Shown: piece after piece, positions 1 to 64,000 of the stretch
Position numbering within the stretch: the stretch's first letter is position 1
Layout of the letters: each line of letters begins with the position of its first letter
The notes under the pieces: model-generated
The model's input: only the letters and a program-made list of their open reading frames with translations
What the model was told of the DNA's origin: nothing
The model's database searches: none
Position numbers and translations under genes: made by a program
Virus record (IMG/VR): IMGVR_UViG_3300017527_000512
Coordinates: 100,541 to 164,540 of that record
DNA from: a virus
Length of the DNA stretch: 64,000 nucleotides
Reading direction: 5' to 3' (one strand)

Positions 1-2
1 AA

Positions 3-239
3 GTGAAAATAATTTCATATTTTCGGAATGCTAATATTACATGGACGATTTTCTATAAGCCAATTCCGTACGATTTTTCCTCTTTTATTATAGACTCAGA
101 TGTAAGTTTAATTTTTAAAATCCCTGATTTTATTGGATTTAAAGTTTCGTATTTATACTATTATGATATAAATACGGGTATTGACTTTAAGAAGTCCGTG
201 CATAAAGTATTTATAGGTTTATTTTTTAGGAATTATTGA
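3..239 (+). CDS. hypothetical protein at window edge
   Basis: Unrecognised 78-residue protein, rich in aromatic and hydrophobic residues (Phe, Tyr, Ile) with no clear membrane segment. The reading frame is open to the left edge; the first usable codon is GTG at position 3, so the true start may lie outside the window and the protein may be longer. It is followed after 7 nt by another small gene in the same direction, suggesting an operon. Confidence 0.5.
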   Translation: MKIISYFRNANITWTIFYKPIPYDFSSFIIDSDVSLIFKIPDFIGFKVSYLYYYDINTGIDFKKSVHKVFIGLFFRNY

Positions 240-246
240 GGTTATT

Positions 247-444
247 ATGGCAAGTACTTTGAAAGAGGTCAAATCTCTTTTATCAAATATCGCTTCTTTA
301 TCTTTTCTTAATACAGATTTATCAGATCAAATATATGAATTTCTGGAGAGTGGTGACATGCTTTTTGACAATGATGAATATTTTTTAGATATATTATCTC
401 AAGTAAATTCATCTATCCTGGATGAGATACATCAAAATAGATAA
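247..444 (+). CDS. small hypothetical protein
   Basis: Unrecognised 65-residue acidic, Leu/Ser-rich protein, probably helical and soluble. Starts at ATG with GAGG 7-10 nt upstream at the end of the preceding gene. Ends 28 nt before the next gene; that gap holds a TTTTATATATAAAA stretch that resembles the promoter-like sequences seen elsewhere in the window. Confidence 0.5.
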   Translation: MASTLKEVKSLLSNIASLSFLNTDLSDQIYEFLESGDMLFDNDEYFLDILSQVNSSILDEIHQNR

Positions 445-446
445 TC

Positions 447-460
447 TTTTATATATAAAA
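447..460 (+). promoter_or_regulatory. AT-rich promoter-like box
   Basis: TTTTATATATAAAA lies 12 nt before the start of the membrane-protein gene at 473. It matches the TTTATATAT core found before many genes here, but the upstream TGTTATAA half of the bipartite motif is absent, so this is a weak call. Confidence 0.3.
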
Positions 461-472
461 TAGGGGGTTATT

Positions 473-982
473 ATGAAAAGATTTTTAAGATTTGTTATAT
501 TATTTATTACCGTGGGATGCTGTTATCTCTTATTAGAACTCTTCTTTAGGGCGCCTAGAGGAGATTTAGTAGGTATGATTATTCACAGACATCCAATTAC
601 TTTTTCTTCTTTTGTATCTTGGACATCTTTATGGATGATTCCTATAGGCGGCGTAGCAGGTATTTTTATAGGATATTTAAACGAATGGAAGTGGTCATCA
701 AAGTTGCCAATAGCAGTTATGGCTATTCTAGCTGTGATATTTATTGATTCAATAGAACTTATTACTGGCTTTATTCTAATAAAAGGTTTTAAAATGCCTT
801 TTTGGGATTATTCAGAAGAATTACTGAATTTCAAAGGTCTCATATGTCTTAAGAATTCTATCGCATATTACTTCATCTCCCCTTTTGCTATGTGGTTTGA
901 CGATTTAGTTAAGAAAGTTCTTAAAGACGTTAAGATGTACTCGATTCTAGATATTTATAAGAGAATGCTTACAGGAAAATAA
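473..982 (+). CDS. integral membrane protein, ABC_trans_CmpB-like (PF06541-like)
   Basis: 169 residues with about four hydrophobic segments (near residues 4-24, 43-66, 72-98 and 122-140). Between the last two lies E-x-I-T-G-F, then FWDYSEE and FKGLICL, which resembles the conserved block of the putative ABC-transporter type IV membrane family (WDYS followed by N-x-x-G-Q-I-C). Transport has not been shown for small members of that family, so I infer only an inner-membrane location. The gene sits at the head of a set of small membrane genes leading to the amidase, so a role in lysis or envelope alteration is possible. Strong Shine-Dalgarno AGGGGG precedes the ATG. Confidence 0.55.
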   Translation: MKRFLRFVILFITVGCCYLLLELFFRAPRGDLVGMIIHRHPITFSSFVSWTSLWMIPIGGVAGIFIGYLNEWKWSSKLPIAVMAILAVIFIDSIELITGFILIKGFKMPFWDYSEELLNFKGLICLKNSIAYYFISPFAMWFDDLVKKVLKDVKMYSILDIYKRMLTGK

Positions 983-983
983 A

Positions 984-1187
984 ATGATGTCTGTAGCTAA
1001 GTTTAACGGTGCTGGGTACCCACAGATCGCTAATACAGATGGCGACGTATGCTCCTTTTGTTCTGGAAATGTTTCATTAACAGATTATCCAGAGGAACAG
1101 TTTTACTGGAGAGTTTTAATTAAGATGATTCTAATAGATGAACGTATTTGTTGGGACTGTATTAGCATCATCTACTTAAAGAGTTGA
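984..1187 (+). CDS. small zinc-ribbon-like protein
   Basis: 67 residues with CSFC near residue 23 and CWDC near residue 58, spaced as two CxxC knuckles that would bind one zinc ion. No known partner or function. It starts one base after the preceding stop and its stop overlaps the region of the next start, consistent with translational coupling. One of about a dozen CxxC mini-proteins in the window. Confidence 0.6.
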   Translation: MMSVAKFNGAGYPQIANTDGDVCSFCSGNVSLTDYPEEQFYWRVLIKMILIDERICWDCISIIYLKS

Positions 1188-1189
1188 TT

Positions 1190-1552
1190 ATGTTGAAGAT
1201 TAATGTTATGAATTTTTATAAGATTACAGGAATCTTCCTGGTATTAGGTACTATGGCAATATGTCAGTTTCATAGAGAAGCAGGAGCCTTTTTATCTATA
1301 TCAGTACCAAAAGAAATGTGGACGATCATTACTAATATTATAACAAATACTTTTATTTCTGTTTCAGGTATAAAAGTAACGGCTAAGTCGGGATCTTTTG
1401 TTAGTCATGTTAAAGGAGGGGTTACTATTATTCTGATATTAATGGTTGGCCTTAGCGTGTATTATTCATTAGAATTAGGAAGAGAATGGTGGGCGGCCTT
1501 AGGTACAGCTACAGCTTTTCTTTATGAGGGATCGGGATCATCAGAACAGTAA
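1190..1552 (+). CDS. small membrane protein, possible holin
   Basis: 120 residues with a hydrophobic segment near residues 8-24 and a second near 76-95, and a short hydrophilic C-terminus. ATG at 1190 is preferred over a TTG six bases upstream. Size, two membrane spans and position upstream of an amidase fit a holin, but holins have little sequence signature and at least two other genes nearby fit equally well. Function is inference from context. Confidence 0.45.
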   Translation: MLKINVMNFYKITGIFLVLGTMAICQFHREAGAFLSISVPKEMWTIITNIITNTFISVSGIKVTAKSGSFVSHVKGGVTIILILMVGLSVYYSLELGREWWAALGTATAFLYEGSGSSEQ

Positions 1553-1567
1553 GTTGTATATATTTAT

Positions 1568-2332
1568 ATGGCTAAAAAGATTTATGTAGTTCCTAAAGGC
1601 GAAGAAGCGTTCTTCGTAAGTTTATTAAGGAAGAGATTAACCTATTCTATAGAGCCTATAGTCTTAGGTAATGTTTATTTACCTAGTGAGGGAGTTCTGG
1701 AAGGTTCTTCTTTTATGCAGTTTTTAACTCACGTTGTATCATTTAATCTAGATTGGAACGTGGTATGTTCTACACTTGTTGTATCTAATGACTTATTAGA
1801 GGAGCATGGATTCGAAACAGAGAAATATTTCGAGGATGATTATTATGCTAAAGTAGCTTCGCTTATGGGTACTAAAGTATCGGCTTTTGAATGTAAGAAG
1901 TTCACTCTTCAATTAAACTTTACCGGTTATGGCTTCATATATAATTATCTGTTTAAGAAGTCTGTAGGAGCTATTGACCCGATGAAGAGGGGAGGCAAGC
2001 AGCCAGAGATATATTCTTTCTTTGAATTAATTGCAACAGGGTCACTTAGAGTAATAATAGATTATTATTTCAAACTTATTAAGAGGTATGGAATTAATGA
2101 TGTCTCTGGAAGTATTTATAGATTCTATGAGAGATTAGTAGATTATACTACTGGGGAGAATATTCAATTATCTAGATTTTACACAAATATTATAGAGAAT
2201 TTCTTAAGAAGACATGATGAGAAAAGAATATTAAAAACAATAGCTTTATTAGCAGAAACTAATTTATCAAAGGAGTTAAGTTTTATTTATTCCTTCTATT
2301 ATTTAGATAATGCATTAAAGATAAAGAAATAG
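1568..2332 (+). CDS. hypothetical protein
   Basis: Unrecognised 254-residue protein. No signal peptide; mixed alpha/beta character with a helical, Arg/Lys-rich C-terminal half. Lies between two small membrane-protein genes and is preceded by an AT-rich TATATATTTATAT stretch rather than a good Shine-Dalgarno sequence. No domain assignment is possible by eye. Confidence 0.55.
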   Translation: MAKKIYVVPKGEEAFFVSLLRKRLTYSIEPIVLGNVYLPSEGVLEGSSFMQFLTHVVSFNLDWNVVCSTLVVSNDLLEEHGFETEKYFEDDYYAKVASLMGTKVSAFECKKFTLQLNFTGYGFIYNYLFKKSVGAIDPMKRGGKQPEIYSFFELIATGSLRVIIDYYFKLIKRYGINDVSGSIYRFYERLVDYTTGENIQLSRFYTNIIENFLRRHDEKRILKTIALLAETNLSKELSFIYSFYYLDNALKIKK

Positions 2333-2341
2333 GAGTTTCAA

Positions 2342-2749
2342 ATGGAAGATAAATTTAAATCGCGGAAGTTCATTTTAATGATAGTATGGCAGTTATTTAT
2401 AATCACTTCTTTTATTCTGATGTTTGCTTTAAAGAAGTATGTATCAGTTTTGGGGGATGTATTGAACTATTCTGCTTTAGCTACTGCAGCTTACTTAGTT
2501 GCTCAAGGTATATCAGATGTTAAGAAAATAGAGCAGGAAAGAATGAAGTCGAGGAAGTTTTGGGTAACAATTTTACAAGTAGGTTACGCGGTTATTGGTT
2601 TTATTCTATACGTTTATTTGAATCAGTTTAAACAGGCTGATGTGGGTTTACTCAGAGCGGTTATATTAAACGCAGGAGCGGCTACAACTGCTTATATGGG
2701 TATTGCAGGCGTTAAAGCATTTGAACAGAAAGATAAAAGAAAACTCTAA
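2342..2749 (+). CDS. four-helix membrane protein with internal duplication, holin candidate
   Basis: 135 residues made of two similar halves. Each starts with KSRKF, follows with a long hydrophobic stretch (about residues 10-28 and 74-93), then a second one containing A-T-A-A-Y or A-T-T-A-Y, and ends in a charged F/I-E-Q tail (KKIEQ; AFEQK). This duplication gives roughly four membrane spans. It sits 52 nt upstream of the amidase gene, so holin is the obvious guess, though unproven. Good AGGAG ribosome-binding site. Confidence 0.55.
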   Translation: MEDKFKSRKFILMIVWQLFIITSFILMFALKKYVSVLGDVLNYSALATAAYLVAQGISDVKKIEQERMKSRKFWVTILQVGYAVIGFILYVYLNQFKQADVGLLRAVILNAGAATTAYMGIAGVKAFEQKDKRKL

Positions 2750-2801
2750 TTCAAGTTCTACTAATGTAGATGAAAAGGATTTAGTAAAAGGAGATTAATA
2801 G

Positions 2802-3509
2802 ATGTTAAATAATATAATAAAGGTTTTAATAGCTTTAATTAATTTTGTGAAGAAGAATAAACCAGATCATCCTCTGAAGACGGTTTCAGAGGATGATCTG
2901 GTAGAGGATGATATTAAGGTAATTTCAACCGATGATGAGGGAGTTCCGGTAGATGAGGAAGAAATTATAGATGAGGGAGAGTTCGAAAAGCTTCCTTTAA
3001 GTTCTTTTTCATTTCGTGAGACTTCTACGAATGTCAACCATTCTTCTAGAAAAGGCGTTGTTCCTGAGATAGTAGTAGTACATTATACGGGTGGAGGCAC
3101 AATGAATGGTAATGCCAAGTATCTGGAGAAAGTAGGGATATCTTCTCATTACTTCATTTCTCCAAAAGGCGAAATATTAAAGACAGTTGACGAGACCAGA
3201 TCAGCTTGGACGTGTGGCAAGTCCTCCCATCCTAGTTTCCCTTATTTCACAAGAAGTTTAAATCGGATAGCTATTTCTATCGAGCTGGTAGGCCCTCCGT
3301 CTAGCTTAAATTTAACGAAATGGCCTAAGAGACAGATGGAGGCACTAACATCTTTATGTAGAGATATTAAAACACGTCATCCCGGGATTAAAATTACTGA
3401 CCATAGTACTATATCACCTTCTCGTAAGGTAGATGTTCTTGCAGGCACCGGACCTAATAAATTTCCGTGGGATGAGGTAGTGGCAGATTCAGAGTTAGAA
3501 GCATTATAA
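2802..3509 (+). CDS. N-acetylmuramoyl-L-alanine amidase (endolysin)
   Basis: 235 residues. The C-terminal 150 residues match the Amidase_2/PGRP fold: VVVHYTGGG supplies the first zinc histidine, SSHYFISPKG the substrate groove, RIAISIELVG the core strand and ITDHSTISPSRKVD the second zinc histidine and the catalytic Lys region. It would cut the amide bond between MurNAc and L-Ala in peptidoglycan at lysis. The first 70 residues are unusual: a short hydrophobic start, then a very acidic linker (DDLVEDD, DEEEIIDEGE). A 17-bp perfect hairpin lies inside the linker-coding part. AAAGGAG precedes the ATG. Flanked by holin and spanin candidates. Confidence 0.85.
   Translation: MLNNIIKVLIALINFVKKNKPDHPLKTVSEDDLVEDDIKVISTDDEGVPVDEEEIIDEGEFEKLPLSSFSFRETSTNVNHSSRKGVVPEIVVVHYTGGGTMNGNAKYLEKVGISSHYFISPKGEILKTVDETRSAWTCGKSSHPSFPYFTRSLNRIAISIELVGPPSSLNLTKWPKRQMEALTSLCRDIKTRHPGIKITDHSTISPSRKVDVLAGTGPNKFPWDEVVADSELEAL
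2861..2902 (+). repeat. 17-bp perfect inverted repeat inside the amidase gene
   Basis: Positions 2861-2877 are exactly complementary to 2886-2902, with an 8-nt loop. It falls in the region coding for the acidic linker of the amidase, so the coding sequence also encodes a very stable RNA hairpin. No U-run follows, so it does not look like a standard terminator. Confidence 0.7.
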
Positions 3510-3520
3510 TAGGAGAGCTT

Positions 3521-3850
3521 ATGAAGAGTTTAAAGTTATTAATGTTATGGGCAGGTAAGAATATGTATTGGTTGAAGTGGTTGATCTTAGCGGGTATAGG
3601 ATTCTTAGGTCTAGGAAAGATTTCTAGAATGCTTCGTGGAGGTGTCCCTGAGGAAGATAAGAAAGATAGAGATGCTTATGTCGATGCCATATCTTCATCT
3701 AATAACGAGGTTGCAGAAAAGAATGAAAAAGTTAAAAAAGATTTGGATAAGGTTGAAGAACTTAATAAGAAGATTAAGAGTATTAAAGAAGGTGTAGATA
3801 AGGCATCTGGGACTGACATTCAGAATGATTTAAATGGTTCGGGTCTATGA
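3521..3850 (+). CDS. membrane-anchored coiled-coil protein, i-spanin-like
   Basis: 109 residues: a membrane segment near residues 17-33 preceded by positive charge, then a periplasm-facing region rich in Lys/Glu heptads (about residues 60-95) predicted to form a coiled coil. This layout matches inner-membrane spanins. It is directly downstream of the amidase and its stop codon overlaps the start of the next gene (ATGA), as is common for spanin pairs. The family is too variable for a firm call. Confidence 0.5.
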   Translation: MKSLKLLMLWAGKNMYWLKWLILAGIGFLGLGKISRMLRGGVPEEDKKDRDAYVDAISSSNNEVAEKNEKVKKDLDKVEELNKKIKSIKEGVDKASGTDIQNDLNGSGL

Positions 3851-4263
3851 GAGTATCTTTATTTCTTTTGGCTCTTCTTTGTTCTCTATTAGGAGAGTCT
3901 TTTACTAATACTAAGTTCTTTCCTGAAGGATTTGATACTCTGTCAACGAAGTCTGCTGTTCATATTGTTCCTGATAGATCGATGAAGATTTTATACTCTA
4001 GCTGGAAGATGGAACTTCTTTACAAAGAGAAGATTGCTTCTTTAGAAGAGGCAATCTTCTCATTTTCAAATTTAACTAATTCTATGGCTATGTCGATATC
4101 TTTAGAACGGGATAGGGTCACTAGTTTAACTCATAAATTCGATGATCTACATGCTAAAGATAGAAAGGGTTTTATTATCGGAGTTTCAGTAGGATCAGCA
4201 GGATCGATATTACTTATAATGGCAGCGAGTTATATCCTAAATTCTGTTAATGGTAGAAATTAA
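3847..4263 (+). CDS. exported or membrane protein, possible spanin partner
   Basis: 138 residues with an N-terminal hydrophobic signal (residues 3-16), a central region that could form a coiled coil (about 58-108), and a C-terminal membrane span (about 112-131). No lipobox is visible, so it is not a classical o-spanin; two-ended topology could suggest a unimolecular spanin or a regulator of lysis. Translationally coupled to the upstream gene by a 4-nt overlap. The coding sequence contains a 16-bp stem (4027-4042 with 4046-4061, one G-U pair). Confidence 0.45.
   Translation: MRVSLFLLALLCSLLGESFTNTKFFPEGFDTLSTKSAVHIVPDRSMKILYSSWKMELLYKEKIASLEEAIFSFSNLTNSMAMSISLERDRVTSLTHKFDDLHAKDRKGFIIGVSVGSAGSILLIMAASYILNSVNGRN
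4027..4061 (+). repeat. 16-bp stem-loop inside a lysis-region gene
   Basis: Positions 4027-4042 pair with 4046-4061 (one G-U pair) around a 3-nt loop, followed by ATTTTC. It could act as a transcript-end or stability element even though it lies inside an open reading frame. Confidence 0.6.
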
Positions 4264-4322
4264 CAGGGTACCCAAGAACTCACAGTAGAACAAAATCCAT
4301 ATCATTTTTTCAATCCATTAAA
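4261..4322 (+). repeat. dispersed intergenic element, copy A
   Basis: First of five copies of a 60-65 nt element. It begins with TAACAGGGTACCC, then AAGAACTCACAGTAG, and ends in ATCCATTAA. The ends can pair (GGGT with ATCC through one G-U). The first 46 nt are identical to copy C at 25.1 kb. It starts on the stop codon of the preceding gene and lies 70 nt before the next, with a TTTATATATATA box in between. Function unknown: RNA structure, processing site or regulatory leader. Confidence 0.75.
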
Positions 4323-4340
4323 AGACTCTTTAAATGAGTA

Positions 4341-4369
4341 TGTTATTCCTTTTTTAATTTATATATATA
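4341..4369 (+). promoter_or_regulatory. promoter-like motif with short spacer
   Basis: TGTTATTC, 9 nt, TTTATATATATA. Similar to the bipartite motif found elsewhere but with a 9-nt rather than 13-nt spacer, so less certain. Lies 26 nt before the gene at 4395. Confidence 0.3.
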
Positions 4370-4394
4370 GTTATATGAATCATTTGGAGTTATT

Positions 4395-5024
4395 ATGCCT
4401 TTAAGTTCTATGGAAAAAGATATTGAATTTTTGTTTAAGAATTATTCAAAGGTTCTAGCGGGAGATTATTCTTACCCGGATAAAGTTTATTTTGACTTCC
4501 TTAATGTGATGGAGACTAGCAGATCAGTGGTATCTGATTTAAGTAACAGAGTATTTGAGTCATTTGATAGGATGATATCCTCTGATACACTATTTCATCT
4601 ATTAAATAGATTTACTCAGATTATTTTCCAGAAACGGGATGATTGTCTTTATTTTTATGATATGGAATTTAATGATAAACAGGATATTTTTAACATGTCT
4701 GCGGGACTCTTTTGCAGTACTTTTAATCTAGCTATTATTAATGTTGTTATAGATGATTCTATGAAATCAAAAATGGATTTTATTGTTGATAATAAGAACG
4801 TCCTTGTATTGAAGATGCGTAAGTTTAGCGTAATATCATTATTTTCAGCACTATTTTTATATGTAGTATCCTCTTATCAAGGTTTTAGTGTTGCAGAGAG
4901 TCCAGAGAATGTCCAGGAAGCAAAGCTCCGAAATGTGGAGCTAAGTATCCTCGCGGGTATGGTTAGTTTTCTATTTTTTAGACTTAAGAAATATTATAGT
5001 GAAGTTCAGAAGGAGAACGTATGA
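4395..5024 (+). CDS. hypothetical protein with C-terminal membrane segments
   Basis: 209 residues; about 135 residues of soluble helical sequence followed by two hydrophobic segments (near 144-162 and 185-197). Unrecognised. It is the first gene of a three-gene run joined by overlaps (the next starts in ATGA at its stop). TTGGAG precedes the ATG. Confidence 0.55.
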   Translation: MPLSSMEKDIEFLFKNYSKVLAGDYSYPDKVYFDFLNVMETSRSVVSDLSNRVFESFDRMISSDTLFHLLNRFTQIIFQKRDDCLYFYDMEFNDKQDIFNMSAGLFCSTFNLAIINVVIDDSMKSKMDFIVDNKNVLVLKMRKFSVISLFSALFLYVVSSYQGFSVAESPENVQEAKLRNVELSILAGMVSFLFFRLKKYYSEVQKENV

Positions 5025-5683
5025 ATTTTGGTTTAGTTTTTCTTCCCGGGGGATTAGATTCCGAGGGAAATCCTAGTGATAAGATTATGTGCAAGAATTT
5101 TATATCAGTACCTACTTTTACGGCTACTTTTACAACTTCTACTGGTCTTATCCTTTATTTTAATCATGGTACAAATTTGTACTTTGCTACTTCTATTGTA
5201 GAAGGAAGTAGAGTTACAGTACCTTTATTTGATTATCTTAACAGAGAAGTTTTAGATGAGATTTATAATTTTCTAATTGATTTATTTAAGATCGAGATGG
5301 AGCTTGTTTTTGATGAAGTTAATCATCGTTACGAGATAACTGATATATCACCGGTAGAAGCTTCTTCTCATGAGCATAACGAGATAGGAGGTCAGTTTCA
5401 GCGAAGTTACCGTATGGTATTCTCTCAAGGACTGGGTGGTAGCAAATGGCTTAAGTTTGATTTGATGTTGAAAGGGAATAGATCGTTTAGCTCTTTAAGA
5501 AAGGAAATAACATCTGAATTAGATAAAGCTTTAGGTGCTTTAAACATGTATGAAAAACCTCCATTTGATAATGTGGATCCTAAGCCATCAGATTCTAACC
5601 CCGCGGGAGACTCCTTTACAGGGGGAGACCGTGGTTATACCTTCGAAGGAGGTAATGGTACAGGAACGACTACTGATGACTAA
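5021..5683 (+). CDS. hypothetical protein with glycine/acid-rich tail
   Basis: 220 residues. A folded N-terminal part with alternating beta-like segments (residues 1-170) and a disordered Gly/Asp/Pro-rich tail (GGDRGYTFEGG, ending TTTDD). Could be a small structural or assembly protein, but no family is recognised. Overlaps its upstream neighbour by 4 nt and downstream neighbour by 8 nt. Confidence 0.5.
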   Translation: MNFGLVFLPGGLDSEGNPSDKIMCKNFISVPTFTATFTTSTGLILYFNHGTNLYFATSIVEGSRVTVPLFDYLNREVLDEIYNFLIDLFKIEMELVFDEVNHRYEITDISPVEASSHEHNEIGGQFQRSYRMVFSQGLGGSKWLKFDLMLKGNRSFSSLRKEITSELDKALGALNMYEKPPFDNVDPKPSDSNPAGDSFTGGDRGYTFEGGNGTGTTTDD

Positions 5684-6686
5684 TATTATTAATCATGAAT
5701 ATTCTTCTCTATCTCCTGCAGAATATTCTAATATTTATAATCATATAAGAGGTTTTTCTTCAAAGTCTTTGACTTTGTGCAATGATAGTCATCAGATATT
5801 TGAACACTTAAACGCTTCTTCAACTTATAATTTTTATAAAGAATTGAATAGTTATTTTATTAAGGTTAGATATAACAGTATAGTTATATTGAATTATATT
5901 AAACTTTTTGAATCATCATTGTTTCCGCTTTTTTCAGTAGGAGAGGGCAATCTAACAATATCCAAATCCTTTAATTTAAGTAAAAGTAATATAATAACTC
6001 TATGTACCATTTTATTTTCTAAGTACTTATCTTTTTACAAGGATTATCGAGATACTCTATACTTAATGAAGCTTAAAGATATTGTAAACACTTTATGTAA
6101 TTCTATGTTCTTAACAGATGATATTATTCAGCAATTTGTAGAAACCTTTGATGAGGTTGATACCGTTTTCGATACAGAAGAATGGATGAGTCTAAGAGAT
6201 TTCTTCAATGGAAATATAGATTTAGAAGAGTATTATACTTTTAAATTGGGAAGTTTCGCTAATTTTCTTTCTTTCGTATACACTCAAACTTTAACTATTT
6301 ATGATGATTTAAATAATTTTTCTAAACTTCTTTCGGAGTTTGATACGAGATCTAGTGCTTTCTTTACGGGATTTTTCAAAGAATTCTGTGGAGACAATTA
6401 CAAAAGAATGCTGGATAATGAAGTAAACTTTTTTATTCTTATATCTAACGATTTTCTAAAGGAGGTATTGAGAGATACTGAGTTGTGTCAGGGAACTTCT
6501 TGTTTAGACCTTTTTAACAGTTTCTATTCCTTTGAAGTGTCGGTACAAAAACTAATTGGTTACGTGGAGGGTGATGTTGTATATATAAATCATTTAGATT
6601 ATAAAGAGTTTATTAAACCTTTTAAGACGGAGACAGAGAATTTTCATAAGCGTTTATCTTCATTAAAAGGTATTCATTTTTCGTAA
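5676..6686 (+). CDS. hypothetical protein
   Basis: Unrecognised 336-residue, largely helical protein rich in Phe, Tyr, Leu and Asn. I choose ATG 5676, which follows AGGAACG at the end of the preceding gene; an upstream in-frame ATG at 5550 would create a long overlap with the preceding gene. No catalytic motif seen. Confidence 0.55.
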   Translation: MTNIINHEYSSLSPAEYSNIYNHIRGFSSKSLTLCNDSHQIFEHLNASSTYNFYKELNSYFIKVRYNSIVILNYIKLFESSLFPLFSVGEGNLTISKSFNLSKSNIITLCTILFSKYLSFYKDYRDTLYLMKLKDIVNTLCNSMFLTDDIIQQFVETFDEVDTVFDTEEWMSLRDFFNGNIDLEEYYTFKLGSFANFLSFVYTQTLTIYDDLNNFSKLLSEFDTRSSAFFTGFFKEFCGDNYKRMLDNEVNFFILISNDFLKEVLRDTELCQGTSCLDLFNSFYSFEVSVQKLIGYVEGDVVYINHLDYKEFIKPFKTETENFHKRLSSLKGIHFS

Positions 6687-6712
6687 TAATTTTTGAAGCA
6701 TAAGGAGATTAC

Positions 6713-7117
6713 ATGGCTCAAGTAAAATTAACAAACAAACAAAAGAGTGTGGCTATTAATATAGAGGACTTTTTAAAGAAGCAGGGATTATCATTACATG
6801 TTGACAGCGGTGAAGGAGTAGTTCCTTTGTCAGATAGTTTAGCAGATGTTCTTAAGCTTGTAGAAGCATCTATCCTTGCACTTGCAGGATGTGCAGTCCA
6901 ATCACCGCGTGGAACATTTCAAGTTCCAGGCAAGTTAGGTAAAGTAAAGACGGTTTATTATCCTAAGACTCGGCGTAAGGTTTTAGGAGGAAAAGAAGTA
7001 GACATTCCAGAGAAGGTGAGATTTTCTTACTCGCAGAATAAACGAATGGGTGAATTATTACTATCTGTTTTTAACAGTTTGTCTGAAGAGCAAAAGAAAG
7101 AGATTTCTAGTAAATAA
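6713..7117 (+). CDS. HU/IHF-family-like DNA-binding protein
   Basis: 134 residues. The second half carries the HU pattern: GTFQV, then a beta-arm-like segment with PKTRRK, then KEVDIPEKVRFSYSQNKRMGELL, which aligns in order with the HU sequence G-T-F-x-V, P-x-T, K-x-I-P, F-x-x-x-K-x-L. HU proteins bend and package DNA and many large phages carry one. The N-terminal helices fit the HU dimer core but are longer than the usual 90 residues. It is next to recombination genes, which supports a DNA-binding role. Family call is by eye. Confidence 0.55.
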   Translation: MAQVKLTNKQKSVAINIEDFLKKQGLSLHVDSGEGVVPLSDSLADVLKLVEASILALAGCAVQSPRGTFQVPGKLGKVKTVYYPKTRRKVLGGKEVDIPEKVRFSYSQNKRMGELLLSVFNSLSEEQKKEISSK

Positions 7118-7128
7118 AGGATTTTTAA

Positions 7129-8196
7129 ATGGAAAGCAATTTAACTTCATTATTTAAGAAAACAAACGAGATGCCGCCAGCACAGGCGCCAGCACAGGCG
7201 CCAGCACAGGCACCGCCAGCACAGGCACCGCCAGCACAGGCTGTTTCTACAACAGCACCGCCAGCACAGGCGCCAGCACAGGCTGTTTCTACAACAGCAC
7301 CGCCAGCACAGGCGCCAGCACAGGCTGTTTCTACAACAGCACCGCCAGCGAGGGAGAGTCATATATCTACAGGTATTCAGGTAAATAATCCTATTCAATC
7401 AGCTCCTTCAATGCAGTCCTCAGTGCCATCAAAACCAGCACCATCGGCTTCTAAAGGAACTACTATGTCTTTTATGACGAAGATTAAAGATCCTTTACCT
7501 AAGTATTCTCCTATTAAAGGAAGATATGATTTAATTTCTTTAGTAAAGTATGATTTTATAGTTAAGAATACCGTTTTCTCTACTCATTTAAGGAAGAGTA
7601 TTGAAGAATTAGGTGTTATTACAGAGCAGTATTATGGATCTTCAAAGCCTCGTTATGGTGTAGTAGTTCTAAGATATTCGGCTATTGATGATAGTTACCA
7701 GCCTCTGTCTGAGAGTTATGAATTAGAAGCTGTTATTGTAGGCCAGAATCAAGCAAAACAGTTACAGAATTTTGTTACTGGTTTTGACCCAGGTACAAAG
7801 AGTATGTATCCTCGTTATGTTGATGTAGTAACAACTCATGCAAATGGCATGTACCCTACTCCTTCTTTTGAACAGGTTTTAGTACAGCAAGATAATTCAG
7901 CTTATTGGTTGAATTTTAGTAATCGTGCTGAGATAGAACAGAAGATAGAAGAGAAATGGGCTCACTTATCAGATATGGTAGCTAAATCCTATTCTAAAGA
8001 ACAGTTTTTAAATATGATGAAGAACTACGGAAGTAATGACCAGCAGTATGGTCAACAGTCGGGAGGGATGCCTAATTTTAATAATGCATCAAAAACTCCT
8101 GGTGGTCAGGGTAATGCCACAGCATTTCCTCAAGGAGGCAATCCTCCTCAAGGCGGTGGTTCTCCTTTTAACGCAGGTAACCCAAGTAATTTTTAA
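7129..8196 (+). CDS. low-complexity-flanked protein, possible DNA-metabolism factor
   Basis: 355 residues in three parts: an N-terminal Pro/Ala/Gln repeat region (residues about 15-75, built from the unit PPAQAPAQAVSTTA), a folded middle (about 115-285), and a Gly/Gln/Asn/Pro-rich tail ending in NPSNF. A folded core with a disordered Gly/Gln tail recalls single-stranded-DNA-binding proteins, but the acidic terminal tip of those is absent. It lies between the HU-like and RuvC-like genes. No family recognised. Confidence 0.5.
   Translation: MESNLTSLFKKTNEMPPAQAPAQAPAQAPPAQAPPAQAVSTTAPPAQAPAQAVSTTAPPAQAPAQAVSTTAPPARESHISTGIQVNNPIQSAPSMQSSVPSKPAPSASKGTTMSFMTKIKDPLPKYSPIKGRYDLISLVKYDFIVKNTVFSTHLRKSIEELGVITEQYYGSSKPRYGVVVLRYSAIDDSYQPLSESYELEAVIVGQNQAKQLQNFVTGFDPGTKSMYPRYVDVVTTHANGMYPTPSFEQVLVQQDNSAYWLNFSNRAEIEQKIEEKWAHLSDMVAKSYSKEQFLNMMKNYGSNDQQYGQQSGGMPNFNNASKTPGGQGNATAFPQGGNPPQGGGSPFNAGNPSNF
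7210..7338 (+). repeat. 42-nt tandem repeat coding for a 14-residue unit
   Basis: Two exact 42-nt copies at 7255-7296 and 7297-7338, preceded by a related 45-nt copy from 7210. Each encodes APPAQAPAQAVSTT in phase. Length change by slippage would stay in frame (42 = 3 x 14) and alter only the length of the disordered arm. Confidence 0.85.
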
Positions 8197-8202
8197 TATA
8201 GA

Positions 8203-8232
8203 GCAGATGCAGAAATGATACTCTTCATCTGC
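8203..8232 (+). terminator. intergenic hairpin, possible terminator
   Basis: GCAGATG (8203-8209) pairs with CATCTGC (8226-8232) in the gap between two genes, followed by CCATTTGTT. The stem is 7 bp and the T-run is weak, so terminator function is tentative. Confidence 0.35.
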
Positions 8233-8252
8233 CCATTTGTTATGGGGATTTT

Positions 8253-8945
8253 ATGATAGTAGTTGGTGTGGACCAGTCGAGGAGACATTCTGGAGTCTCA
8301 ATTTTTCATTATAAAAATATAGAAGAATATAAAGTATATAGTTTTACCTCAAATACGGATACTAATGATTTTTCTAAAGTAAATGAAGTTTTATTTTGCT
8401 ATAATAATTTTGTTTCTCAATTTGAGAGAGTAGTGAAGAGTTTTGGAATTTGGGAAGAGTTTCTTGCAGATGAAGAGAAATATCTAGGTATTGAGGCTCC
8501 CTTAGAGTCAGTAGCTTATGCAGGCAAGAAGTTTTCAAAGTATAGAGGTACTAATGTTACTTCTAATAATACTTTGGCTCAGCTTTTTATTTTGATTTTA
8601 ACCTTCTTTTTGAAGAAAGGTTTCAAGTGTTTGCAATTTCACCCAAATTATACTAGAGGATTCTTCGGAGGCAATAGGAATACAGGCAAGAAAGCATCTT
8701 TAGACAAGGGAAAAGAGTGGAAAGAATTGTTAGGAGATAAATGGATTCCATATAATTCACGATCTCCTATAAATAATCATGTTTCTGAGTCAATGCTGTT
8801 TGTTTATTTATCTGTGATGCTTGTGGATGTTAATCATTCATGTATTCCCAAAGATGATTTTTACTCATTATTGAAGTGGGCCAGAGCGTGGATGAATGCT
8901 GTTGATTCATGGTATATTAATTTCATTCCAGAAAATTTTAATTAG
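8253..8945 (+). CDS. RuvC-like Holliday-junction resolvase/nuclease
   Basis: 230 residues. Starts MIVVGVDQSRRHSG, the RNase-H-fold first strand with the catalytic Asp followed by S and G as in RuvC (G-x-D-x-S-x-x-x-x-G). A second acidic residue appears in YLGIEAPLE (about residue 76) and HVSESMLF near 175 can supply the C-terminal acid. RuvC-type enzymes cut four-way junctions during recombination and packaging. Placement directly before the RecA-like gene supports the call. Longer than bacterial RuvC (about 170), as in several phage relatives. Confidence 0.6.
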   Translation: MIVVGVDQSRRHSGVSIFHYKNIEEYKVYSFTSNTDTNDFSKVNEVLFCYNNFVSQFERVVKSFGIWEEFLADEEKYLGIEAPLESVAYAGKKFSKYRGTNVTSNNTLAQLFILILTFFLKKGFKCLQFHPNYTRGFFGGNRNTGKKASLDKGKEWKELLGDKWIPYNSRSPINNHVSESMLFVYLSVMLVDVNHSCIPKDDFYSLLKWARAWMNAVDSWYINFIPENFN

Positions 8946-8953
8946 GATATTTT

Positions 8954-10576
8954 ATGTCAGAGTTAGGTAATTTAATGACCGCAATAAATAGTTCAGATCC
9001 TTCAAATGAAAAACCTAAAGAAGAAAAGAAAGAGGGAAATGCGAAAGCATTAAAAGAAGAATTTACTTTAGATATTTCTAAAGTATTGGAAGAAGATAAG
9101 CTAAACACATCGAATAGTGATTCCGCACCTGTTAGCGATAATCCTATGTTGTCTATGAAACCTGAGGTAGATCCAGAAGAAGAATCAGAGGATAGTATAC
9201 CTCTAGGAGGTAGACAAGCAGCTCTTTATGAGAAAGCTGCAGAGAAAGCAAAGAAAGTAAAAGGAGACAATATGAAGAAAGAGAAGGATAAAGAAAGTTC
9301 CTTCCCTCTGACTTATAAAAAGGTTAATTCAGCTGCAGGCCTTAGAAAGGCTTCCCCTATTATTAAGAAATTCAGTCATTATTCAACAGGATCTTTGGCT
9401 ATCGACAGTGTAACTAAAGGCGGATGGCCTAGTCCACTAATTATTGAATTATCATCAGACGAAGGTGTAGGAAAAACATCTTTACTTCTTGATGCAGCCA
9501 AGAGAATGACTTTAGTTTATGGCGAATATGTTTTAATTTTGGATTACGAGCGAGGTATTCAGTATGACTACCTCGAGCAGTTAGGAATCCCTTTTGCAGA
9601 TCTATCATATACAGAAGAGGAAGAAGCAAAGATAAGAGAGACTAAAGAAGGTAAGGAAAGAGAGACTTTAAAAGAACTTATCTATAAAGACAAACTTGAC
9701 TCTATTGTAGCTTCTAAGAAAGCAGTAGTTTTCATATTCTGGCCATCTTCATTTGAGGAAGGAGAAGACATTATTCATTTTCTTAATAAGATTTTAATTA
9801 AGCCTGTTAAGATGATAGCTATAGACTCCTATGCTTCAATGCTTCCAGCTGCTGATTTAGAATCAGCAGGTATGATGACGATGGGCTCTGTCGGATCTTA
9901 TTTCTTAAAGAAGATGAATACTTTAAACTCTATATGGAACAGTTTTTGTTTAGTTATTAATCACATTCGCGTAGACGTATCTCGCATGATGTGGGATAAG
10001 AGAAGACCTAGCTATCTTCCACCTCCAGAAAAGACTTACTCGGATGGAACAATGAAATATTTAGCTCAGCTTAGAGTTAAATTGAAGAGAGGTGAGGTTA
10101 TTACCGAGGATGTTTATATTCCTTCGATGAATACTTCAAAGAAGATTAAAGTTTGTCATGAAGCAATATTTAATCCAGAGAAACAGAAGATGTTTCCTCC
10201 AGTACCTTGTAGATTTTACATTTCGTATGGAAAAGGTATTGATAACCTTATGTCTATCTTAGACTTAGGTTTATACTCTGGAATTATTAAACAGGTAGGA
10301 GGAGCTTATCAGATTAATAGAGATTGGGCTCCTAAAGTCGAACGAAAGGTTCCAGGAAAAGGATTAACAGAAGTCCCTATGTCTCTAGTAGGCAAATCTG
10401 GATTTAAACAGTTTATGAGGGAGAATAAAACTGTTCTTACTTCCTTGGTAGGAGAGCTTAAAGAGAAAGGTCTGTTAGAATATACAGATGCTTTATTAGA
10501 AATTGATGAGAGATACGAGGCAGACACTGACACATTTAATGCTCCTACAGAACTGAATGTTGAAGATATCTTATAA
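8954..10576 (+). CDS. RecA/UvsX-like recombinase
   Basis: 540 residues. A Walker A-like loop SSDEGVGKTSLL lies near residue 165-175, preceded by FSHYSTGSLAIDSVTKGGWP, the typical RecA lead-in (T-G-x-x-x-L-D-x-x-x-G-G). YVLILDYERG follows, and a Walker B strand KMIAIDSYASMLP near residue 286. These support ATP-dependent strand exchange. The N-terminal 140 residues are a long charged, probably disordered extension absent from T4 UvsX and RecA (about 350-390 residues). It follows the RuvC-like gene by 8 nt. Confidence 0.8.
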   Translation: MSELGNLMTAINSSDPSNEKPKEEKKEGNAKALKEEFTLDISKVLEEDKLNTSNSDSAPVSDNPMLSMKPEVDPEEESEDSIPLGGRQAALYEKAAEKAKKVKGDNMKKEKDKESSFPLTYKKVNSAAGLRKASPIIKKFSHYSTGSLAIDSVTKGGWPSPLIIELSSDEGVGKTSLLLDAAKRMTLVYGEYVLILDYERGIQYDYLEQLGIPFADLSYTEEEEAKIRETKEGKERETLKELIYKDKLDSIVASKKAVVFIFWPSSFEEGEDIIHFLNKILIKPVKMIAIDSYASMLPAADLESAGMMTMGSVGSYFLKKMNTLNSIWNSFCLVINHIRVDVSRMMWDKRRPSYLPPPEKTYSDGTMKYLAQLRVKLKRGEVITEDVYIPSMNTSKKIKVCHEAIFNPEKQKMFPPVPCRFYISYGKGIDNLMSILDLGLYSGIIKQVGGAYQINRDWAPKVERKVPGKGLTEVPMSLVGKSGFKQFMRENKTVLTSLVGELKEKGLLEYTDALLEIDERYEADTDTFNAPTELNVEDIL

Positions 10577-10585
10577 GGATTATTT

Positions 10586-11116
10586 ATGATAGTAAATGTG
10601 ATAGGTAAGGGAGAGAGTAGTCATTTAGCTTTTGATAAAGAATTTCAAGATGAAGAGGTCTGGTGTATTAATTCAATAGCTTTTGACCCTCATATAGTAC
10701 GTTATGATAAAATATTTTATTTCGATAGAATCTTCGAAACTTTACCAGATTTTAATTTTGTAGAGAAATCTAAGATCATTAACTTTTATAATTATCCTCT
10801 GCCAAGTATTCTAAAATCTGTTGAAGGAGCTTTAAAGTACTTTACTTCTTCTGTGTCATATGTTATTGCCTATGCTGCGTGGATAGAGCCGGACAGAATT
10901 AATCTATACGGAGTTGATCTTCATAATCCAGATGAATACGCAGTATTTTTACCTTGTGTTATGTATTGGATGGCGATTCTTCATATGTTAGAAATAGATG
11001 TTTACGTCCCGGAGAAATCTACTATGCTTAATAGCAGATTTTCTTTGTATGGTGATACTACATGGAAATCCTCCGTTAGACCCGAAGCAGAGAATGGGTT
11101 AATTAAATTTAATTAA
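10586..11116 (+). CDS. conserved-looking phage protein of unknown function
   Basis: 176 residues; starts MIVNVIGKGESS and contains INLYGVDLHNPDEY near residue 110. Such NLYGVD motifs occur in uncharacterised phage proteins with a possible nucleotide- or sugar-binding fold, but I cannot name the family. Ends in a run of AATTTAATT just before the next gene. Lies between recombinase and glycosylase genes. Confidence 0.5.
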   Translation: MIVNVIGKGESSHLAFDKEFQDEEVWCINSIAFDPHIVRYDKIFYFDRIFETLPDFNFVEKSKIINFYNYPLPSILKSVEGALKYFTSSVSYVIAYAAWIEPDRINLYGVDLHNPDEYAVFLPCVMYWMAILHMLEIDVYVPEKSTMLNSRFSLYGDTTWKSSVRPEAENGLIKFN

Positions 11117-11127
11117 ATTTAATTAAT

Positions 11128-11979
11128 ATGGAAGTAGTCGAGACAAAGATCCTTGCTTCTGCTATCTATCAAAAGATACATACCTTCTTTAAAGAAGGCG
11201 AAGTATATATTAGATCATATCACCCTAAATTCCCTCTAGAATTTGTAGAAGGAAGAATAAAGGATGTGACAACTAGAGGTAAAGTTTTAATTCTCCATTT
11301 TCAAAGTGGTAAGCATCTTGTTATTTTCTTTAGTATGACAGGATGTATTTCAACAGAACCTATTTACCCTTTATTTTCACCTCACCATAAATTTGATATG
11401 GTGTTTAAATCTTCGAAAGAAGAGCTTTCTTTTCACTATTTCGATCCTAGAATGTTTTCGAAGATTTATTACGTTAGTGATTTAAATGATGTTCCTATGA
11501 TTAAGAACATGGGATATGAAATCGTAGATTATGATATTTATCCTCCTTCTTATCGTGGTTTATTATTTAATGTTGAGTTCTTCTTAGTGTACTTAGATAG
11601 ATTTAGATTTGGTCAAGGTAAATCAATTAAAGGATTACTGCATTCTCAGAGAGTTATAGCAGGTTTAGGAAATTATTTAATTAACGAGGTTCTATTTCAA
11701 GCAAGAATCCATCCGGAAACTCCTTTTAAGTCCTTGCATTTTAAACAATGGGATTACGTATTCAGTGCTTTAAACAATATTCTGATTTTATCATTTAAGT
11801 ACGGAGGAGTATCTGTAAGAGATTATTACCACTTAGACGGAGGCAAAGGTTCTTTTAGTGAAGAGTTTAAAGTGTATTCTAGAGCAGGTAAGAAATGTTT
11901 AAGATGCTCAACTGTAATAAGGAACATTAAAGTGGCAGGAAGGTCTAGTTATTTCTGTCCAGAGTGTCAACAATTTTAA
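11128..11979 (+). CDS. MutM/Nei-family DNA glycosylase-like protein lacking N-terminal Pro
   Basis: 283 residues matching formamidopyrimidine-DNA glycosylase along its length: RGKVLILHFQSG with the beta-hairpin Lys, FFSMTGC, DPRMFSK, GLGNYLINEVLFQARIHPETP with the conserved Asn of the helix-two-turn-helix, and a C-terminal zinc finger KCLRC ... GRSSYFCPEC with its Arg. These enzymes excise oxidised purines and nick the strand, using the amino-terminal Pro as nucleophile. Here the start reads MEVVET, as if the usual PELP preceding E-V-E-T were missing; no upstream in-frame codon restores it. Activity is therefore doubtful or uses a different nucleophile. Confidence 0.85.
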   Translation: MEVVETKILASAIYQKIHTFFKEGEVYIRSYHPKFPLEFVEGRIKDVTTRGKVLILHFQSGKHLVIFFSMTGCISTEPIYPLFSPHHKFDMVFKSSKEELSFHYFDPRMFSKIYYVSDLNDVPMIKNMGYEIVDYDIYPPSYRGLLFNVEFFLVYLDRFRFGQGKSIKGLLHSQRVIAGLGNYLINEVLFQARIHPETPFKSLHFKQWDYVFSALNNILILSFKYGGVSVRDYYHLDGGKGSFSEEFKVYSRAGKKCLRCSTVIRNIKVAGRSSYFCPECQQF

Positions 11980-11990
11980 ATGGGTTTATT

Positions 11991-12176
11991 ATGTTAAAAA
12001 GTTTATTAGTATTGGTCATTTTTATAGGAGTTTTAGTCGCGGAAGAACTGGACCCTTATAAGGGATTTTTCATTAAGAATTTTATCACTATTACAAATAG
12101 TGGTAGGGTTATCCATGCTATGGAAGTAAAAGATCTTAAGAGTGGTCATGTTTCAGTTGTTCTCCAGAAGATGTAG
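11991..12176 (+). CDS. small secreted protein
   Basis: 61 residues with a clear signal-like start (MLKSLLVLVIFIGVLVAEE) and a short exported remainder. ATG 11991 is preferred over one 27 nt upstream that overlaps the glycosylase gene, because the signal sequence begins there. Function unknown. Confidence 0.5.
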   Translation: MLKSLLVLVIFIGVLVAEELDPYKGFFIKNFITITNSGRVIHAMEVKDLKSGHVSVVLQKM

Positions 12177-12193
12177 TCTATTAATAATAGACT
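12175..12193 (+). terminator. short perfect hairpin after the small secreted gene
   Basis: AGTCTATT (12175-12182) and AATAGACT (12186-12193) form an 8-bp stem with a 3-nt loop overlapping the stop codon. No T-run follows, so it may be a stability element rather than a terminator. Confidence 0.35.
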
Positions 12194-12200
12194 AACCATT

Positions 12201-12305
12201 ATGTTTATTTATGCAGAAGGGAAGCACTTTCAGTCATGTAGGAGTGATTTAACTAATCATGTGAATATGGAAGCATTAGTAATATATGATGGAGATACAC
12301 AGTGA
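12201..12305 (+). CDS. possible 34-residue peptide
   Basis: Short open frame starting MFIYAEGKHFQS in the gap before thymidylate synthase. It has no visible ribosome-binding site and no recognised family, so it may be noncoding. Confidence 0.2.
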   Translation: MFIYAEGKHFQSCRSDLTNHVNMEALVIYDGDTQ

Positions 12306-12347
12306 TAGACTGGATCACTTTTATTTTAATTTTTAGGATACATATAA

Positions 12348-13292
12348 ATGTCAGATTATAATCAGCAGTACAGTAAAGTAATTTCAGATATACTAGAAAA
12401 GGGTATACGCAAGTCCAATCGCACAGGCGTTGACACGCTAGTACACAGAGGACCTGCAACAATCACGGTTGACCTTAATGAGGGATTCCCGATGATAACT
12501 ACTTGCAAGAAACCATTTAAGCTTATAGCAATAGAACTGGAAGGATTCCTTAAAGGAGTCACGGATAAGCGTTGGTATCAAGAACGTAATTGTCATATTT
12601 GGGACGAATGGGCTTCGCCAATCCATAAAGAGACATTACTCCCTGTTGGAGAATCTTGGAACGAATTTCAATCGAAGCTTCCAGACCTTGGTCCAATATA
12701 TGGGTACCAATGGCTTCATTTCAATAAGCCTTATACTCCAATCCTTCCATCAGACCAAGTACAAGCTCCAGTACGTGACGATCTTATATGGGACACTCCA
12801 TCCCAAAGTAACCAACTTCCATTAATCTTCAAGAAGTTAAAGGAGAATCCACTCGACCGCAGAATGTTTTGTTCGGCATGGAGTCCAGAACAGATTGATA
12901 TAATGGCTCTTCCACCATGTCACCTTTCATTTGGTTTAATGTATGATACATCCCAACTTCATTTAACATGGACACAGCGGTCAGCAGATTGGGCTCTTGG
13001 CGTCCCATTTAACATGGCAAGCTACGCTTTATTACTATCAATCTTATGTAAATTATCTGGGTTATCTCCAGGTACAGTCACTGGAACATTCCTTGACGCA
13101 CATATTTATGATAATCATATTGACGGCCTACGCGAGCAGTTATCAAGAGACCCGATGAAATACTCTCTTCCTAAATTAACCTTTTCGAAATCCTACGGAA
13201 GTGATGACACGCCGTTCGATTTCCAATACGCTGATGCGGAGCTAACTAATTATGAATCCTTCCCAAAAATCTATTTTGACGTTGCTGTGTAA
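12348..13292 (+). CDS. thyA: thymidylate synthase
   Basis: 314 residues, full-length ThyA. Seen in order: SNRTGVDTL, the folate/dUMP region FPMITTCKKPFKLIAIELEG split as in ThyA, WDEWA, GPIYGYQW, the catalytic Cys in LPPCHLSF, and QRSADWALGVPFN followed by DAHIYDNH. It methylates dUMP to dTMP using methylene-tetrahydrofolate. Its codons use more CCA, CTT, ATC and ACG than the flanking genes and the gene is less AT-rich, which suggests acquisition from another source. Preceded by AGGATAC. Confidence 0.95.
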   Translation: MSDYNQQYSKVISDILEKGIRKSNRTGVDTLVHRGPATITVDLNEGFPMITTCKKPFKLIAIELEGFLKGVTDKRWYQERNCHIWDEWASPIHKETLLPVGESWNEFQSKLPDLGPIYGYQWLHFNKPYTPILPSDQVQAPVRDDLIWDTPSQSNQLPLIFKKLKENPLDRRMFCSAWSPEQIDIMALPPCHLSFGLMYDTSQLHLTWTQRSADWALGVPFNMASYALLLSILCKLSGLSPGTVTGTFLDAHIYDNHIDGLREQLSRDPMKYSLPKLTFSKSYGSDDTPFDFQYADAELTNYESFPKIYFDVAV

Positions 13293-13527
13293 CAGCTTCA
13301 CTGAACCTTCCTCTTTCATCCTTCGAGACGAGAGAGGTCGCCTCCGTGGTCAACGCTGGTACCGAAGCTTGACTTCCGAACACCGAGTCTATCTTCGTTC
13401 AATGATGGAACACCTTTGTGGCTTATCATGGAGAAACTTATCTTCGATATTCTCCTTCCCTGAGCGTGTCTCAATCTTATATAGTAAATTAATTCAGCAG
13501 AATGTCATTTACTATGACAGGACCTAA
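13252..13527 (+). CDS. hypothetical protein overlapping thyA
   Basis: 91-residue Arg/Ser/Leu-rich protein beginning inside the last 41 nt of thyA, with GGAG about 12 nt before the ATG. Shares the less AT-rich composition of thyA, so it may have arrived with it. Contains a predicted basic helical region (LRSMMEHLCGLSWRNLSS). Unrecognised; a later start is possible. Confidence 0.4.
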   Translation: MNPSQKSILTLLCNSFTEPSSFILRDERGRLRGQRWYRSLTSEHRVYLRSMMEHLCGLSWRNLSSIFSFPERVSILYSKLIQQNVIYYDRT

Positions 13528-13549
13528 CGTAATATCATTATCTCAATAA

Positions 13550-13580
13550 TGTTACATTTAATACCCTACTTTTATATATT
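13550..13580 (+). promoter_or_regulatory. bipartite promoter-like motif
   Basis: TGTTACAT (13550-13557), exactly 13 nt, TTTATATATT (13571-13580), followed by TATAAATA, 23 nt before the gene at 13604. Same spacing as four other sites in this window, including one at the start of the 54-kb RNA locus. Confidence 0.6.
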
Positions 13581-13603
13581 TATAAATAACCTAGGAAATA
13601 GTT

Positions 13604-13756
13604 ATGTCAAATAAAATTTGTTCGTGTGGAAAGAAGTCAAAATACTATCAGACAGAAACGAAAGAACTCTTCTGTAAGAAGTGTGCGAAGAAGTATCTCG
13701 TACACGCATCTGATATTAACATCGAATCAGTTAGCGAGCTTAATAAAAAGAAATAA
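13604..13756 (+). CDS. 50-residue zinc-ribbon mini-protein
   Basis: Protein of 50 residues with CSCG at residues 6-9 and CKKC at 24-27, a four-cysteine zinc knuckle, then a charged tail. The start is strongly placed: a bipartite promoter-like motif ends 23 nt upstream, and AGGAAAT lies 6-12 nt before the ATG. Similar CSCG starts occur at 25.2 kb. Function unknown. Confidence 0.6.
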   Translation: MSNKICSCGKKSKYYQTETKELFCKKCAKKYLVHASDINIESVSELNKKK

Positions 13757-13793
13757 GCATATCTTCTGTACTTTTAACTTAAAAGGATTATAA

Positions 13794-14198
13794 ATGATAA
13801 ACAAAACCGAAAAGAGAGTAAATGATGCAGTATCAGAAACGGCTCCCTCCAACGAGGAGATGGAATTATGCTATCTCAATAAAATAAAGGAACAGGAAAC
13901 TGCCGTCATAAAGCAGGGCAGCGAGAATATCTTTGATCTCTCCTTAATCTTTGTAGGAGATTTCATTGAAATATCTCATTCCGACGGATCAGCATACCGT
14001 GGGGTAATAGATCGCATCAGCAAGCAGCGCCTTGAAGCAGATGTCACCGACCCTTTCTCAGGAAAGAATGTAGAAATGACTGTCTCATCAAATACCGACA
14101 GAGTTATAACAGTTCTTGCAAGAGCTAAGTATCAACCGCCTACAGAGAAGTGTCCTGACAAGGAATTATCTGAAACCCTTCGCTCCGACAGTGATTAA
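13794..14198 (+). CDS. hypothetical protein
   Basis: Unrecognised 134-residue protein with a charged N-terminus and a central beta-rich stretch (residues 50-105) resembling a small barrel (LIFVGDFIEISHSDG, YRGVIDRIS). That could be a Sm/SH3-like fold, but the evidence is weak. AAAGGATT precedes the ATG. Confidence 0.5.
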   Translation: MINKTEKRVNDAVSETAPSNEEMELCYLNKIKEQETAVIKQGSENIFDLSLIFVGDFIEISHSDGSAYRGVIDRISKQRLEADVTDPFSGKNVEMTVSSNTDRVITVLARAKYQPPTEKCPDKELSETLRSDSD

Positions 14199-14230
14199 TT
14201 ACTTTATTTTAAGAAGTTCCTATATTTGAA

Positions 14231-14562
14231 ATAAAATGTTCATGTGGGGCAGTATCAGTACTAAAGACGGTGGATCATTCATCCATCCCACATAAATGCA
14301 ATTGCAATAAAGAGGCTCCCTCTATCTCTAAGTCCACTAACCCTAAAAAGGTATGGATTCTATCAAACGAGGGTCCAGGAGCCATATCATCCCCGAGGAC
14401 CTTCGAGTATTCTCATCTTTTGATGCTGCGTTCAACGCAGCATCAATTTTGGGCTTCTTCAGGTATTTTCCTGAAGAAGACTTCACGAATACAGTAGGCG
14501 AAGCAAGCATAAGCAGTAACTGGGCCTTCAAGGTTCGTGTCCTTTGCACAGAGCTTCATTAA
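14231..14562 (+). pseudogene. possible degenerate zinc-ribbon gene
   Basis: A frame beginning with the non-start codon ATA at 14231 reads KCSCGAVSVL and then CNCN, resembling the other CSCG mini-proteins, and stays open to 14497. A different frame (ATG 14353 to 14562) encodes DAAFNAASILGFFRYFPEED, which looks more protein-like over the second half. The simplest reading is a gene with a lost start codon and a frameshift. Two perfect hairpins lie inside. Confidence is low that either frame is expressed. Confidence 0.3.
14421..14479 (+). repeat. two adjacent perfect stem-loops
   Basis: First stem: 14421-14431 with 14435-14445 (11 bp, loop TCA), followed by ATTTT. Second stem: 14454-14463 with 14470-14479 (10 bp, loop TATTTT). 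Both are exact. They could terminate or stabilise a transcript from the thyA region. Confidence 0.65.
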
Positions 14563-14590
14563 TTGTTTTAATCTTAATCAGGAGTAATTT

Positions 14591-14719
14591 ATGTATTTAT
14601 CGCAGAAACTTGGAATAATATCTTCATTATCAATAATGACTTTAATAGTTATTCTCATGTTTTCCCATACATCCTCAGGAATAATAATATTATTTAATTA
14701 TTTTTTGTTTCAATATTAG
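14591..14719 (+). CDS. 42-residue membrane peptide
   Basis: ATG preceded at good distance by AGGAG. The 42 residues form essentially one or two hydrophobic helices (LGIISSLSIMTLIVILMF, then IIILFNYFLF). Immediately followed by a 13-bp perfect hairpin. No function can be assigned. Confidence 0.5.
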   Translation: MYLSQKLGIISSLSIMTLIVILMFSHTSSGIIILFNYFLFQY

Positions 14720-14721
14720 TA

Positions 14722-14750
14722 CGAGATAAAAGATTTTATCTTTTATCTCG
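14722..14750 (+). terminator. 13-bp perfect hairpin, possible terminator
   Basis: 14722-14734 is exactly complementary to 14738-14750 with a TTT loop, starting three bases after a stop codon. Position fits a terminator, though no strong T-run follows. Confidence 0.45.
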
Positions 14751-14797
14751 ATTAAAGGTCATAGCATTCCTATCAAGAATCTTCAACGAAAGGTCTA

Positions 14798-14986
14798 ATG
14801 AAAGAAAGCAATAATAAAGCTGAAGTAAGGATAAAATTAATCTGTAAATTACGTATTCATCATTTCAAGCAGTTAAATAGAGTAGAATTACCTTATGCAA
14901 CGTGATTCAAATTTAAATGCGTTTATTGCGAATTAGAGAAAGAAAAGACAGTTCACGGGGGTTGGGGGATAGTATTAAATTACTGA
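14798..14986 (+). pseudogene. small zinc-binding protein gene with in-frame TGA
   Basis: ATG 14798 follows AAAGGTC. The frame reads MKESNNKAEV through PYAT, meets TGA at 14903, and continues in the same frame as FKFKCVYCELEKEKTVHGGW to a TGA at 14984. The CVYC motif after the stop suggests one original zinc-ribbon protein of about 62 residues. Whether the stop is real, suppressed or an error cannot be seen here. Confidence 0.45.
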
Positions 14987-15047
14987 ATGTTTTAAATTAT
15001 TGTACACATATAATAATAAATTATATTTAACTTATTTGGAGAGTCTA

Positions 15048-15275
15048 ATGTCTAAATGTATTAGAAAATGTATTGAATGTAGATTCAGAGAAGATTTCGA
15101 CAGATGTACTGTAGGCACCTTCTAGGCAGAGACAAAAGGAACTCTTGTAATTTGCTACGAAGGCGAATTATGGGAACACTCTACATCTTTATCATACTGG
15201 AGAATATCCTTTATATATTTAAAATTAGCAATTGCCTCTTTTTGGCAAAGGAAAACAAATGATAAACATACCTGA
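15048..15275 (+). pseudogene. cysteine-rich small gene with in-frame TAG
   Basis: ATG 15048 with GGAGAG upstream. The frame has three cysteines in MSKCIRKCIEC and a fourth in RCTV, meets TAG at 15123, and continues as AETKGTLVICYEGELWEHS and a hydrophobic stretch to TGA at 15273. The downstream half is plausible protein, so a nonsense change in a 75-residue gene is the simplest reading. Confidence 0.45.
15210..15220 (+). promoter_or_regulatory. AT-rich promoter-like box
   Basis: TTTATATATTT, 39 nt before the ATG of the gene at 15259. The upstream TGTTATAA half is not clear. Confidence 0.25.
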
Positions 15276-15516
15276 ACAAGTAACTAATACTCCTTCATTA
15301 CCTCAGCCATTCGTTAATCTCTCTAGAGAAATTAATATCAAAGATATTTCATTTGACTCTGAGAAAGAAATCATTACATTAACCTCAGAACAGGATTGTA
15401 AAGGTGATATTACTAATTTCAATATTCCGTCTAACAAATTAGATCTTATTTTAAAACATATCCGTCTATTTTACGACAATAAAATTGCTCGTGAGATGTA
15501 CGGTAGGAACCCTTAA
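15259..15516 (+). CDS. hypothetical protein
   Basis: 85 residues, unrecognised, with a beta-rich middle and a helical C-terminus. ATG 15259 has AAAGGA eight bases upstream; a TTG at 15232 in the same frame would add nine residues and is less likely. Stop and next start overlap as TAATG. Confidence 0.5.
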   Translation: MINIPEQVTNTPSLPQPFVNLSREINIKDISFDSEKEIITLTSEQDCKGDITNFNIPSNKLDLILKHIRLFYDNKIAREMYGRNP

Positions 15517-15782
15517 TGGGATTCTTACTATTATTAATAGCAATATATCTCCTCTGTTCATGTGCAGAACCTTCAAGAAGTCCTTGTGTAGAATCTACAG
15601 GAGAAGCCTTCTTCTCAGTTGTTCTAAAAGGCTCTATATTTGTTTATAGGGCTAATATCAATGGAACGAATTACTTACTAAGCTTTCGTGGCGGAATAAT
15701 AAAGGAAGAACGTAAAACGAGATTCATCCTCTTACCCAAGTTTAGTGATTCTCATTTTTCCTATCAGGTTTTAGAGGATTAA
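15516..15782 (+). CDS. small lipoprotein
   Basis: 88 residues with a hydrophobic start and lipobox-like LLCSCAEPS, so it is probably a secreted lipoprotein anchored after Cys 14 or 16. Remaining part is beta-like. Directly coupled to the upstream gene. Two further lipoprotein-like genes follow, which suggests an envelope-modifying cassette such as superinfection exclusion, but this is inference. Confidence 0.55.
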   Translation: MGFLLLLIAIYLLCSCAEPSRSPCVESTGEAFFSVVLKGSIFVYRANINGTNYLLSFRGGIIKEERKTRFILLPKFSDSHFSYQVLED

Positions 15783-15805
15783 ATCCTCATCCAAGGGACT
15801 TTGAT

Positions 15806-16201
15806 ATGAGAATAAAACATTTATTGATTCTATTCCTTCTACTATCCTTATTAGGGTGTCAGAGAAAATACAAACTTGATATCCGTGACGCTGTCCATAA
15901 TCTAGATTGCATGGTATATTCCCATTTTCTTGGCACCAAATCAGGTAAGGGATTTTACAAAGAGTCGATTTTCTATAGTTCAGGTCATATAAATTATTTC
16001 AGCAATTCTGTATCTCTTTCATATCCTACAAACGTAAAACACCTTTCATACCGTTATTATGAAAATAATTACCAGCCTTTTGCAAACTTTGATTTAGATA
16101 CCTTATACCAGCTCCAACAATATTTCAAAACAAACAAGGTTTATAATTATCATATAAGAGAAAGAGCAGTTGCTATATTAATAGAGCAGTTGCTATATTA
16201 A
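15806..16201 (+). CDS. lipoprotein with repeat-altered C-terminus
   Basis: 131 residues with a classic lipoprotein signal (LLILFLLLSLLGCQRK; Cys 18). The soluble part is Tyr/Asn-rich. Its end lies in a 20-nt tandem repeat (16163-16222). With a single copy of the unit the frame would continue as IEQLISTQETDYEDR and stop within the next gene; the extra 40 nt shift the frame and end the protein early at LLY. This looks like a recent expansion. Confidence 0.6.
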   Translation: MRIKHLLILFLLLSLLGCQRKYKLDIRDAVHNLDCMVYSHFLGTKSGKGFYKESIFYSSGHINYFSNSVSLSYPTNVKHLSYRYYENNYQPFANFDLDTLYQLQQYFKTNKVYNYHIRERAVAILIEQLLY

Positions 16202-16233
16202 TAGAGCAGTTGCTATATTAATAGAGCAGTTGA
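16163..16233 (+). repeat. 20-nt tandem repeat, three copies plus a partial one
   Basis: Exact copies of AGAGCAGTTGCTATATTAAT at 16163-16182, 16183-16202 and 16203-16222, then AGAGCAGTTG. Twenty is not a multiple of three, so copy number changes the C-terminus of the lipoprotein gene and its spacing to the next gene. Confidence 0.9.
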
Positions 16234-16254
16234 TTTCAACTCAGGAGACAGATT

Positions 16255-16470
16255 ATGAAGATAGATGATTCATTTTGGTTTGGTCTAGGCATCGCAGTTA
16301 TGTGTTTAGGTATAGGAGGCTGTCAGGCATTATTTAACCACTCTACAGATCGGGTAGAAATAGAGAAGCAGAAGACAGAGCAACTTCGTTTACGTTTAGA
16401 GACTGAGTACGTTAAGAATAAGCTTATGTCTAAAGAATACTCTAACTTTGTATATAAAGCAAAAGAATAA
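16255..16470 (+). CDS. membrane-anchored coiled-coil protein
   Basis: 71 residues. Residues 8-25 are hydrophobic and end in IGGCQ, so it could be either a lipoprotein or a single-pass protein; the rest is a charged helix (EIEKQKTEQLRLRLETEY). Spanin-like in layout but far from the lysis genes. Preceded by CAGGAGA. Confidence 0.5.
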   Translation: MKIDDSFWFGLGIAVMCLGIGGCQALFNHSTDRVEIEKQKTEQLRLRLETEYVKNKLMSKEYSNFVYKAKE

Positions 16471-16488
16471 TATATCTTAGGACGACTA

Positions 16489-16749
16489 ATGAGGTTATTT
16501 ATCGCAACAATGTTATACAGTATATTCTATAGAATATACAATATATTCTTCTCCCCTTGTATCGTAGTGGACAAGACATTAAAAGACGATTTACATTCTT
16601 TAAAATCTTTAAAGAAACATGAACTTATTCAATTAAGGGAATGTGGACATACTCATCATCAGTTACAATCAATATTAAAGAAAGTAAAAGATTTACATTC
16701 AAGTACTGATACTACTCAGTCCAACTCTCATATGAGGAGATACTCTTGA
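16489..16749 (+). CDS. small membrane-anchored protein
   Basis: 86 residues with an N-terminal hydrophobic and aromatic segment (residues 2-27) and a charged, His-rich helical remainder (HELIQLRECGHTHHQLQ). Unrecognised. Overlaps the next gene start by 4 nt. Confidence 0.45.
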   Translation: MRLFIATMLYSIFYRIYNIFFSPCIVVDKTLKDDLHSLKSLKKHELIQLRECGHTHHQLQSILKKVKDLHSSTDTTQSNSHMRRYS

Positions 16750-16940
16750 CATCTTACGATTCAGACGGATCTACCAGATTACTTATTTCAAACGTTTCCA
16801 CTGATAGTTCATCCCTTCAACTAACATATCCTAGCACTCCAATTACTTTCACTCCTGACCTCGATCAGCAAGACGAGGATGATGATGATGAAGACAGTAT
16901 TCATTCTCGTCCCTCTAGATGGAAGAGAAACCATTCATAG
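16746..16940 (+). CDS. acidic disordered small protein
   Basis: 64 residues, Ser/Thr-rich then a strongly acidic run (DEDDDDED) and a basic tail (RWKRNHS). Starts at TTG 16746 with GAGGAGA six bases upstream and overlaps the previous stop. Low complexity; function unknown. Confidence 0.4.
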   Translation: MTSYDSDGSTRLLISNVSTDSSSLQLTYPSTPITFTPDLDQQDEDDDDEDSIHSRPSRWKRNHS

Positions 16941-16997
16941 TGAGAGAGGTAACAAAGTCCTTACCTAAGACACCTTCTAGAATTACAGGAGTTTAAC

Positions 16998-17096
16998 ATG
17001 ATGTCGCGATCTTTAAGAATCTGATTAACTATCTTATTCTTATTACTTGTTTGTGTCACTCTCATTCTAAATTGTATTAGAGGAATTCCCTTATGA
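16998..17096 (+). pseudogene. membrane-peptide gene with in-frame TGA
   Basis: AGGAG precedes ATG 16998. The frame is MMSRSLRI, TGA at 17022, then LTILFLLLVCVTLILNCIRG to a TGA at 17094 that overlaps the next ATG. Together it reads as a 32-residue single-span peptide split by one stop codon. The downstream overlap with the next gene supports that it was once translated. Confidence 0.45.
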
Positions 17097-17758
17097 AATA
17101 TCTTCTTATAGCTCTAACTTATCTCAGTATTTTCCTTTATCCAGAGAAGTTATTCTTAATAACGGTGGATGATGTTCCAGCACCGGGATTTAATAATCTA
17201 ATATCCTTTCTCCAGTCAAATAATTATTTTTCTATATTATTTGTCACAGAGAAGATATTACCCTTATCAACGAATGACTTCAACATTTGTTTTGATTCTT
17301 ATACAAATCACTTAATAGGAAATCATACAAAGTCACATAGCATATCAATGTTAAAATATTCTAACTGCCACGTTATCAAGCGGGACATGCTTTATATTCA
17401 TAAATTCTTCAAATCCAATTACAATTACTCCATTTCTTTATTTAGAGCTCCTTATGGCTTCATGAATAATGGAGTACTTCAAGCAGTAATGTATATGGAT
17501 TACGATATCTGCGTATGGAACCTAGAAATTCCAAAAGAGAATTCCCGTAAGGATTCTTCCTATCAATTATCCAAAGAAGAATTAGTCTCTTATTTTAATT
17601 ATCATTTCCCTTATAGAAGAAATCTTTGTGTGTTATTAATTCATGTAAATACTTATATATTATCTAATCTAGAAGTTATTTTTGAAGCGATTAATACAGT
17701 CGGTAGAGTAGCTACAAAGAAGGAGTATCTTCTTAGTAGAGGCCATGTTATAAAATAA
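17093..17758 (+). CDS. secreted polysaccharide deacetylase (NodB-like)
   Basis: 221 residues with a signal peptide (residues 1-16). NodB/CE4 motifs: ITVDDVPAPG with the first metal Asp, IGNHTKSHS with the two metal histidines, and LFRAPYGF with the R-x-P-Y-G motif; LLIHVN near the end is the last one. Such enzymes remove acetyl groups from peptidoglycan or surface glycans. In a phage this could modify host wall during infection or free progeny from polysaccharide. Starts in an ATGA overlap with the broken gene before it. Confidence 0.75.
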   Translation: MKYLLIALTYLSIFLYPEKLFLITVDDVPAPGFNNLISFLQSNNYFSILFVTEKILPLSTNDFNICFDSYTNHLIGNHTKSHSISMLKYSNCHVIKRDMLYIHKFFKSNYNYSISLFRAPYGFMNNGVLQAVMYMDYDICVWNLEIPKENSRKDSSYQLSKEELVSYFNYHFPYRRNLCVLLIHVNTYILSNLEVIFEAINTVGRVATKKEYLLSRGHVIK

Positions 17759-17812
17759 CAGGGTACTGGAGAACTGACAGTAGGTCGGAACACTGTTTAT
17801 GTTATTTCTTAT
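17753..17812 (+). repeat. dispersed intergenic element, copy B (divergent)
   Basis: AAATAACAGGGTACTGG then AGAACTGACAGTAGG, and an ending TGTTATTT that pairs with the starting AAATAACA. The outer stem differs in sequence from the other copies but is conserved in pairing, which argues for an RNA structure. Starts at the stop codon of the deacetylase; a TTATATATAAAA box follows. Confidence 0.65.
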
Positions 17813-17843
17813 ATATAAAATCTATATAAAAGAGGTGCTTAAA

Positions 17844-18107
17844 ATGGGACTTGGATCTAAATATATTATAGTCGATAATTCTTTTGCACTTTTATTAGAT
17901 ACTCAGTGCAATCATTGTGATGTTGTAAACCCTTCCAAAGTAACTGGGGCGGGATTTTGTAAGTTTCAGATAGGCATCGACTCTTCTTCAAAGAAGAGGA
18001 AATGTGATGTTACTGTCTTTGGTAGATCTTCTACTTTGAATATCGATTCTAAGGAATCGGATATATTTTTTATAAAAACCTTATTGGTACAGGGAGATAA
18101 TTCATGA
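17844..18107 (+). CDS. hypothetical protein with paired cysteines
   Basis: 87 residues with CNHC near residue 21 and further cysteines near 40 and 53; possibly metal-binding, otherwise unrecognised. ATG 17844 follows AGAGGTGC and is preferred to an ATG 45 nt upstream that lies in the AT-rich leader. Overlaps the next small frame by 4 nt. Confidence 0.45.
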   Translation: MGLGSKYIIVDNSFALLLDTQCNHCDVVNPSKVTGAGFCKFQIGIDSSSKKRKCDVTVFGRSSTLNIDSKESDIFFIKTLLVQGDNS

Positions 18108-18190
18108 AGAAACATTTAAATATATATTGGTTCTTAGAATCCTTATCGGATTTTCACGTTGTATCAGGTTTATTATTAGTTGTTTACTAA
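18104..18190 (+). CDS. 28-residue membrane peptide
   Basis: Short frame starting in an ATGA overlap with the upstream gene, with GGGAG at good distance; encodes a C-terminal hydrophobic stretch (VVSGLLLVVY). It ends where the nicotinamide phosphoribosyltransferase remnant begins. Confidence 0.35.
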   Translation: MKKHLNIYWFLESLSDFHVVSGLLLVVY

Positions 18191-18889
18191 AAGATTGAGT
18201 ACAGAAAGATTATAACATCTTGGGGCAAAGACAATGAAACGGGTGCATATAAAAATATGATAGACCAATTCGGAAATAAAGGCATATTCGCCTGTGTATC
18301 TGATAGCTATGATATTTATAATGCCGTAGAAAACCTATGGGGAGGTACTTTAAAGGAAAAGGTTGAAAATATGAATGCTATGTTAGTAGTCCGCCCTGAT
18401 AGCGGCGATCCTATACAAGTTCCTATAGACTGTGTGATTGATTTAGAATCTAAGTTTGGCAGTACTTCTAATAAGAAAGGGTATAAAGTTCTTAATAATG
18501 TTAGAGTTATTCAAGGAGATGGCATCAATAAAGATGATATCGAAAATATCCTTAATAAACTAACAAGGCTTGGGTTCTCCGCAGAGAACATGGCTTTCGG
18601 TATGGGAGGAGGTCTTCTACAAAAAGACTTCAACCGTGATACTAATAAGTTTGCGTTTAAATGCTCTTGGGCAGAGATTGATGGCAGAGAAGTTGATATA
18701 TTCAAAGACCCTGTTACCGACAAGGGCAAGATCTCTAAGAAAGGGAAATTATCTCTAGTACCTGAAGGAGATTCTTTCAAAACGGTTAAAGGAAACGTTC
18801 CAGAAGATATTCTAGAGGTTGTTTACGATACAGGAGCTATCTTCAATGAGTCTACTCTTTCTCAGGTGAGAGAAAGAGCTGCAATTTAA
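18191..18889 (+). pseudogene. C-terminal half of nicotinamide phosphoribosyltransferase
   Basis: The frame opens at 18191 after a TAA and reads ITSWGKDNETGAYKNM, then VSDSYDIYNAVENLWGG, VVRPDSGDPI, GYKVLNNVRVIQGDG, FGMGGGLLQ, NRDTNKFAFKCS and DPVTDKGKISKKG, the ordered C-terminal motifs of NAMPT/NadV (family about 460-490 residues). The N-terminal half is gone. NAMPT joins nicotinamide to PRPP to make NMN for NAD salvage; large phages carry it, in some cases to rebuild NAD depleted by host defences. An ATG at 18257 could still produce about 210 residues, but without half the active site. I call it a deletion remnant. Confidence 0.85.
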
Positions 18890-18896
18890 TTTTAAC

Positions 18897-18923
18897 TCAG
18901 GGAAGGATAACTTTCTTCCCTGA
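18897..18923 (+). terminator. hairpin after the NAMPT remnant, terminator-like
   Basis: TCAGGGAAG (18897-18905) pairs with CTTCCCTGA (18915-18923), a 9-bp stem followed by TTGTATT. The best intrinsic-terminator candidate in this part. Confidence 0.5.
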
Positions 18924-18952
18924 TTGTATTAAAGTAATATTTAGGCATTAAA

Positions 18953-19966
18953 ATGTTAATTAATATAATTTCGATTTATCTAAAATCTTTATTTAAATCT
19001 TCTATCACAAGGATACTAAAACCAACTTTGATATCTTTAGTATTATTAGCAGTATTGATAGGGATTAGCAGAGTTCTTCCTTTTATGGTTTCTTTATTAG
19101 AGGGCAAGGACTCCTGGTTTTGTATCAGGATAAACAATATGATACCTCTAGACAATATCCTTTCAGATCTTTTGAGAGGATCTTTAGTTTTAACCTCCTG
19201 GCTATTTAACGTTGTTTATGTATTTTTGGTATTTACCTTTACATCACTCCCTGCCTTCGCTTTTTATCATACTTTCTTCAAGAAGAGAGATAAAATCTTC
19301 ATTTTTATTATATCTGAATTTATTATATGTTGGGCAATCTATTTCTTATTCGTAATAGGTGTTCTCGGTCTTGTAGTAGATAGATTAGCAGTAGCTTTAT
19401 TATTCAATTTAATTTTCCGATTTTTATCCTATTCTCTATTTTTTGGTATTCCTCCTTTCTTTAAATCTGCTATGAAGTGGTTTCGAATTAAGAGAAGAAA
19501 TAAGCCCATAGAAGGCGAATCTTTCTTAGAACAGGAGAAGACTTTTATTGATCCTATGATGTCCATAAATGAGCAAAAGAAGTTCTATACTTATGACGAT
19601 GAGTTCATGCGTATGGGAGCCGTGCCTGATGAAAACCAAAAGATCTCAGAAGCATTATTCTGGACTAAAGCAGGAAGACAGTTCTTAACTTCTTTTTACA
19701 GAGGAAAGAGTAAGTGTCATGTAGAATCATTAAATTGGCGATTGATAGATGACATTGTAAATTACTTATTCTTCTTTGGAGTAAGATACGTGGTAGATAC
19801 TCTAAGCCCTGATTTAAAGAAGAGACCTACAAATGATATTGCTAAATGGCAAAGCTCTGATTGTATGGATGTTTTATACATGGAAGATCTATTAGAGAAT
19901 ACAGAGGCTTATTTATTAGATAAGAAGCTTCCGTATACTACTCTAGGTTTTGGAAGATCTTCTTAG
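18953..19966 (+). CDS. multi-span membrane protein with cytoplasmic C-terminal domain
   Basis: 337 residues. About five hydrophobic segments in residues 25-180, then a soluble domain of 150 residues with several Trp, Tyr and acidic residues (YTYDDEFMRMG, LNWRLIDDIVNYLF). No family is recognised; the soluble part could be an enzyme or binding domain. A terminator-like hairpin lies upstream, so this may start a new transcript. Confidence 0.55.
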   Translation: MLINIISIYLKSLFKSSITRILKPTLISLVLLAVLIGISRVLPFMVSLLEGKDSWFCIRINNMIPLDNILSDLLRGSLVLTSWLFNVVYVFLVFTFTSLPAFAFYHTFFKKRDKIFIFIISEFIICWAIYFLFVIGVLGLVVDRLAVALLFNLIFRFLSYSLFFGIPPFFKSAMKWFRIKRRNKPIEGESFLEQEKTFIDPMMSINEQKKFYTYDDEFMRMGAVPDENQKISEALFWTKAGRQFLTSFYRGKSKCHVESLNWRLIDDIVNYLFFFGVRYVVDTLSPDLKKRPTNDIAKWQSSDCMDVLYMEDLLENTEAYLLDKKLPYTTLGFGRSS

Positions 19967-20018
19967 AAGAGTCTAATGCTGATAAGTTATGAAAGGTACT
20001 TACATATAGGAAATATTT

Positions 20019-20168
20019 ATGGCAGAAGAAGACGTAGTAATCAACAGAGAACAGTTAGATGAGATTCAGACGGAAGCAAGGAAATATAGAGCATTAGAAG
20101 TTCTTGGTGTAGACAATTGGATAGGTTACGATGATGCTATGGAATTAGCAAAAGTGGAGGATATTTAA
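20019..20168 (+). CDS. 49-residue acidic protein
   Basis: Small helical acidic protein (MAEEDVVINREQL through VEDI) with ATAGGAAAT upstream and a stop two bases before the next start. Unrecognised. Confidence 0.5.
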   Translation: MAEEDVVINREQLDEIQTEARKYRALEVLGVDNWIGYDDAMELAKVEDI

Positions 20169-20169
20169 C

Positions 20170-20409
20170 ATGTCAAGAGAGTCTGAAGTAATAACAACAA
20201 CGAAGAAGCTCGATGCTTTTATAAACACTTTACTCGATCAGTATAATGGGATGTGGATATCCTTCTTAAATAAGGATAAATACAGCATTCATAGTAATTA
20301 TCAGGATGCCTATTCATACAGTATGAGCAGATTTCCTGACGAAGGGTTTGTAGTAAGAGAGGTAACTTTGGAGTCTCCAAAGCTTAGCTCAGCTATAAGG
20401 GAGTTGTGA
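20170..20409 (+). CDS. hypothetical protein
   Basis: 79 residues, soluble, Ser/Tyr-rich; unrecognised. Strong AGTGGAGG before the ATG and a TGATG junction with the next gene. Confidence 0.5.
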   Translation: MSRESEVITTTKKLDAFINTLLDQYNGMWISFLNKDKYSIHSNYQDAYSYSMSRFPDEGFVVREVTLESPKLSSAIREL

Positions 20410-20678
20410 TGAAGTTACTTTTAATATTGGTTCTACTTACGGGAATATCTTTATATCCTTCAAGATTAAGGTATAAGTCCTTTACTGATATGCAGCAGGC
20501 CCTTAACTTCATAGCAGATCACTACAAACTAGCTAATCAGCATTTAGGAGGAAACTCTTGGTGGTCTACTCATAGATTAGTGGTAGTCCCTAAGATGATT
20601 AAAACACATAGTATGAAGTTGGATCTTATAGATTTTAATATAGAAAATACTTATGTAGTATACTGGAAGGAATTATAA
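20409..20678 (+). CDS. small exported protein
   Basis: 89 residues with a signal-like start (MKLLLILVLLTGISLYPS) and a soluble remainder. No lipobox. Starts inside the stop of the upstream gene and its own stop overlaps the next ATG, so it is part of a tightly coupled run. Confidence 0.5.
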   Translation: MKLLLILVLLTGISLYPSRLRYKSFTDMQQALNFIADHYKLANQHLGGNSWWSTHRLVVVPKMIKTHSMKLDLIDFNIENTYVVYWKEL

Positions 20679-21208
20679 TGGTTCACTTAAATTATGATTA
20701 CCCTGCAGCAACACCTTTTGATAAGGGGTTGGTAGAATTAGCGGGTAATTTAGCAGCATTTGCTCATACAGGACAAAAACGTTGGAACGGCTATGATTAC
20801 TTCGAGTTTCATCCTTATATTATCTTTAATCGAATGAAGAATCTTATTGAATATGACTATAAACATCTTTGCACGGCTTTACTTCATGATGTAGTTGAGG
20901 ATTGCTCTGATAAGGTAGGGCACTCGAATATTGAGGAGAGTTTCCCGTCTGATATAGCGGATGCAGTATTTGCTCTAACAAAGAAGAGAGGAGAATCTTA
21001 TCTAGACTACATAAAGTGTGTCGGAAATAATACGATAGCTTTAGAAGTAAAGATCTTTGATATAACCCACAATCTGGAATCATTTCATGATGACCCAGAT
21101 AAATCAGAATCTCGAAAGAAACTGATTAAGGTAAAGGAAGATAAGTATCAGATTGCATTACTTTATTTAGAGTCTATTAAGAAGAGAGGAGGCTGTTCAT
21201 GCCAGTAG
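20678..21208 (+). CDS. HD-domain (p)ppGpp-hydrolase-like protein
   Basis: 176 residues resembling the SpoT/MESH1 hydrolase domain: AFAHTGQKRWNGYDYFEFHP corresponds to the A-H-x-G-Q-x-R-x-x-G-x-x-Y-x-x-H-P motif, ALLHDVVED is the HD-x-x-E-D metal site, and KIFDITHNL matches the K-x-x-D-x-x-x-N-x motif. The family removes pyrophosphate from alarmones. A phage copy could blunt stringent response or alarmone-based defence, but substrates vary widely. Overlaps the downstream CYTH gene by 10 nt, suggesting a functional pair. Confidence 0.75.
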   Translation: MVHLNYDYPAATPFDKGLVELAGNLAAFAHTGQKRWNGYDYFEFHPYIIFNRMKNLIEYDYKHLCTALLHDVVEDCSDKVGHSNIEESFPSDIADAVFALTKKRGESYLDYIKCVGNNTIALEVKIFDITHNLESFHDDPDKSESRKKLIKVKEDKYQIALLYLESIKKRGGCSCQ

Positions 21209-21768
21209 AAATAGAGGAGAGATTCTTAATCCCCAAAGAGGAATTTAATTCCTCCAAAGAACATATTGATCGTCATTCAGTGTCGATATTCATTCGTCAA
21301 GCATATTTAATTTCAGATCCGGAGTGTACTCTTCGAATTAGATCTTCTTTAACCACTGAACCACACCCTCCTTCGAACATTTCATTTATTACGGTGAAAG
21401 GACGGAAAGAAGGAATTTCATGTCAAGAATTTGAGATGGAGGTCTCTAAAGAGATAAGTGAGTTTCTATTTTCATTTATAGGAAAGAACTCCTTAGTTAA
21501 AGTCCGTTACAAGTATAAAGCATCTGACGGCCATATATGGGAGATTGATGAATTCTTAAATGATCAATTGAAAGACATTGTTATTGCAGAAATAGAATTA
21601 AAAGAGGGGAATGAAACCTTCGTTTATCCTCCGTTCTTATCCAGAGCATCCAAGATATCCTATGACCATTCTTTTTCTAACTCTGCCTTATCTAGAAGAA
21701 TAAGAAAGAAGAATTTAGGAACGTTCATTAGATGGCTATGCAAGAATATCTTCGGTTTGTTGGGATAG
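21199..21768 (+). CDS. CYTH-domain triphosphate tunnel metalloenzyme
   Basis: 189 residues with the alternating charged beta strands of CYTH proteins: EIEERFLI (the E-x-E-x-R/K signature), FIRQAYL, TLRIRSS, FITVKG, EFEMEVS, KVRYKYKA, WEIDEF and VIAEIELKE. These form the eight-strand tunnel that binds triphosphate with divalent metal. Known activities are inorganic triphosphatase, thiamine triphosphatase and adenylate cyclase class IV. Phage role unknown. The preceding alarmone-hydrolase-like gene overlaps it. Confidence 0.8.
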   Translation: MPVEIEERFLIPKEEFNSSKEHIDRHSVSIFIRQAYLISDPECTLRIRSSLTTEPHPPSNISFITVKGRKEGISCQEFEMEVSKEISEFLFSFIGKNSLVKVRYKYKASDGHIWEIDEFLNDQLKDIVIAEIELKEGNETFVYPPFLSRASKISYDHSFSNSALSRRIRKKNLGTFIRWLCKNIFGLLG

Positions 21769-21771
21769 TCT

Positions 21772-22155
21772 ATGACGAAGTTAGATAAGATAAAATACTT
21801 TAAATCCAGGGTGTCATATTATTTCTATGATTTTTTCAAATTATCTGATTATGAGCTTACTATTACGGGTCAAGATAAATTTGATACGAGGGGCTCAGCA
21901 TATTGGCATTCTTACGAAGAAGCATCCGCGATGTGTACTATCTGTTATTCTAATGGGTGGATCAGTTCCGGGGAAGTTACTAAGTATGAAATAGATAAGA
22001 TTGCTTTTCATGAGGTATGTGAATGTCTTTTACAAGAAATAAATAAGATTTCAAGAGAAAGATTTATTTCAGAAGTGGTTATAGAGCACTCTATTCACCA
22101 AATAATTCGTAGAATAGAAAATTCTGTGTACCCTCTTATTAAGGATAAAGTATGA
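21772..22155 (+). CDS. hypothetical protein with possible HE-x-x-E motif
   Basis: 127 residues. Contains FHEVCECLLQEI near residue 82, an H-E-x-x-x-x-x-L-x-E helix that recalls but does not match the zinc-metalloprotease HExxH motif; an earlier WHSYEE and a later EHSIHQIIRR could supply histidines. A protease-like fold is possible but unproven. Overlaps the next gene by 4 nt. Confidence 0.45.
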   Translation: MTKLDKIKYFKSRVSYYFYDFFKLSDYELTITGQDKFDTRGSAYWHSYEEASAMCTICYSNGWISSGEVTKYEIDKIAFHEVCECLLQEINKISRERFISEVVIEHSIHQIIRRIENSVYPLIKDKV

Positions 22156-22487
22156 GTGCATATACCCTTTTACGTATAGTAAGCACGGTAATGATTGTGC
22201 TTATTTTTCTAGGTGTTTTTTATTTTGCGTCGGTTAGGATAGGAAAAGAAATTCCTTCACCGCTGTTAACTTATAAAACGTCAGAAGTAGGTATTAATTT
22301 ATCAGATAATATTGTGATAGTAGAGTATCGACACTTTAAAGGCACTAATTTTATAAAGGAGACGTCTACACATTACAGTAATATAAATATTTTATGGCTA
22401 AACTCTTCCAGTATTTACTTCACTTCGGAGATCGCAGAACATCATATGTTTAAATGGGAAGATATTCATAGTAATGTAGATGATTAA
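22152..22487 (+). CDS. single-span membrane protein
   Basis: 111 residues: an N-terminal membrane span (about residues 5-26) and a soluble part with beta character. Starts in an ATGA overlap with the gene before. Unrecognised. Confidence 0.5.
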   Translation: MSAYTLLRIVSTVMIVLIFLGVFYFASVRIGKEIPSPLLTYKTSEVGINLSDNIVIVEYRHFKGTNFIKETSTHYSNINILWLNSSSIYFTSEIAEHHMFKWEDIHSNVDD

Positions 22488-22504
22488 GTATATTTGGAGT
22501 TTGC

Positions 22505-22672
22505 ATGTTTTTATTTCTTAGCATTATTTGTTTATGTTGTATTTTTGGTTTGTATCTTGTTAATCTTTCATTAAAAGATTGGAAAGGGAAGGTTTATCTT
22601 CTTTCTTCTCTTTATATTGCACTCTTCTTTACATCTGCTATATTTTTTATAAAGTTCTTGGGAAGTTTATGA
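22505..22672 (+). CDS. 55-residue two-span membrane protein
   Basis: ATG 22505 follows TTTGGAG. Two hydrophobic helices (FLFLSIICLCCIFGLYLV and LYIALFFTSAIFFIKFL) flank a charged KDWKGK turn. It overlaps the next ATG by 4 nt. Too short for many gene callers, but start, composition and coupling are convincing. Confidence 0.55.
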   Translation: MFLFLSIICLCCIFGLYLVNLSLKDWKGKVYLLSSLYIALFFTSAIFFIKFLGSL

Positions 22673-22929
22673 CTAAGTTATTAGGATATGCCGACGGGGA
22701 TTATCATTGTAAGTGTGATACGTGTGGTGCCGAATTCTCAGGAGATAAAAGAGCTTTTCTATGTCTCCCGTGTGCGATAAAAGAAGCTGAAAATTCTGTA
22801 TCGAGTCTAATGGCTGGACTTTTCAGTAAATGTAAAGATCGAAGCGAGGACTACTCCTGCACTAAGGGATGTAAGTTCACTAAATGGTGTTATGCCAGTA
22901 TTTCAATAATTCCGAGAGAAGGAGATTAA
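22669..22929 (+). CDS. zinc-ribbon protein
   Basis: 86 residues with CKCDTCG near residue 14, CLPC near 33 and further cysteines (CKDRSEDYSC, GCKFTKWC) allowing two zinc sites. ATG 22669 is chosen because an upstream frame extension would lie over the 55-residue membrane gene. Function unknown. Confidence 0.5.
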   Translation: MTKLLGYADGDYHCKCDTCGAEFSGDKRAFLCLPCAIKEAENSVSSLMAGLFSKCKDRSEDYSCTKGCKFTKWCYASISIIPREGD

Positions 22930-22931
22930 TT

Positions 22932-23339
22932 ATGAGAGATATAAAATTTAAAGCGATTTCAATTATGTCTAGTAAGTGGGTTTACGGATTTTATTCTGCA
23001 GTAGTTGATTCAGAAGGCAGAGTAATTCATTATATTTCAGATGAGTCCCTGATATATGAGGTCATTGGTGATACCGTATCACAGTGGACTAGCTTTATCT
23101 CTAACAATAGAGAGCTTTATGATAATGATATAGTTAAGGTATCTCCTCAATACGGAAAAGGCCTAAAATTCAAGGATTATTACGGTATAGTTCTTTTTGA
23201 TAAAGGTTCCTTCTTTATTAAAGCATTAGATGTCGATTATGGAAATTACCAGCTTTCAGACGAAGGATATACTCTCATTTCTAGCAGGTTTGATGATGAA
23301 GGTAAAGATATTTACGAGGATAAGATATGGTTAGATTAG
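22932..23339 (+). CDS. YopX-family protein
   Basis: 135 residues. Starts MRDIKFKAIS and contains SQWTSFISNNRELYDNDIVKV, matching the YopX pattern of M-R-x-I-K-F-R at the start and Q-x-T-G-x-x-D-x-x-x-x-x-I-Y-x-G-D-I-V in the middle. YopX proteins are frequent in phages; their role is unknown. ATG 22932 follows AGAAGGAG. A second YopX gene occurs at 63.1 kb. Confidence 0.7.
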   Translation: MRDIKFKAISIMSSKWVYGFYSAVVDSEGRVIHYISDESLIYEVIGDTVSQWTSFISNNRELYDNDIVKVSPQYGKGLKFKDYYGIVLFDKGSFFIKALDVDYGNYQLSDEGYTLISSRFDDEGKDIYEDKIWLD

Positions 23340-23494
23340 TAGAGTTATTTTTTGATTTTTTATGTAAGGTAGGATTCCACGAATGGGATACTATAGCATT
23401 TCACATGATAGACCCTGCTTCTTATTACGTAAAAGAAAAATGTGTTAGATGTGAGAAGGAAAAAGAATCTGTGGTTCAAAATTATGACTTATGA
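23327..23494 (+). CDS. 55-residue zinc-knuckle protein
   Basis: Starts inside the end of the YopX gene (ATGG at 23327). Residues 12-20 read LCKVGFHEW and a CVRC pair sits near residue 39, a layout common in tiny phage proteins. Ends in an ATGA overlap with the following broken gene. Function unknown. Confidence 0.5.
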   Translation: MVRLVELFFDFLCKVGFHEWDTIAFHMIDPASYYVKEKCVRCEKEKESVVQNYDL

Positions 23495-23826
23495 AACATT
23501 TATTTATACTCCTTTTCATCTCTTTCCTCTTTTGACCTTTCATTTGATTTTCTTGATTGTTTATTCTTAGACAAGGTCATTCTTTATACAAATTCCTTTG
23601 GTGGGGGGGGAACATTCATTACGAATTATTTTATGGGTGTAATAGTTTATGTTTTGCTTCAAAGACATACTCCACTAACTTTACGGATGTCAGTAATTAC
23701 TTTGTCAAATGTAAATCAAATATTATAAACCATTTGGAGAAATATAGCTTATCTTTATTACGTGAGGAAGGTTATAAAATCAAGAATTTCCCTATAATTA
23801 TAAAAACAAATAAGAGGTATAAATGA
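23491..23826 (+). pseudogene. signal-peptide protein gene with two frameshifts, one at a G8 tract
   Basis: Three frames join logically. ATG 23491 gives MKHLFILLFISFLF then TGA; removing one T from the TTTT just before it enters a frame reading DLSFDFLDCLFLDKVILYTN. That frame runs to GGTGGGGGGGG (G8 at 23603-23610), and one extra G would join it to NIHYELFYGCNSLCFASKTY and onward to the stop at 23826. The result would be a secreted protein of about 110 residues. The last part can also be read from TTG 23557. Real decay, phase variation or homopolymer error are all possible. Confidence 0.45.
23603..23610 (+). repeat. poly-G tract (G8)
   Basis: Eight consecutive G in a strongly AT-rich genome, placed exactly where a +1 change would restore an open frame. 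Candidate contingency locus or sequencing error site. Confidence 0.6.
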
Positions 23827-24311
23827 GAATAGTATTACGTAGAGCATGGTGTGTTAGTTGTAAAGATTTTAAGATATTCGAACCAACGGTAGGAAATGAG
23901 TCTCCATCTAAGTTAACTTGCTTAGACTGTAATGGAGAATATCAATCAACAGACCATTCAGAGATCCCCGAAGAGAAGTTATTAGAGCAGAGAGCTAGAT
24001 ATAGAGAAAAAGATGTGCAAGAATATGTTAAATTGATATTTATGGCATCTTCATTACATAATCTACCTGAATCAGATATCTCATTAACAGAAGATGATGC
24101 AGGCCAAAAAGAGATCAATAGAAAAGAAAGAGCTAAGCAAGAAGAATTGAAGAAACAGTGGCAGACAGAAAGAGCTAAATTACGTGAAGAGTATGCTACA
24201 AAATTCCATTCTATTGGACGTAATGAAAAATGTGCGTGTGGCTCAGGCAATAAGTATAAGAGATGTTGTTACAAGAAATACGCAGACGCAAAACATAAAT
24301 ATCGATTTTAA
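23823..24311 (+). CDS. SEC-C motif protein with N-terminal zinc ribbon
   Basis: 162 residues. CVSC near residue 10 and CLDC near 38 form a zinc knuckle; a long charged helix spans about residues 55-130; the C-terminus carries GRNEKCACGSGNKYKRCC, the SEC-C zinc motif found at the end of SecA and in many small proteins. SEC-C mediates protein or ribosome contacts. Precise role unknown. Overlaps the preceding broken gene by 4 nt. Confidence 0.75.
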   Translation: MRIVLRRAWCVSCKDFKIFEPTVGNESPSKLTCLDCNGEYQSTDHSEIPEEKLLEQRARYREKDVQEYVKLIFMASSLHNLPESDISLTEDDAGQKEINRKERAKQEELKKQWQTERAKLREEYATKFHSIGRNEKCACGSGNKYKRCCYKKYADAKHKYRF

Positions 24312-24315
24312 TTAG

Positions 24316-24804
24316 ATGTCTTTAATATTCCTAGATATAGATGGAGTACTTAACAGTACTTCTTTTTATAAATCTCGTCGCAAAGGCGAATATTCCCCTA
24401 CAGATGATATAGACCCTAAAGCAGTTAACCTTTTAAACGAATTATGTAAAGAGGCGTCAGCAGAAATAGTGATATCCTCCACTTGGAGAAAGGGCCACAC
24501 TTTAGATGAACTGAGGTACTTCTTCTCTTTTCATGGATTTACCGGAAATATTATATCGGTTACTCCTGTGGGAGGGGCTATAACTTGCAGAGGCGCGGAG
24601 ATTAAATCATGGCTCTATAATTCTGCACCTACGTTCGATTACTCAAGAGACTATAATAAATATGTCATCATTGATGACGACTCCGATTTCCTATTATATC
24701 AAGCATCTCATTTTATTCATGTAGATACCTATTATGGGATAACTCCAAATACTGTTTATAGGGCGTGCCGTATTTTATCAGGATTATATGAGACAATAGG
24801 ATGA
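24316..24804 (+). CDS. HAD-superfamily phosphatase
   Basis: 162 residues. MSLIFLDIDGVLNST carries the D-x-D-G-V nucleophile motif, VISSTWR the Ser/Thr and Trp-Arg motif, and KYVIIDDDSDF the distal acidic pair. This matches the HAD group in which motif II reads S-S-W-R, seen in phage and RNA-repair-related proteins. Substrate unknown. Starts 5 nt after the SEC-C gene. Confidence 0.8.
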   Translation: MSLIFLDIDGVLNSTSFYKSRRKGEYSPTDDIDPKAVNLLNELCKEASAEIVISSTWRKGHTLDELRYFFSFHGFTGNIISVTPVGGAITCRGAEIKSWLYNSAPTFDYSRDYNKYVIIDDDSDFLLYQASHFIHVDTYYGITPNTVYRACRILSGLYETIG

Positions 24805-24841
24805 CATTATTTTTATATGGTTATAATTAAAGGAGTATAAT

Positions 24842-25081
24842 ATGGCATTCATACTTTATACTGTTGATAGTGAGGGAAGAAAAGAGATTGATGAAGAAAT
24901 ACTGGAAACAGTTGAGGATCTTTTAGATCGTATCAATTATTACAACTCAGATTTTATGTTAGACGATCAACAACGACTTAACTTTGGTTTTGTTGATATT
25001 GGAGATTTAAATAAACTACCTGTATTATCCTTGCACCAAGATTTTATTACACGTGAGAATATAAAAAATTATATAAAATAA
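24842..25081 (+). CDS. hypothetical protein
   Basis: 79-residue acidic soluble protein; unrecognised. AAAGGAGT precedes ATG 24842. Followed immediately by copy C of the dispersed element. Confidence 0.5.
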   Translation: MAFILYTVDSEGRKEIDEEILETVEDLLDRINYYNSDFMLDDQQRLNFGFVDIGDLNKLPVLSLHQDFITRENIKNYIK

Positions 25082-25093
25082 TATATCTGTTAA

Positions 25094-25158
25094 ATTAACA
25101 GGGTACCCAAGAACTCACAGTAGAACAAAATCCATATCATTCCTCTAACCCATTAAAA
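25094..25158 (+). repeat. dispersed intergenic element, copy C
   Basis: ATTAACAGGGTACCC, AAGAACTCACAGTAG, ending CTAACCCATTAA. GGGT pairs with ACCC and the flanking TTAA with TTAA. Its first 46 nt equal copy A at 4.26 kb, 21 kb away. Lies between two genes, 60 nt before the next start. Confidence 0.8.
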
Positions 25159-25217
25159 TATGCTATAACTAACGGTTAAATTTTATTTTTATTTAAATAA
25201 TTTTTAAAGGAGATATT

Positions 25218-25514
25218 ATGTCAAAGAAATGTTCTTGCGGTAATTTAATCCCTAATTCAAGGTTAGAGATTCTTCCGAATACGAAGTTATGTGTTTCATG
25301 TTCATCTAAGAGGAAGTCTTTTAGACTAAAAGGATTCATCGCCGCTTCAAGTAAAAGTGATTATTCCTTATGCGTTATAGACTCTCCTGATCAGATAGCT
25401 ACTTGGAAAGAGCACAATTGGAGAGATAGTTATTCCTCATCAGGAAGACCTAGGATGCCTGATACTCAAAAATCGTTTATGCCTGTGAAGGATTATTCAA
25501 ATGATTTGCAATAA
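25218..25514 (+). CDS. zinc-ribbon protein (CSCG start)
   Basis: 98 residues beginning MSKKCSCGNL with a second pair CVSC near residue 27; the rest is basic and polar. Resembles the 50-residue protein at 13.6 kb in its cysteine layout. AAAGGAG before the ATG. Overlaps the next gene by 14 nt. Confidence 0.55.
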   Translation: MSKKCSCGNLIPNSRLEILPNTKLCVSCSSKRKSFRLKGFIAASSKSDYSLCVIDSPDQIATWKEHNWRDSYSSSGRPRMPDTQKSFMPVKDYSNDLQ

Positions 25515-25887
25515 AATCCCTACTCGAAAGGAAAGAGTATTTTGTATTCATAGAACCTCTTCAGGTAGATGTTCTTGTTATAACGATGTGAGGTATTGCG
25601 ATCATGAATTAGCAGAGGAAATGAATTCCCCTGTTAAAATAGATCATAGCACTCCCACTCAATGTCCTTATGTCTCATCTAAACATCTTCTTTTTGGAGA
25701 CCCTGATTGGGAATCCGCAGTACATTACAAGCTAGCTTTATTCCATCCAAAAGTAGTGGTAGAAACAGTCATTATGTTTTTAGGAGATAAGAAGATTGAG
25801 GTTGACACATCTTTAAATCCCTCTAAGAGAAAAGTCCTTGCATCATCTCCACTAGATAGATATAATTTTAGTGATGAGGTACTATAA
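25501..25887 (+). CDS. cysteine-rich small protein
   Basis: 128 residues with cysteines at CNK, CIH, CSCY, YCDHE and CPY in the first 60 positions, possibly two metal sites, and a helical C-terminus. Unrecognised. Followed by a long perfect hairpin. Confidence 0.45.
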   Translation: MICNKIPTRKERVFCIHRTSSGRCSCYNDVRYCDHELAEEMNSPVKIDHSTPTQCPYVSSKHLLFGDPDWESAVHYKLALFHPKVVVETVIMFLGDKKIEVDTSLNPSKRKVLASSPLDRYNFSDEVL

Positions 25888-25899
25888 TAGCGATTATTT

Positions 25900-25935
25900 A
25901 ATATGTAAGTATAAATTTAATTATACTTACATATT
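25900..25935 (+). terminator. 15-bp perfect hairpin between genes
   Basis: 25900-25914 pairs exactly with 25921-25935 around a 6-nt loop, 13 nt after a stop codon and 15 nt before the DHH gene. Could be a terminator or a leader structure covering the ribosome-binding site region. Confidence 0.5.
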
Positions 25936-25949
25936 GCAAAGGATTCTTT

Positions 25950-27011
25950 ATGACTAAAGAAAAGATAAAGACTATTTTATCTAAATTTAAAAGCATTCTT
26001 ATTCAGGATAATGTAAAAAAGGTGAATATCTTTCTCCATTACACTCCGGATCCTGATGCCATGGCTGCCGCCTTAGGCTTAATAAAATTCATTACTCATA
26101 TTAATAGCTCTATTAAATGTGATGTATACTATACAGGGGAAATATCCCATTCTCAAAATAAAACATTCGTAAACGTACTAAATGTCCCAATTCTCCCATT
26201 ACCTGATCTTCCTTCGGCGGATCTTTTAAAGAGTTTGGAATTCGATTTAAACGTTGTGGTTGACTCCACACCAGAGAAGTCCTTGCCAGAGAAACTAAAA
26301 TGTACCTTTTGCATCGACCACCACAAAGACAAGTCTCCTAAATCAGACTTAGTAGACATTCGTGACGTAGGAGCAACGTGCTCTATCATATGGGAATACC
26401 TCCAGCACGAGGGAATATCCTTTGATAAGAACTCTGATACAGATTGTAATATAGCCACCGCAATGCTAATAGGAATTAAGACAGACACTCAAGACCTTGT
26501 ATCAGATACAGTGAAGAATCTTGATTTTGAAGCTTACATGGACTTACTGAAATATGTCAACAGACGTCATCTATCTGCAATAATAAATTATTCCATTCCA
26601 AATTACTTATTCGAGCTAAGATCAAGGCTAGATAAAGAAGTAAATTTCCGTAAAGGAACGAGTACATTCGCGGGAGGATTAGGCTTTATTCCACGAACAA
26701 AGCGAGACTCCCTTCCAGTCCTTGCAGATGAACGTGCTCGGGTTGAAGGTACAGATACTGCATTTGTCTTTGCCATTGTAGACGATTGCGTAGAGGTATC
26801 CGTTCGCTCCGTAGGAACAGCAGTAGACGTCCATATGCTTTGTCAGCAAATCTTCGGCAAGGAATACGCTGGAGGCAAATCAGGAGCAGGAGCCGCAAAG
26901 ATTCCAATGAATTTCTTCAACATAACATCTTGCCCTGAGGAAATAAAGGCAGAAATGTGTATAGCAATAAATAATTTCATCTTCAATCAGATCTTCAATC
27001 ATATCGAGTAG
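25950..27011 (+). CDS. DHH-family phosphoesterase (NrnA-like)
   Basis: 353 residues. FLHYTPDPDAMAAALGL is motif I (H-x-x-P-D-x-D), VVDSTPE motif II, CIDHHKD the DHH motif III, and MLIGIKTDT motif IV; the C-terminal part ends with GGKSGAGAAKI, the DHHA1 G-G-x-x-x-A-A-G signature. Enzymes of this group degrade nanoRNAs, pAp or cyclic dinucleotides. In a phage this may recycle RNA or remove nucleotide signals. A second DHH gene lies at 45.2 kb. Codon use is less AT-rich than neighbours. Confidence 0.85.
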   Translation: MTKEKIKTILSKFKSILIQDNVKKVNIFLHYTPDPDAMAAALGLIKFITHINSSIKCDVYYTGEISHSQNKTFVNVLNVPILPLPDLPSADLLKSLEFDLNVVVDSTPEKSLPEKLKCTFCIDHHKDKSPKSDLVDIRDVGATCSIIWEYLQHEGISFDKNSDTDCNIATAMLIGIKTDTQDLVSDTVKNLDFEAYMDLLKYVNRRHLSAIINYSIPNYLFELRSRLDKEVNFRKGTSTFAGGLGFIPRTKRDSLPVLADERARVEGTDTAFVFAIVDDCVEVSVRSVGTAVDVHMLCQQIFGKEYAGGKSGAGAAKIPMNFFNITSCPEEIKAEMCIAINNFIFNQIFNHIE

Positions 27012-27083
27012 TGGTTAATATATGTTATTTTCCTTTTATATATAGTATATAGTATATAATTATATTAATATTAGGAGATAACA

Positions 27084-27323
27084 ATGATTAGAGTACGAAG
27101 TACTTTACAACACCCTATAGTAACTAAACTTATAGAGGACTGTGATTTGAATAGGTTAGAGGAAAAGGTAAACTCTTTCCTTTCTGACCATCCAATTGAT
27201 GTAATATCAATAAGATATACTCCATTCACTTCATATGAACCAGTACCTGATTATAGATCTACTGAATTAAGGTATGTTAGTTTTCTTTGTGAAATAATTT
27301 ATCTCAAGGAGATTAGTAAGTGA
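27084..27323 (+). CDS. hypothetical protein
   Basis: 79-residue soluble protein, unrecognised. Preceded by a TTTTATATATAG box and by TAGGAG before the ATG. Overlaps the next gene by 4 nt. Confidence 0.45.
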   Translation: MIRVRSTLQHPIVTKLIEDCDLNRLEEKVNSFLSDHPIDVISIRYTPFTSYEPVPDYRSTELRYVSFLCEIIYLKEISK

Positions 27324-27529
27324 TAGAAATTAGTCATGATTACATTTTCACTTTTGGAAAGTATAGAGGAAAATCTTTATCATATGTCTACATCAACGAT
27401 GGGGATTATCTATACCTGATTGTTTCCAATAAGATCTTATACATGAAACAGAGTTTCGATGTTGAGCAATTTTACAAAGAATGTTTTAAAGAATACCAGC
27501 CCTACCTCGACAGAATTAAATCATATTAA
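27320..27529 (+). CDS. small hypothetical protein
   Basis: 69 residues starting at GTG 27320 inside the preceding stop, with CAAGGAG upstream. The start MIEISHDYIFTFGKYRGKSLSYV resembles a motif found near the ends of some exonuclease and helicase proteins (F-G-K-Y-x-G-x), written here in pieces; a DNA-linked role is possible. Confidence 0.45.
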   Translation: MIEISHDYIFTFGKYRGKSLSYVYINDGDYLYLIVSNKILYMKQSFDVEQFYKECFKEYQPYLDRIKSY

Positions 27530-27823
27530 GATATGTCAGAGCCGGAATAAGCGAACTCCTATTTCATTATAAATGGAGATTACTTCTATATGGCATAAAT
27601 CTCCACCCGCCAATAAATTAGTTTAATTTAAAGGTATGTGTAATGCTTGTAGAAAAATAATATTAGAATCTCATAAAGAGATAAACAAACAAGTATAATC
27701 ATCTTTATCTAGGATGATTATACTTGTTATGAAAATTCATATACTTAACTCCGATAGAGGTATCAAATATTCGTAAATACTTAAATATTCCATAAGAGGG
27801 TATTATAGATTATAATACAGTAA
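27530..27823 (+). other. gene-poor gap with decayed fragments
   Basis: No supported gene. Short frames (17 codons reading MEITSIWHKSPPANKLV at about 27570, and 20 codons starting MCNACRK at about 27636) look like remnants of small phage genes. A 16-bp perfect hairpin lies at 27688-27728. Confidence 0.4.
27688..27728 (+). terminator. 16-bp perfect hairpin
   Basis: 27688-27703 is exactly complementary to 27713-27728 with a 9-nt loop. In a gene-free gap; may end the upstream transcript. No T-run follows. Confidence 0.45.
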
Positions 27824-27847
27824 ATTGTTATATATATATATAACAAT
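27824..27847 (+). repeat. 24-nt perfect palindrome
   Basis: ATTGTTATATAT followed by its exact reverse complement, 23 nt before the gene at 27870. Could be an operator for a dimeric regulator or an AT-rich promoter core. Confidence 0.5.
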
Positions 27848-27869
27848 AAATATTTATTGGGAGGTAAAT

Positions 27870-28268
27870 ATGTTAAATTATTTCAACGAGATAGATTCAT
27901 CAAGGGTATACGACGGTTCCTTACGTTCAGACGACATCGTCCACGTACGTTCAGGAAACAGCTCATGTAAAATAAATATGTCAGCCTATCAAAGATATCT
28001 TCAGGCAACCACGCCCGATTCAACATCAAAGATTCCAACGAAATTATCTTCACACGTCTTCATAGGCAGGCAGGTTCAAGATACAAAAACATTAAAAACT
28101 TATGAGATTCTCGAGGTTCATAAAATATGGGACGCTGGCTATTTTTATGCAATAAAATTCATTGCTGATGGCATGACTCGAATTCTCCCATTTGAATCAA
28201 TTAATTGTATAGAGAAGGTAAATCTTAATAGAATATCACATTTCAATTCACGGTTCACGGTATTATAA
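27870..28268 (+). CDS. hypothetical protein
   Basis: 132 residues, beta-rich with possible small-barrel character (SDDIVHVRSGNSSCKI, VFIGRQVQDTKT). ATG 27870 follows GGGAGGT; an upstream in-frame ATG lies within the palindrome and is unlikely. Unrecognised. Confidence 0.5.
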   Translation: MLNYFNEIDSSRVYDGSLRSDDIVHVRSGNSSCKINMSAYQRYLQATTPDSTSKIPTKLSSHVFIGRQVQDTKTLKTYEILEVHKIWDAGYFYAIKFIADGMTRILPFESINCIEKVNLNRISHFNSRFTVL

Positions 28269-28319
28269 CATTTCTGTCTTATTATAAAAAGAAATTTATC
28301 TTAAACCGAGGAAACAATT

Positions 28320-28616
28320 ATGTCATTAAGTAGAGAAATCAAAGAGCAGGACATGACGTCTGTATACGTTCATTTTAAAGATATTATGCATATTATGATT
28401 CATAAGAACTCTTTATCTCTTAAATCGTCTTACGAGATAGTAAGACATCTCTCTGTAATAGATAGTATCCTTAGAAAATATCATGATCTTCAAGATAAAA
28501 TCCCTGATGATGCGGTTTTATGGCGGTTATTTTTTAGAATATTAGATAATGACGTTGTAGCCGTCGATATGCCAGCAGACTTTAACGAAGTAAAGGAGTT
28601 TTTTACGACTATATGA
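28320..28616 (+). CDS. hypothetical protein
   Basis: 98-residue soluble helical protein, unrecognised. Starts after GAGGAAAC and overlaps the next gene by 4 nt. Confidence 0.5.
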   Translation: MSLSREIKEQDMTSVYVHFKDIMHIMIHKNSLSLKSSYEIVRHLSVIDSILRKYHDLQDKIPDDAVLWRLFFRILDNDVVAVDMPADFNEVKEFFTTI

Positions 28617-29332
28617 GAATAATTTCATCATATAAAGATTACTACGATTATGCATCGTGCTTTGGTATTGACCCGAAGCACTTCTACATTAGAAAGACTG
28701 AGGAATTCACAGATGATATTCCGAAGCCCGTCTCTGATGATCAAATTCTTGGATTTTGTGGGAAGCTTTATAGAATAATAACCCCTTTAGAAATCCTTCC
28801 GTACGCTCCTTCCCCATCTCCACTTGCTATAGAATTATGTAAAAGATATCTGAGAATAGTTCCATTTTCCGAAGAACGAGTATATACTTACAGAGATAAA
28901 GGAAGATCCTTTTATACTTTACGAAATAACCTCGAAAATGAATATTTATCATTATCACGAGCTAACGCTCCCTTAAGTAACTGTAATGCATTCCTTACAA
29001 AAATAAACAAATCAATCATTTTTAAAGAAAAGAGATACTGGCGAAATTTTATATCAAGCCCTGATAAGTATCTATCGTACTTCAATAAATACGATACTCC
29101 TGTCTTCTACGTATCAAAGTCCTGTGTTATAGTAAATCCTGTTTTACATAAAATCAAATTCCATACTGAGTTCACCGCCCCTCTAGCCTTTCAAGAAATA
29201 GATATGTTTATTTCAAACCAGAATATTAGACCGGACTCAGATGTCCCCGTAGGTGGGGATGATATCATAATCCTATCAAAAGGATTCGACAGAAGATCTT
29301 TCCGTAAAGACAGGGAGGAAAGAAAACATTAG
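28613..29332 (+). CDS. hypothetical protein
   Basis: 239 residues; soluble, Arg/Tyr/Pro-containing, with a basic C-terminus (FDRRSFRKDREERKH). No domain recognised. Translationally coupled to the preceding gene. Confidence 0.5.
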   Translation: MRIISSYKDYYDYASCFGIDPKHFYIRKTEEFTDDIPKPVSDDQILGFCGKLYRIITPLEILPYAPSPSPLAIELCKRYLRIVPFSEERVYTYRDKGRSFYTLRNNLENEYLSLSRANAPLSNCNAFLTKINKSIIFKEKRYWRNFISSPDKYLSYFNKYDTPVFYVSKSCVIVNPVLHKIKFHTEFTAPLAFQEIDMFISNQNIRPDSDVPVGGDDIIILSKGFDRRSFRKDREERKH

Positions 29333-29407
29333 TTTTAATTCCTTATAGAGTATAATTATTTCGAGGACGGCTCTGAAGACGAACAACATGAAGGATATTA
29401 ATTAATC

Positions 29408-29613
29408 GTGAAGAAATTTACATTTTATTGGAACGACGGAAAGAAAGAAATGCTTGAGGGATATTCTGTACATCTGCTTTAAATGTGGCGGGGTATGGAT
29501 GAGGAGCTTTGGTAGCATTATCTCACTATTCAACTGAGTATAAAAATCAAAGTGGATTTATAATGAAGAAAAGAAGGGGTATCCCTCCTCAAGTAATAGA
29601 ATCCGTGGCTTAA
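29408..29613 (+). pseudogene. small phage gene with frameshift and in-frame TGA
   Basis: GTG 29408 starts KKFTFYWNDGKKEMLEGYSVH, then a one-base shift is needed to continue as ALNVAGYG, TGA (29492), GALVALSHYSTEYKNQS to a TAA at 29611. The pattern F-T-F-Y-W-x-D-G-K followed by A-G-Y-G-x-G-A-L-x-A-L-x-x-Y is a familiar small phage protein, so both breaks interrupt a genuine family. Clear decay or sequence error. Confidence 0.6.
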
Positions 29614-29623
29614 CTATTTAAAG

Positions 29624-29654
29624 TGTTATAATTTAACTGTATTTAATTATAAAT
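29624..29654 (+). promoter_or_regulatory. bipartite promoter-like motif, variant second box
   Basis: TGTTATAA (29624-29631), 13 nt, AATTATAAAT. First box and spacing match the other sites; the second box is a variant. 40 nt before the gene at 29695. Confidence 0.4.
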
Positions 29655-29694
29655 AAATTATTAATATTAATTATATTAAAGGAGGGATTTTTAT

Positions 29695-30006
29695 ATGAAT
29701 AAAGAATTTAAATCATATATATCAATTTTCGAGAGTTATGATATCATAAATAAATCAGTAGTATCAATGTATATTGAAGATCAGGTAAGATTAGTTCAAA
29801 AGATGGTCATAGACTTCTGTAAAGAGCTTTCAAATTCTAAATTACTTTTAAGTATGGAAGACATAATATTCATTTGTGCTAAGTATCAAGGTATCTTCTT
29901 CAAAATTCGTGATTACCTTATCCGTACTTTAAAGTCATTTCATTTAAAAGAGAATGCTTTCACTCTAGCTCTAGAGAAAAGTGTTCCATCTCTTTCTTTT
30001 GTTTGA
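29695..30006 (+). CDS. hypothetical protein
   Basis: 103-residue helical protein, unrecognised. AAAGGAGGG precedes the ATG, an unusually strong ribosome-binding site. First gene of a four-gene overlapping run. Confidence 0.5.
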   Translation: MNKEFKSYISIFESYDIINKSVVSMYIEDQVRLVQKMVIDFCKELSNSKLLLSMEDIIFICAKYQGIFFKIRDYLIRTLKSFHLKENAFTLALEKSVPSLSFV

Positions 30007-30236
30007 TGGAGAATATTTCAGAGAAATACAAATTCCTGGTGGAGACCCTAACCTTGTTTCCAGCACTATTCTCAAAAAGATTAACTCCGTCTATCTTCAT
30101 TAAGATAGACGAGAGGGCCTCTTTATATGAATATACCTTCAATGTACTAAAAGCTGAATTTTATGCAGATGTGAAGAGATTGCATTTTGCCATGTTAAAT
30201 ATAGACAAGGATCCTAAATGCAAGACCAAGATCTAA
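30006..30236 (+). CDS. hypothetical protein
   Basis: 76 residues from ATG 30006, which overlaps the preceding stop. Helical, unrecognised. Overlaps the following gene by 19 nt. Confidence 0.45.
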   Translation: MENISEKYKFLVETLTLFPALFSKRLTPSIFIKIDERASLYEYTFNVLKAEFYADVKRLHFAMLNIDKDPKCKTKI

Positions 30237-30472
30237 TAAAAGAGAACGATACTCTTCGTATAGAATACAATAAACTAAAATCTAAATACGATAATCTACA
30301 ATTATTGTATAATAATCTAAATTTATTGCAGTCACCTGTTATTCGTGATAATGAGACTTTGCGGAATGATATGACTCATATTATTCATCGATTAAAGAAG
30401 GTAATTAATTTACCTATTTCAAAAGTAAAATGTGATATAATCTCTTTGATTAGGGATTTGGAGAACGATTGA
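30218..30472 (+). CDS. small coiled-coil protein
   Basis: 84 residues; the first 60 form a clear heptad pattern (LIKENDTLRIEYNKLKSKYD, LQLLYNNLNLL), so probably a dimeric coiled coil. Function unknown. Confidence 0.5.
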   Translation: MQDQDLIKENDTLRIEYNKLKSKYDNLQLLYNNLNLLQSPVIRDNETLRNDMTHIIHRLKKVINLPISKVKCDIISLIRDLEND

Positions 30473-30906
30473 ATCCGATTGACTATTTCTCAGTGTACAT
30501 TAAAGAAGGCATCATTGATCCCGATTCCATGTACTATATAGAAGAACCGAATTACCTAGAACCTGTTATACATCCTGAAGATTTAGACAAGATATTTCCA
30601 TCTATTTATGATGCTGTTTATGTGGCAAGAGAAAACATCTTCTACATTTATGGTAAGACTCAATGGCTTGAGTTACCTAATCTTCATTACGAAGATCAAT
30701 TCTTATCTTTAGATAAATTCCGTAGGCTATGCCTAAATTACAATAAAGACACGTTAATGGCTATAGAAGTTAATGGAGAGCATGTCTTCCTCAAAGAGGA
30801 AGACATCAAGATTGTTAACTGCTCTCGTTCGGAGAAGAATGTCAACAACCGCAGATACAAGGATAGACATGATATCTTATCCATTAAATCAATTAAATCC
30901 TCTTAA
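30469..30906 (+). CDS. hypothetical protein
   Basis: 145 residues starting at TTG 30469 in an overlap with the preceding stop, with GGAGAACG upstream. Acidic N-terminal half, basic C-terminus. An 11-bp perfect hairpin (30782-30792 with 30796-30806) is embedded in the coding sequence. Unrecognised. Confidence 0.45.
   Translation: MNPIDYFSVYIKEGIIDPDSMYYIEEPNYLEPVIHPEDLDKIFPSIYDAVYVARENIFYIYGKTQWLELPNLHYEDQFLSLDKFRRLCLNYNKDTLMAIEVNGEHVFLKEEDIKIVNCSRSEKNVNNRRYKDRHDILSIKSIKSS
30782..30806 (+). repeat. 11-bp perfect stem-loop inside a gene
   Basis: ATGTCTTCCTC and GAGGAAGACAT around an AAA loop. One of several exact inverted repeats inside reading frames. Confidence 0.65.
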
Positions 30907-30949
30907 ATGTTATAAAATTATAATATAAAATAAATTTAATTATATTAAG

Positions 30950-30980
30950 TGTTATAAACTATTAACTTAGTTTATATATT
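30950..30980 (+). promoter_or_regulatory. bipartite promoter-like motif
   Basis: TGTTATAA (30950-30957), exactly 13 nt, TTTATATATT (30971-30980), 28 nt before the amidoligase gene. A second TGTTATAA occurs at 30909. Confidence 0.65.
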
Positions 30981-31008
30981 GTATATAATTTAGAGTTTGG
31001 AGATTTAA

Positions 31009-32088
31009 ATGACTTTATTAAGAAATAGAGGTTTTTTCATGAGAGCCCTCGGAGATCCATCATGTAACGCTTCTTTTGAATATCCTGCCATGTCTTTTGA
31101 ATATTCTGGCATGCAAGATGTAGTCTCCTCTAAAGCAGATTTCCTAAACTTAATTAGACATTACACTGTCTTATCAAGAAAACCTGATGCGAAATTCACT
31201 ATTACTAAATTATTCCCGGGCGTATACAGCATCTCTTTAAAAGAAGGCGTACAGTTTGTTGACTTAAACTTTGCGCCAGCTAGTCCTGTATCTCCTACAA
31301 TTACTCCTGAAGTAGTAGAGGAATCTGAAGAAGACCTTGATTACATATACCAAGGTCTAGATACTCAAATGACTTTTGGTGTTGAATTTGAATTTATCTC
31401 AAAAAGAAACACTAACTGGTTCAACTCAGTAAAGCGTGCTGTAGGGGAATCAAAGTATGAATTAATTACTACATGTCACGGTAGCAACAGTAAATGGTCA
31501 TTTCAATATGATACCACTCCTCGACCAACTAATGCTCAAGTAACCGAAGGTTACACCAGAGGCCAAGAATTATCTACTCCTATCATGAAGACAAAAAACG
31601 ATCTCAAGAAACTTAAAGAGGTGATGAGTCTAATTAATTCTAACGCTACTGTTAACAAAACATGTGGTTTACACATTCATATAGGCTTTAGTAGAAGAAG
31701 AAGTTTTCCTTCAAACACAGATCGTCAATTACATTCCTTTTATTATCGTAATCAGGACCTGATAGACAAATTACTTCCTAAATCAAGAAGAACCGGCAAT
31801 TGTTACTGTAATAACTTAAAACATTATTTTATTTCCTCTGAGAAATACTCTAAAATTTCTTTCAGAAATTATCATAAAGTAGGTAGAACAGTAGAATTCA
31901 GACAGGCAGCGGGCACTACTAATTTTGAGAAGACAGGGAATTGGTTAATATTCATTCAGGGTATAGTAAAACTATCTCTGGCTAATTCGTGTAAAGTATA
32001 TACAAATATCAACAATCTAATTGAGGATGCATGTCCTAATAGTAAATCAGCAGAATACATGAAGAATCGTGTATTGCAATTGGCTTAA
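31009..32088 (+). CDS. Amidoligase_2-family enzyme
   Basis: 359 residues. After a 120-residue N-terminal region, TFGVEFEFISKRN begins the amidoligase domain (glutamine-synthetase-like fold), followed by CGLHIHIGF (catalytic/metal histidines) and RTVEFRQAAGT. The family is predicted to form amide bonds between a carboxyl and an amine, such as peptide tags or polyamine-type adducts. Such genes are known in phages but mostly uncharacterised. A bipartite promoter-like motif precedes it and an 83-residue gene follows that could be its partner or substrate. Confidence 0.8.
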   Translation: MTLLRNRGFFMRALGDPSCNASFEYPAMSFEYSGMQDVVSSKADFLNLIRHYTVLSRKPDAKFTITKLFPGVYSISLKEGVQFVDLNFAPASPVSPTITPEVVEESEEDLDYIYQGLDTQMTFGVEFEFISKRNTNWFNSVKRAVGESKYELITTCHGSNSKWSFQYDTTPRPTNAQVTEGYTRGQELSTPIMKTKNDLKKLKEVMSLINSNATVNKTCGLHIHIGFSRRRSFPSNTDRQLHSFYYRNQDLIDKLLPKSRRTGNCYCNNLKHYFISSEKYSKISFRNYHKVGRTVEFRQAAGTTNFEKTGNWLIFIQGIVKLSLANSCKVYTNINNLIEDACPNSKSAEYMKNRVLQLA

Positions 32089-32111
32089 AATATAACAACA
32101 AGGAGTCCATT

Positions 32112-32363
32112 ATGGAACTAAAAACAGTCAAAAGAGGAACATCACCTGGAGAAGTAAAACCTGAAGTAAGCGGTTTTTTACTATTTAAAGGCCATCGGAT
32201 GGTTTCGATCAAGGGATCGTTTCCTAGGGGACAATTTCAACTTTCCCAAAAGAAAGTTCAAGCGGTTCTGGATAATCTTGAAGTTATGAAGCAGTTTGCA
32301 GCAGGTGATTTTGATGAGAGCATTGACAATCTATCAGACGAAGAATTCCTTTCTGTTTCTTAA
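32112..32363 (+). CDS. small protein linked to the amidoligase
   Basis: 83 residues with a basic N-terminal half and an acidic C-terminal tail (FDESIDNLSDEEFLSVS). It follows the amidoligase after 23 nt with ACAAGGAG upstream, so both are likely on one transcript. Could be a substrate or regulator; no family recognised. A 12-bp hairpin follows its stop. Confidence 0.5.
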   Translation: MELKTVKRGTSPGEVKPEVSGFLLFKGHRMVSIKGSFPRGQFQLSQKKVQAVLDNLEVMKQFAAGDFDESIDNLSDEEFLSVS

Positions 32364-32382
32364 AGTAATTTGTATAATAAAT

Positions 32383-32415
32383 TAGAGATTAAAGGTAATT
32401 AAACTTTAATCTCTA
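32383..32415 (+). terminator. 12-bp perfect hairpin, terminator-like
   Basis: 32383-32394 pairs exactly with 32404-32415, then TTATTTATAA. Position after the amidoligase pair suggests a transcript end. Confidence 0.5.
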
Positions 32416-32455
32416 TTATTTATAATAAAGAGATTAATAGGGAGTTCTACTGAAT

Positions 32456-33211
32456 ATGTCTTTAAACACTTTTAAAAAAGAAAGAATTGTAAGTTGGCTT
32501 AGAGAAAGTAATGTTTTATCCTTTTCTTCGCAGAATGATTTCATTTTAAAATCGGGAATAAAGTCTCGATATTATTTTGATTTTAGTCGGATTTGTACGG
32601 ATTATGATTTAGGTAGAGTAGGAAAGTTCTTTTATGAAACATTATATCAGAACGAATTACTTTATGGGGATAAAGTAATTTATGGAGTGTCTTATAAAGC
32701 AATTCCTTTAGCAATTTCATTAACATTATTTCAAGAATCAGCCCGCGACGCTAAATCGGAATTTCTCCATAAGGAGAGAGAAGGTCGTGGAACATATAAT
32801 TGCCGTTTATCTTATTCCTTTAAAAAGAAAGATACGGACATTTATTGTGGAGAGATTTTAGAAAGTAAGGATGTCGTCCTTATTGATGATGTACTAACCA
32901 CAGGATCTTCAATTTATGAAGCTTATAATGATGTTATTTCTCAGGGAGGTAAACCTGTTGCGGTTATTGTATTCCTTGATAGGATGAATATTATTAACCC
33001 GGAAGATTCTGAAGTTTCTTATTTAAGTAATTCTTCCCTCAAAAAGAGGAATAGGGCATCTTCATTCTTAAAAGATGTTATTGATATTCCGGTTATTTCT
33101 GTAGTATCAATGATAGATGTCTTAGAATATTTATTTGTTAATCGTAAATTTACAGAATGCTGTAAATTTATAGAAGAAGAAATCGAGTATCGGTCCTTCA
33201 GACATGCTTAA
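32456..33211 (+). CDS. pyrE: orotate phosphoribosyltransferase-like enzyme
   Basis: 251 residues. FILKSGIKSRYYFDFS matches the OPRT F-x-L-x-S-G-x-x-S-x-x-Y-x-D start, YGVSYKAIPLA the V-x-x-K/G-x-I-P-x-A strand, HKERE the catalytic loop, and VVLIDDVLTTGSSI the PRPP-binding motif. It would make orotidine monophosphate from orotate and PRPP in pyrimidine synthesis. Longer than bacterial PyrE (about 210) due to the C-terminal part. The 3' end holds an 11-bp perfect hairpin (33145-33170). Confidence 0.85.
   Translation: MSLNTFKKERIVSWLRESNVLSFSSQNDFILKSGIKSRYYFDFSRICTDYDLGRVGKFFYETLYQNELLYGDKVIYGVSYKAIPLAISLTLFQESARDAKSEFLHKEREGRGTYNCRLSYSFKKKDTDIYCGEILESKDVVLIDDVLTTGSSIYEAYNDVISQGGKPVAVIVFLDRMNIINPEDSEVSYLSNSSLKKRNRASSFLKDVIDIPVISVVSMIDVLEYLFVNRKFTECCKFIEEEIEYRSFRHA
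33145..33170 (+). repeat. 11-bp perfect stem-loop at the end of pyrE-like gene
   Basis: 33145-33155 pairs exactly with 33160-33170 around AATG, inside the coding sequence. Confidence 0.6.
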
Positions 33212-33725
33212 ATCTATTGACAATAAAGCGCAGTGGTATTCTTTCTTAAAAGAAAAAGAGGGGGTATTAAACTCTGCGGTTATGTACAGTACAAATGATT
33301 TCTTGAGACAGTATCTCTCATTCGATTTTAATACTAAGTGGATGTTTCGATATAAGAAACAGATTGGAGGCAAGTCTCCTGTTTTCTACACTTTAGATAT
33401 GGTCTTTTTTATAAATCAGCAGGAACGTTCTTTATTACCCTTTACTACTATTACCAAAGTACTTGATGATGATGCAATAATTGTTCAAGGTCATTGGAAC
33501 GGAATGTTTGCAGAATGTTCATTTGATAAAGTTGTAATTAAAGATACTCTACTAAATAAGAGATTAGGAAAGCTTCAATTGAAGATACTTATGGGACCTT
33601 GGTTTGATGTGATGGACTCTTGGTTAGATTACTTTCCTAATCACATTATTGAATTTTCATTTTATAGTAAGGGCCAGGGCATTCTTAATGAACCTTTAAT
33701 GATTTGGGAGATAAGAAACTATTGA
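33204..33725 (+). CDS. hypothetical protein
   Basis: 173 residues; soluble, Trp/Phe/Tyr-rich. Overlaps the pyrE-like gene by 8 nt. Unrecognised. Confidence 0.5.
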   Translation: MLKSIDNKAQWYSFLKEKEGVLNSAVMYSTNDFLRQYLSFDFNTKWMFRYKKQIGGKSPVFYTLDMVFFINQQERSLLPFTTITKVLDDDAIIVQGHWNGMFAECSFDKVVIKDTLLNKRLGKLQLKILMGPWFDVMDSWLDYFPNHIIEFSFYSKGQGILNEPLMIWEIRNY

Positions 33726-33907
33726 AGAAGATATCAGTGCGAACAGCCATAATTTCTTTATCTGATTATACGAAGAGGATGTCTTGTCCTATTTCAAAGA
33801 TGAAAGACTACAAATGGCTTAAAGAGAATTTACCTATTTTAAACCCTTTCTCTCCTTTCTTAGCGAGAGCATTATACTGTATAGATTTTATTTTAAAAGG
33901 AGAGTAA
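33722..33907 (+). CDS. small basic protein
   Basis: 61 residues from TTG 33722, which overlaps the preceding stop; a TTG at 33704 is the alternative. Lys/Arg-rich, ends just before AAAGGAG of the next gene. Unrecognised. Confidence 0.4.
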   Translation: MKKISVRTAIISLSDYTKRMSCPISKMKDYKWLKENLPILNPFSPFLARALYCIDFILKGE

Positions 33908-33908
33908 T

Positions 33909-34136
33909 TTGCGAGGTTTTTACAAGAAACAGAAACCTATTAAAGAACTTATAGAAGAAGCAGTATCTATTATTAAAGATAGGTATTCATTTTTAGAGTG
34001 GTATGCGGATCATATTATTGATTATGATACTAATAAAATTGTATTATTCATAAAGAAGGGAAATGCTATTTCTGACTTTAACATAAAGTTTATAGCAGGT
34101 GTTCCGGTGTTGTTGCGAATTTCTAATAGGTTTTAA
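33909..34136 (+). CDS. small hypothetical protein
   Basis: 75 residues starting at TTG 33909 with AAAGGAGAG upstream; no good ATG exists in the frame near this ribosome-binding site. Unrecognised; followed after 3 nt by the SbcC-like gene. Confidence 0.45.
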   Translation: MRGFYKKQKPIKELIEEAVSIIKDRYSFLEWYADHIIDYDTNKIVLFIKKGNAISDFNIKFIAGVPVLLRISNRF

Positions 34137-34139
34137 TAT

Positions 34140-35525
34140 ATGATTAATGTTTCATTAACTAATTTTCAGGCTTTTAAGAAAGCTGATTTTGACATAGATG
34201 GTTTTACTGTAGTTACAGGATTAAACGATTTAGGTAAATCTGCACTTATCCGTGCGGTTACTTATCCTATTCAGGGACAAACAGGGGATTTCTTCATTAG
34301 AGATGGGGAGAATGAAACATCGGTTAAGCAAATTTTCAATTATCCTTCACACGGTCTTAACAATCGAGAAGTTCTTTGGAAGAAAAAGAAGAAAAGTAAA
34401 CAATTATATAAAGATGTCGCTACAGGCCAATTCTTCGAGAAGTATTCAAACATTAGAGAATTTGATGAGCGTATTAATGTAGGTGAGCTTAAAGTAAATG
34501 ACAAACTATCTATCAACCCTCAAATTGCTCAGTGGTATGATCCTCCTTTTTTATTAATAGACTCTAAAGAGAATTTACATCGAGCACTGCTACTCGTATT
34601 CAATCTTTCTGTTCTATCAGAGATAGATGCGGATATTAATTCAGAGAATCATAGTACTAAGGTTTTATTATCTAAACTATCTTCAGATTATGACAAAGCT
34701 TACACTGAGTATAATCAACGAGATTTGAATAGTGCACAAAAACAATTAGAGTTTTTCTCCTCTCAGTATGAGGGAGTATACAATGACTTACAGAGCTTGG
34801 ATTCTTTTATAGAGTTAGATAAATCATTACAAGAATTAGAAAAGAATACTTCTTTTTCATCATTAGTAGTTTCTACTATGACTTCTTTTTCAGACACTTT
34901 AACAAAGATTGCAGATTTTAATGATTTATTCTCTATTCAGAAAGAGATTTTAGATTTAGAATATACAATTTCTGTAGTTAGGGGGTCAGAGGATTCCTTT
35001 AAAGATGTGGAGAAAGATGTCACATGTCTTCAAGAATTCTTTGAGTTAATGAGTTTTTCTTATGATGATTCATATCTTCGAGCATGTACCAACGCAGTTC
35101 CTATTCTTAAGAGTCTATTACCTATTATAGATGAGTATGAGTCTTATAAACTTATGGAGTCCGAAGTTACTGGATTAAATCTTGTAGAGAAAGAAATATA
35201 CTTAAATAATACCTTAAAATCTTCTATTTTAGGTTTTAACCATCAGATAGATATAATGTTTGATTATCAGAACATTGCCAGAGTAATGTTCGACGATACT
35301 TATTTACGATCTTTAGAACAGTGTCAGTCTCTTTCTCAAGAACAGGTTAAAGATTTAATCGTTTTTGAGAATTTTATTCGTATAAGTTCTATGTATCAGT
35401 CAATAGGTACTTTCACAAAGGAATTATTATCTTTAGAAAAGTTATCTAAAGATATGTATCTATCTTTAGATATAATAGATAATAAAATAAATAGTTTAGA
35501 CAACTGCCCTTTATGTGGCAAATAA
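34140..35525 (+). CDS. SbcC/gp46-like ATPase, N-terminal part to zinc hook
   Basis: 461 residues. MINVSLTNFQAFKKADFDI and TVVTGLNDLGKSALIRAV are the Rad50/SbcC start with Walker A (G-x-N-x-x-G-K-S). A long coiled-coil region follows, and the protein ends NSLDNCPLCGK, the C-P-x-C zinc hook that normally sits in the middle of SbcC. So this gene supplies only the first half; the return coil and second ATPase half are on the next two genes. The complex with SbcD degrades DNA ends in recombination. Confidence 0.85.
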   Translation: MINVSLTNFQAFKKADFDIDGFTVVTGLNDLGKSALIRAVTYPIQGQTGDFFIRDGENETSVKQIFNYPSHGLNNREVLWKKKKKSKQLYKDVATGQFFEKYSNIREFDERINVGELKVNDKLSINPQIAQWYDPPFLLIDSKENLHRALLLVFNLSVLSEIDADINSENHSTKVLLSKLSSDYDKAYTEYNQRDLNSAQKQLEFFSSQYEGVYNDLQSLDSFIELDKSLQELEKNTSFSSLVVSTMTSFSDTLTKIADFNDLFSIQKEILDLEYTISVVRGSEDSFKDVEKDVTCLQEFFELMSFSYDDSYLRACTNAVPILKSLLPIIDEYESYKLMESEVTGLNLVEKEIYLNNTLKSSILGFNHQIDIMFDYQNIARVMFDDTYLRSLEQCQSLSQEQVKDLIVFENFIRISSMYQSIGTFTKELLSLEKLSKDMYLSLDIIDNKINSLDNCPLCGK

Positions 35526-35539
35526 TTAGGAGATTTTAA

Positions 35540-35953
35540 ATGGAAGGTAAAACTTTAAGAGAGAATGTTTTAACAGGTAACATTCCAGAGAATGTACAGG
35601 CAGTGATGGATAAAGTTAATCCAGAGAACATTAGCGATATAGTAACCTTGAAAGAAGATTTAACAAAGAATATCTCCAAGTACGAAGAGAGAATTTCTAA
35701 TCTTAAAACTCAAGAGAAAGAGTTATTTACCAAAGCACAAGAGATGTTTGGTATCAGAACTAAAGATGACTTAAGCAAGTTATTTGAAGACAAGAAAGTT
35801 GCTGTTTCTAATGCTATTGTAAATTTAAACAACTTAGTTTCAAGTTTACGTAATGTGTATCAGCAATGGGATCCGGACACTAAAGAGAAGTTTCCAGAGG
35901 TTATTGGTATTTGTGATAAATTCGAACAGGTTAAGTCAAGCTTAGGAATTTAA
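35540..35953 (+). CDS. middle coiled-coil piece of the split SbcC
   Basis: 137 residues, mostly heptads (VTLKEDLTKNISKYEERIS, TQEKELFTKAQEM). It lies exactly where the returning coil of SbcC would be encoded and starts 14 nt after the zinc-hook stop with its own AGGAG site. No ATPase motif. Role in the complex is inferred from order. Confidence 0.6.
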   Translation: MEGKTLRENVLTGNIPENVQAVMDKVNPENISDIVTLKEDLTKNISKYEERISNLKTQEKELFTKAQEMFGIRTKDDLSKLFEDKKVAVSNAIVNLNNLVSSLRNVYQQWDPDTKEKFPEVIGICDKFEQVKSSLGI

Positions 35954-35954
35954 T

Positions 35955-36572
35955 GTGATTTTAGATCTTTCAAAAGATTTAGGCACTCTTATCTCAAAAG
36001 TAGAAACAGTAAATAATGAATCTTATCAGCATGTTAAAAATATGTATGATGACATTGAGGACATGCGTAAAGTTGAGAAGGTTTCTGATGTTTCGAGAGA
36101 TGTGCTTAAGACAATAAGCAAAGCATATTTAGACGAAGACAAGACAGAGTTAGAGACTATTTTATCTGATGCTGTTTCTAAGATATTTCGAGATAAGTAT
36201 ATTGTTAAGTTTGAGATATCAGAAACAAGTAAGAGAGCGGATATTACTTTAATAAAAGGTGATATGAGTCCAGTACCTACTAAGTCAGGTAATGGGGCCG
36301 GAGTTATTGAATTTATTTCATTAGTACTTCGTATTTTTTACATTTCAAATAAAGGGCTGCTTCCCTTGCTTATTCTTGATGAGCACCTAGCTAAAATAGC
36401 AGATGAGTACGTTCCTGATGTTTCAGAGTTTATAAATACTCTTTGTAAAGATCACGGACTAGATGTCTTTTTAGTAACTCACAACAAGAATTTTGCAAAT
36501 CACGCAAACTTACATTATGAAGTAATTAAAGATCCTAGGGGAGATTCATCCGCTTTGAAGAGAGTTAAATAA
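35955..36572 (+). CDS. SbcC/gp46-like ATPase, C-terminal part
   Basis: 205 residues. Contains KSGNGAGVIEFISLVLRI (ABC signature helix region), LPLLILDEHLA (Walker B with catalytic Glu) and VFLVTHNKNF (H-loop). This is the second half of the Rad50/SbcC head. Starts at GTG 35955 just after the preceding stop. Together with the two upstream genes it rebuilds one SbcC of about 800 residues. Confidence 0.8.
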   Translation: MILDLSKDLGTLISKVETVNNESYQHVKNMYDDIEDMRKVEKVSDVSRDVLKTISKAYLDEDKTELETILSDAVSKIFRDKYIVKFEISETSKRADITLIKGDMSPVPTKSGNGAGVIEFISLVLRIFYISNKGLLPLLILDEHLAKIADEYVPDVSEFINTLCKDHGLDVFLVTHNKNFANHANLHYEVIKDPRGDSSALKRVK

Positions 36573-37637
36573 ATGGAAAATATAACGTCTAATAAAGATA
36601 TATCAAATAATCTTCTACAGAATTACAATTTTAATTATAGGTATAACTCTGCGGGAGATTTCAAATTCTTATATTTTTCAGATTCTCATATGTCTTCAAT
36701 TCCTCCTGCAGGTAGATATGATAATTACCCGATGACAATAATACGTAAATTAGATTGGGCATTAAATCATGCGAAGGCTCAGGGATGTCGTTTTGTTCTT
36801 TGTGGAGGAGACTTCAATACTTCGGTATCTAGAGAGTCAAACAGAGAAGAACATAAATTCCTTATTTCAAATATGGTGAAGAAATATGGATTATCCATTT
36901 TCTTTAATCCAGGAAACCATGATACACTAACTAGTTATGCGACTTTATTTGAATCTCCTATATCATGGTATATTAATGATGGCAGTCTTATTCCATTCAC
37001 ATCTTTAGAAATAGGAGACTACTTCCGTGTAGTTGCTCTTCCTTATTCTTCTCAGAATATTGAAGTAGATTCATTTGTTCATAAGCAGTGTTACTCTTAT
37101 TTAGAGGAAATGAAGGATCATCCTTATCAGTATTTATTCTTTATGGTTCATCAATTGATAGAATCAGATTACTACGCTAAATACGGTGTAAACTTTAAGC
37201 TATTAAAATCCTTCAATCCTACCGCAACGCTTGTTGGTCATGAGCATGCAGATAAAGGCACTTACGAACATAACGGAATGACTTTTATCCAGCCGGGGGC
37301 CTTATCTAGATATCATAACGCAGAGGACGAGCATAAGAGAGCTCCTAAAGTTGCTGTAGTATCAGTAAAGCAGTCCTCAGGTACTTGGGATGTAGAGTAT
37401 ACGAAGATTCCTATTGAAGAGCCTAGAAGGGTATTTTATATGACAAGAAGAGAGGTCAAGAATGATATTGACTCTTTTAGAGATTCTATGAGATCTTTAT
37501 CAGAGGTAATATTTTCAGCTTCTGACTCTAATAAAGAAAGAAGTGGTAAACGGATAAGAGATCTTATTGCTGAACACTCTCCCGATGAGGGCGTAAGAGA
37601 TTATCTAGACGTTAAGTTACAGAACAGAGGATTTTAA
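36573..37637 (+). CDS. SbcD/gp47-like Mre11-family nuclease
   Basis: 354 residues with calcineurin-like phosphoesterase motifs: LYFSDSHMS, LCGGDFNTS, FFNPGNHDTL, MVHQLIE and LVGHEHADKGTYEHNG, then FIQPGALSR. Forms the nuclease of the SbcCD complex that trims double-strand ends; in T4 it supports origin- and recombination-dependent replication. Starts directly at the stop of the C-terminal SbcC piece. Confidence 0.9.
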   Translation: MENITSNKDISNNLLQNYNFNYRYNSAGDFKFLYFSDSHMSSIPPAGRYDNYPMTIIRKLDWALNHAKAQGCRFVLCGGDFNTSVSRESNREEHKFLISNMVKKYGLSIFFNPGNHDTLTSYATLFESPISWYINDGSLIPFTSLEIGDYFRVVALPYSSQNIEVDSFVHKQCYSYLEEMKDHPYQYLFFMVHQLIESDYYAKYGVNFKLLKSFNPTATLVGHEHADKGTYEHNGMTFIQPGALSRYHNAEDEHKRAPKVAVVSVKQSSGTWDVEYTKIPIEEPRRVFYMTRREVKNDIDSFRDSMRSLSEVIFSASDSNKERSGKRIRDLIAEHSPDEGVRDYLDVKLQNRGF

Positions 37638-37640
37638 TCT

Positions 37641-38687
37641 ATGATAAATAAAGATGTTTATGCTGCTTTAGCAGAGAAGAAGTTACTTACATATTCTAAT
37701 TATGATGTGTACATTCCAAATATTATGGATAGGAAAGATAGTTTCCTTTTAAGTTCATGTGTCAATGAGTTTAAGAATAAGTCAATTTTCCTCAAACCTA
37801 AAATAAAAGCAATATCTCCTTCATCGTTAGGAAACTTCCTTAGCTGTGAACAAGATTTCTGGTTAAAATATGGAGAGTGTGTAAAGCAAGATCCATTCAT
37901 TCAAACTGACACTACATTTAATGGCAGCCGACTTCAATTATTTTTCCATAAGTTTTGTGCTTATTACAATCATTTCAGAGCTTATACAGAGGAAATCTTA
38001 ACAGGCATTATGCAGGAAGTTATAGAAGAAGTTCCTGTATCAGAATATAATGGGGAGGGAAATGCTCCTGATTTCAATCTAGATTTAATCCGTAATTCTT
38101 TAGACTTTTTCCTTAAGATGTATGGTTTATCTCCTAATATCTTTATCCATCCTGAGGTTAATTGGGATTTCCCAGTTTATTATGTTTCAAGATCAAAGAA
38201 AGAATACATGAGACAGGTTATTGCGGGAGCAGCAGATTTTATTATTTACAGCGGGGATGATCCTTTAATTTCATTCGACGGCAAGAACACTCCCTCTCGG
38301 AACATTCCTTCAAGACCGGGTATATTTAACCAGAATATATTTCCAGAAGATTTTGCATCTGTGACTCTTTTATCGGATGATCAGAAGGTCAAGTCTCCTA
38401 ATCTATTTCAACCATTATTTCCTGCAATGCTTCATGGAGTAAAGCACGTGGGCTTTTATTATTTTAATACAGGTCAAGTTGAATTGTACCAATGGGATAA
38501 ATTTGAAGATCTTCAACACTTATTTGCAGTACAATTCAAATTATTGAAGAAATGTTTAAATTATCCAAATAAGAATAAATTCGATACTAATGGACGTTGG
38601 TGTAAGAGATGTTCTGTTAAGGATCACTGTATTAACCCAAAGATAGATTTCAAGAAGGGAGTACTAAGCTCTCTTGTTAAGGATTAA
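37641..38687 (+). CDS. Cas4/RecB-like PD-(D/E)XK nuclease with Fe-S cysteines
   Basis: 348 residues. ISPSSLGNFLSCEQDFWLKY is the first motif with a Cys; GAADFIIY and LISFDGKN give the D ... D-x-K active site; RWCKRCSVKDHC near the end supplies three cysteines that with the first could hold a 4Fe-4S cluster, as in Cas4 and AddB. Likely a 5'-3' exonuclease acting with SbcCD and the clamp. Three bases separate it from the sbcD-like gene. Confidence 0.8.
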   Translation: MINKDVYAALAEKKLLTYSNYDVYIPNIMDRKDSFLLSSCVNEFKNKSIFLKPKIKAISPSSLGNFLSCEQDFWLKYGECVKQDPFIQTDTTFNGSRLQLFFHKFCAYYNHFRAYTEEILTGIMQEVIEEVPVSEYNGEGNAPDFNLDLIRNSLDFFLKMYGLSPNIFIHPEVNWDFPVYYVSRSKKEYMRQVIAGAADFIIYSGDDPLISFDGKNTPSRNIPSRPGIFNQNIFPEDFASVTLLSDDQKVKSPNLFQPLFPAMLHGVKHVGFYYFNTGQVELYQWDKFEDLQHLFAVQFKLLKKCLNYPNKNKFDTNGRWCKRCSVKDHCINPKIDFKKGVLSSLVKD

Positions 38688-38690
38688 ACA

Positions 38691-39161
38691 ATGCAGAAGA
38701 AAAGAAATGTCAAACCTTATTCTAAAGTAGTTATGCCTGAAAGAGAGAAATCTTCTGTAGGTAAAGAAGAGACTGAGGACAAAGTTGTAAAATCTAATAG
38801 ATGTATGATTTGTAGAAAGCATGTTAAGGATGTTCATGAAACATTAATTCAGGTGGCAGTTAAGAATGATCCCTGGGTAGTTTCTGTTATCAAAGCATGT
38901 GATAAATGCTTAGTTAAAGTTAACCTGAGCAAAGTAAAAGCTGATTTATCAATAATTAAATTCCCTGTTTCTAAAGTCCATAAGTTGGATAACCTTACGT
39001 GGTATCAATACCATTTACTAATTTCAAAGATGTTTGAAAATGTAGATTGGGATAAGAAAGATTGGAAAGAAGGAAAATCTCCTTTTAAGGAAGGAGCTAT
39101 GGATACTTTAAATGTAAAGGAAGAAGTGTCGGTAGATTTTATAGATAAAAAGAAAGAATAA
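38691..39161 (+). CDS. zinc-binding protein of unknown role
   Basis: 156 residues: a basic N-terminus, CMICRKH near residue 38 and CDKC near 74 (a zinc site), and an acidic C-terminus. Sits between nuclease and clamp genes, where T4-like phages encode late-transcription or recombination factors; a link to those is only positional. Confidence 0.5.
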   Translation: MQKKRNVKPYSKVVMPEREKSSVGKEETEDKVVKSNRCMICRKHVKDVHETLIQVAVKNDPWVVSVIKACDKCLVKVNLSKVKADLSIIKFPVSKVHKLDNLTWYQYHLLISKMFENVDWDKKDWKEGKSPFKEGAMDTLNVKEEVSVDFIDKKKE

Positions 39162-39208
39162 GTTTGTTTGTGCTTTGTAATAATTAATATTAAATAGGAG
39201 TTTTATAT

Positions 39209-40714
39209 ATGACAACAGAAGAAAAGTTTGAGAAAGTCGACGGCGTTGATGTTCTTAAAGAAGATAAAATTGGAGATACTAATGAAAATAATCAGCAGTT
39301 GAGAACACTGCCTGACGGCAGAACTACTTCAGCTCCTGAACTTAAAACATTTGGTGATGATAAGAGACCTGATTTTGCAGAAGATTTTGAAAGTCCTTTT
39401 GATGTATCAGCTGCTTTAGAGGGCGAGCCTAAACCAAATGCAGTTAGTGTAGATTTCCCAGATCCGGATACAGATTATTTTTATGTAAATAATGAGTTTA
39501 TATCCTCTTTAGGTGCTTGTATATCTGTGCTTAACAGTACAAGCAAGGATCTTATTCTTAGATCCGTTCATGTTCATCTGTCGAAAAAGAAATGTTATTG
39601 TATGGCCACTAGCATGCAGTGTAACATTTATAAGGAGTTCACTTTAGAGAGTTTTGAAGTTCTTAAAGATGAAGGTGTTTCTATTGATTTAGACGCTTTT
39701 AAAGTATGGGAACTGTTTAAACTGATTAAATCACGGAAGAGAATTTTAATTTATGATAAACACATTACTTTGGAATATGCAGCGGGCGTTAGTAAGGTTC
39801 ATATGGATCGAAATGTTGTTGGTATTCCTAACCATTTCTCAGAGATTATCCCTGAAGCTATGGAAGAGTGGTTTAATTCTAAGATGGATGTTGCTTATAA
39901 TGGTTTTTACTTTATCAGCAAGTTCATTTGTAGTGGAGGAACTCTTCAAAATGTGGTAGTTAAAGAGAGCGATCTTTTTGCGAATGATAAAGGACTGGTT
40001 CTTAGTTATAAATTTCCTGAAGCAGGTGATAAGGCATTTTCCATTTTACCTGGAGATATTCAAAAGATTATTATGTATCTCTCAGTTTTTAAAACCTCTG
40101 GTATTGATGTGAAATATTATGTTAACCCTGGAGACAGTGGTATGATGTATATTTCTCTATCAGGTGATGAGTTTACTAATTATATTAGCTTTCCTATCAC
40201 TACTGATGGTTTTATAACAGTTAATGCATTGAAGACGTATGATACTGTGAATGAAATTGAGATGTCATTTAACATAAACACTGTTCTATTTAAGAGAGCT
40301 TTGAAGATACTTTCTTTAGTTCTTGAAGGTAAAACAACCTTAGATATTTCAGTTACAGACAGTTTAAAATTCCTTATTATATCGGCAGAGACTCAAGGTC
40401 GCCGTGTTTCTAGTGAAAGGGTTCCTATAGAAATGCTGAAAACTGTTGATGGTTTCAATCCAAAAGACTTTGTAACCTTTATTGATATTAAGAAGTTCAC
40501 TGATACGCTCAAGTGTATTGACCCAGAAAACTTCAATCTCACTGTGTATAAGAATATCTCAGGATTCACTTCCTGTATGAATGATTTAGACCGCAAGTCT
40601 ATTCTTCATATTTCAGCGTCAGATAAATCGTCTGTACTTAAATCACGTAAGGTAATAGCTGCAGAGAAAGCAAAGAAGGAAGCCGCAGCTGAAGCACAAA
40701 CAGCTCCTGCTTAA
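39209..40714 (+). CDS. sliding-clamp-like protein (DnaN/gp45 type)
   Basis: 501 residues. A disordered acidic N-terminus (about 80 residues) precedes three repeated clamp-like domains: residues about 95-220 (FISSLGACISVLNS, LRSVHVHLSK), 225-350 and 365-480 (FKRALKILSLVLEG, LKFLIISAETQG, FKPKD-like FNPKDFVTFID). The tail is Ala/Lys-rich. Clamp rings tether polymerase and, in T4, also late transcription. Longer than DnaN (about 370) because of both tails. Call rests on domain pattern and context, not on one motif. Confidence 0.55.
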   Translation: MTTEEKFEKVDGVDVLKEDKIGDTNENNQQLRTLPDGRTTSAPELKTFGDDKRPDFAEDFESPFDVSAALEGEPKPNAVSVDFPDPDTDYFYVNNEFISSLGACISVLNSTSKDLILRSVHVHLSKKKCYCMATSMQCNIYKEFTLESFEVLKDEGVSIDLDAFKVWELFKLIKSRKRILIYDKHITLEYAAGVSKVHMDRNVVGIPNHFSEIIPEAMEEWFNSKMDVAYNGFYFISKFICSGGTLQNVVVKESDLFANDKGLVLSYKFPEAGDKAFSILPGDIQKIIMYLSVFKTSGIDVKYYVNPGDSGMMYISLSGDEFTNYISFPITTDGFITVNALKTYDTVNEIEMSFNINTVLFKRALKILSLVLEGKTTLDISVTDSLKFLIISAETQGRRVSSERVPIEMLKTVDGFNPKDFVTFIDIKKFTDTLKCIDPENFNLTVYKNISGFTSCMNDLDRKSILHISASDKSSVLKSRKVIAAEKAKKEAAAEAQTAPA

Positions 40715-40741
40715 AAGCAATTAATTTATATAGGATATAAG

Positions 40742-43700
40742 ATGTCAGACTCTCAAGAAGAAATAATCAAAGAAGAAGTTACTCCTCGACCACAGGAAGC
40801 CACTCCTAAAACATTATCAGGAGATCCCTTTGAGGAGGGAGTAAAGACACAAGAGGCTAAGTTTAAGAAACCTCGTAATTTCTCTCCCTTACCAGGGCAA
40901 TCTTGGGAGTCTGATCTATATCCTTATTTTTCAGTAAGAAATACTCCTCTCAGTGTAGAGGAGTCGTTAAAATACTTTCGAGATAACCGTCATAGCTTAG
41001 AATGTTGTCAGCAAGATTTTACTGATTTTTATCAGAATTTCGATAACCCATCTTGGGAAGAAGCTGATTTAAAATTCTTACTTCATTATATGGTTGATTT
41101 CGAGACAAAAGGGATGTCCTCTACAATTAAATCACTATATACTATTATCAGAACTTGGGAACAGACTTCTGGAAAGAAGATATTTCTAGATGTTAGCTTC
41201 TTTCCATGTAAGACCAATGATTATCATAAGATATGCAAGAAAGGAAATATCCGTATGGGATTTGGTCGTATGTCATCCAAACCTATGGAAGATTTCGATG
41301 TTATAGGCTTTAGTCATAGTATTTGTGCTGAAGCATTGAATGTGCCTTTAATATTATGGCACGGTGGTATGAACATTCTTAAAGAAAATAGAATGAAAAC
41401 AAACGAACCATTATTAATCATGGGCGGAGTATCAGCTCAGATGTCAGAATATCTTTATGGAGATATTAAATATAAGAACCCTGAAGGAGTTGAAGAGACT
41501 CATCGAGGGATTATTGATGCGACTTGTATAGGCGACGGGGAAGTTATTTTTCCTGATTTACTTTCAGGGTTATGCGAGAATATCGACAAATGGAAAGTCA
41601 AAGGTGAGGATCATCGATTACATAAGGAAGAGACTTTATTAAATCTATACAAACATTTTCCATTATCTACTGGATATTTTGAAGGAGAGAAGTGGATTGC
41701 GGAGTGGATTGATCATGACAAAGGGATCCAGAAGACTACAAGACTGAATGTTGAGAAATACTCAGAACTTGAGAAATTCTATCCTGACGGAAAGATAAAG
41801 AAATATTTCATCGAGACAGATAATTTCGATGATGTTCCTAATATGGATATGAACGTTTTCCATGCACATTCTCAGTCAGTATCCTCTGATATTATAATAT
41901 CGAAGGCATGTACTCCTGGAGGCAATTGCTCTTTTTGTATTGAGGGATCCTCCTCAGGTAGATGGCGAGAGAAATCTTTAGACAATGTTCTCAAGGCGAT
42001 GGAAAGATCTCACATCCGTACAGCAGCCGATGAAGGGAATGCATTCTCATTTAATTTCAGTTATTATTCTGAATTCCCTGAGTTAATTATGGAGACGGCG
42101 AAGATATATGGATCTGAGACATTTATGTCCCAGAGAACAGATATGATTGCCAGTTACCCTGTTTTAGCTGATTATCAAGGAATATGTGGCTCACGGCAGG
42201 TAACACTTGCACTAGAAGGAGTTAGTGAGCGTATTAGAAATTACTTTAATAAGGTACTGACCTTTGAAGAAATATGTATTGCCACAGAGCATTTCATTAA
42301 GAAGAGATATACGGAGATAAAGTTTTATTGTATTGCTTCGGGTATGGAAACTGCAGAGGATTCAGAAGAATTAGAAAGATTATGTAGGCATATGAATTAC
42401 TGCAAACTTAAATATGGTTCTCCTACAACATTACGTTGGAGTTTCACTACTCTTAATATGTCTCCCTACACGGCTCTTCGTTGGGCTCCTATGACTACTG
42501 TTGAGAGAATGATTCATCAAAAACCTGTTAATTCTCTTGGGGATATATTAGAGATTTTATACCAGCATAACATGAGAGTAAGAACTTCTGGACGATTAGC
42601 TCATTCTTTATTCACTCAGGTTTACACATTTTGTGATAGAAGATTTACGCAAGCATCCATGGAGTTTTTATTTGAGGGATTACGTCATCCAACAGACTGG
42701 GCGTGTAAAGATAAAGAAGCCCCTCTATTCGAGTATCTTGTTCGAAAAGCAGGTATCAATCTAGAAGAGTATGTTAAAGAGAAACCTGAAGATTTCATCT
42801 TTCCAACGGATTACATTGATATTGTTAAAACGAAGAAGTATTTTTATAGAATTTACAAAAATTGTGTAGGTAATGTTTCAACTAATTATTGTCTCCGTAC
42901 TTTAGCAAATCAGAAACCGAATTGTCTTGCTTGTGGTTATTGCAAGGATAAGAAGACGATTAAGAGACAGACTCATAGAAGATTACCTGATATATCAAAG
43001 ATAGATCCGAATGGTTTAATATCTATTATAAGAGATAGAAATAGGGTTAAACATCGTCTTCTTTTCAAAACTCAAATAACTAATCCAGAGTATCGTGTAA
43101 TATCAAGAGTATCTCAGTCAAGAGCTGTAGGAACTTCTTTTTTGCAAGTAATGGAAGGAAAAGAACATGATGGCTATACATTTACTCACAAGGATTTTGT
43201 TAGAGTCTTAGGATCTACAAGAGACAAATGTGAGAGTAGTGGTTTTTTCGATTGGATTTATGGAGAAATGCACTTTGTTATTGAAATGAAAGAGAGAATT
43301 GATCTTGATTGGATTAAATCTTTAATTCCTGAAATGAATAAAGTAATCAATAAGGGATTTATTATAAATGATGTTCGGGATTTCGAGTACGAAAGAATGC
43401 CAAAATCATCTCCTTACTGGTCTCTATACAGAGCGGAGCTTAAAGGTCATTCTAATACGGCTGATTTCTTCGATAGTATGTCCAATCTAGAGAAGTCAAT
43501 TAAGCTCAAGAAAAAGAAGGAAGTAACAAGATCCAAGATGCAAGTATTTGAATACGACGCAGATTGGGAACCTAAACTTGTAGTTCCCGCATGGGGGAAG
43601 AACAGACAAGGTGAGGATGCTTTATTTCTTTATTTTCAAATCCCAACTTCTGTTAATCCTTATCTTTTCTTAGAAGCTATAGGTCTTAAAGGAAAGTCTC

Positions 43701-43867
43701 TTTATAAGAATATTATTCTTTGTATGGGGGAATTTCTGGAAGAATCAATCTTAACAGGGAAAGAAACAGATTACTGTGATGTCTGCTCTAAACCGGTAGA
43801 GCAGACATCTTTCTCAAGAAAGCCTGTAGGAAGAAAATGTCTTTACCATCAGATAAAGGATGATTAA
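40742..43867 (+). CDS. giant radical-SAM protein
   Basis: 1041 residues. A 370-residue N-terminal part has a Rossmann/B12-binding-like pattern (FDVIGFSHS, LLIMGGVSAQ, IGDGEVIFPDL). ACTPGGNCSFCIEGSSSGRWR is a C-x5-C-x2-C cluster that would ligate the 4Fe-4S centre of radical SAM enzymes, followed by barrel-like strands (VTLALEGVSERIR, IKFYCIASG). A further cysteine set, CLACGYC, lies near residue 727, a DUF2344-like segment follows, and the end has CDVC with C-x-x-H. These features recall YgiQ-like and B12-radical-SAM proteins that modify tRNA or proteins. Substrate unknown. A 13-bp perfect hairpin lies near its 3' end. Confidence 0.75.
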   Translation: MSDSQEEIIKEEVTPRPQEATPKTLSGDPFEEGVKTQEAKFKKPRNFSPLPGQSWESDLYPYFSVRNTPLSVEESLKYFRDNRHSLECCQQDFTDFYQNFDNPSWEEADLKFLLHYMVDFETKGMSSTIKSLYTIIRTWEQTSGKKIFLDVSFFPCKTNDYHKICKKGNIRMGFGRMSSKPMEDFDVIGFSHSICAEALNVPLILWHGGMNILKENRMKTNEPLLIMGGVSAQMSEYLYGDIKYKNPEGVEETHRGIIDATCIGDGEVIFPDLLSGLCENIDKWKVKGEDHRLHKEETLLNLYKHFPLSTGYFEGEKWIAEWIDHDKGIQKTTRLNVEKYSELEKFYPDGKIKKYFIETDNFDDVPNMDMNVFHAHSQSVSSDIIISKACTPGGNCSFCIEGSSSGRWREKSLDNVLKAMERSHIRTAADEGNAFSFNFSYYSEFPELIMETAKIYGSETFMSQRTDMIASYPVLADYQGICGSRQVTLALEGVSERIRNYFNKVLTFEEICIATEHFIKKRYTEIKFYCIASGMETAEDSEELERLCRHMNYCKLKYGSPTTLRWSFTTLNMSPYTALRWAPMTTVERMIHQKPVNSLGDILEILYQHNMRVRTSGRLAHSLFTQVYTFCDRRFTQASMEFLFEGLRHPTDWACKDKEAPLFEYLVRKAGINLEEYVKEKPEDFIFPTDYIDIVKTKKYFYRIYKNCVGNVSTNYCLRTLANQKPNCLACGYCKDKKTIKRQTHRRLPDISKIDPNGLISIIRDRNRVKHRLLFKTQITNPEYRVISRVSQSRAVGTSFLQVMEGKEHDGYTFTHKDFVRVLGSTRDKCESSGFFDWIYGEMHFVIEMKERIDLDWIKSLIPEMNKVINKGFIINDVRDFEYERMPKSSPYWSLYRAELKGHSNTADFFDSMSNLEKSIKLKKKKEVTRSKMQVFEYDADWEPKLVVPAWGKNRQGEDALFLYFQIPTSVNPYLFLEAIGLKGKSLYKNIILCMGEFLEESILTGKETDYCDVCSKPVEQTSFSRKPVGRKCLYHQIKDD
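43778..43809 (+). repeat. 13-bp perfect stem-loop near the end of the radical-SAM gene
   Basis: 43778-43790 pairs exactly with 43797-43809 around AACCGG, followed by TTTCTC, within the codons for the last zinc-binding motif. Confidence 0.65.
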
Positions 43868-43876
43868 GGTTTTCTT

Positions 43877-44050
43877 ATGAAAAGAGATTGGCCCATTAAA
43901 GAGGTTATAGACAAGAACGGGCAGATTCGTAGAGTACGAGTTCATCCTGATAATAAATTGGAGGAAAAAGAATTTCAGGAGAATCTTAAGAGCTCCTCTA
44001 CTGCAGTACCAGAGGGAGACTCTTCTAAAGCATCTAAACAGATGTTTTAA
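43877..44050 (+). CDS. 57-residue basic/acidic protein
   Basis: Small protein starting MKRDWPIKEVIDKNGQIRRV, with charged N-terminal half and a Ser/Lys tail ending QMF. Starts 9 nt after the radical-SAM gene and ends inside the next promoter-like motif. Unrecognised; could be a partner or substrate of the radical-SAM protein, which is speculation from position. Confidence 0.5.
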   Translation: MKRDWPIKEVIDKNGQIRRVRVHPDNKLEEKEFQENLKSSSTAVPEGDSSKASKQMF

Positions 44051-44073
44051 TTAATAATTTTAATTTATATATT
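44043..44073 (+). promoter_or_regulatory. bipartite promoter-like motif
   Basis: TGTTTTAA (44043-44050), exactly 13 nt, TTTATATATT (44064-44073), 38 nt before the gene at 44112. The first box overlaps the preceding stop codon. Confidence 0.6.
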
Positions 44074-44111
44074 AATGAGTGGAATATTATAACTCATATT
44101 TGGAGATAATT

Positions 44112-45215
44112 ATGTTAGATTTAATTTGTAGGGATAAAGAATCATTTAACACTTTTAAAGCTTCTTTTATAGAAGGCACATATTCATCATTTAATTTGAG
44201 GAATGCTAAACTGATCCCGAGTGAGGGCTCAGTATTTCCTAGTCTTGTGGTAGGTGATGCATCCTACGAGATTTCATCAAAAGCAGCTTTTAGTAGTTTA
44301 CTTAAGACCGCATGTCTTTCAAATAGTATTTTAAAAGCAGATGAAATAATTCCTGAGGGTTCAGTAAACATTTATAACGCTGTTGCAGATGTTTTTAATC
44401 AGGCAGACCAGGATTTAGTGATCAATTTTAAATTCGGAATAGACTTAACAGCTTTAGGATTTTGGGCTGAACATGTAACAGCAATGATGATTCATAATTC
44501 CTTTGAGAAGATCCAACCAATGCTTGATAGATGCTCAGATTTTAGAGCATATCTTTCTGATGAAGCAGTAAGATATGTTTTCTTATTCAGTGATACAGAT
44601 AGCGAACTAGACATTGGCGGCTCTTATCGCATGGGTTTCTCTTTTGATTTCTCGAGTGTTGCATTTTCCCCTATGGCTTTAAGACCTTATTTCTTTAACA
44701 ATGACTTAAATCTTGGATTTGAATCCCCTGCTAAGTTAGAGAAGACAGCAACACCAAGTAAAATATTTGGTATAATGAATCATTATTCCGAAAATCCAAT
44801 GCAATTATTCGATCAATTTAATGTTCAGTTATTTGAGCTTATCAAGTCTCACAAAGATTTTACCATTTCTTACAAAGATGTTGAAGGAGGTTACTATGGT
44901 CTACGTTCTATAGATGGGACTTTAGCAGAAAATCTTTTAGAAGACTTCAACTTTTCCAGATATCTTGCAGAAAGAAATATGCCTTTTCCTTGTAGAAAGT
45001 CGTCATTTTGGAAATTAACATTTGATGTAGAGATTCCATCTTATGATTTTTATGAGAAATACTTATCATATAGTTCTCGTGTTGGAGATACTGTCGAATT
45101 GAATCTTAAAATTCAAAAGAAGGTAGGGACGTTTTTCTTTACTCCACCAATTTATTCACAGAAGTTCGAACCAGTGACAGTATCTGTTGTTGAAGAGGAA
45201 GAAGCAGATGAATAA
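44112..45215 (+). CDS. hypothetical protein
   Basis: 367 residues, unrecognised, with alternating alpha/beta character and an acidic C-terminal tip (VVEEEEADE) like that of clamp- or SSB-interacting proteins. ATG 44112 follows TTTGGAGAT; an earlier ATG at 44079 lies within the promoter region. Overlaps the next gene by 8 nt and sits in the replication block. Confidence 0.55.
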   Translation: MLDLICRDKESFNTFKASFIEGTYSSFNLRNAKLIPSEGSVFPSLVVGDASYEISSKAAFSSLLKTACLSNSILKADEIIPEGSVNIYNAVADVFNQADQDLVINFKFGIDLTALGFWAEHVTAMMIHNSFEKIQPMLDRCSDFRAYLSDEAVRYVFLFSDTDSELDIGGSYRMGFSFDFSSVAFSPMALRPYFFNNDLNLGFESPAKLEKTATPSKIFGIMNHYSENPMQLFDQFNVQLFELIKSHKDFTISYKDVEGGYYGLRSIDGTLAENLLEDFNFSRYLAERNMPFPCRKSSFWKLTFDVEIPSYDFYEKYLSYSSRVGDTVELNLKIQKKVGTFFFTPPIYSQKFEPVTVSVVEEEEADE

Positions 45216-46101
45216 AGTTTTATGTCTCTATCATGGGGACTTTGATGGATGGGCTTCAGCAGCGATAGTAAAGAACTTTTATAAAGTTTGTTATCCGAAA
45301 TATGATTTTATATTTGAAGAAATGTCTTATGGAAAAAAGATTCCGTTTAACCTCATAGACAAAGATACTGCCGTTTATATGGTAGACTTTAGCCCCGAGA
45401 ACCAGGAACTACTAGATAAATTAGTGAGCTATTCACCGTATTTCTTCTTAATAGATCATCATAAGACAGTAGGAGAGAAGCTAGACTTAACAGGTATTGC
45501 AGGGTCATATAACACTACAAAAGCAGCATGTCAATTGACGTGGGAATTCTTTTATCCAGAAGTATCTATTCCTATAGGACTTCAGTTTTTCGCAGATTTT
45601 GATATCTGGAAGAAGAGGAGTGAAGATTATTGGGAGAATTTCGTAATTCCTTTTCAGTATGGTTCAGAGATCTTAGTTACTTCTGCTAAAGATCCTCAGA
45701 TGTGGGAAATATTATCTCAGCAAGATTTAATAGACAAGACCTTGGCACAAGGCAGAATAATCCAATCTTATTTAAAGAATAATAACAAAAGAGCTATGAA
45801 AGCAAGTTTTGATGTAACATTGGACGGTTTAAAACTTCTTGCGTGTTGTGGTGTCTTAGGTTCTACCGCATTTGAATCTAAGTGGGATCCGAAGAAGTAT
45901 GACGGCATGCTTGCATATTTTCATAAAAGAGATAAGTTTAAATGTTCTATGTACACTGATAAAGACATTGATCTTTCAGTTACAGCAAAGAAATATGATG
46001 GTGGGGGTCATGCTAAAGCCTGTGGCTTTATTGTTAAGCATGATCAGATTCCTTGGAAAGTATTATCTAAACCTAAAGTTTCTCTAACAAAGAGGATTTA
46101 A
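45208..46101 (+). CDS. DHH-family phosphoesterase
   Basis: 297 residues. CLYHGDFDGWASAAI is motif I (H-x-D-x-D-G), VYMVDFSPE motif II, FLIDHHKT motif III (DHH) and QFFADFDIW motif IV, with DGGGHAKACGF the C-terminal G-G-G-H-x-x-A-x-G DHHA1 motif. RecJ/GdpP-type superfamily; close in layout to small nanoRNA or cyclic-dinucleotide phosphodiesterases. Start ATG 45208 overlaps the preceding stop. Confidence 0.85.
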   Translation: MNKVLCLYHGDFDGWASAAIVKNFYKVCYPKYDFIFEEMSYGKKIPFNLIDKDTAVYMVDFSPENQELLDKLVSYSPYFFLIDHHKTVGEKLDLTGIAGSYNTTKAACQLTWEFFYPEVSIPIGLQFFADFDIWKKRSEDYWENFVIPFQYGSEILVTSAKDPQMWEILSQQDLIDKTLAQGRIIQSYLKNNNKRAMKASFDVTLDGLKLLACCGVLGSTAFESKWDPKKYDGMLAYFHKRDKFKCSMYTDKDIDLSVTAKKYDGGGHAKACGFIVKHDQIPWKVLSKPKVSLTKRI

Positions 46102-46103
46102 AT

Positions 46104-47090
46104 ATGTTTAAATTATCTAGAGAATTTTGGTTACATCTGTCTCTTCGAGTTTTATTTTACTCTGTAGTACTTCTATATCTTTTTTATTTCTTAGTACCTT
46201 CTAAAGATACAAAGACTGTTAACGTTAATACTAGTTCAGAACCCTCTACATATCTATTTATGGGAATAGATGATAAAGCATCTAATTGTGTTCGTGGCCG
46301 GAATGATGTGACGATGTTAATCTTAGACTATTCAAATCATATTCATGTTATCGGATTTCCTAGAGAAACTCTAATAGACATCCCAACAAAAGGATATTAC
46401 CGAATCAATGGTTTATACCCTTTCCTTACTGCATTTGGAGCAGTAAGAGCGTTAGAACATATATTCAATATTAATATAGATAATTTCTACGCTGTAGATC
46501 TTTCTGGATTTAGAGATATTGTCAAATCACTTCCATTTATTAATAAGAATTCTAAAGATGAATCCTGGATAAGACATCGTAAAACTATTAAGATGGAGAT
46601 TGGACGTCAATTTAGAGTACAGTCATATTTACAGAGATCACTAAGAATAATGAAGAAACTACCTTTATCCAAGTCTTTATTATCTCTTATTCTTAGCAAA
46701 TCAATTGCCACAGATATTAAGAATTCCGAAGAAGTTACTCCTTTAATCTCTTCATTTAAGAATAAGAAAGTTGTATGGTCTATTTATCCAGGGAAGTATG
46801 AGAGAATAAGATCTTCCTATTCATTTTTTCATCATAGGGAGTTATGGGTTTATCAGATAGCTCCAGAGAATTTTAATATTGTTGCTACTAATCTTTGTAA
46901 TGATACAAACCCTTACAAATTTAATAATACTAATATTAACACCTCAAGAGAAGTAAAGAGTGATTTATTTCGTATTAATTGGGCTCAGAAGAAATTTAAA
47001 GAGTATTCCTCAAAAGGTATAATTAACATATCATCTGAGTATAAAGCTAAGACTAATAAGAGAGGTTTAGTTACTTACTTATTAAAGTAA
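46104..47090 (+). CDS. LytR-CpsA-Psr (LCP) family protein
   Basis: 328 residues. One N-terminal membrane span (about residues 11-30), then YLFMGIDDKAS, CVRGRNDVTMLILDYS, VIGFPRETLIDIP, YRINGLYPFLTAFGAVRAL and FYAVDLSGFRDIV, the ordered motifs of LCP proteins including the two key arginines. LCP enzymes transfer polymers from lipid carriers to peptidoglycan outside the membrane. A copy in a phage is unusual and suggests remodelling of the host surface. Starts 2 nt after the DHH gene. Confidence 0.8.
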   Translation: MFKLSREFWLHLSLRVLFYSVVLLYLFYFLVPSKDTKTVNVNTSSEPSTYLFMGIDDKASNCVRGRNDVTMLILDYSNHIHVIGFPRETLIDIPTKGYYRINGLYPFLTAFGAVRALEHIFNINIDNFYAVDLSGFRDIVKSLPFINKNSKDESWIRHRKTIKMEIGRQFRVQSYLQRSLRIMKKLPLSKSLLSLILSKSIATDIKNSEEVTPLISSFKNKKVVWSIYPGKYERIRSSYSFFHHRELWVYQIAPENFNIVATNLCNDTNPYKFNNTNINTSREVKSDLFRINWAQKKFKEYSSKGIINISSEYKAKTNKRGLVTYLLK

Positions 47091-47100
47091 GGAATTATCT

Positions 47101-47322
47101 ATGGTCATATCATCAGAAGGACATAAAAGAATAATTAAATTAATCAAGTAATTTAACCACATTATTCAAGAGGAAGACATAACTCAGTATGAGCTTTGTT
47201 ATGTCTTATACGCTCTGTTCTCTACAATAAAGATTAAGTATTTAAATCTCTTATTCACTTGGGCTAACGAGCTTTTTATGAGGCATGATCTTAAACAGGT
47301 TAAAGAGATTCTTGATGAGTGA
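47101..47322 (+). pseudogene. small gene with in-frame TAA
   Basis: ATG 47101, MVISSEGHKRIIKLIK, TAA at 47149, then FNHIIQEEDITQYELCYVLY and onward in the same frame to TGA 47320. The part after the stop is a good helical protein sequence. The downstream gene starts within its last codons, so the frame was probably translated. Single nonsense change or error. Confidence 0.45.
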
Positions 47323-47485
47323 TTTAACTAATGAGTCTCTTGTAAATCAACTCGAAGAACTTCTTCGCGATAAATATGATTTAATAGAATTTATCAACAT
47401 GAAACTGATGCGTTATTGTCCTAAAGATATTCAAAGCGATTGGGATATTCTCAAGAGACAAATTAACAGGGTACGGGAGAACTGA
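47315..47485 (+). CDS. small helical protein
   Basis: 56 residues from ATG 47315 (overlapping the previous frame). Acidic then basic helix; its last ten codons lie inside copy D of the dispersed element, which therefore encodes part of the C-terminus (INRVREN). Unrecognised. Confidence 0.45.
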   Translation: MSDLTNESLVNQLEELLRDKYDLIEFINMKLMRYCPKDIQSDWDILKRQINRVREN

Positions 47486-47526
47486 CAGTAGGAGAAATTC
47501 CATGTTATCTTCTCTAACCCATTAAA
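47461..47526 (+). repeat. dispersed intergenic element, copy D
   Basis: ATTAACAGGGTACGGG, AGAACTGACAGTAGGAGAA, ending TTCTCTAACCCATTAAA. GGGT/ACCC and GGAGAA/TTCTCT can form two nested stems. It starts inside the end of a gene and is followed directly by TTTATATATAAATA and the helicase gene. Confidence 0.8.
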
Positions 47527-47540
47527 TTTATATATAAATA
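47527..47540 (+). promoter_or_regulatory. promoter-like AT box after element D
   Basis: TTTATATATAAATA, 20 nt before the helicase start, contains TATAAATA, the T4 late-promoter core. A TGTTATCT lies 16 nt upstream, inside the element. Confidence 0.45.
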
Positions 47541-47560
47541 ACCGTGTAAAAGGAATTATT

Positions 47561-48976
47561 TTGACTCGAGATCCACGTAAAAATTATTTAGCTCCTATCC
47601 CTGATGATGTATTATCTCATTTTAAGGGAGATATGTCATTTTACGATCATCAGAAGATGTCTTTCCATTTCTCCTCTCAAAGAAACCATTCAGCATTATT
47701 CCTGCATCCAGGTCTAGGGAAATCTCTTGTAATTCTCTCCTTATTCTTAGATAGACTTTCAAAGAGAGAAGCTAGAAATATATTAATAGTAGTTCCAAAG
47801 TCCTTAATGATAAACTTTAAGAATGAGATTAAGAAGTTTTGTCCTAAATTATCTGTTTTAGTGATTATGGGAAATAGGGAGAGAAAGACTAGATTAATAT
47901 CATCAAATAGGTATAAGGTAAACATAATTAACTATGAGGCATTTATAAACCTTTGGAGAGTCATCCGTAGAAAGAAATATTCGATGGCAGCTTTCGATGA
48001 GTCGACTAAATTTAAGTATCATACAACATCCATCTTCAAATCTTTATATAAAGGAACAGAACTTATTCCTATCAAAGTAATTTCTACAGGAACTCCTTAC
48101 GTCAGTGATACTTTAAACATTCGTAACCAATTTTATATAATGAAAGGTTCTTGTGCCTTTGAGTGTGGCTCTATAAGGGAATTCTCCCGTGACTTTAGAT
48201 ATGATCATTATGCAGTGAAGAAAGTTGTAGACCGGTATGCAATAACATTTACAAAGGATGAGTGCCTGGATCTTCCACCAAAGAACTTCATAAAGATCGA
48301 TTGTCAGCAAAATGATGAAGAATACTCAGTATACCGTTCAATATTAAATGACTTCAAGATTTGGATAGATCAGTTTGAAGGGAAATACATCCCAATAAAA
48401 CACTTATTGGCTCAGATAACTAGATTAAGACAGGTTTGTATAGGTAAATTCACGAAGCAATCATCAAAGAGAGATATGTTTCGGGATATCATGGAAGATT
48501 TTGGAGATAACCAGCTTATAGTATGGTGCGAGTGGACTCATGAATTCAATCAGGTAAAAGAAGTATTATCCGAGATGGGAATTTCATTTACATTCCTTAA
48601 AGGAAATATGAGATCTGCAGATTTCGAATCAAATAAAGAGAGTTTCATAAAAGGGGATAAGCAGGTTTTAGTAGCGATAATGAGCTGCTTAACTCATGGT
48701 CACACATTTGTCAATTGCAGCAGAGCGTTATATTACACGCCTCCACTATCCAACGAAAAGTATATTCAGTCTCAAGATAGAATATCTCGTATAGGACAGA
48801 CATTGAAACAGTTTTACTACACATTACTCTCAGTTTATCCCGATAATTCAAATGAATTAAACACTGTGGAGGCATGGATATACAAGAGACTTTTAGAGAA
48901 TCAAGAAACATTAGACTTCTACATGGGAGAGGATTCTTTCATTGCGAAGTCTCATTTAAACGAGTTATTTGAGTAG
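47561..48976 (+). CDS. SNF2/UvsW-like helicase
   Basis: 471 residues starting at TTG 47561 with AAAAGGAATT upstream. ALFLHPGLGKSLVIL is motif I, LIVVPKSLMINF motif Ia, AAFDESTKFK motif II (DES-type), VISTGTPYV motif III and SQDRISRIGQT motif VI. Typical of SNF2-family ATPases; in T4 the related UvsW moves branches and unwinds R-loops. Shorter than cellular SNF2 proteins, as in other phages. Element D and a promoter-like box lie just upstream. Confidence 0.85.
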   Translation: MTRDPRKNYLAPIPDDVLSHFKGDMSFYDHQKMSFHFSSQRNHSALFLHPGLGKSLVILSLFLDRLSKREARNILIVVPKSLMINFKNEIKKFCPKLSVLVIMGNRERKTRLISSNRYKVNIINYEAFINLWRVIRRKKYSMAAFDESTKFKYHTTSIFKSLYKGTELIPIKVISTGTPYVSDTLNIRNQFYIMKGSCAFECGSIREFSRDFRYDHYAVKKVVDRYAITFTKDECLDLPPKNFIKIDCQQNDEEYSVYRSILNDFKIWIDQFEGKYIPIKHLLAQITRLRQVCIGKFTKQSSKRDMFRDIMEDFGDNQLIVWCEWTHEFNQVKEVLSEMGISFTFLKGNMRSADFESNKESFIKGDKQVLVAIMSCLTHGHTFVNCSRALYYTPPLSNEKYIQSQDRISRIGQTLKQFYYTLLSVYPDNSNELNTVEAWIYKRLLENQETLDFYMGEDSFIAKSHLNELFE

Positions 48977-49020
48977 TTGATAACAATTTATTATGTAAGT
49001 TAGATTTAAGGAATAACATT

Positions 49021-49509
49021 ATGAAAGCAAAAGCATTTAAAGCACCAGAAGAATTTAACTCCTCGGGATTAGAGAAAGAGAAATTTCTGGTAAGGGGTAG
49101 ATGGTTTCGTGTATCAAGAAAAACAGGAAGATCTTTTCCTGTTTCATATAGAGACGTTCCATCAGACGTCATGTCCGAAGCATCTTCTCAGTTAAAGAAA
49201 GACTTTCAAGAGACTAATGGTTTGCTAAATTATGCATCAGAGAAATATGACAGCACAGTTTTCAAACATGCTAAGAAAGCATATGCGAGTGGGTTACGTT
49301 CTTCAGCTTTTGCTATTACGGTTTATTACATTCCAGGAGAGACTGACAAGGAGAACATGGAAATTGTTTCAACCATCTCAGATTATTTCAACGGACAATT
49401 ATCAGACGGTTGGGGAGAAGGATTCGAGCAACAGTATTGGAAATCCTCTTCTAACGGATCTGAGTATCATTATTCGCCATGGACACGTGATGCTGGAGGA
49501 ATTCAATAA
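49021..49509 (+). CDS. hypothetical protein
   Basis: 162 residues. A basic N-terminal segment (FLVRGRWFRVSRKTGRSFP) followed by an alpha/beta domain that contains LSDGWGEGFEQ, a motif I associate with uncharacterised phage proteins. No function can be assigned. Confidence 0.5.
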   Translation: MKAKAFKAPEEFNSSGLEKEKFLVRGRWFRVSRKTGRSFPVSYRDVPSDVMSEASSQLKKDFQETNGLLNYASEKYDSTVFKHAKKAYASGLRSSAFAITVYYIPGETDKENMEIVSTISDYFNGQLSDGWGEGFEQQYWKSSSNGSEYHYSPWTRDAGGIQ

Positions 49510-49511
49510 TC

Positions 49512-49880
49512 ATGAATTATATTAAATTCGAGGCAGACTCTGACTGGGTCAATCATCATTTCCAAACGTTAGAACTATTCGGCAATCTTCGTGATTCTGA
49601 GGAAGAAGGGGCTTATGTATTAGAAGTTTCAGAACCATATTTATATGCTAAGGCACTGAAGTTACTAAAGAGTACTTCTAAAGTATCATTAACTTCAGAT
49701 TCTTTTATAGCGTCTGACTGTCATTGTTGTGACAACTGCTCTTTCTTTATTTCAGCAAAATGTGCGGTTTACTCCTCTGCAGTTTCATTCCATTCTATAA
49801 AAGAAGTTAAGTCATGGATTGCTAACTCAGAGAATCCTAATACATGTTCAGTATTCAAAGAATATCAGGATCTTATTTAA
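49512..49880 (+). CDS. hypothetical protein with CHCC cluster
   Basis: 122 residues, acidic; SDCHCCDNCSFF near residue 73 and CAVY, CSV later could bind metal. Stop overlaps the ATG of the next gene. Unrecognised. Confidence 0.5.
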   Translation: MNYIKFEADSDWVNHHFQTLELFGNLRDSEEEGAYVLEVSEPYLYAKALKLLKSTSKVSLTSDSFIASDCHCCDNCSFFISAKCAVYSSAVSFHSIKEVKSWIANSENPNTCSVFKEYQDLI

Positions 49881-50527
49881 TGAAATCAAAACCATTTATT
49901 TCCAATGATAATGCATTTAACACTGCCTATAATAAGGTAAGCGAATTATTTTCTTTAGGATCTCCCGAGAAACTCGAGAATGGTTCTATCATTTACCATA
50001 TAAAATCAAAAGCTAAGAGTATGACTCGGGTTTATGATCAGATGGAGAGAGAATTAAATCTTATGGGATTTGATTATACTGTCGAAGGAAATCTTCTAAC
50101 ATTATTTAAAGTATCGGATTTACTAAAATCTTCCTATGACTCCTTCCAGTCGGAGGAGTGGATTCCTAAAGACTTAGTCAAAGGAGATCTTCATAAGAAA
50201 TTAAACATTTCAGAGAAAGAAGATATTCCAGTATCTAAGATAAATGCAGAGGCAGATAGATTAAAGAAGAAGTATGAAGATACTGATGAGAAGTGGGATA
50301 AAGACGATCTAAAATTCTTCCGTCAACTTAACTTCGCTAAAGTAATGAAGTCTAAATCAGGTGTTTTATCTCATCAGGATGCTGTTATAGACGGTATCGA
50401 AGAGATTGAAATGTCCTTATCTAATTTAAAGATAGCCGTAAAGAACAAAGATAGTGAAGCAGCGATATATCTAGAAAATATTAAAGAGGTCGCTGAAGAT
50501 ACTATATACATGTTACGCGGGTTTTAA
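49880..50527 (+). CDS. hypothetical protein
   Basis: 215 residues; helical and charged, Lys/Asp/Glu-rich, no membrane segment. ATG 49880 overlaps the preceding stop (TAATG). Ends on the next promoter-like motif. Unrecognised. Confidence 0.5.
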   Translation: MKSKPFISNDNAFNTAYNKVSELFSLGSPEKLENGSIIYHIKSKAKSMTRVYDQMERELNLMGFDYTVEGNLLTLFKVSDLLKSSYDSFQSEEWIPKDLVKGDLHKKLNISEKEDIPVSKINAEADRLKKKYEDTDEKWDKDDLKFFRQLNFAKVMKSKSGVLSHQDAVIDGIEEIEMSLSNLKIAVKNKDSEAAIYLENIKEVAEDTIYMLRGF

Positions 50528-50558
50528 TGTTATAATCTTTACAATTAATTTATATATT
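50528..50558 (+). promoter_or_regulatory. bipartite promoter-like motif
   Basis: TGTTATAA (50528-50535), exactly 13 nt, TTTATATATT (50549-50558), 20 nt before the gene at 50579. Confidence 0.65.
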
Positions 50559-50578
50559 TTATACTCTAGGAGTATGCA

Positions 50579-51460
50579 ATGTATAAATCATCATACCAAG
50601 AATTTAGTTCTATTATCAATAGATTTTTCCCTGAAAGAGTTCCAGCATATAATAGTAGTTCGTTATTTATAGTTCCAGAAATTACTAATATTCAAAAAGA
50701 AGAGCCGGCTTACGAAATCGGATTACCTTTCCCTGAAACACTTATTGTTGAGAAGTATATCGACAATTTATCAAACCCTGTATTAACTGAGGACAGCTTT
50801 TCTGCTTATTATATGAGAGCATTGTCTCCAGAAGAGATACTTATATTAGAGAATATCTCAGAAGTTATGAATAATCCTGTATATTTTGAGATAACGTTAT
50901 GTCTTGCAGAGAGCATAGGGAGTATGATAGGTTTATTTGATTTATGTTCTCCTAAAGAGAAGAGCAGAATAATCCCTCTCCAATATGAAATGTACTACAG
51001 AGATTCTGATAGAAACTATAAAGTAAGAAAATCTCCTTTACTTTCTTCATCGTCTCCTAATATTGATGAGGGTTCTATAGGGTCCTTCAATGCTAATGTA
51101 AGTGATTTAGTATGGCATTTAAGATACTTATACGGCCCAGCTAAGTGGATAGTCTCCTGTAACCCTTTGAATGTTAAAAGAAGAAAACGAGATAAGAAGA
51201 TGATTAACCTTCAATCACGTCCTACCTTTAATCTCTTATCTCTTCCAGAGATTAGAAAACGATATAATTTAGCTAAGAAAGATTCACCTTCATCCCAATT
51301 ACCCGTTCCTAGATATATTAGAGGTCATAACCGTAGATTAATGTCTGATTATTACAAACTCGAGAATAGAGGAAAGATAATCACTGTCGATTCTGTTTGG
51401 ACAGGCCCTAACGAAGCATCTTATGACGGATGCAAGTATATCGTTCATTATGATAAGTAG
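50579..51460 (+). CDS. hypothetical protein
   Basis: 293 residues, unrecognised. Acidic and Pro-containing N-terminal half, basic region (NVKRRKRDKK) near residue 198. Its own transcript is suggested by the promoter-like motif directly upstream. Could be structural or regulatory. Confidence 0.5.
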   Translation: MYKSSYQEFSSIINRFFPERVPAYNSSSLFIVPEITNIQKEEPAYEIGLPFPETLIVEKYIDNLSNPVLTEDSFSAYYMRALSPEEILILENISEVMNNPVYFEITLCLAESIGSMIGLFDLCSPKEKSRIIPLQYEMYYRDSDRNYKVRKSPLLSSSSPNIDEGSIGSFNANVSDLVWHLRYLYGPAKWIVSCNPLNVKRRKRDKKMINLQSRPTFNLLSLPEIRKRYNLAKKDSPSSQLPVPRYIRGHNRRLMSDYYKLENRGKIITVDSVWTGPNEASYDGCKYIVHYDK

Positions 51461-51513
51461 TGCTACCTCCTTTATTTAATATAAATATTATTAATAATAT
51501 CAAAGGATTTGAA

Positions 51514-52488
51514 ATGAATGATCTAGTTACAGACTTATTAAAATCGTTATCCAATTTAAGTGCTCCCTATTTCATAGGGGCACATTATTCAAGTGAACCT
51601 TCAATCTTAAACTCTATTGCAAGAGCTAAGAGGGATGGTGTATCAACTTATCAAATAATGTTAGGCCCTGTTCAGTCATGGTTCCCCTCCAAGTTTGATA
51701 AAGATACTATACATGAATTCCGTACTCATGTTGATGGATTAAGAATATTTGCCCATGCTCCCTTTTACATTAATCTATGCTCAGCAAAGGAACAACATCG
51801 TATCTTATCCTACAAAGGTGTTATTGCCCATTTATATCTAGCAGAGAAATTAGGTATAGAAGGTGTTAATATTCATATAGGGTCAGCGGGTAAAGAAGCT
51901 ACTACTGAAGAAGCGAGAGCTAAGGTAGATGATTCTATATTAAAGATATTTGAATCGTATTCAGGATCTGTTAAACTTATTTTTGAAAACGCTGCAGGAG
52001 ACGGAACACGTATAGGATCTAATATAGTAGAACTAGCAAAGCTATCTAGGGGTGTAAATAAATATTTAGGTCGAGATGCTACTGGAATATGTATTGATAC
52101 AGCGCACGCATTTGCAGCTGGCTATGACGTAACCACGGAAGAGTTCGTTCGGGAAGTATATTACGAAGTAAATGATGTCTTATCACTAGTTCACTTAAAT
52201 GATGTAGAACCAACAGTATGCAAGCTAGGCAATAAGAAAGATCGTCATGCAGGTATCGGAAGAGAAGGAGGTCTTGGCCTCTCAAATATTCTTCGACTGA
52301 TTCAGGTATTCAAATATGTCCCGATGATCTTAGAAAGAAGATCTGATGAGGGAATCGACAATGATTACAATGTTCTACGTCAGTTTGTATCAGGAGCGGA
52401 TGCCACTAACATTGATTTAGGCACTCCCGAAGATAACACTCCGGCTCCTCGTAAGAAAGCAAACAGACCTTTTAAAGTAATCAACTAA
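51514..52488 (+). CDS. nfo: endonuclease IV (AP endonuclease)
   Basis: 324 residues of the Nfo/TIM-barrel family: YFIGAHYSSEPSILNSI, YQIMLGPVQSW, AHAPFYINLCS, EGVNIHIGSAG, LIFENAAGDG (metal Glu), GICIDTAHAFAAGYD (metal Asp and His), LVHLNDVEP and DRHAGIGREGGLG. Three zinc ions cut DNA 5' to abasic sites. ATG 51514 is chosen because it begins the family's N-terminal strand after AAAGGATT. With the MutM-like and pyrimidine-dimer enzymes it completes base-excision repair in this phage. Confidence 0.9.
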   Translation: MNDLVTDLLKSLSNLSAPYFIGAHYSSEPSILNSIARAKRDGVSTYQIMLGPVQSWFPSKFDKDTIHEFRTHVDGLRIFAHAPFYINLCSAKEQHRILSYKGVIAHLYLAEKLGIEGVNIHIGSAGKEATTEEARAKVDDSILKIFESYSGSVKLIFENAAGDGTRIGSNIVELAKLSRGVNKYLGRDATGICIDTAHAFAAGYDVTTEEFVREVYYEVNDVLSLVHLNDVEPTVCKLGNKKDRHAGIGREGGLGLSNILRLIQVFKYVPMILERRSDEGIDNDYNVLRQFVSGADATNIDLGTPEDNTPAPRKKANRPFKVIN

Positions 52489-52499
52489 TATCCTGGAGA

Positions 52500-52655
52500 A
52501 TGTTTAATATTAAAGCGAAATATAACAATGCAAATGTAATGCTCCCTGATGAGTCCTATATCGACTCTACTACTAAATCACAGATGTACTCATTTTTAAA
52601 TCATCCAACATTTGCTAAATATTATATATCTATTATGCCTATTAAAGAAGAATGA
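52500..52655 (+). pseudogene. N-terminal remnant of an RtcB-type RNA ligase
   Basis: 51 codons with GGAG upstream. MFNIKAKYNNANVML and TKSQMYSFLNHPTFAKYY followed by ISIMPIKEE match the first 50 residues of RtcB (Q-x-x-x-L-x-x-H-P-x-F, then I-x-I-M-P-D-x-H), ending just where the metal-binding D-x-H should be. RtcB (about 400-480 residues) repairs RNA ends, including tRNA. The remainder is absent, so this is a deletion remnant. Confidence 0.6.
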
Positions 52656-52696
52656 TATTGTTTGTTATTTTTATCCTTTATTTAAATAATAAGAGT

Positions 52697-52789
52697 ATGG
52701 CTTTAACAGCGAGACAGAAAGAAAGATTAAAAGAAGAGGTTGATAAATGTGATTTATTATGCTCTAACTGTCATTATTTAATAGGGTAG
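52697..52789 (+). pseudogene. possible C-terminal fragment of an HNH endonuclease
   Basis: 30 codons: MALTARQKERLKEEVDKCDLL then CSNCHYLIG. The K-C-x-L-L-C-x-N-C-H pattern is that of HNH homing endonuclease ends. Located beside the RtcB remnant, so a mobile HNH gene may have caused the deletion; this is inference. Confidence 0.35.
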
Positions 52790-52793
52790 GAGC

Positions 52794-52871
52794 ATGGATA
52801 TACTTTACAAAGAAACAATTGATGTTATAAATTTTGTGAAACCAGTATATAATTTCAAATTATTTACATAA
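52794..52871 (+). CDS. possible 25-residue peptide
   Basis: Short frame after GTAGGAG, encoding MDILYKETIDVINFVKPVYN. May be a fragment. Unrecognised. Confidence 0.25.
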   Translation: MDILYKETIDVINFVKPVYNFKLFT

Positions 52872-52881
52872 GGAGTATGTT

Positions 52882-53124
52882 ATGAATAAAAAAGATTATT
52901 TAGAGGTTTCAGAAGGAGCTACAGCTATAGTTTCATGTGCTAATTGTCCTTTGTCCTATAAACAGGCTTTAGATTCAGCTTATCTCGTAGTTAAAGACAC
53001 TCCATTATGTTTAGAAAGAGAGAAAGGTCATGTTTGTCCTGGATTCCATAAGGTTATTTATACTGAGGGTTATATCTTAGTAGACTGTCGTATTAATGGT
53101 CATAGCTCATTTCATATGATATGA
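52882..53124 (+). CDS. small cysteine-containing protein
   Basis: 80 residues with CANC near residue 19 and further cysteines at CLE and CPGF; possible zinc site. AAGGAG before the ATG. Ends in an ATGA overlap with the next, interrupted gene. Confidence 0.5.
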   Translation: MNKKDYLEVSEGATAIVSCANCPLSYKQALDSAYLVVKDTPLCLEREKGHVCPGFHKVIYTEGYILVDCRINGHSSFHMI

Positions 53125-53324
53125 AAATATTAATAGTAGATGCTCCTTTATGTGTGGCTTATCTGTATGCAGATTTTTATACTAAGTCAGAGAGTATTGA
53201 TTTCACTAGAGCATTATCAAATAAGTACTAGTATGACAAATATATTTTCGTAAAGCTCTGTGAAAGAGATACAAATAACGATTTCAGACGTAAATCAATT
53301 GCATCTAAAAGGATTAAATCATGA
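53121..53324 (+). pseudogene. small gene with in-frame TAG
   Basis: ATG 53121, MKILIVDAPLCVAYLYADFY through ALSNKY, TAG at 53229, then YDKYIFVKLCERDTNNDFRR to TGA 53322 in the same frame. The halves read as one 66-residue protein. ATGA coupling with the upstream gene supports past translation. Confidence 0.5.
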
Positions 53325-53386
53325 AAGCATTAAAGAGGTTTATAAATCAGTGTATTTGATTTCGTTAATTTAAAGGAGAGTGGTTT

Positions 53387-53743
53387 ATGAGAATGTGGAG
53401 GGTAAACCCTAAAATTTTATGTATTCAGCACCTTCTAGGAGAGCATTTTGAGATTCATAAACATCGCCATAATTTTGTAAAGATGCATAATATATCGGGA
53501 AGAATAAGACCTGTTACTCAGATAGAACCGGATGCGATGCAGTCTCGTCATGATCCTCTTGTAGAGGAGTTAATCTTAAGAGGAGTTAATCATAAGTCAC
53601 CTTATGAGCAACCATCTTTAGAATATCTATCAGATGATTTGCGTTATGCCAAGGTAGATAGACTATTATCCCTACGTGACCTCTTATCAAGATGCTCTAA
53701 GTGTAAAGATATGTATTTAAAATTAGTAGATAAGCAGACGTAG
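53387..53743 (+). CDS. pyrimidine-dimer DNA glycosylase (DenV-like)
   Basis: 118 residues matching the Pyr_excise family: MRMWRVNPKILCIQHLLGE, HFEIHKHRHN, then QSRHDPLVEEL and NHKSPYEQPSLEYL. T4 endonuclease V (138 residues) uses its N-terminal Thr to remove UV-induced dimers and nick the strand; relatives like this start M-R-x-W. AAAGGAGAG precedes ATG 53387. Forms a repair set with endonuclease IV. Confidence 0.8.
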   Translation: MRMWRVNPKILCIQHLLGEHFEIHKHRHNFVKMHNISGRIRPVTQIEPDAMQSRHDPLVEELILRGVNHKSPYEQPSLEYLSDDLRYAKVDRLLSLRDLLSRCSKCKDMYLKLVDKQT

Positions 53744-53789
53744 GCGGATGTTTTTAATATTCAAAAAGGACTCTTGTTTAGTTTGAGAA

Positions 53790-53853
53790 ATTAACGGGTA
53801 TCCAAGAACTGATAGTAGGAGAAATTAATAATAAGCTCTCCAACCCATTAAAA
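53790..53853 (+). repeat. dispersed intergenic element, copy E
   Basis: ATTAACGGGTATCC, AAGAACTGATAGTAGGAGA, ending TCTCCAACCCATTAA. Outer stem TTAA-GGGT with ACCC-TTAA and inner stem GGAGA with TCTCC; the base changes relative to copies C and D keep the pairs (for example GGAGA/TCTCC versus GGAGAA/TTCTCT). Lies before the gene at 53875. Confidence 0.8.
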
Positions 53854-53874
53854 TATTATATAAAAGAGGATATT

Positions 53875-54021
53875 ATGTGTAATTATTCAGATACAATTAG
53901 AAAATGCCCTGTATGTCATTGGCAGGGTATGATATTCTGTGAAGAAGGAAACGAAGGTCCTTATGATCAAGACAGGTTTATTTGTTTAAACTGTACAAAC
54001 ACTGAAAATGTAGAAGATTGA
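53875..54021 (+). CDS. 48-residue zinc-ribbon mini-protein
   Basis: CPVCHWQG near residue 11 and CLNC near residue 38, a zinc-ribbon layout, with acidic linkers. AGAGGAT precedes the ATG, and element E lies directly upstream. Its stop overlaps the promoter-like motif of the large RNA locus. Function unknown. Confidence 0.55.
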   Translation: MCNYSDTIRKCPVCHWQGMIFCEEGNEGPYDQDRFICLNCTNTENVED

Positions 54022-54022
54022 G

Positions 54023-54053
54023 TGTTATAAAATAAAACCTTAATTTATATATT
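54023..54053 (+). promoter_or_regulatory. bipartite promoter-like motif upstream of the RNA locus
   Basis: TGTTATAA (54023-54030), exactly 13 nt, TTTATATATT (54044-54053). The first stem of the RNA locus begins 5 nt downstream at 54058, the distance expected if transcription starts just after the second box. Confidence 0.65.
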
Positions 54054-54627
54054 AAGCATAGCATCGCAGAATATGGAAGTCTCAATTCCATTACAGAAGC
54101 TTAATTAACTTCTGAATGGTTGAATCTTAGGTGATTACGTAATGTGAGACATCTACATATGCGGGATGCTATACTTACCTCTCTCAGATGATACCACTGC
54201 ACTAGCAAGTCACTCTCTGTGAAACGGCGAAGAGAAAGAGGGTAACAGTAAGTAATTCCCTACTAGGGTGATTCCTAGCTTATCATTTATTTGATACTCT
54301 TCAAAGCCTTTTATCCTGTAAGGTTGTATAGATATATGGGTCAGAGTAAATTCATTTATTCTGCAAATACCTCTCCCTAGGTTTGTATCATAACAACAGG
54401 AGATGGTTCTCTGCCATGCCAGTAACATTAGTTACTGAGCGAAAGAGCCTGAGACGGAAGGCATTACAAGAATCCGTCATTGATTTATTGATACTCTCAA
54501 TTTCGCCTGCATAGGGCAGGGTCTCCGTTGAGAGATTAGTATCTCGGGTTTCGGCAAAGCTCGTTAGAAGTCGCCATGGTAAGGCTTCAAGTTTGCCCCG
54601 GTTTATTTTAAGTATGTTAAAGAGTGA

Positions 54628-54692
54628 GATTGTCTTTGGAGAATAGAATGTTATTTACATTTCTATTTGGGTTCGATCCCCTTCAATCTTAA
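54628..54692 (+). tRNA. tRNA-like segment, truncated D-arm
   Basis: GAGATTG pairs with CAATCTT (7 bp, one G-U) to form an acceptor stem; a T-loop TTCGATC is flanked by GGG/CCC; GAATG/CATTT makes an anticodon-like stem with loop TTATTTA; the D-arm is only TCT-TTGG-AGA. Total about 65 nt. The T-stem has mismatches and the anticodon ATT is odd, so it may be a degenerate tRNA or a tRNA-like module of the larger RNA. Confidence 0.35.
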
Positions 54693-54783
54693 TAGATATT
54701 TTGCAGGATATCTTCACTTCTAGGATTGATAGCGAGATGCATATAATAGTGAATAAGTAGAGAAGCACTGACTATTATATTCT

Positions 54784-54882
54784 ATCGGCAGAGAAAGAGA
54801 GGAACGTCTTTCTTGTAGGTTATGTCCGTAAAGCATGCCCTTTTATCTAAAAGGAGAGATGCCGGTTAGAATCCGGACCGAT
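54784..54882 (+). other. tRNA-like segment with altered T-loop
   Basis: CCGG-TTAGAAT-CCGG at 54862-54876 mimics a T-arm (position 56 is A instead of C), and ATCGG at 54784 can pair with CCGAT at 54878. The middle (a 7-bp AGAAAGA/TCTTTCT hairpin and CCTTT/AAAGG) does not fit a standard cloverleaf. Confidence 0.25.
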
Positions 54883-54951
54883 CCAAGATTATCCATCTCT
54901 TGTGTCCATGGTCTAATGTTAAGACGCTCCTCCTTTATGTATTATATTATC

Positions 54952-55103
54952 GCAGAATGGTTATTGCTACAGATTTAATCCGTAAGGCTCGACGGGGTCG
55001 AGAGGATGAGTTCTCAGATGTAGAGATACATTTTCGAATGTAATATCTGCAGTAAATAAGCCTAAAATTGAGATCATGTGAGGTTCAATTCCTCACTTCT
55101 GCA
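54952..55103 (+). other. tRNA-like acceptor and T-arm around an enlarged core
   Basis: GCAGAA (54952-54957) pairs with TTCTGC (55097-55102), stacked directly on a 6-bp T-arm GTGAGG-TTCAATT-CCTCAC with a canonical T-loop, followed by A as discriminator. TCTCA/TGAGA could be the anticodon stem, but its loop is over 50 nt and contains a TTCG hairpin; the D region is also about 50 nt with a CTCGAC/GTCGAG hairpin. So 3' end like a tRNA, core not. Could be an interrupted tRNA or a tRNA-like structure. Confidence 0.4.
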
Positions 55104-55946
55104 AATAGGTAATTAGGGTAGGCAGGCCTTGGAGTCGCCATCCTTTAATAAGTAGAATTGACACTCTAATTGTTGTATGGTTTAGCTCGGTAATAGAGTT
55201 AAATACCTTTCGTTAGAGATAAATGAGGCAGGTTCTTTTAGTGTAAAAACAAGCCGTTTTTATTACCTATAAAATCCTAACGGACTTAAACTTGCAAGAC
55301 TGTTCACCAAGTTTAAACGAAATTAGGTGTCTCCCTTGATTAAGAGGTTGGATATCGAATGCTAGAGAAGCCTGGTTATTTACCTGAGTCGTAATAGCTA
55401 CTAGATAAAACTCTGAAAAGGATAAGAGATAATTATTATAATAAGACAGTGATAGTAGAGGAATCTATTATACTTAGTACGATGGTAGCGTTTGAAGAGG
55501 TGTGAGTCCTTCGATTTCTTAGACCAGAGACTTATTAATAGCGTAACTCTGACAGTATTCAAACGGAATTAGTTCTGTATAGGACATTTGAATTCTATAA
55601 TTTATAACCGGGACAATACAGAAACATCTTTATCCAACTTTGTTATTGAGGCGATAAACGATAGCCCCACTCCCAATTTCAATAACTAATTCATGTGCCG
55701 GAATGATGGACGGCCAGTATACTATGCGGAATTAGAACCTCATGGTTTTGAAAGTTTATTCCTCAAGAGGAATGGCTCGGAAGGATAGGTCGGGATGAGC
55801 AATCCTTACAATAACTATAATTCGGTTCAAGTAAATAAATACCTGGTTCAAATAGCTAACCCAACAGTATTTATGAAATGGCGTCGGAGCACCAGAAACT
55901 TTCTATTGAGTAAAGATAACGAGTAAGACTTAGGCTACCGTAGGAA

Positions 55947-56303
55947 ATGCCGGTATATGCGATTGATCCAATAAAAGCTTTAAGTACAATTTTACTTGCC
56001 TTGAAAAATATCCGGAAGAGAAGCATTGTTTCTCGGGGCGGAATAGTATTGATCTATTTAGGATTCTTTATGCAAGAGGATGATTCATTCAGATTAGATA
56101 TGTACAAATACAGAACAAAGTTCGGTGTGACAGTTTATCCTCCACCTCCGATAGTTTTCTTCTCAGATGGACTTTCCTCTTCTGATCTAGCAGAGAAGCC
56201 TACGTCTCCTAGGTTGATTTCCTCATTTATGTCACACTTCTACAGCCTAATCTCTTATGTCAAGAACAAATTGTACAGAATTTTAAAATGTAAAAGGAAA
56301 TAA
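55947..56303 (+). CDS. hypothetical protein
   Basis: 118 residues with a hydrophobic stretch near residues 35-45 and a basic C-terminus (KNKLYRILKCKRK). ATG 55947 follows TAGGA at the very end of the RNA locus, whose last hairpin overlaps the start; translation might be influenced by that fold. Unrecognised. Confidence 0.4.
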   Translation: MPVYAIDPIKALSTILLALKNIRKRSIVSRGGIVLIYLGFFMQEDDSFRLDMYKYRTKFGVTVYPPPPIVFFSDGLSSSDLAEKPTSPRLISSFMSHFYSLISYVKNKLYRILKCKRK

Positions 56304-56305
56304 TT

Positions 56306-56701
56306 ATGTATTCAGAGAAAGTTAGGGAATTTACTAAAGCATGTTGTGATGGAGACGTTCCGGAGAAACCAATATTACTTTCAGAAGAAAAGGTTTCTTT
56401 TATTAAGAATATGGTTAATGATGAAATGCAAGAGTTAGCCGAAGCAGGTAATATAACTGAACAAACTGATGCTTTAGTCGATGCAATATATTATATATGT
56501 GACACAGCAGCCCGACATGGTATGAACCTTGATCCACTGTTTGAAATTGTTCACCGAGCTAATATGCAGAAAGTCGTTGATGGCAAGGTCATCCGTAGAC
56601 AAGACGGAAAGATAATGAAACCAGATACCTGGCAAGACCCCGAACCATTGTTACTAGAAGAAACAGCGAGACAGGAAAGAGAAGGGAGTTTCAATGGCTA
56701 A
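56306..56701 (+). CDS. all-alpha NTP pyrophosphohydrolase (MazG/PRA-PH-like)
   Basis: 131 residues. MVNDEMQELAEAGN provides the E-x-x-E metal motif, DALVDAIYYICD the second acidic D-x-x-D motif, and IVHRANMQKVVDG with KIMKPDTWQDPEP matches the tail of phage and bacterial HisE/MazG-like proteins. Such enzymes hydrolyse nucleoside triphosphates to monophosphates, removing damaged or signalling nucleotides. AAAAGGAAA precedes the start. Confidence 0.75.
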   Translation: MYSEKVREFTKACCDGDVPEKPILLSEEKVSFIKNMVNDEMQELAEAGNITEQTDALVDAIYYICDTAARHGMNLDPLFEIVHRANMQKVVDGKVIRRQDGKIMKPDTWQDPEPLLLEETARQEREGSFNG

Positions 56702-56936
56702 TAAAAGATTATTAATAGAAGCGGCAGAAAGATTTATTTACAAATGCGAGATAAATGTTGCCCGAAGTAAAGAATCTTATAAGATGTTTAAAGAGGCTCT
56801 AGATGCTTCAGAAGTTGATAATACCTCTAATCGCCTTAAATGTTTTGATTGTTATACTGAATGGAAGATATCTGATATGGTAGGTACGCAACGTTGCCCA
56901 AGATGTAATGGTAGATATATTAAATATCAGACATGA
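56694..56936 (+). CDS. small zinc-ribbon protein
   Basis: 80 residues: a helical N-terminus and a C-terminal CFDCYTEW ... CPRCNGRY zinc ribbon. Overlaps the pyrophosphohydrolase gene by 8 nt and the following deformylase frame by 4 nt. Function unknown. Confidence 0.6.
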   Translation: MANKRLLIEAAERFIYKCEINVARSKESYKMFKEALDASEVDNTSNRLKCFDCYTEWKISDMVGTQRCPRCNGRYIKYQT

Positions 56937-57454
56937 CTTATAAAGGATAATTTAGGGGAATTAATTTCACGAATGCTTTATTATATACAAAGATACCTAA
57001 GATTACAGACAATAAGGAAGCTTTTAAATCATCTATTCAACTTTTAAAATTTATTAAGAACAAGGCTGCGTATGCATTAAGTGCTAATCAGGTCGGATTA
57101 AACCATCGTTTCTTTGTTGCACGTAAATTCAAATCTCTTAAACTACCTACAGATATTTTCTTTAATCCTGCTTATGTAGGATTTCATGATAAAGAGTTAG
57201 TTCGCGAAGGCTGCTTATCATATCCAGGAGAGTCATTTATTATTCTTAGATATAAAGAAATTCAATTACAGTATGAGGATCCTCGTGATAAGACATCTAG
57301 CTTAGTTAAGCTTGAAGGATTACCTGCAGTAATTGCTCAGCACGAAATAGATCATTTAAACGGAATATCAGACCGTGATTTAAATATTTCAGAATCAGAT
57401 TTAAGTAAATATTTTTTTATGTTCAAGTCCGACGAAGGGCCTCAAAGGAGTTAA
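56933..57454 (+). pseudogene. def: peptide deformylase with in-frame TAA at codon 6
   Basis: The frame from ATG 56933 reads MTYKG, TAA (56948), FRGINFTNALLYTKIPK and then the three deformylase motifs: YALSANQVGLN (G-x-G-x-A-A-x-Q-x-G-like), REGCLSYPG (EGCLS) and AQHEIDHLNG (H-E-x-x-D-H), ending 57452. Apart from the early stop all 168 downstream codons are open. Deformylase removes the formyl group from new proteins; phage copies are known. A non-ATG start after the stop (for example near AGGGGAATT) is possible, so the enzyme may still be made. Confidence 0.8.
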
Positions 57455-57455
57455 T

Positions 57456-57677
57456 ATGTCACAATGGAACAAATGGGAGCCTCTAAGCTATTATACATAT
57501 TCTGATGCAGAGTATATAGTTATGGCTCGACGTAATAGAAAGTCTGGTTTAATCAAGTTTAAATCTATTAGAGTAAACGGAAACAATAGCCTTGTCAATG
57601 AGTCTAAAATTAGTCTTCCAAGGACTCTTATTGACTCTAAGAAGCAGTGGTACACTATCTGTGAAGCTAATTCTTAA
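57456..57677 (+). CDS. small basic protein
   Basis: 73 residues, basic, Trp/Tyr-rich (MSQWNKWEPLSYYTY). AAAGGAG before the ATG lies within the end of the deformylase frame. Unrecognised. Confidence 0.5.
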   Translation: MSQWNKWEPLSYYTYSDAEYIVMARRNRKSGLIKFKSIRVNGNNSLVNESKISLPRTLIDSKKQWYTICEANS

Positions 57678-57701
57678 TGCCTTTATTTGTATGTGAGTAT
57701 T

Positions 57702-58286
57702 ATGATAGACAATTTAGAACGAATATCTCCTTTACTATCTTTCGATTCGGAAGATGATTTTTATTTCTTACAAATTCTGCAGAGAAAGAAAGATAATCTA
57801 ACGCAGTCCTGCAGTGTCAGAGTAATTAAGGAATACTTCATTAATAATCTTAATTATCTTAATGAACATTACAATGAAATAAAGAAGTTATGCGTGATTT
57901 TCAATGCAAGAGCGGTAATAAATCTAAACAGAAGATCTTTTAGAAAGACTGCATTATCAAGCTTGTCTGAACTAGCTAAGCTTGTTTCTCAGGATTCCAA
58001 CTATAGAGCAGCCCGCCGAGTTTATGCATCCTCTTGTGGAAAGAAATCAAACGAGTCCTCTAAGAAGTGGATTGTTGATGTTGATAATTGTACGGACGCA
58101 AGTGATATGGAAGATTTAAAATCTTATTTATCTACATTAGCACCTGTAGGGGAGAAAGTATTATTAACTCTTCCGACAAAGTCAGGTTTCCATCTAATAA
58201 CAACTCCTTTTAGAGTAGATCATTTTAAGCGTGATTACGACCATGATATTCATAAAGATAATCCAGTGAATCTCTTTATCGCTTAG
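57702..58286 (+). CDS. phage protein with DxD and SGxH motifs
   Basis: 194 residues. LCVIFNARAVINLNRRSF near residue 70, WIVDVDN near 127 and TLPTKSGFHLITTPF near 160. The D-x-D strand followed by S-G-x-H recalls the first two motifs of archaeo-eukaryotic primase folds, but the third is not clear, so I only suggest a possible relation. ATG 57702 is chosen over one 15 nt upstream. Small proteins of this pattern occur in other phages. Confidence 0.5.
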   Translation: MIDNLERISPLLSFDSEDDFYFLQILQRKKDNLTQSCSVRVIKEYFINNLNYLNEHYNEIKKLCVIFNARAVINLNRRSFRKTALSSLSELAKLVSQDSNYRAARRVYASSCGKKSNESSKKWIVDVDNCTDASDMEDLKSYLSTLAPVGEKVLLTLPTKSGFHLITTPFRVDHFKRDYDHDIHKDNPVNLFIA

Positions 58287-58375
58287 GAATGTTATTTTTT
58301 GTAGTGATAGATTTTTACAGAAATTTAATATGAAGTTATCCAGAACCAGATCAAAATAATTTTAAGGAGTAATAA

Positions 58376-58764
58376 ATGTCTAATAATGAACGAATACTGA
58401 ATACGAGAGAGAAGACAACCTTTTTATAGAAATGTTAGAGGAAGAAACGGGAAAACGAGATCAATCATGTAATACTCCCGCACATGTTTCTGAAGAGGAT
58501 ACAAGATATCCTCGTGAGATGTCTGACGAAGATTTAGTTAAGTGTTATGAGCTTTTTGATAATTCTCCTCTTTTTGAGCGGGATAATTCAGGGAAACACG
58601 TGATTTATAAACCTATTGATTGGGTAAAGGATCCTTTTGCTTTTGAATTTAATATGGATTTGAATAAATTAAGATCTTTGGACATGTTCGGTAAATATGT
58701 TGGATGTACAGGCTTTGTAGATTTTGATATTTTTCATCGAAACATATCCGCCTTTCTTAGATAG
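58376..58764 (+). pseudogene. acidic-protein gene with N-terminal frameshift
   Basis: AAGGAG precedes ATG 58376 (MSNNE), but that frame closes at 58427. One added A in GAACG would join it to TNTEYEREDNLFIEMLEEET and the long open frame (ATG 58432) ending 58764. The second part contains DEDLVKCYELFDNSPLF. Either a frameshift mutation, an error, or translation starts only at 58432 (110 residues), which has no good ribosome-binding site. Confidence 0.45.
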
Positions 58765-58803
58765 ATTAGAATGTTATCTTATTTATAGTTCTAGGGAGAG
58801 TCT

Positions 58804-59220
58804 ATGTTAATAACTAGACATATATGTTTTACTCGAGATATCGGAGTCAATGGAAACCTCTTTGGAGGAAAACTACTCGAATGGGTAGATGAAGCAGCGG
58901 CAATCCATGCATCTCTTATTATCAAGGGGCTTAATGTAATCGCCAATATTTCAAATATTGCATTTAAGTATCCAGTTAAAGTAGGAGACATCTTGCAATT
59001 TCATTCTGAAGAAGTTTCTAAAGGAAATTCTTCTCTTAAGATTCACATTTGGGTTACTAAAGAAGCTAAGAGAGTCTGTGAGTGTGATGCCATCTTTGTT
59101 CATGTTGACCATAAAGGTCGATCAAAGAAGATTGACTGGAACAAAGAAGTTCTTGTTGGAGACAATTCTAAAGTTCTTCCTCGATGGAAAGCGGGTTACA
59201 CAGAATGGGAACGTAAATGA
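58804..59220 (+). CDS. acyl-CoA thioesterase-like hotdog protein
   Basis: 138 residues of the 4HBT hotdog fold: MLITRHICFTRDIGVNG, GGKLLEWVDEAAAIHASL (the central helix with its acidic residue), VIANISNIAFKYPVKVGD (the F/K-x-P-x-x-x-G-D signature), ILQFHSEEVSKGNSS and a strand series. Close in layout to the bacterial acyl-CoA thioesterases. Unusual in phages; may act on host lipid metabolism. GGGAG upstream. Overlaps the next gene by 4 nt. Confidence 0.8.
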   Translation: MLITRHICFTRDIGVNGNLFGGKLLEWVDEAAAIHASLIIKGLNVIANISNIAFKYPVKVGDILQFHSEEVSKGNSSLKIHIWVTKEAKRVCECDAIFVHVDHKGRSKKIDWNKEVLVGDNSKVLPRWKAGYTEWERK

Positions 59221-59624
59221 GTTTTCCATCAGTTTGTTCTCATTGTGGCACAAAATACGGAGCTAGCTGGTCCGATATCTCAGGTATTTGTGGTAAATGT
59301 AAGTCAGGAAGATCTCATGACATTAGATCAAAATATTCAACTTTCTATGCAATTCCATCTAACACTAGATGGGTAAACATTATTTTAGATACGGGCATCC
59401 TTCCACTGCATCTTATTCATCTAAGTCTCATAAATGGACTTATCGTAACGGAAAGAAAGTTAATTCAAAGGTTCTTTGGTGGAATGACCGTTAAACATTT
59501 TATATTTTTCTTAGTATTACTTTCTTCTTTAGTGTATATAAGTATGCATAAGTATTATGTATATTATTTATATTCTTATGTAGAGAAGAGACATTTTTCT
59601 AAATCTATTTTAACTTATTATTAG
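59217..59624 (+). CDS. zinc-ribbon start fused in frame to a membrane peptide
   Basis: 135 residues: CSHCGTKYG and CGKC form a zinc ribbon in the first 30 residues; the end (from MTVKHFIFFLVLLSSLVYI, ATG 59485) is a membrane span. The middle is less convincing, because a different frame (ATG 59369) reads MGKHYFRYGHPSTASYSSKS and is more protein-like. This may be two or three small genes, possibly with an indel. Confidence 0.4.
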   Translation: MSFPSVCSHCGTKYGASWSDISGICGKCKSGRSHDIRSKYSTFYAIPSNTRWVNIILDTGILPLHLIHLSLINGLIVTERKLIQRFFGGMTVKHFIFFLVLLSSLVYISMHKYYVYYLYSYVEKRHFSKSILTYY

Positions 59625-59631
59625 GAGATTC

Positions 59632-59772
59632 ATAGGTATAGAGTATATTATATCTTTTATAGATATTGCATTTAAACTTGCAAAGCGAATTTATAATTCA
59701 ATTAATATTTTACGGCATAAATCTTATGAAGTAGTTATATGTTATTTAAAAATACAGGAATTTTATGCTTAG
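59632..59772 (+). pseudogene. 46-codon gene with ATA in place of a start codon
   Basis: TAGGAG is followed after 5 nt by ATA (59632) and an open frame IGIEYIISFIDIAFKLAKRI to TAG 59770. Spacing suggests an ATG changed to ATA. Encodes a small amphipathic or membrane helix. Confidence 0.35.
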
Positions 59773-60015
59773 AAAATTCGATCCTTTACATTCAGAACAT
59801 CTCCTTAGTAGTGAAAGGATAGATAGATAGATAGATATATATATATATCTCAATTTTGTGAGGAGCCATTTAAAAGAGGGATGATATTACTCTTATCCCT
59901 TTAGGCCTTCGTAGTAGAGAAGATAAGGAAAAGTAGCATCAGGCGAAGCATATAATGCCTTAGCAATTTCAGTACACTGGCAATGTTGCGCAGAAGAATA
60001 TAAAGGAGAATAATT
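59765..60015 (+). other. gap with microsatellite and a hairpin
   Basis: A 21-codon frame from ATG 59765 ends in a (GATA)n tract. After it, AGGGAT near 59877 can pair with ATCCCT near 59897 and the rest shows no open frame. Nothing else is supported before the gene at 60016. Confidence 0.35.
59818..59850 (+). repeat. GATA/TA microsatellite
   Basis: About four to five GATA units followed by seven TA units. Overlaps the end of a short reading frame, so length changes would shift that frame. Confidence 0.8.
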
Positions 60016-61014
60016 ATGAAAATTAAGTTTTACGGAGTTCGGGGCTCTTACCCAACACCAGGTAAAGATACAAATGAGTACGGAGGCAATACAACTTGTG
60101 TTACTTTTACTAATGAAGTAGATGGCAAAATAGATAGAGTAATTATTGATTGTGGAACAGGTGCAATACGACTAGGTAAAGATATTATTGGTAACCATTT
60201 TGCAGGTAAAGAAGATCTTAATATCATGATGTTATTTACACATCTTCATCCAGACCATACCCAAGCATTTCCATTTTTTGCTCCTAATTATTTTCCAAAT
60301 GCAAAGTTAAATCTTTATGGAATGAAAGCATTAAACATGCATGTAGGTAAAGTACTTGATAAAAGCATGCTTCCTCCAACGTTTCCTATTGAATATAAAG
60401 ATTTAAAGTCAGAAAGAAAACATAACGTATTAAAAGATGGAGACAAAATCACATCGCCATTAGGTAGTATGAAAATAGATGTTATGCAAGCCTATGCACC
60501 TTCCCATCCACAGCAAGGTGCTTTATATTTTAAAGTTACAGCTCTACACAACAAAGATTGTGCTAACTGTAAGTTAGATAATAAAGAATGTAATGTGGAT
60601 CCACATCTTGATTTATGTGGATCCAACACTAATTTTGATAAATTCAAAGGTAAGTCAGTAGCGTGCATATGGGATAATGAATCAAAAACAGGCGGAGATA
60701 AAGCAGTAATAAACTTTGCTAAAGACTGTGATGTAATGATCCATGATACTCAATATACTCATGAAGAATACGAATCATATAAAATGGTTGTTCAAGGATT
60801 TGGACACAGTACTTATGACATGGCAATCGAGAATGCAATACAAGCAAATATTAGAGATAAACTTATATGCACTCATTATAATCCAGCACATTCAGATTCT
60901 AAGCTTGATCAAATTAAAAGTGATGTCACAATTATGTTGGGCGTAAGTCAATTCGAAAGAGATAACATTTTTAATATCGAAATGGCGCGAGAAGGATTGG
61001 AGATAGATGTATGA
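60016..61014 (+). CDS. metallo-beta-lactamase-fold phosphodiesterase-like hydrolase
   Basis: 332 residues. KFYGVRGSYPTPGKDTNEYG and GGNTTCV open the fold, FTHLHPDHTQAFPF is the H-x-H-x-D-H metal motif, MIHDTQYTHEEY the bridging Asp region, GFGHSTYDMA and CTHYNPAHSD the later histidines. The R-G-S-x-P-T-P-G and G-G-N-T pattern is that of MBL-fold proteins related to cyclic-nucleotide and phosphoribosyl phosphodiesterases. An internal cysteine-rich insert (CANCKLDNKEC) is unusual. Could be metabolic or an anti-defence nuclease of cyclic nucleotides. Codon choice differs slightly from neighbours (more AAA and GTA). Confidence 0.8.
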   Translation: MKIKFYGVRGSYPTPGKDTNEYGGNTTCVTFTNEVDGKIDRVIIDCGTGAIRLGKDIIGNHFAGKEDLNIMMLFTHLHPDHTQAFPFFAPNYFPNAKLNLYGMKALNMHVGKVLDKSMLPPTFPIEYKDLKSERKHNVLKDGDKITSPLGSMKIDVMQAYAPSHPQQGALYFKVTALHNKDCANCKLDNKECNVDPHLDLCGSNTNFDKFKGKSVACIWDNESKTGGDKAVINFAKDCDVMIHDTQYTHEEYESYKMVVQGFGHSTYDMAIENAIQANIRDKLICTHYNPAHSDSKLDQIKSDVTIMLGVSQFERDNIFNIEMAREGLEIDV

Positions 61015-61226
61015 CTTCCTCGGGAACATCTGCAGTATCTCCTATTATAGGCTTTTGCTCTAACTGTAATTGCTATTCCTTTGGTCAGCATTTATCAGAG
61101 GGATTTTATTGTCATGTTTGTTATTATACTACTCCACCTAACTTCTCTAAAGGAGACTCAAGTGATAAACAAGTCCGGAATAATTCAACTAACTTACTTT
61201 CTCGTAAAGAGATAATTAATTGTTAA
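61011..61226 (+). CDS. zinc-ribbon mini-protein
   Basis: 71 residues with CSNCNCYSFG near residue 16 and CHVC near 33. Overlaps the MBL gene by 4 nt (ATGA). First of four successive small zinc-ribbon genes. Confidence 0.55.
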   Translation: MTSSGTSAVSPIIGFCSNCNCYSFGQHLSEGFYCHVCYYTTPPNFSKGDSSDKQVRNNSTNLLSRKEIINC

Positions 61227-61259
61227 CTGTTTTATTTTAATATTTAGTAAGGAAACATA

Positions 61260-61445
61260 GTGTTTAAATTTATTGGTAGATTAATAAAGCATGAGCATCG
61301 GTGGATACCTTTTGTTAGGAAAGGCGAAGAAGAGCATGGTAAGTCTACTGGAGTTCGAATTTGTACTAAGTGTGGAAAGAAACAGTATAGCTTTTATGAT
61401 AGATTTACTTATCGAACGTTTTGGAAAGATTATTTCGGTTTTTAA
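61260..61445 (+). CDS. small zinc-knuckle protein
   Basis: 61 residues from GTG 61260 with AAGGAAA upstream. Basic, HEHRWIPF near residue 11 and CTKCGKKQ near 35. The H-x-H plus C-x-x-C layout could bind zinc; common in small phage proteins. Function unknown. Confidence 0.5.
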   Translation: MFKFIGRLIKHEHRWIPFVRKGEEEHGKSTGVRICTKCGKKQYSFYDRFTYRTFWKDYFGF

Positions 61446-61454
61446 GGTGATTTT

Positions 61455-61637
61455 ATGATTTCGTATTATTTCAGGTGTGAGTGTTCTCACGTGTTTGAGA
61501 AGTTTAGATTAGGAATAGCAAGATATGAGCAATGGAGAGTAGGAAATTACTCTATCTCTTGTCCTGAGTGTAATTCAACAAAAATTAAAAGATATATGCC
61601 TAAAGGTTCTGGATCTTTTAAAAGTTTTACTTGGTAG
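61455..61637 (+). CDS. FmdB-like zinc-ribbon protein
   Basis: 60 residues. YYFRCECSHVFEKF and SCPECNSTKIKRYMP resemble the FmdB/CxxC_CxxC regulatory ribbon (Y-x-C-x-x-C-G-x-x-F-E, then C-P-x-C). Family members are small putative regulators. AGGTGA precedes the ATG. Confidence 0.6.
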   Translation: MISYYFRCECSHVFEKFRLGIARYEQWRVGNYSISCPECNSTKIKRYMPKGSGSFKSFTW

Positions 61638-61646
61638 GAGTAATTT

Positions 61647-62087
61647 ATGAGTTTTAAAGCATGTGATAACTGTGGTACGTATCTAAAATATGGTTCCGCA
61701 TTTATCGCTGATACAAACAATACTCTTCATTTTTTAAAATGCCCTAAAGAATCTTGTAATTTCAGTCATCCATTAACAGAAGAAGAATTTCCTTATCTAA
61801 CAAAAGAAGAGAGGCTTTTATATGAAGGGCTTTCCCCTGAGGATTATAGCTTCTTTAAAGGAATGAACGAACTATTATTTAACATCAAGATACAATGTAC
61901 TTATGACGATGTTAAAGAGTTTTTCTCTAAGAAAGATGCTTCCTTTGAGGAGATAGTCTCTTTTAAAAATAAAGCGGATATAAGTCTGAGCAGTTCCATG
62001 TTACTTGCTTCAGTTTTATATAGATTTAATAATGGCCTCATTATGTTTACTCTAAACGGGAACATACTTCAATTTACTTTGTATTAA
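61647..62087 (+). CDS. zinc-ribbon protein with helical C-terminal domain
   Basis: 146 residues: CDNCGTYL near residue 6 and CPKESC near 32 form a zinc site; the rest is soluble and helical. TAGGAG upstream. Unrecognised. Confidence 0.5.
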   Translation: MSFKACDNCGTYLKYGSAFIADTNNTLHFLKCPKESCNFSHPLTEEEFPYLTKEERLLYEGLSPEDYSFFKGMNELLFNIKIQCTYDDVKEFFSKKDASFEEIVSFKNKADISLSSSMLLASVLYRFNNGLIMFTLNGNILQFTLY

Positions 62088-62154
62088 TAATTAATAGAGG
62101 ATTAAACATTGGTTAGTCAATAATACTATTAGAACAGACAGAAAACAAGACTCT

Positions 62155-62611
62155 ATGTATAAGGAACATTTAAAAAATTTAGGCTTAGACGCTAATAAAA
62201 CGTATATAGAATTAGGAAAAAAGATGGTTTACCAAATGGAAACCAAATGGAAACCCAGATTAGATTAGATCAGTCTAGTATAGATCAGATTAGATTAGAT
62301 TAGATCAGGTTAGTATAGATCAGCCTGACATAGAATCGTTTAATCGTTTTTGGGATCTGTATGATAAAAAAGCATCTAAAGAAAAATGTTATAAAAAGTT
62401 CGTTAAATTATCTAAAGAAGATATAGATAAAATATTTGAAACATTGCCAAATTATTTGAACTCTACTCCTGATAAACAGTATAGGAAAAATCCTGAAACA
62501 TATCTTAATAATAAATCTTGGAATGATGAAATTATTGGAAACAATAAAAAACGTGATATGTCATCAATGGATCGTGAACAAGAAATGATATTATCAAAAT
62601 TTCAGGATTAA
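62155..62611 (+). pseudogene. replisome-organiser-like gene broken by GATTA repeats
   Basis: The first part (ATG 62155, MYKEHLKNLGLDANKTYIEL through KWKPRLD) meets TAG at 62266. The second part, one frame over, reads SFNRFWDLYDKKASKE, TLPNYLNSTPDKQYRKNPET and YLNNKSWNDE to 62611, the C-terminal pattern of phage helix-turn-helix replication initiators. Between them are 15-nt repeats (coding IRLDQ and SSIDQ) in which two sites carry an extra 5 nt; removing both would restore one frame exactly. The upstream start may lie earlier without ATG. Confidence 0.6.
62256..62327 (+). repeat. 15-nt/5-nt repeat tract (GATTA)
   Basis: Alternating units such as ATTAGATTAGATCAG and TCTAGTATAGATCAG, with two extra TAGAT insertions. 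Slippage of 5 nt changes the frame. Confidence 0.75.
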
Positions 62612-62613
62612 TT

Positions 62614-63087
62614 ATGATACCTAAAGAAAAAGTAGAAAAAGTAACGAACCACATTAAGAGATTATTCGCTAGTAGAAATCAAATATCAGTTGAAGGCTTA
62701 ATGACTTCTTGGCTTGAGGATCTTTTGTATAAATATAATTATCCAGATATAGAACGTGCATTCACTCATTATCGTCTATACGGCGACGATTTCCCTTCCT
62801 TGCCTAAGATTATTAAATTGATAGAAAAGTCACCTGAGAAGGCCTCCAGAGCCGCCACAGCGTGGGTTCACGTCCTTCAGTCAGCGGATAAAGGCAGTTC
62901 AGCCGGATTAGATCATAATATTAAGAAAATACTTAAAATGGTTACTCTTAATGGGCTGACCGACGTGATAGAAGCTGATAATTTCACTCAAGGAAAAATT
63001 GAAAGAGAGTTCAAGACTGTTTATAAGGACGCTCTCGAAGGTGTTCCAATTGCTGGTAGTGAAAATAAGGAGTTAGACAATGGATGA
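62614..63087 (+). CDS. helicase-loader/inhibitor-like phage protein
   Basis: 157 residues. The first 105 residues follow the pattern of phage loader or inhibitor proteins that bind replicative helicase: W-x-x-x-L near residue 33, DIERAFTHYRLYGDDFPSLP near 50 and ASRAATAWVHVLQ near 80. Follows the broken replication gene by 2 nt, which supports a replication role. Name by pattern only. Confidence 0.5.
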   Translation: MIPKEKVEKVTNHIKRLFASRNQISVEGLMTSWLEDLLYKYNYPDIERAFTHYRLYGDDFPSLPKIIKLIEKSPEKASRAATAWVHVLQSADKGSSAGLDHNIKKILKMVTLNGLTDVIEADNFTQGKIEREFKTVYKDALEGVPIAGSENKELDNG

Positions 63088-63439
63088 ACCAAAGTATAGA
63101 TATTATGATCCATACAATGAAGTTATGTCCTATAGTGATGGGCAAAAATTATCATCATTTTTTAAGAAGTATGAATTATTAAAAGAATATGGAAATAAGC
63201 CTATATTAATGAAAGATGCTAGATTAAAGGATAAAAACGGAAAAGATATCTATGACGGTGATATACTAAAATCAAACAATGTTTTATACACAATGACTAA
63301 TGAGGCAGGCAAAGCAATAGAAATACACAATGAAGAATATAACCATCACTATTTTTTATTTAATCACATATTATTTTTAGAAGTTAGAGGAAATATTTAT
63401 AAGAATCCAGAATTATTACAGGCTTCAGGCAATGAATAG
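63080..63439 (+). CDS. YopX-family protein (second copy)
   Basis: 119 residues. MDEPKYRYYDPYNEVM and ARLKDKNGKDIYDGDILKSN match the YopX pattern D-x-N-G-x-x-I-Y-x-G-D-I. Overlaps the preceding gene by 8 nt. Function unknown. Confidence 0.75.
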   Translation: MDEPKYRYYDPYNEVMSYSDGQKLSSFFKKYELLKEYGNKPILMKDARLKDKNGKDIYDGDILKSNNVLYTMTNEAGKAIEIHNEEYNHHYFLFNHILFLEVRGNIYKNPELLQASGNE

Positions 63440-63542
63440 TTTTTTTAATTTATTTTATAAGCAAATGTCAGAACCTTTTCCAGATAACTATCTTCATTAT
63501 TGCCCTAATACTGGTTTTTATATAAGTGAAAAACTAGAATAG
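63432..63542 (+). CDS. 36-residue peptide
   Basis: ATG 63432 overlaps the end of the YopX gene; encodes MNSFFNLFYKQMSEPFPDNY and a short tail. Small phage proteins with the F-x-D-N-Y-x-H pattern exist, but I cannot assign a family. Confidence 0.35.
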   Translation: MNSFFNLFYKQMSEPFPDNYLHYCPNTGFYISEKLE

Positions 63543-63568
63543 GAAAAATAGTACATAATATAATTACT

Positions 63569-63727
63569 ATGTTTTTACTAGTCTTATTTGATCTTTTTGG
63601 ATGGGAATATCGGTTTGATATGAGGACTAATATAATAATGTATGGAGATTGTGTTAATTGTTATCCCTTAGCTATCTACAAACTAAAAACAATAATTTTA
63701 AACTTAAAGGAGTTAGACAATGAATAA
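63569..63727 (+). CDS. 52-residue small protein
   Basis: Frame from ATG 63569 to TAA 63725, with a hydrophobic start (MFLLVLFDLFGWEYRFD) and CVNC near residue 28. Overlaps the next ATG (63720) by 8 nt. Unrecognised. Confidence 0.4.
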   Translation: MFLLVLFDLFGWEYRFDMRTNIIMYGDCVNCYPLAIYKLKTIILNLKELDNE

Positions 63728-63910
63728 TCCAGGCGTTTTAATTCTTATTTATATTTTTTCAGTATTATCTTTGGAATGTTAGGTGCTATACTATACGATG
63801 TTATTTTCAGAACGAATGAAAAGACTCGACTGATATTTTCTTTAAGCAAAGTGTGTGAAAACCTTATAGTATTGAAAAGCGAAATAAACGAATTAAAGGA
63901 GAAAAAATGA
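63720..63910 (+). pseudogene. membrane-protein gene with frameshift in a T6 run
   Basis: AAAGGAG precedes ATG 63720. MNNPGVLILIYIF reaches a run of six T, then the frame closes at TAG 63780. With one more T it would continue as SIIFGMLGAILYDVIFRTNE through a helical tail (CENLIVLKSEINELKEKK) to TGA 63908, a sensible membrane plus coiled-coil protein of about 63 residues. Confidence 0.5.
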
Positions 63911-64000
63911 GTAATACAGTTATTTTAGTGTTATTTTGTATTTTAATTAGTATCGTGTTTGGCTTATTGATATCTGCAATATATGAAAATGTAGTATCAA
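63907..64000 (+). CDS. partial small membrane protein at window end
   Basis: ATG 63907 follows AAAGGAG and overlaps the preceding stop. MSNTVILVLFCILISIVFGL is a membrane span; the gene runs off the window. Confidence 0.45.
   Translation, partial: MSNTVILVLFCILISIVFGLLISAIYENVVS

What the first reader, a model, noticed from the sequence alone, without database searches (positions are those of the whole stretch)
54058..55945. A 1.9-kb densely structured noncoding RNA locus in a large phage
This is the only long stretch without a convincing gene on either strand, in a genome that is otherwise packed. Seen directly: more than 20 exact or near-exact stems, including long-range ones (54058-54065 with 54165-54172; ATAGGTAAT at about 55106 with ATTACCTAT at about 55261; CCTAA with TTAGG near 55.28-55.33 kb), TTCG- and GGAA-capped hairpins, and stacked internal stems. 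A bipartite promoter-like motif ends 5 nt before the first stem. Known large phage RNAs of this kind (GOLLD, ROOL) are noncoding, structured, hundreds of nucleotides long and often near tRNAs; this locus is larger or may hold several RNAs. Class membership is not established.
Basis: partly seen in the sequence, partly recalled or inferred. Interest (0 to 1): 0.88.

Follow-up and report, generated by a model that had tools for sequence, protein, structure and literature searches.

The report
Phage noncoding RNA with tRNA-like parts
A large, uncultured phage carries a 2-kilobase stretch that codes for no protein, has its own promoter and looks like an unknown structured RNA gene with tRNA-like pieces in its middle, but no relative was found, so its structure and function are unproven.

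Summary
The noncoding stretch is real: 54,022-56,071, about 2.05 kb, the longest gene-free stretch in this 164.5-kb phage record. Coding signal there is at shuffled level, and no Pfam or PHROG match turns up in six frames. The promoter-like motif ending 5 nt before the first stem is also real: TGTTAYA-N14-TTTATATAT occurs 7 times at identical spacing, all on +, and here it has no gene behind it for 1.9 kb. Excess folding stability is confined to 54,058 to about 55,300 (z = -4.3 over 1,243 nt; coding controls of that length reach -3.4; the 5' 640 nt give -5.2 against a control minimum of -2.4). The 3' 770 nt show none.

It is not GOLLD or ROOL by Rfam, but that negative is weak: Rfam also misses an intron-split tmRNA I found elsewhere in the genome. 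New here: the middle third holds three tandem tRNA-like modules. Models built from two of them retrieve the phage's own tRNAs first (5 of 5 and 2 of 2 best non-self hits). No homologue was found in the collections searched, so covariation could not be tested. Best reading: a promoter-driven, probably tRNA-processed RNA gene of unknown class.

The parts
53786..53867 (+). Upstream copy of a roughly 80-nt dispersed intergenic repeat (core GGGTACNNNAGAACTNACAGTAG, here with 2 mismatches); 12 copies in the record, all on +; lies just before a 48-aa Cys-rich ORF, not part of the RNA itself
54023..54052 (+). Promoter: TGTTATA - 14 nt - TTTATATAT (sigma-70-like spacing: TGTTAT, 17 nt, TATATA); predicted start of transcription about 54058
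   Evidence: ties for third place in the record with a matrix built without it; the best 17 sites are all on +
54058..54172 (+). 5' domain closed by ATAGCATC/GATGCTAT, with inner hairpins
54178..54620 (+). Densely paired part with the highest stability (54058-54700, z = -5.2), incl. helices 54408-54415/54787-54794, 54445-54452/54544-54551 and 54494-54501/54527-54534
54626..54691 (+). tRNA-like module 1 (no D arm): GAGATTG/CAATCTT ends, long hairpin, T arm GGGTTCGATCCCC
   Evidence: Rfam tRNA, 18.4 bits, below cut-off 29; (ARWEN mode)
54723..54888 (+). tRNA-like module 2: GGATTGA/CCGATCC ends, T arm CCGGTTAGAATCCGG, about 90-nt extra body
   Evidence: the two best non-self hits of its model are tRNA-Cys and tRNA-Phe of this phage, E = 0.26 and 1.2
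54952..55103 (+). tRNA-like module 3: GCAGAA/TTCTGC ends stacked on T arm GTGAGGTTCAATTCCTCAC, about 80-nt extra body with a UUCG-capped hairpin
   Evidence: the five best non-self hits of its model in 221 kb are tRNA genes of this phage, best E = 0.003
55105..55299 (+). Last paired part: ATAGGTAAT/ATTACCTAT helix and, alternatively, long-range helices 54811-54820/55290-55299 and 54824-54829/55280-55285 that would close a 489-nt domain
55300..56071 (+). Noncoding remainder without excess folding stability; may be 3' tail, leader of the next genes, or degenerate DNA
56072..56303 (+). Next gene (77 aa from the better start; listed as 55947-56303), followed by a MazG/PRA-PH-like nucleotide pyrophosphohydrolase gene at 56306-56701

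Best explanation
54,058 to about 55,300 is a phage RNA gene (or a tandem set of small RNA genes) transcribed from its own phage-type promoter. The 5' half (54,058-54,620) is a compact structured domain. The middle (54,626-55,103) is an array of three tRNA-like modules that keep the acceptor stem and T arm but carry other hairpins in place of the D and anticodon arms. The likely way of working (inferred) is that tRNA enzymes recognise the acceptor/T-arm stacks and cut the transcript into stable RNAs, which then act as tRNA mimics or scaffolds: binding tRNA-handling proteins, the ribosome, or the phage's own Ro60. Shown: no coding signal, promoter motif, tRNA-likeness of modules 2 and 3, stability of the 5' domain. 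Inferred: transcription, processing, function.
For: No coding signal or protein match. A promoter with fixed 14-nt spacing, 7 copies on + and none on -, with no gene behind this copy for 1.9 kb. Folding excess. T-arm consensus within 1 mismatch at 54670, 54864 and 55082, all on +, while about 4 are expected in the whole window on both strands. Covariance models made from modules 3 and 2 alone retrieve the phage's own tRNAs as their best non-self matches, 5 of 5 and 2 of 2. The same phage already makes tRNA-derived RNAs with inserts next to a Ro60 gene and carries a gene that reads as a CCA-adding enzyme.
Against: No homologue, so no covariation. Acceptor pairing of the modules is not significant by itself when any upstream partner is allowed. 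The lowest-energy fold of the whole stretch prefers long-range helices that break module 2. Coding controls reach z = -3.4 at this length. The minus strand folds as well as the plus strand. Module 2's model hits tRNAs only weakly (E = 0.26 and 1.2).
Confidence: 0.4

Rival explanations
1. One large ornate RNA of about 1.24 kb (54,058-55,300) that folds as a unit and may self-associate, working like GOLLD or ROOL; the T arms are tertiary-contact motifs (T-loops), not processing signals.
For: Lowest-energy fold has three domains closed by long-range helices of high probability: 54178-84/54796-802, 54408-15/54787-94, 54811-20/55290-99; z = -4.3 for the unit; size and phage setting fit.
Against: No Rfam match; more than 54 kb from the nearest listed tRNA; long-range helices are always found in a single-sequence fold; modules 2 and 3 resemble whole tRNA ends, not T-loops alone.
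Confidence: 0.25
2. Known RNA genes (for example tRNAs) interrupted by introns, as in the tmRNA gene at L013:12473-13032 of the same phage, so that search programs miss them.
For: The tmRNA split by a T-loop insert is missed by ARAGORN and by Rfam and found once the two flanks are joined. A possible group I P7 pairing, CAGAGACTTAT 55525 / AAGGATAGGTC 55783, was hit once, against 0.05 expected in shuffles.
Against: ARAGORN with introns allowed finds nothing; inserts of the modules (about 80-90 nt) are too short for group I introns; no tRNA-like D or anticodon arms; the P7 pattern was chosen after seeing the site and does not recover the tmRNA intron itself; no Intron_gpI match here.
Confidence: 0.15
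3. Decayed DNA: worn-out tRNA genes and spacer, not a functional RNA.
For: Three incomplete tRNA-like units in a row; no folding excess in 55,300-56,071; phage tRNA arrays turn over fast (general knowledge).
Against: Intact promoter among the best in the record; T arms and acceptor ends still pair; folding excess in the 5' part; G+C above other spacers; no protein remnant.
Confidence: 0.12
4. Long structured 5' leader of the downstream genes (56,072 onward), acting in cis.
For: All genes on +; no terminator-like site after 54,278 and no strong promoter of this class before 56,072.
Against: 2 kb is far beyond usual leaders; the other promoter copies of this class mostly lie 24-50 nt before their ORF.
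Confidence: 0.08

Closest known systems
GOLLD and ROOL RNAs (Rfam; cryo-EM in PMC12286853)
   Same: Large (659 nt ROOL; many GOLLD over 800 nt), structured, noncoding, encoded by phages; GOLLD may include a tRNA
   Different: No sequence or covariance-model match; not near the tRNA island; carries several incomplete tRNA-like modules instead of a normal tRNA
Bacterial and phage Y RNAs with tRNA-like part (YrlA, RF02553), partner of Ro60/Rsr
   Same: tRNA-like module with extra hairpins; the same phage has a Ro60 gene and two tRNA-like RNAs with inserts beside it (L013:7735-7988)
   Different: The 54-55 kb locus is far from the Ro60 gene and was not matched by RF02553 in the low-threshold scan
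tmRNA (RF00023)
   Same: Acceptor/T-arm end joined to a large non-tRNA body, like modules 2 and 3
   Different: No tmRNA found here by ARAGORN or Rfam; the phage's real tmRNA is elsewhere
tRNA (RF00005)
   Same: Acceptor stem and T arm; models of modules 2 and 3 retrieve tRNAs
   Different: No D arm, no anticodon arm with 7-nt loop; below the family cut-off

Membership tests
GOLLD / ROOL | Match to the Rfam covariance model | tested here: not met
   No match at gathering score nor at E up to 10 in 53,700-56,000
GOLLD / ROOL | Noncoding, hundreds of nt, structured, in a phage | tested here: met
GOLLD / ROOL | Near tRNA genes (usual, not obligatory) | tested here: not met
   Listed tRNAs lie at record positions 82-100 kb; this locus is at about 154.6-156.6 kb
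GOLLD / ROOL | Homo-oligomeric RNA cage | not testable with these tools
   Needs cryo-EM or native gels
tRNA (RF00005) | Full cloverleaf above gathering score of 29 bits | tested here: not met
   Best 18.4 bits, 54626-54691; ARAGORN 0 tRNAs in the window
tRNA-like RNA (works like the tRNA acceptor/T-arm end) | Acceptor stem stacked on a T arm with a consensus T-loop | tested here: met
   Module 3; module 2 weaker:
Y RNA (YrlA) | Match to RF02553 or adjacency to a Ro60 gene | tested here: not met
   Not for this locus. L013:7800-7916 matches YrlA with 39.9 bits, below cut-off 69, beside the Ro60 gene
Group I intron (RF00028) | Match to model, or P7 with exons that join | tested here: inconclusive
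   No model match here, but the model also misses the tmRNA intron; one post hoc P7 candidate
RNase P RNA (RF00010) | Match to the Rfam model | tested here: not met
   other RNase P models were covered only

The most novel reading that the evidence does not exclude
A new class of large phage RNA that combines a big 5' structured domain with a tandem array of tRNA-mimic modules lacking D and anticodon arms, released by tRNA processing enzymes, perhaps to occupy Ro60, tRNA nucleases or the ribosome during infection.
Probability: 0.2. Interest if true: 0.8.

Novelty: new variant of a known kind. Interest (0 to 1): 0.5.

Why it matters
Large phage RNAs such as GOLLD and ROOL are known but have no known function. 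A phage RNA gene in which tRNA-like modules lie next to a large structured domain would link these RNAs to tRNA handling and give a direct test: cleavage by RNase P and binding by tRNA proteins. It also shows a limit of present tools: the same phage hides a tmRNA that ARAGORN and Rfam miss because it is interrupted.

Tried and rejected
Homologue search. Proteins 56306, 51460 (AP endonuclease; alone and as an alignment) and 8954 (UvsX) gave none in viral contigs. The dispersed repeat found one distant relative, G001, plus two single hits judged chance or unrelated. A Ro60 alignment gave 80 loci; 50 of those records, and G001 separately, gave no convincing match to the RNA by DNA, and 49 of them plus G001 none with model R2. 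Two exact 16-17-mers hit only unrelated coding DNA. No DNA match in phages or plasmids.

Rejected. Internal duplication of the RNA. Decayed protein genes. RNase P RNA: resemblance of short motifs by eye, but no RF00010 match. Ordinary intron-bearing tRNAs. A group I intron at 55.3-55.9 kb is kept only as a weak rival. Modules as acceptor-paired units on pairing alone: not significant. Short-window folding: no excess over coding DNA at 300 nt.

Full report
SETTING. The window is the right end (100,541-164,540) of a 164,540-base virus record, a large, uncultured phage. It carries a family A DNA polymerase, a DnaB-like helicase, NrdD, UvsX and many tRNAs, and its sheath-like protein has only distant relatives. 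All genes read around the locus are on the + strand.

IS IT NONCODING? Yes. No + strand ORF of 60 aa or more lies between 53,744 and 55,946, the longest such gap in the record; on the minus strand a 72-aa ORF lies inside it. A frame-specific Markov score trained on 70 long ORFs falls to the level of shuffled DNA from about 53.99 to 56.0 kb and recovers in the flanking genes. Six frames read through stops match nothing convincing in Pfam or PHROGs. The next gene more likely starts at 56,072, where there is a proper ribosome site, than at 55,947, so the gap is about 2.05 kb.

IS IT TRANSCRIBED? Probably, on +. TTTATATAT is enriched in + strand spacers. With an upstream TGTTAYA it forms a fixed-spacing promoter motif, 7 copies at exactly 14 nt, none on the minus strand. 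A matrix built from the six other copies puts the site at 54,023 in a tie for third place in the record; the best 17 sites are all on +. Most other TTTATATAT sites in spacers lie 24-50 nt before an ORF, while this one has none for 1.9 kb.

IS IT STRUCTURED? In part. At 650 nt, 54,058-54,700 has z = -5.2 and 54,700-55,350 z = -2.4, whereas 14 coding stretches have mean -0.8 and minimum -2.4; the phage's tmRNA locus, a true structured RNA, has -2.45. 54,058-55,300 as a whole has z = -4.3, but three coding controls of that length gave -0.2, -2.3 and -3.4, so this alone is not decisive. 55,300-56,071 shows no excess (z = +1.4). The count of perfect stems is only slightly above shuffles. At 300 nt the region does not differ from coding DNA.

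WHAT IS IN IT? T-arm consensus sequences lie at 54,670, 54,864 and 55,082, all on + and about 200 nt apart, where about 4 are expected by chance in the whole 64-kb window on both strands. Each ends a unit whose outer ends can pair. To test tRNA-likeness without choosing by eye, covariance models were built from module 3 and from module 2 alone and run over 221 kb (this phage and a distant relative). The five best non-self matches of module 3 are tRNA genes of this phage (best E = 0.003; alignment with tRNA-Val). The two best of module 2 are tRNA-Cys and tRNA-Phe (E = 0.26 and 1.2). A model from the 5' domain matches only itself. Module 1 is the weak Rfam tRNA match (18.4 bits). None has normal D and anticodon arms. 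A caution: acceptor pairing alone is not significant when partners up to 340 nt away are allowed, and the minimum-energy fold of the whole stretch offers long-range helices that exclude module 2. These are two rival architectures.

WHY THE RFAM NEGATIVE IS WEAK. Rfam finds nothing. But at L013:12473-13032 I found a phage tmRNA interrupted in the T loop by a 236-nt insert. T stem GCGGG/CCCGC and acceptor GGGGATG/CATCTCC pair across it; the upstream flank ends in U, which can pair with G in P1, and the insert ends in G, as in group I introns. With the two flanks joined, ARAGORN reports a tmRNA with tag EETQELMAA. ARAGORN and Rfam both miss the interrupted gene. Group I introns in the tmRNA T loop are known from bacteria (PMC11915505). 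The same blindness could apply to other RNAs in this genome, so intron-split RNAs remain a rival here, although ARAGORN with introns allowed finds none.

HOMOLOGUES. All eight scans of viral contigs and the one of genome contigs were used; none gave a homologue of the RNA, and DNA searches of phages, plasmids and 50 Ro60-bearing phage records were also empty or chance-level. Covariation, the test that would settle structure, could not be done.

VERDICT. A real noncoding locus, very likely an RNA gene, structured over its first 1.2 kb, with tRNA-like modules. It works most like an RNA with tRNA-like ends; it is not shown to be a member of GOLLD, ROOL, YrlA, tmRNA or tRNA families.

Noticed in passing
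L013:12473-13032 (record 92,473-93,032): Phage tmRNA gene interrupted in the T loop by a 236-nt insert with group I intron signs (U before the insert, G at its end, P1 UCGAU/GUCGA, S-like AAGGAATAGTCC); joined flanks give ARAGORN tmRNA, tag EETQELMAA. Missed by ARAGORN and Rfam.
   Followed up: partly
L013:7735-8117 and 8118-9710 (record 87,735-89,710): Ro60 (TROVE + vWA) gene preceded by two tRNA-like RNAs with about 61-nt inserts in the anticodon arm sharing CACATTACYGCAAGGTACG, and a third structured stretch: a Y RNA / Ro60 locus.
   Followed up: partly
Record positions 1445, 6188, 28674, 49772, 67103, 81298, 86567, 104806, 118301, 125641, 148009, 154336 (+): Dispersed intergenic element AAATTAACAGGGTACCCAAGAACTCACAGTAG followed by an AT-rich stretch, 12 copies, all on +; also 2 copies in IMGVR_UViG_3300017527_000423. 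Promoter or leader element of unknown role.
   Followed up: partly
Window sites 13550, 30950, 50528, 54023; L013 9978, 13746, 16394: Fixed-spacing phage promoter TGTTAYA-N14-TTTATATAT on + only.
   Followed up: yes
L011:16841-19150 (record 56,841-59,150): PAS-GGDEF-EAL protein (cyclic-di-GMP type) encoded by a phage.
   Followed up: no
L009:7620-9335, L009:14196-15947, L010:16253-17944: Three related large homing endonuclease genes (phrog_3339).
   Followed up: no
L014:1956-2030 (record about 99,957-100,029): tRNA that ARAGORN reads with an 8-nt anticodon loop (cttc); possible four-base decoding or an odd loop.
   Followed up: no
L013:13791-14975: Reads as a CCA-adding enzyme gene just after the tRNA-Val, tmRNA and tRNA-Gln cluster (identified by eye from the N-terminus).
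   Followed up: no
window 53387-53743 and 51460-52488: Pyrimidine dimer DNA glycosylase and an AP endonuclease close together: a small phage UV-repair set.
   Followed up: no
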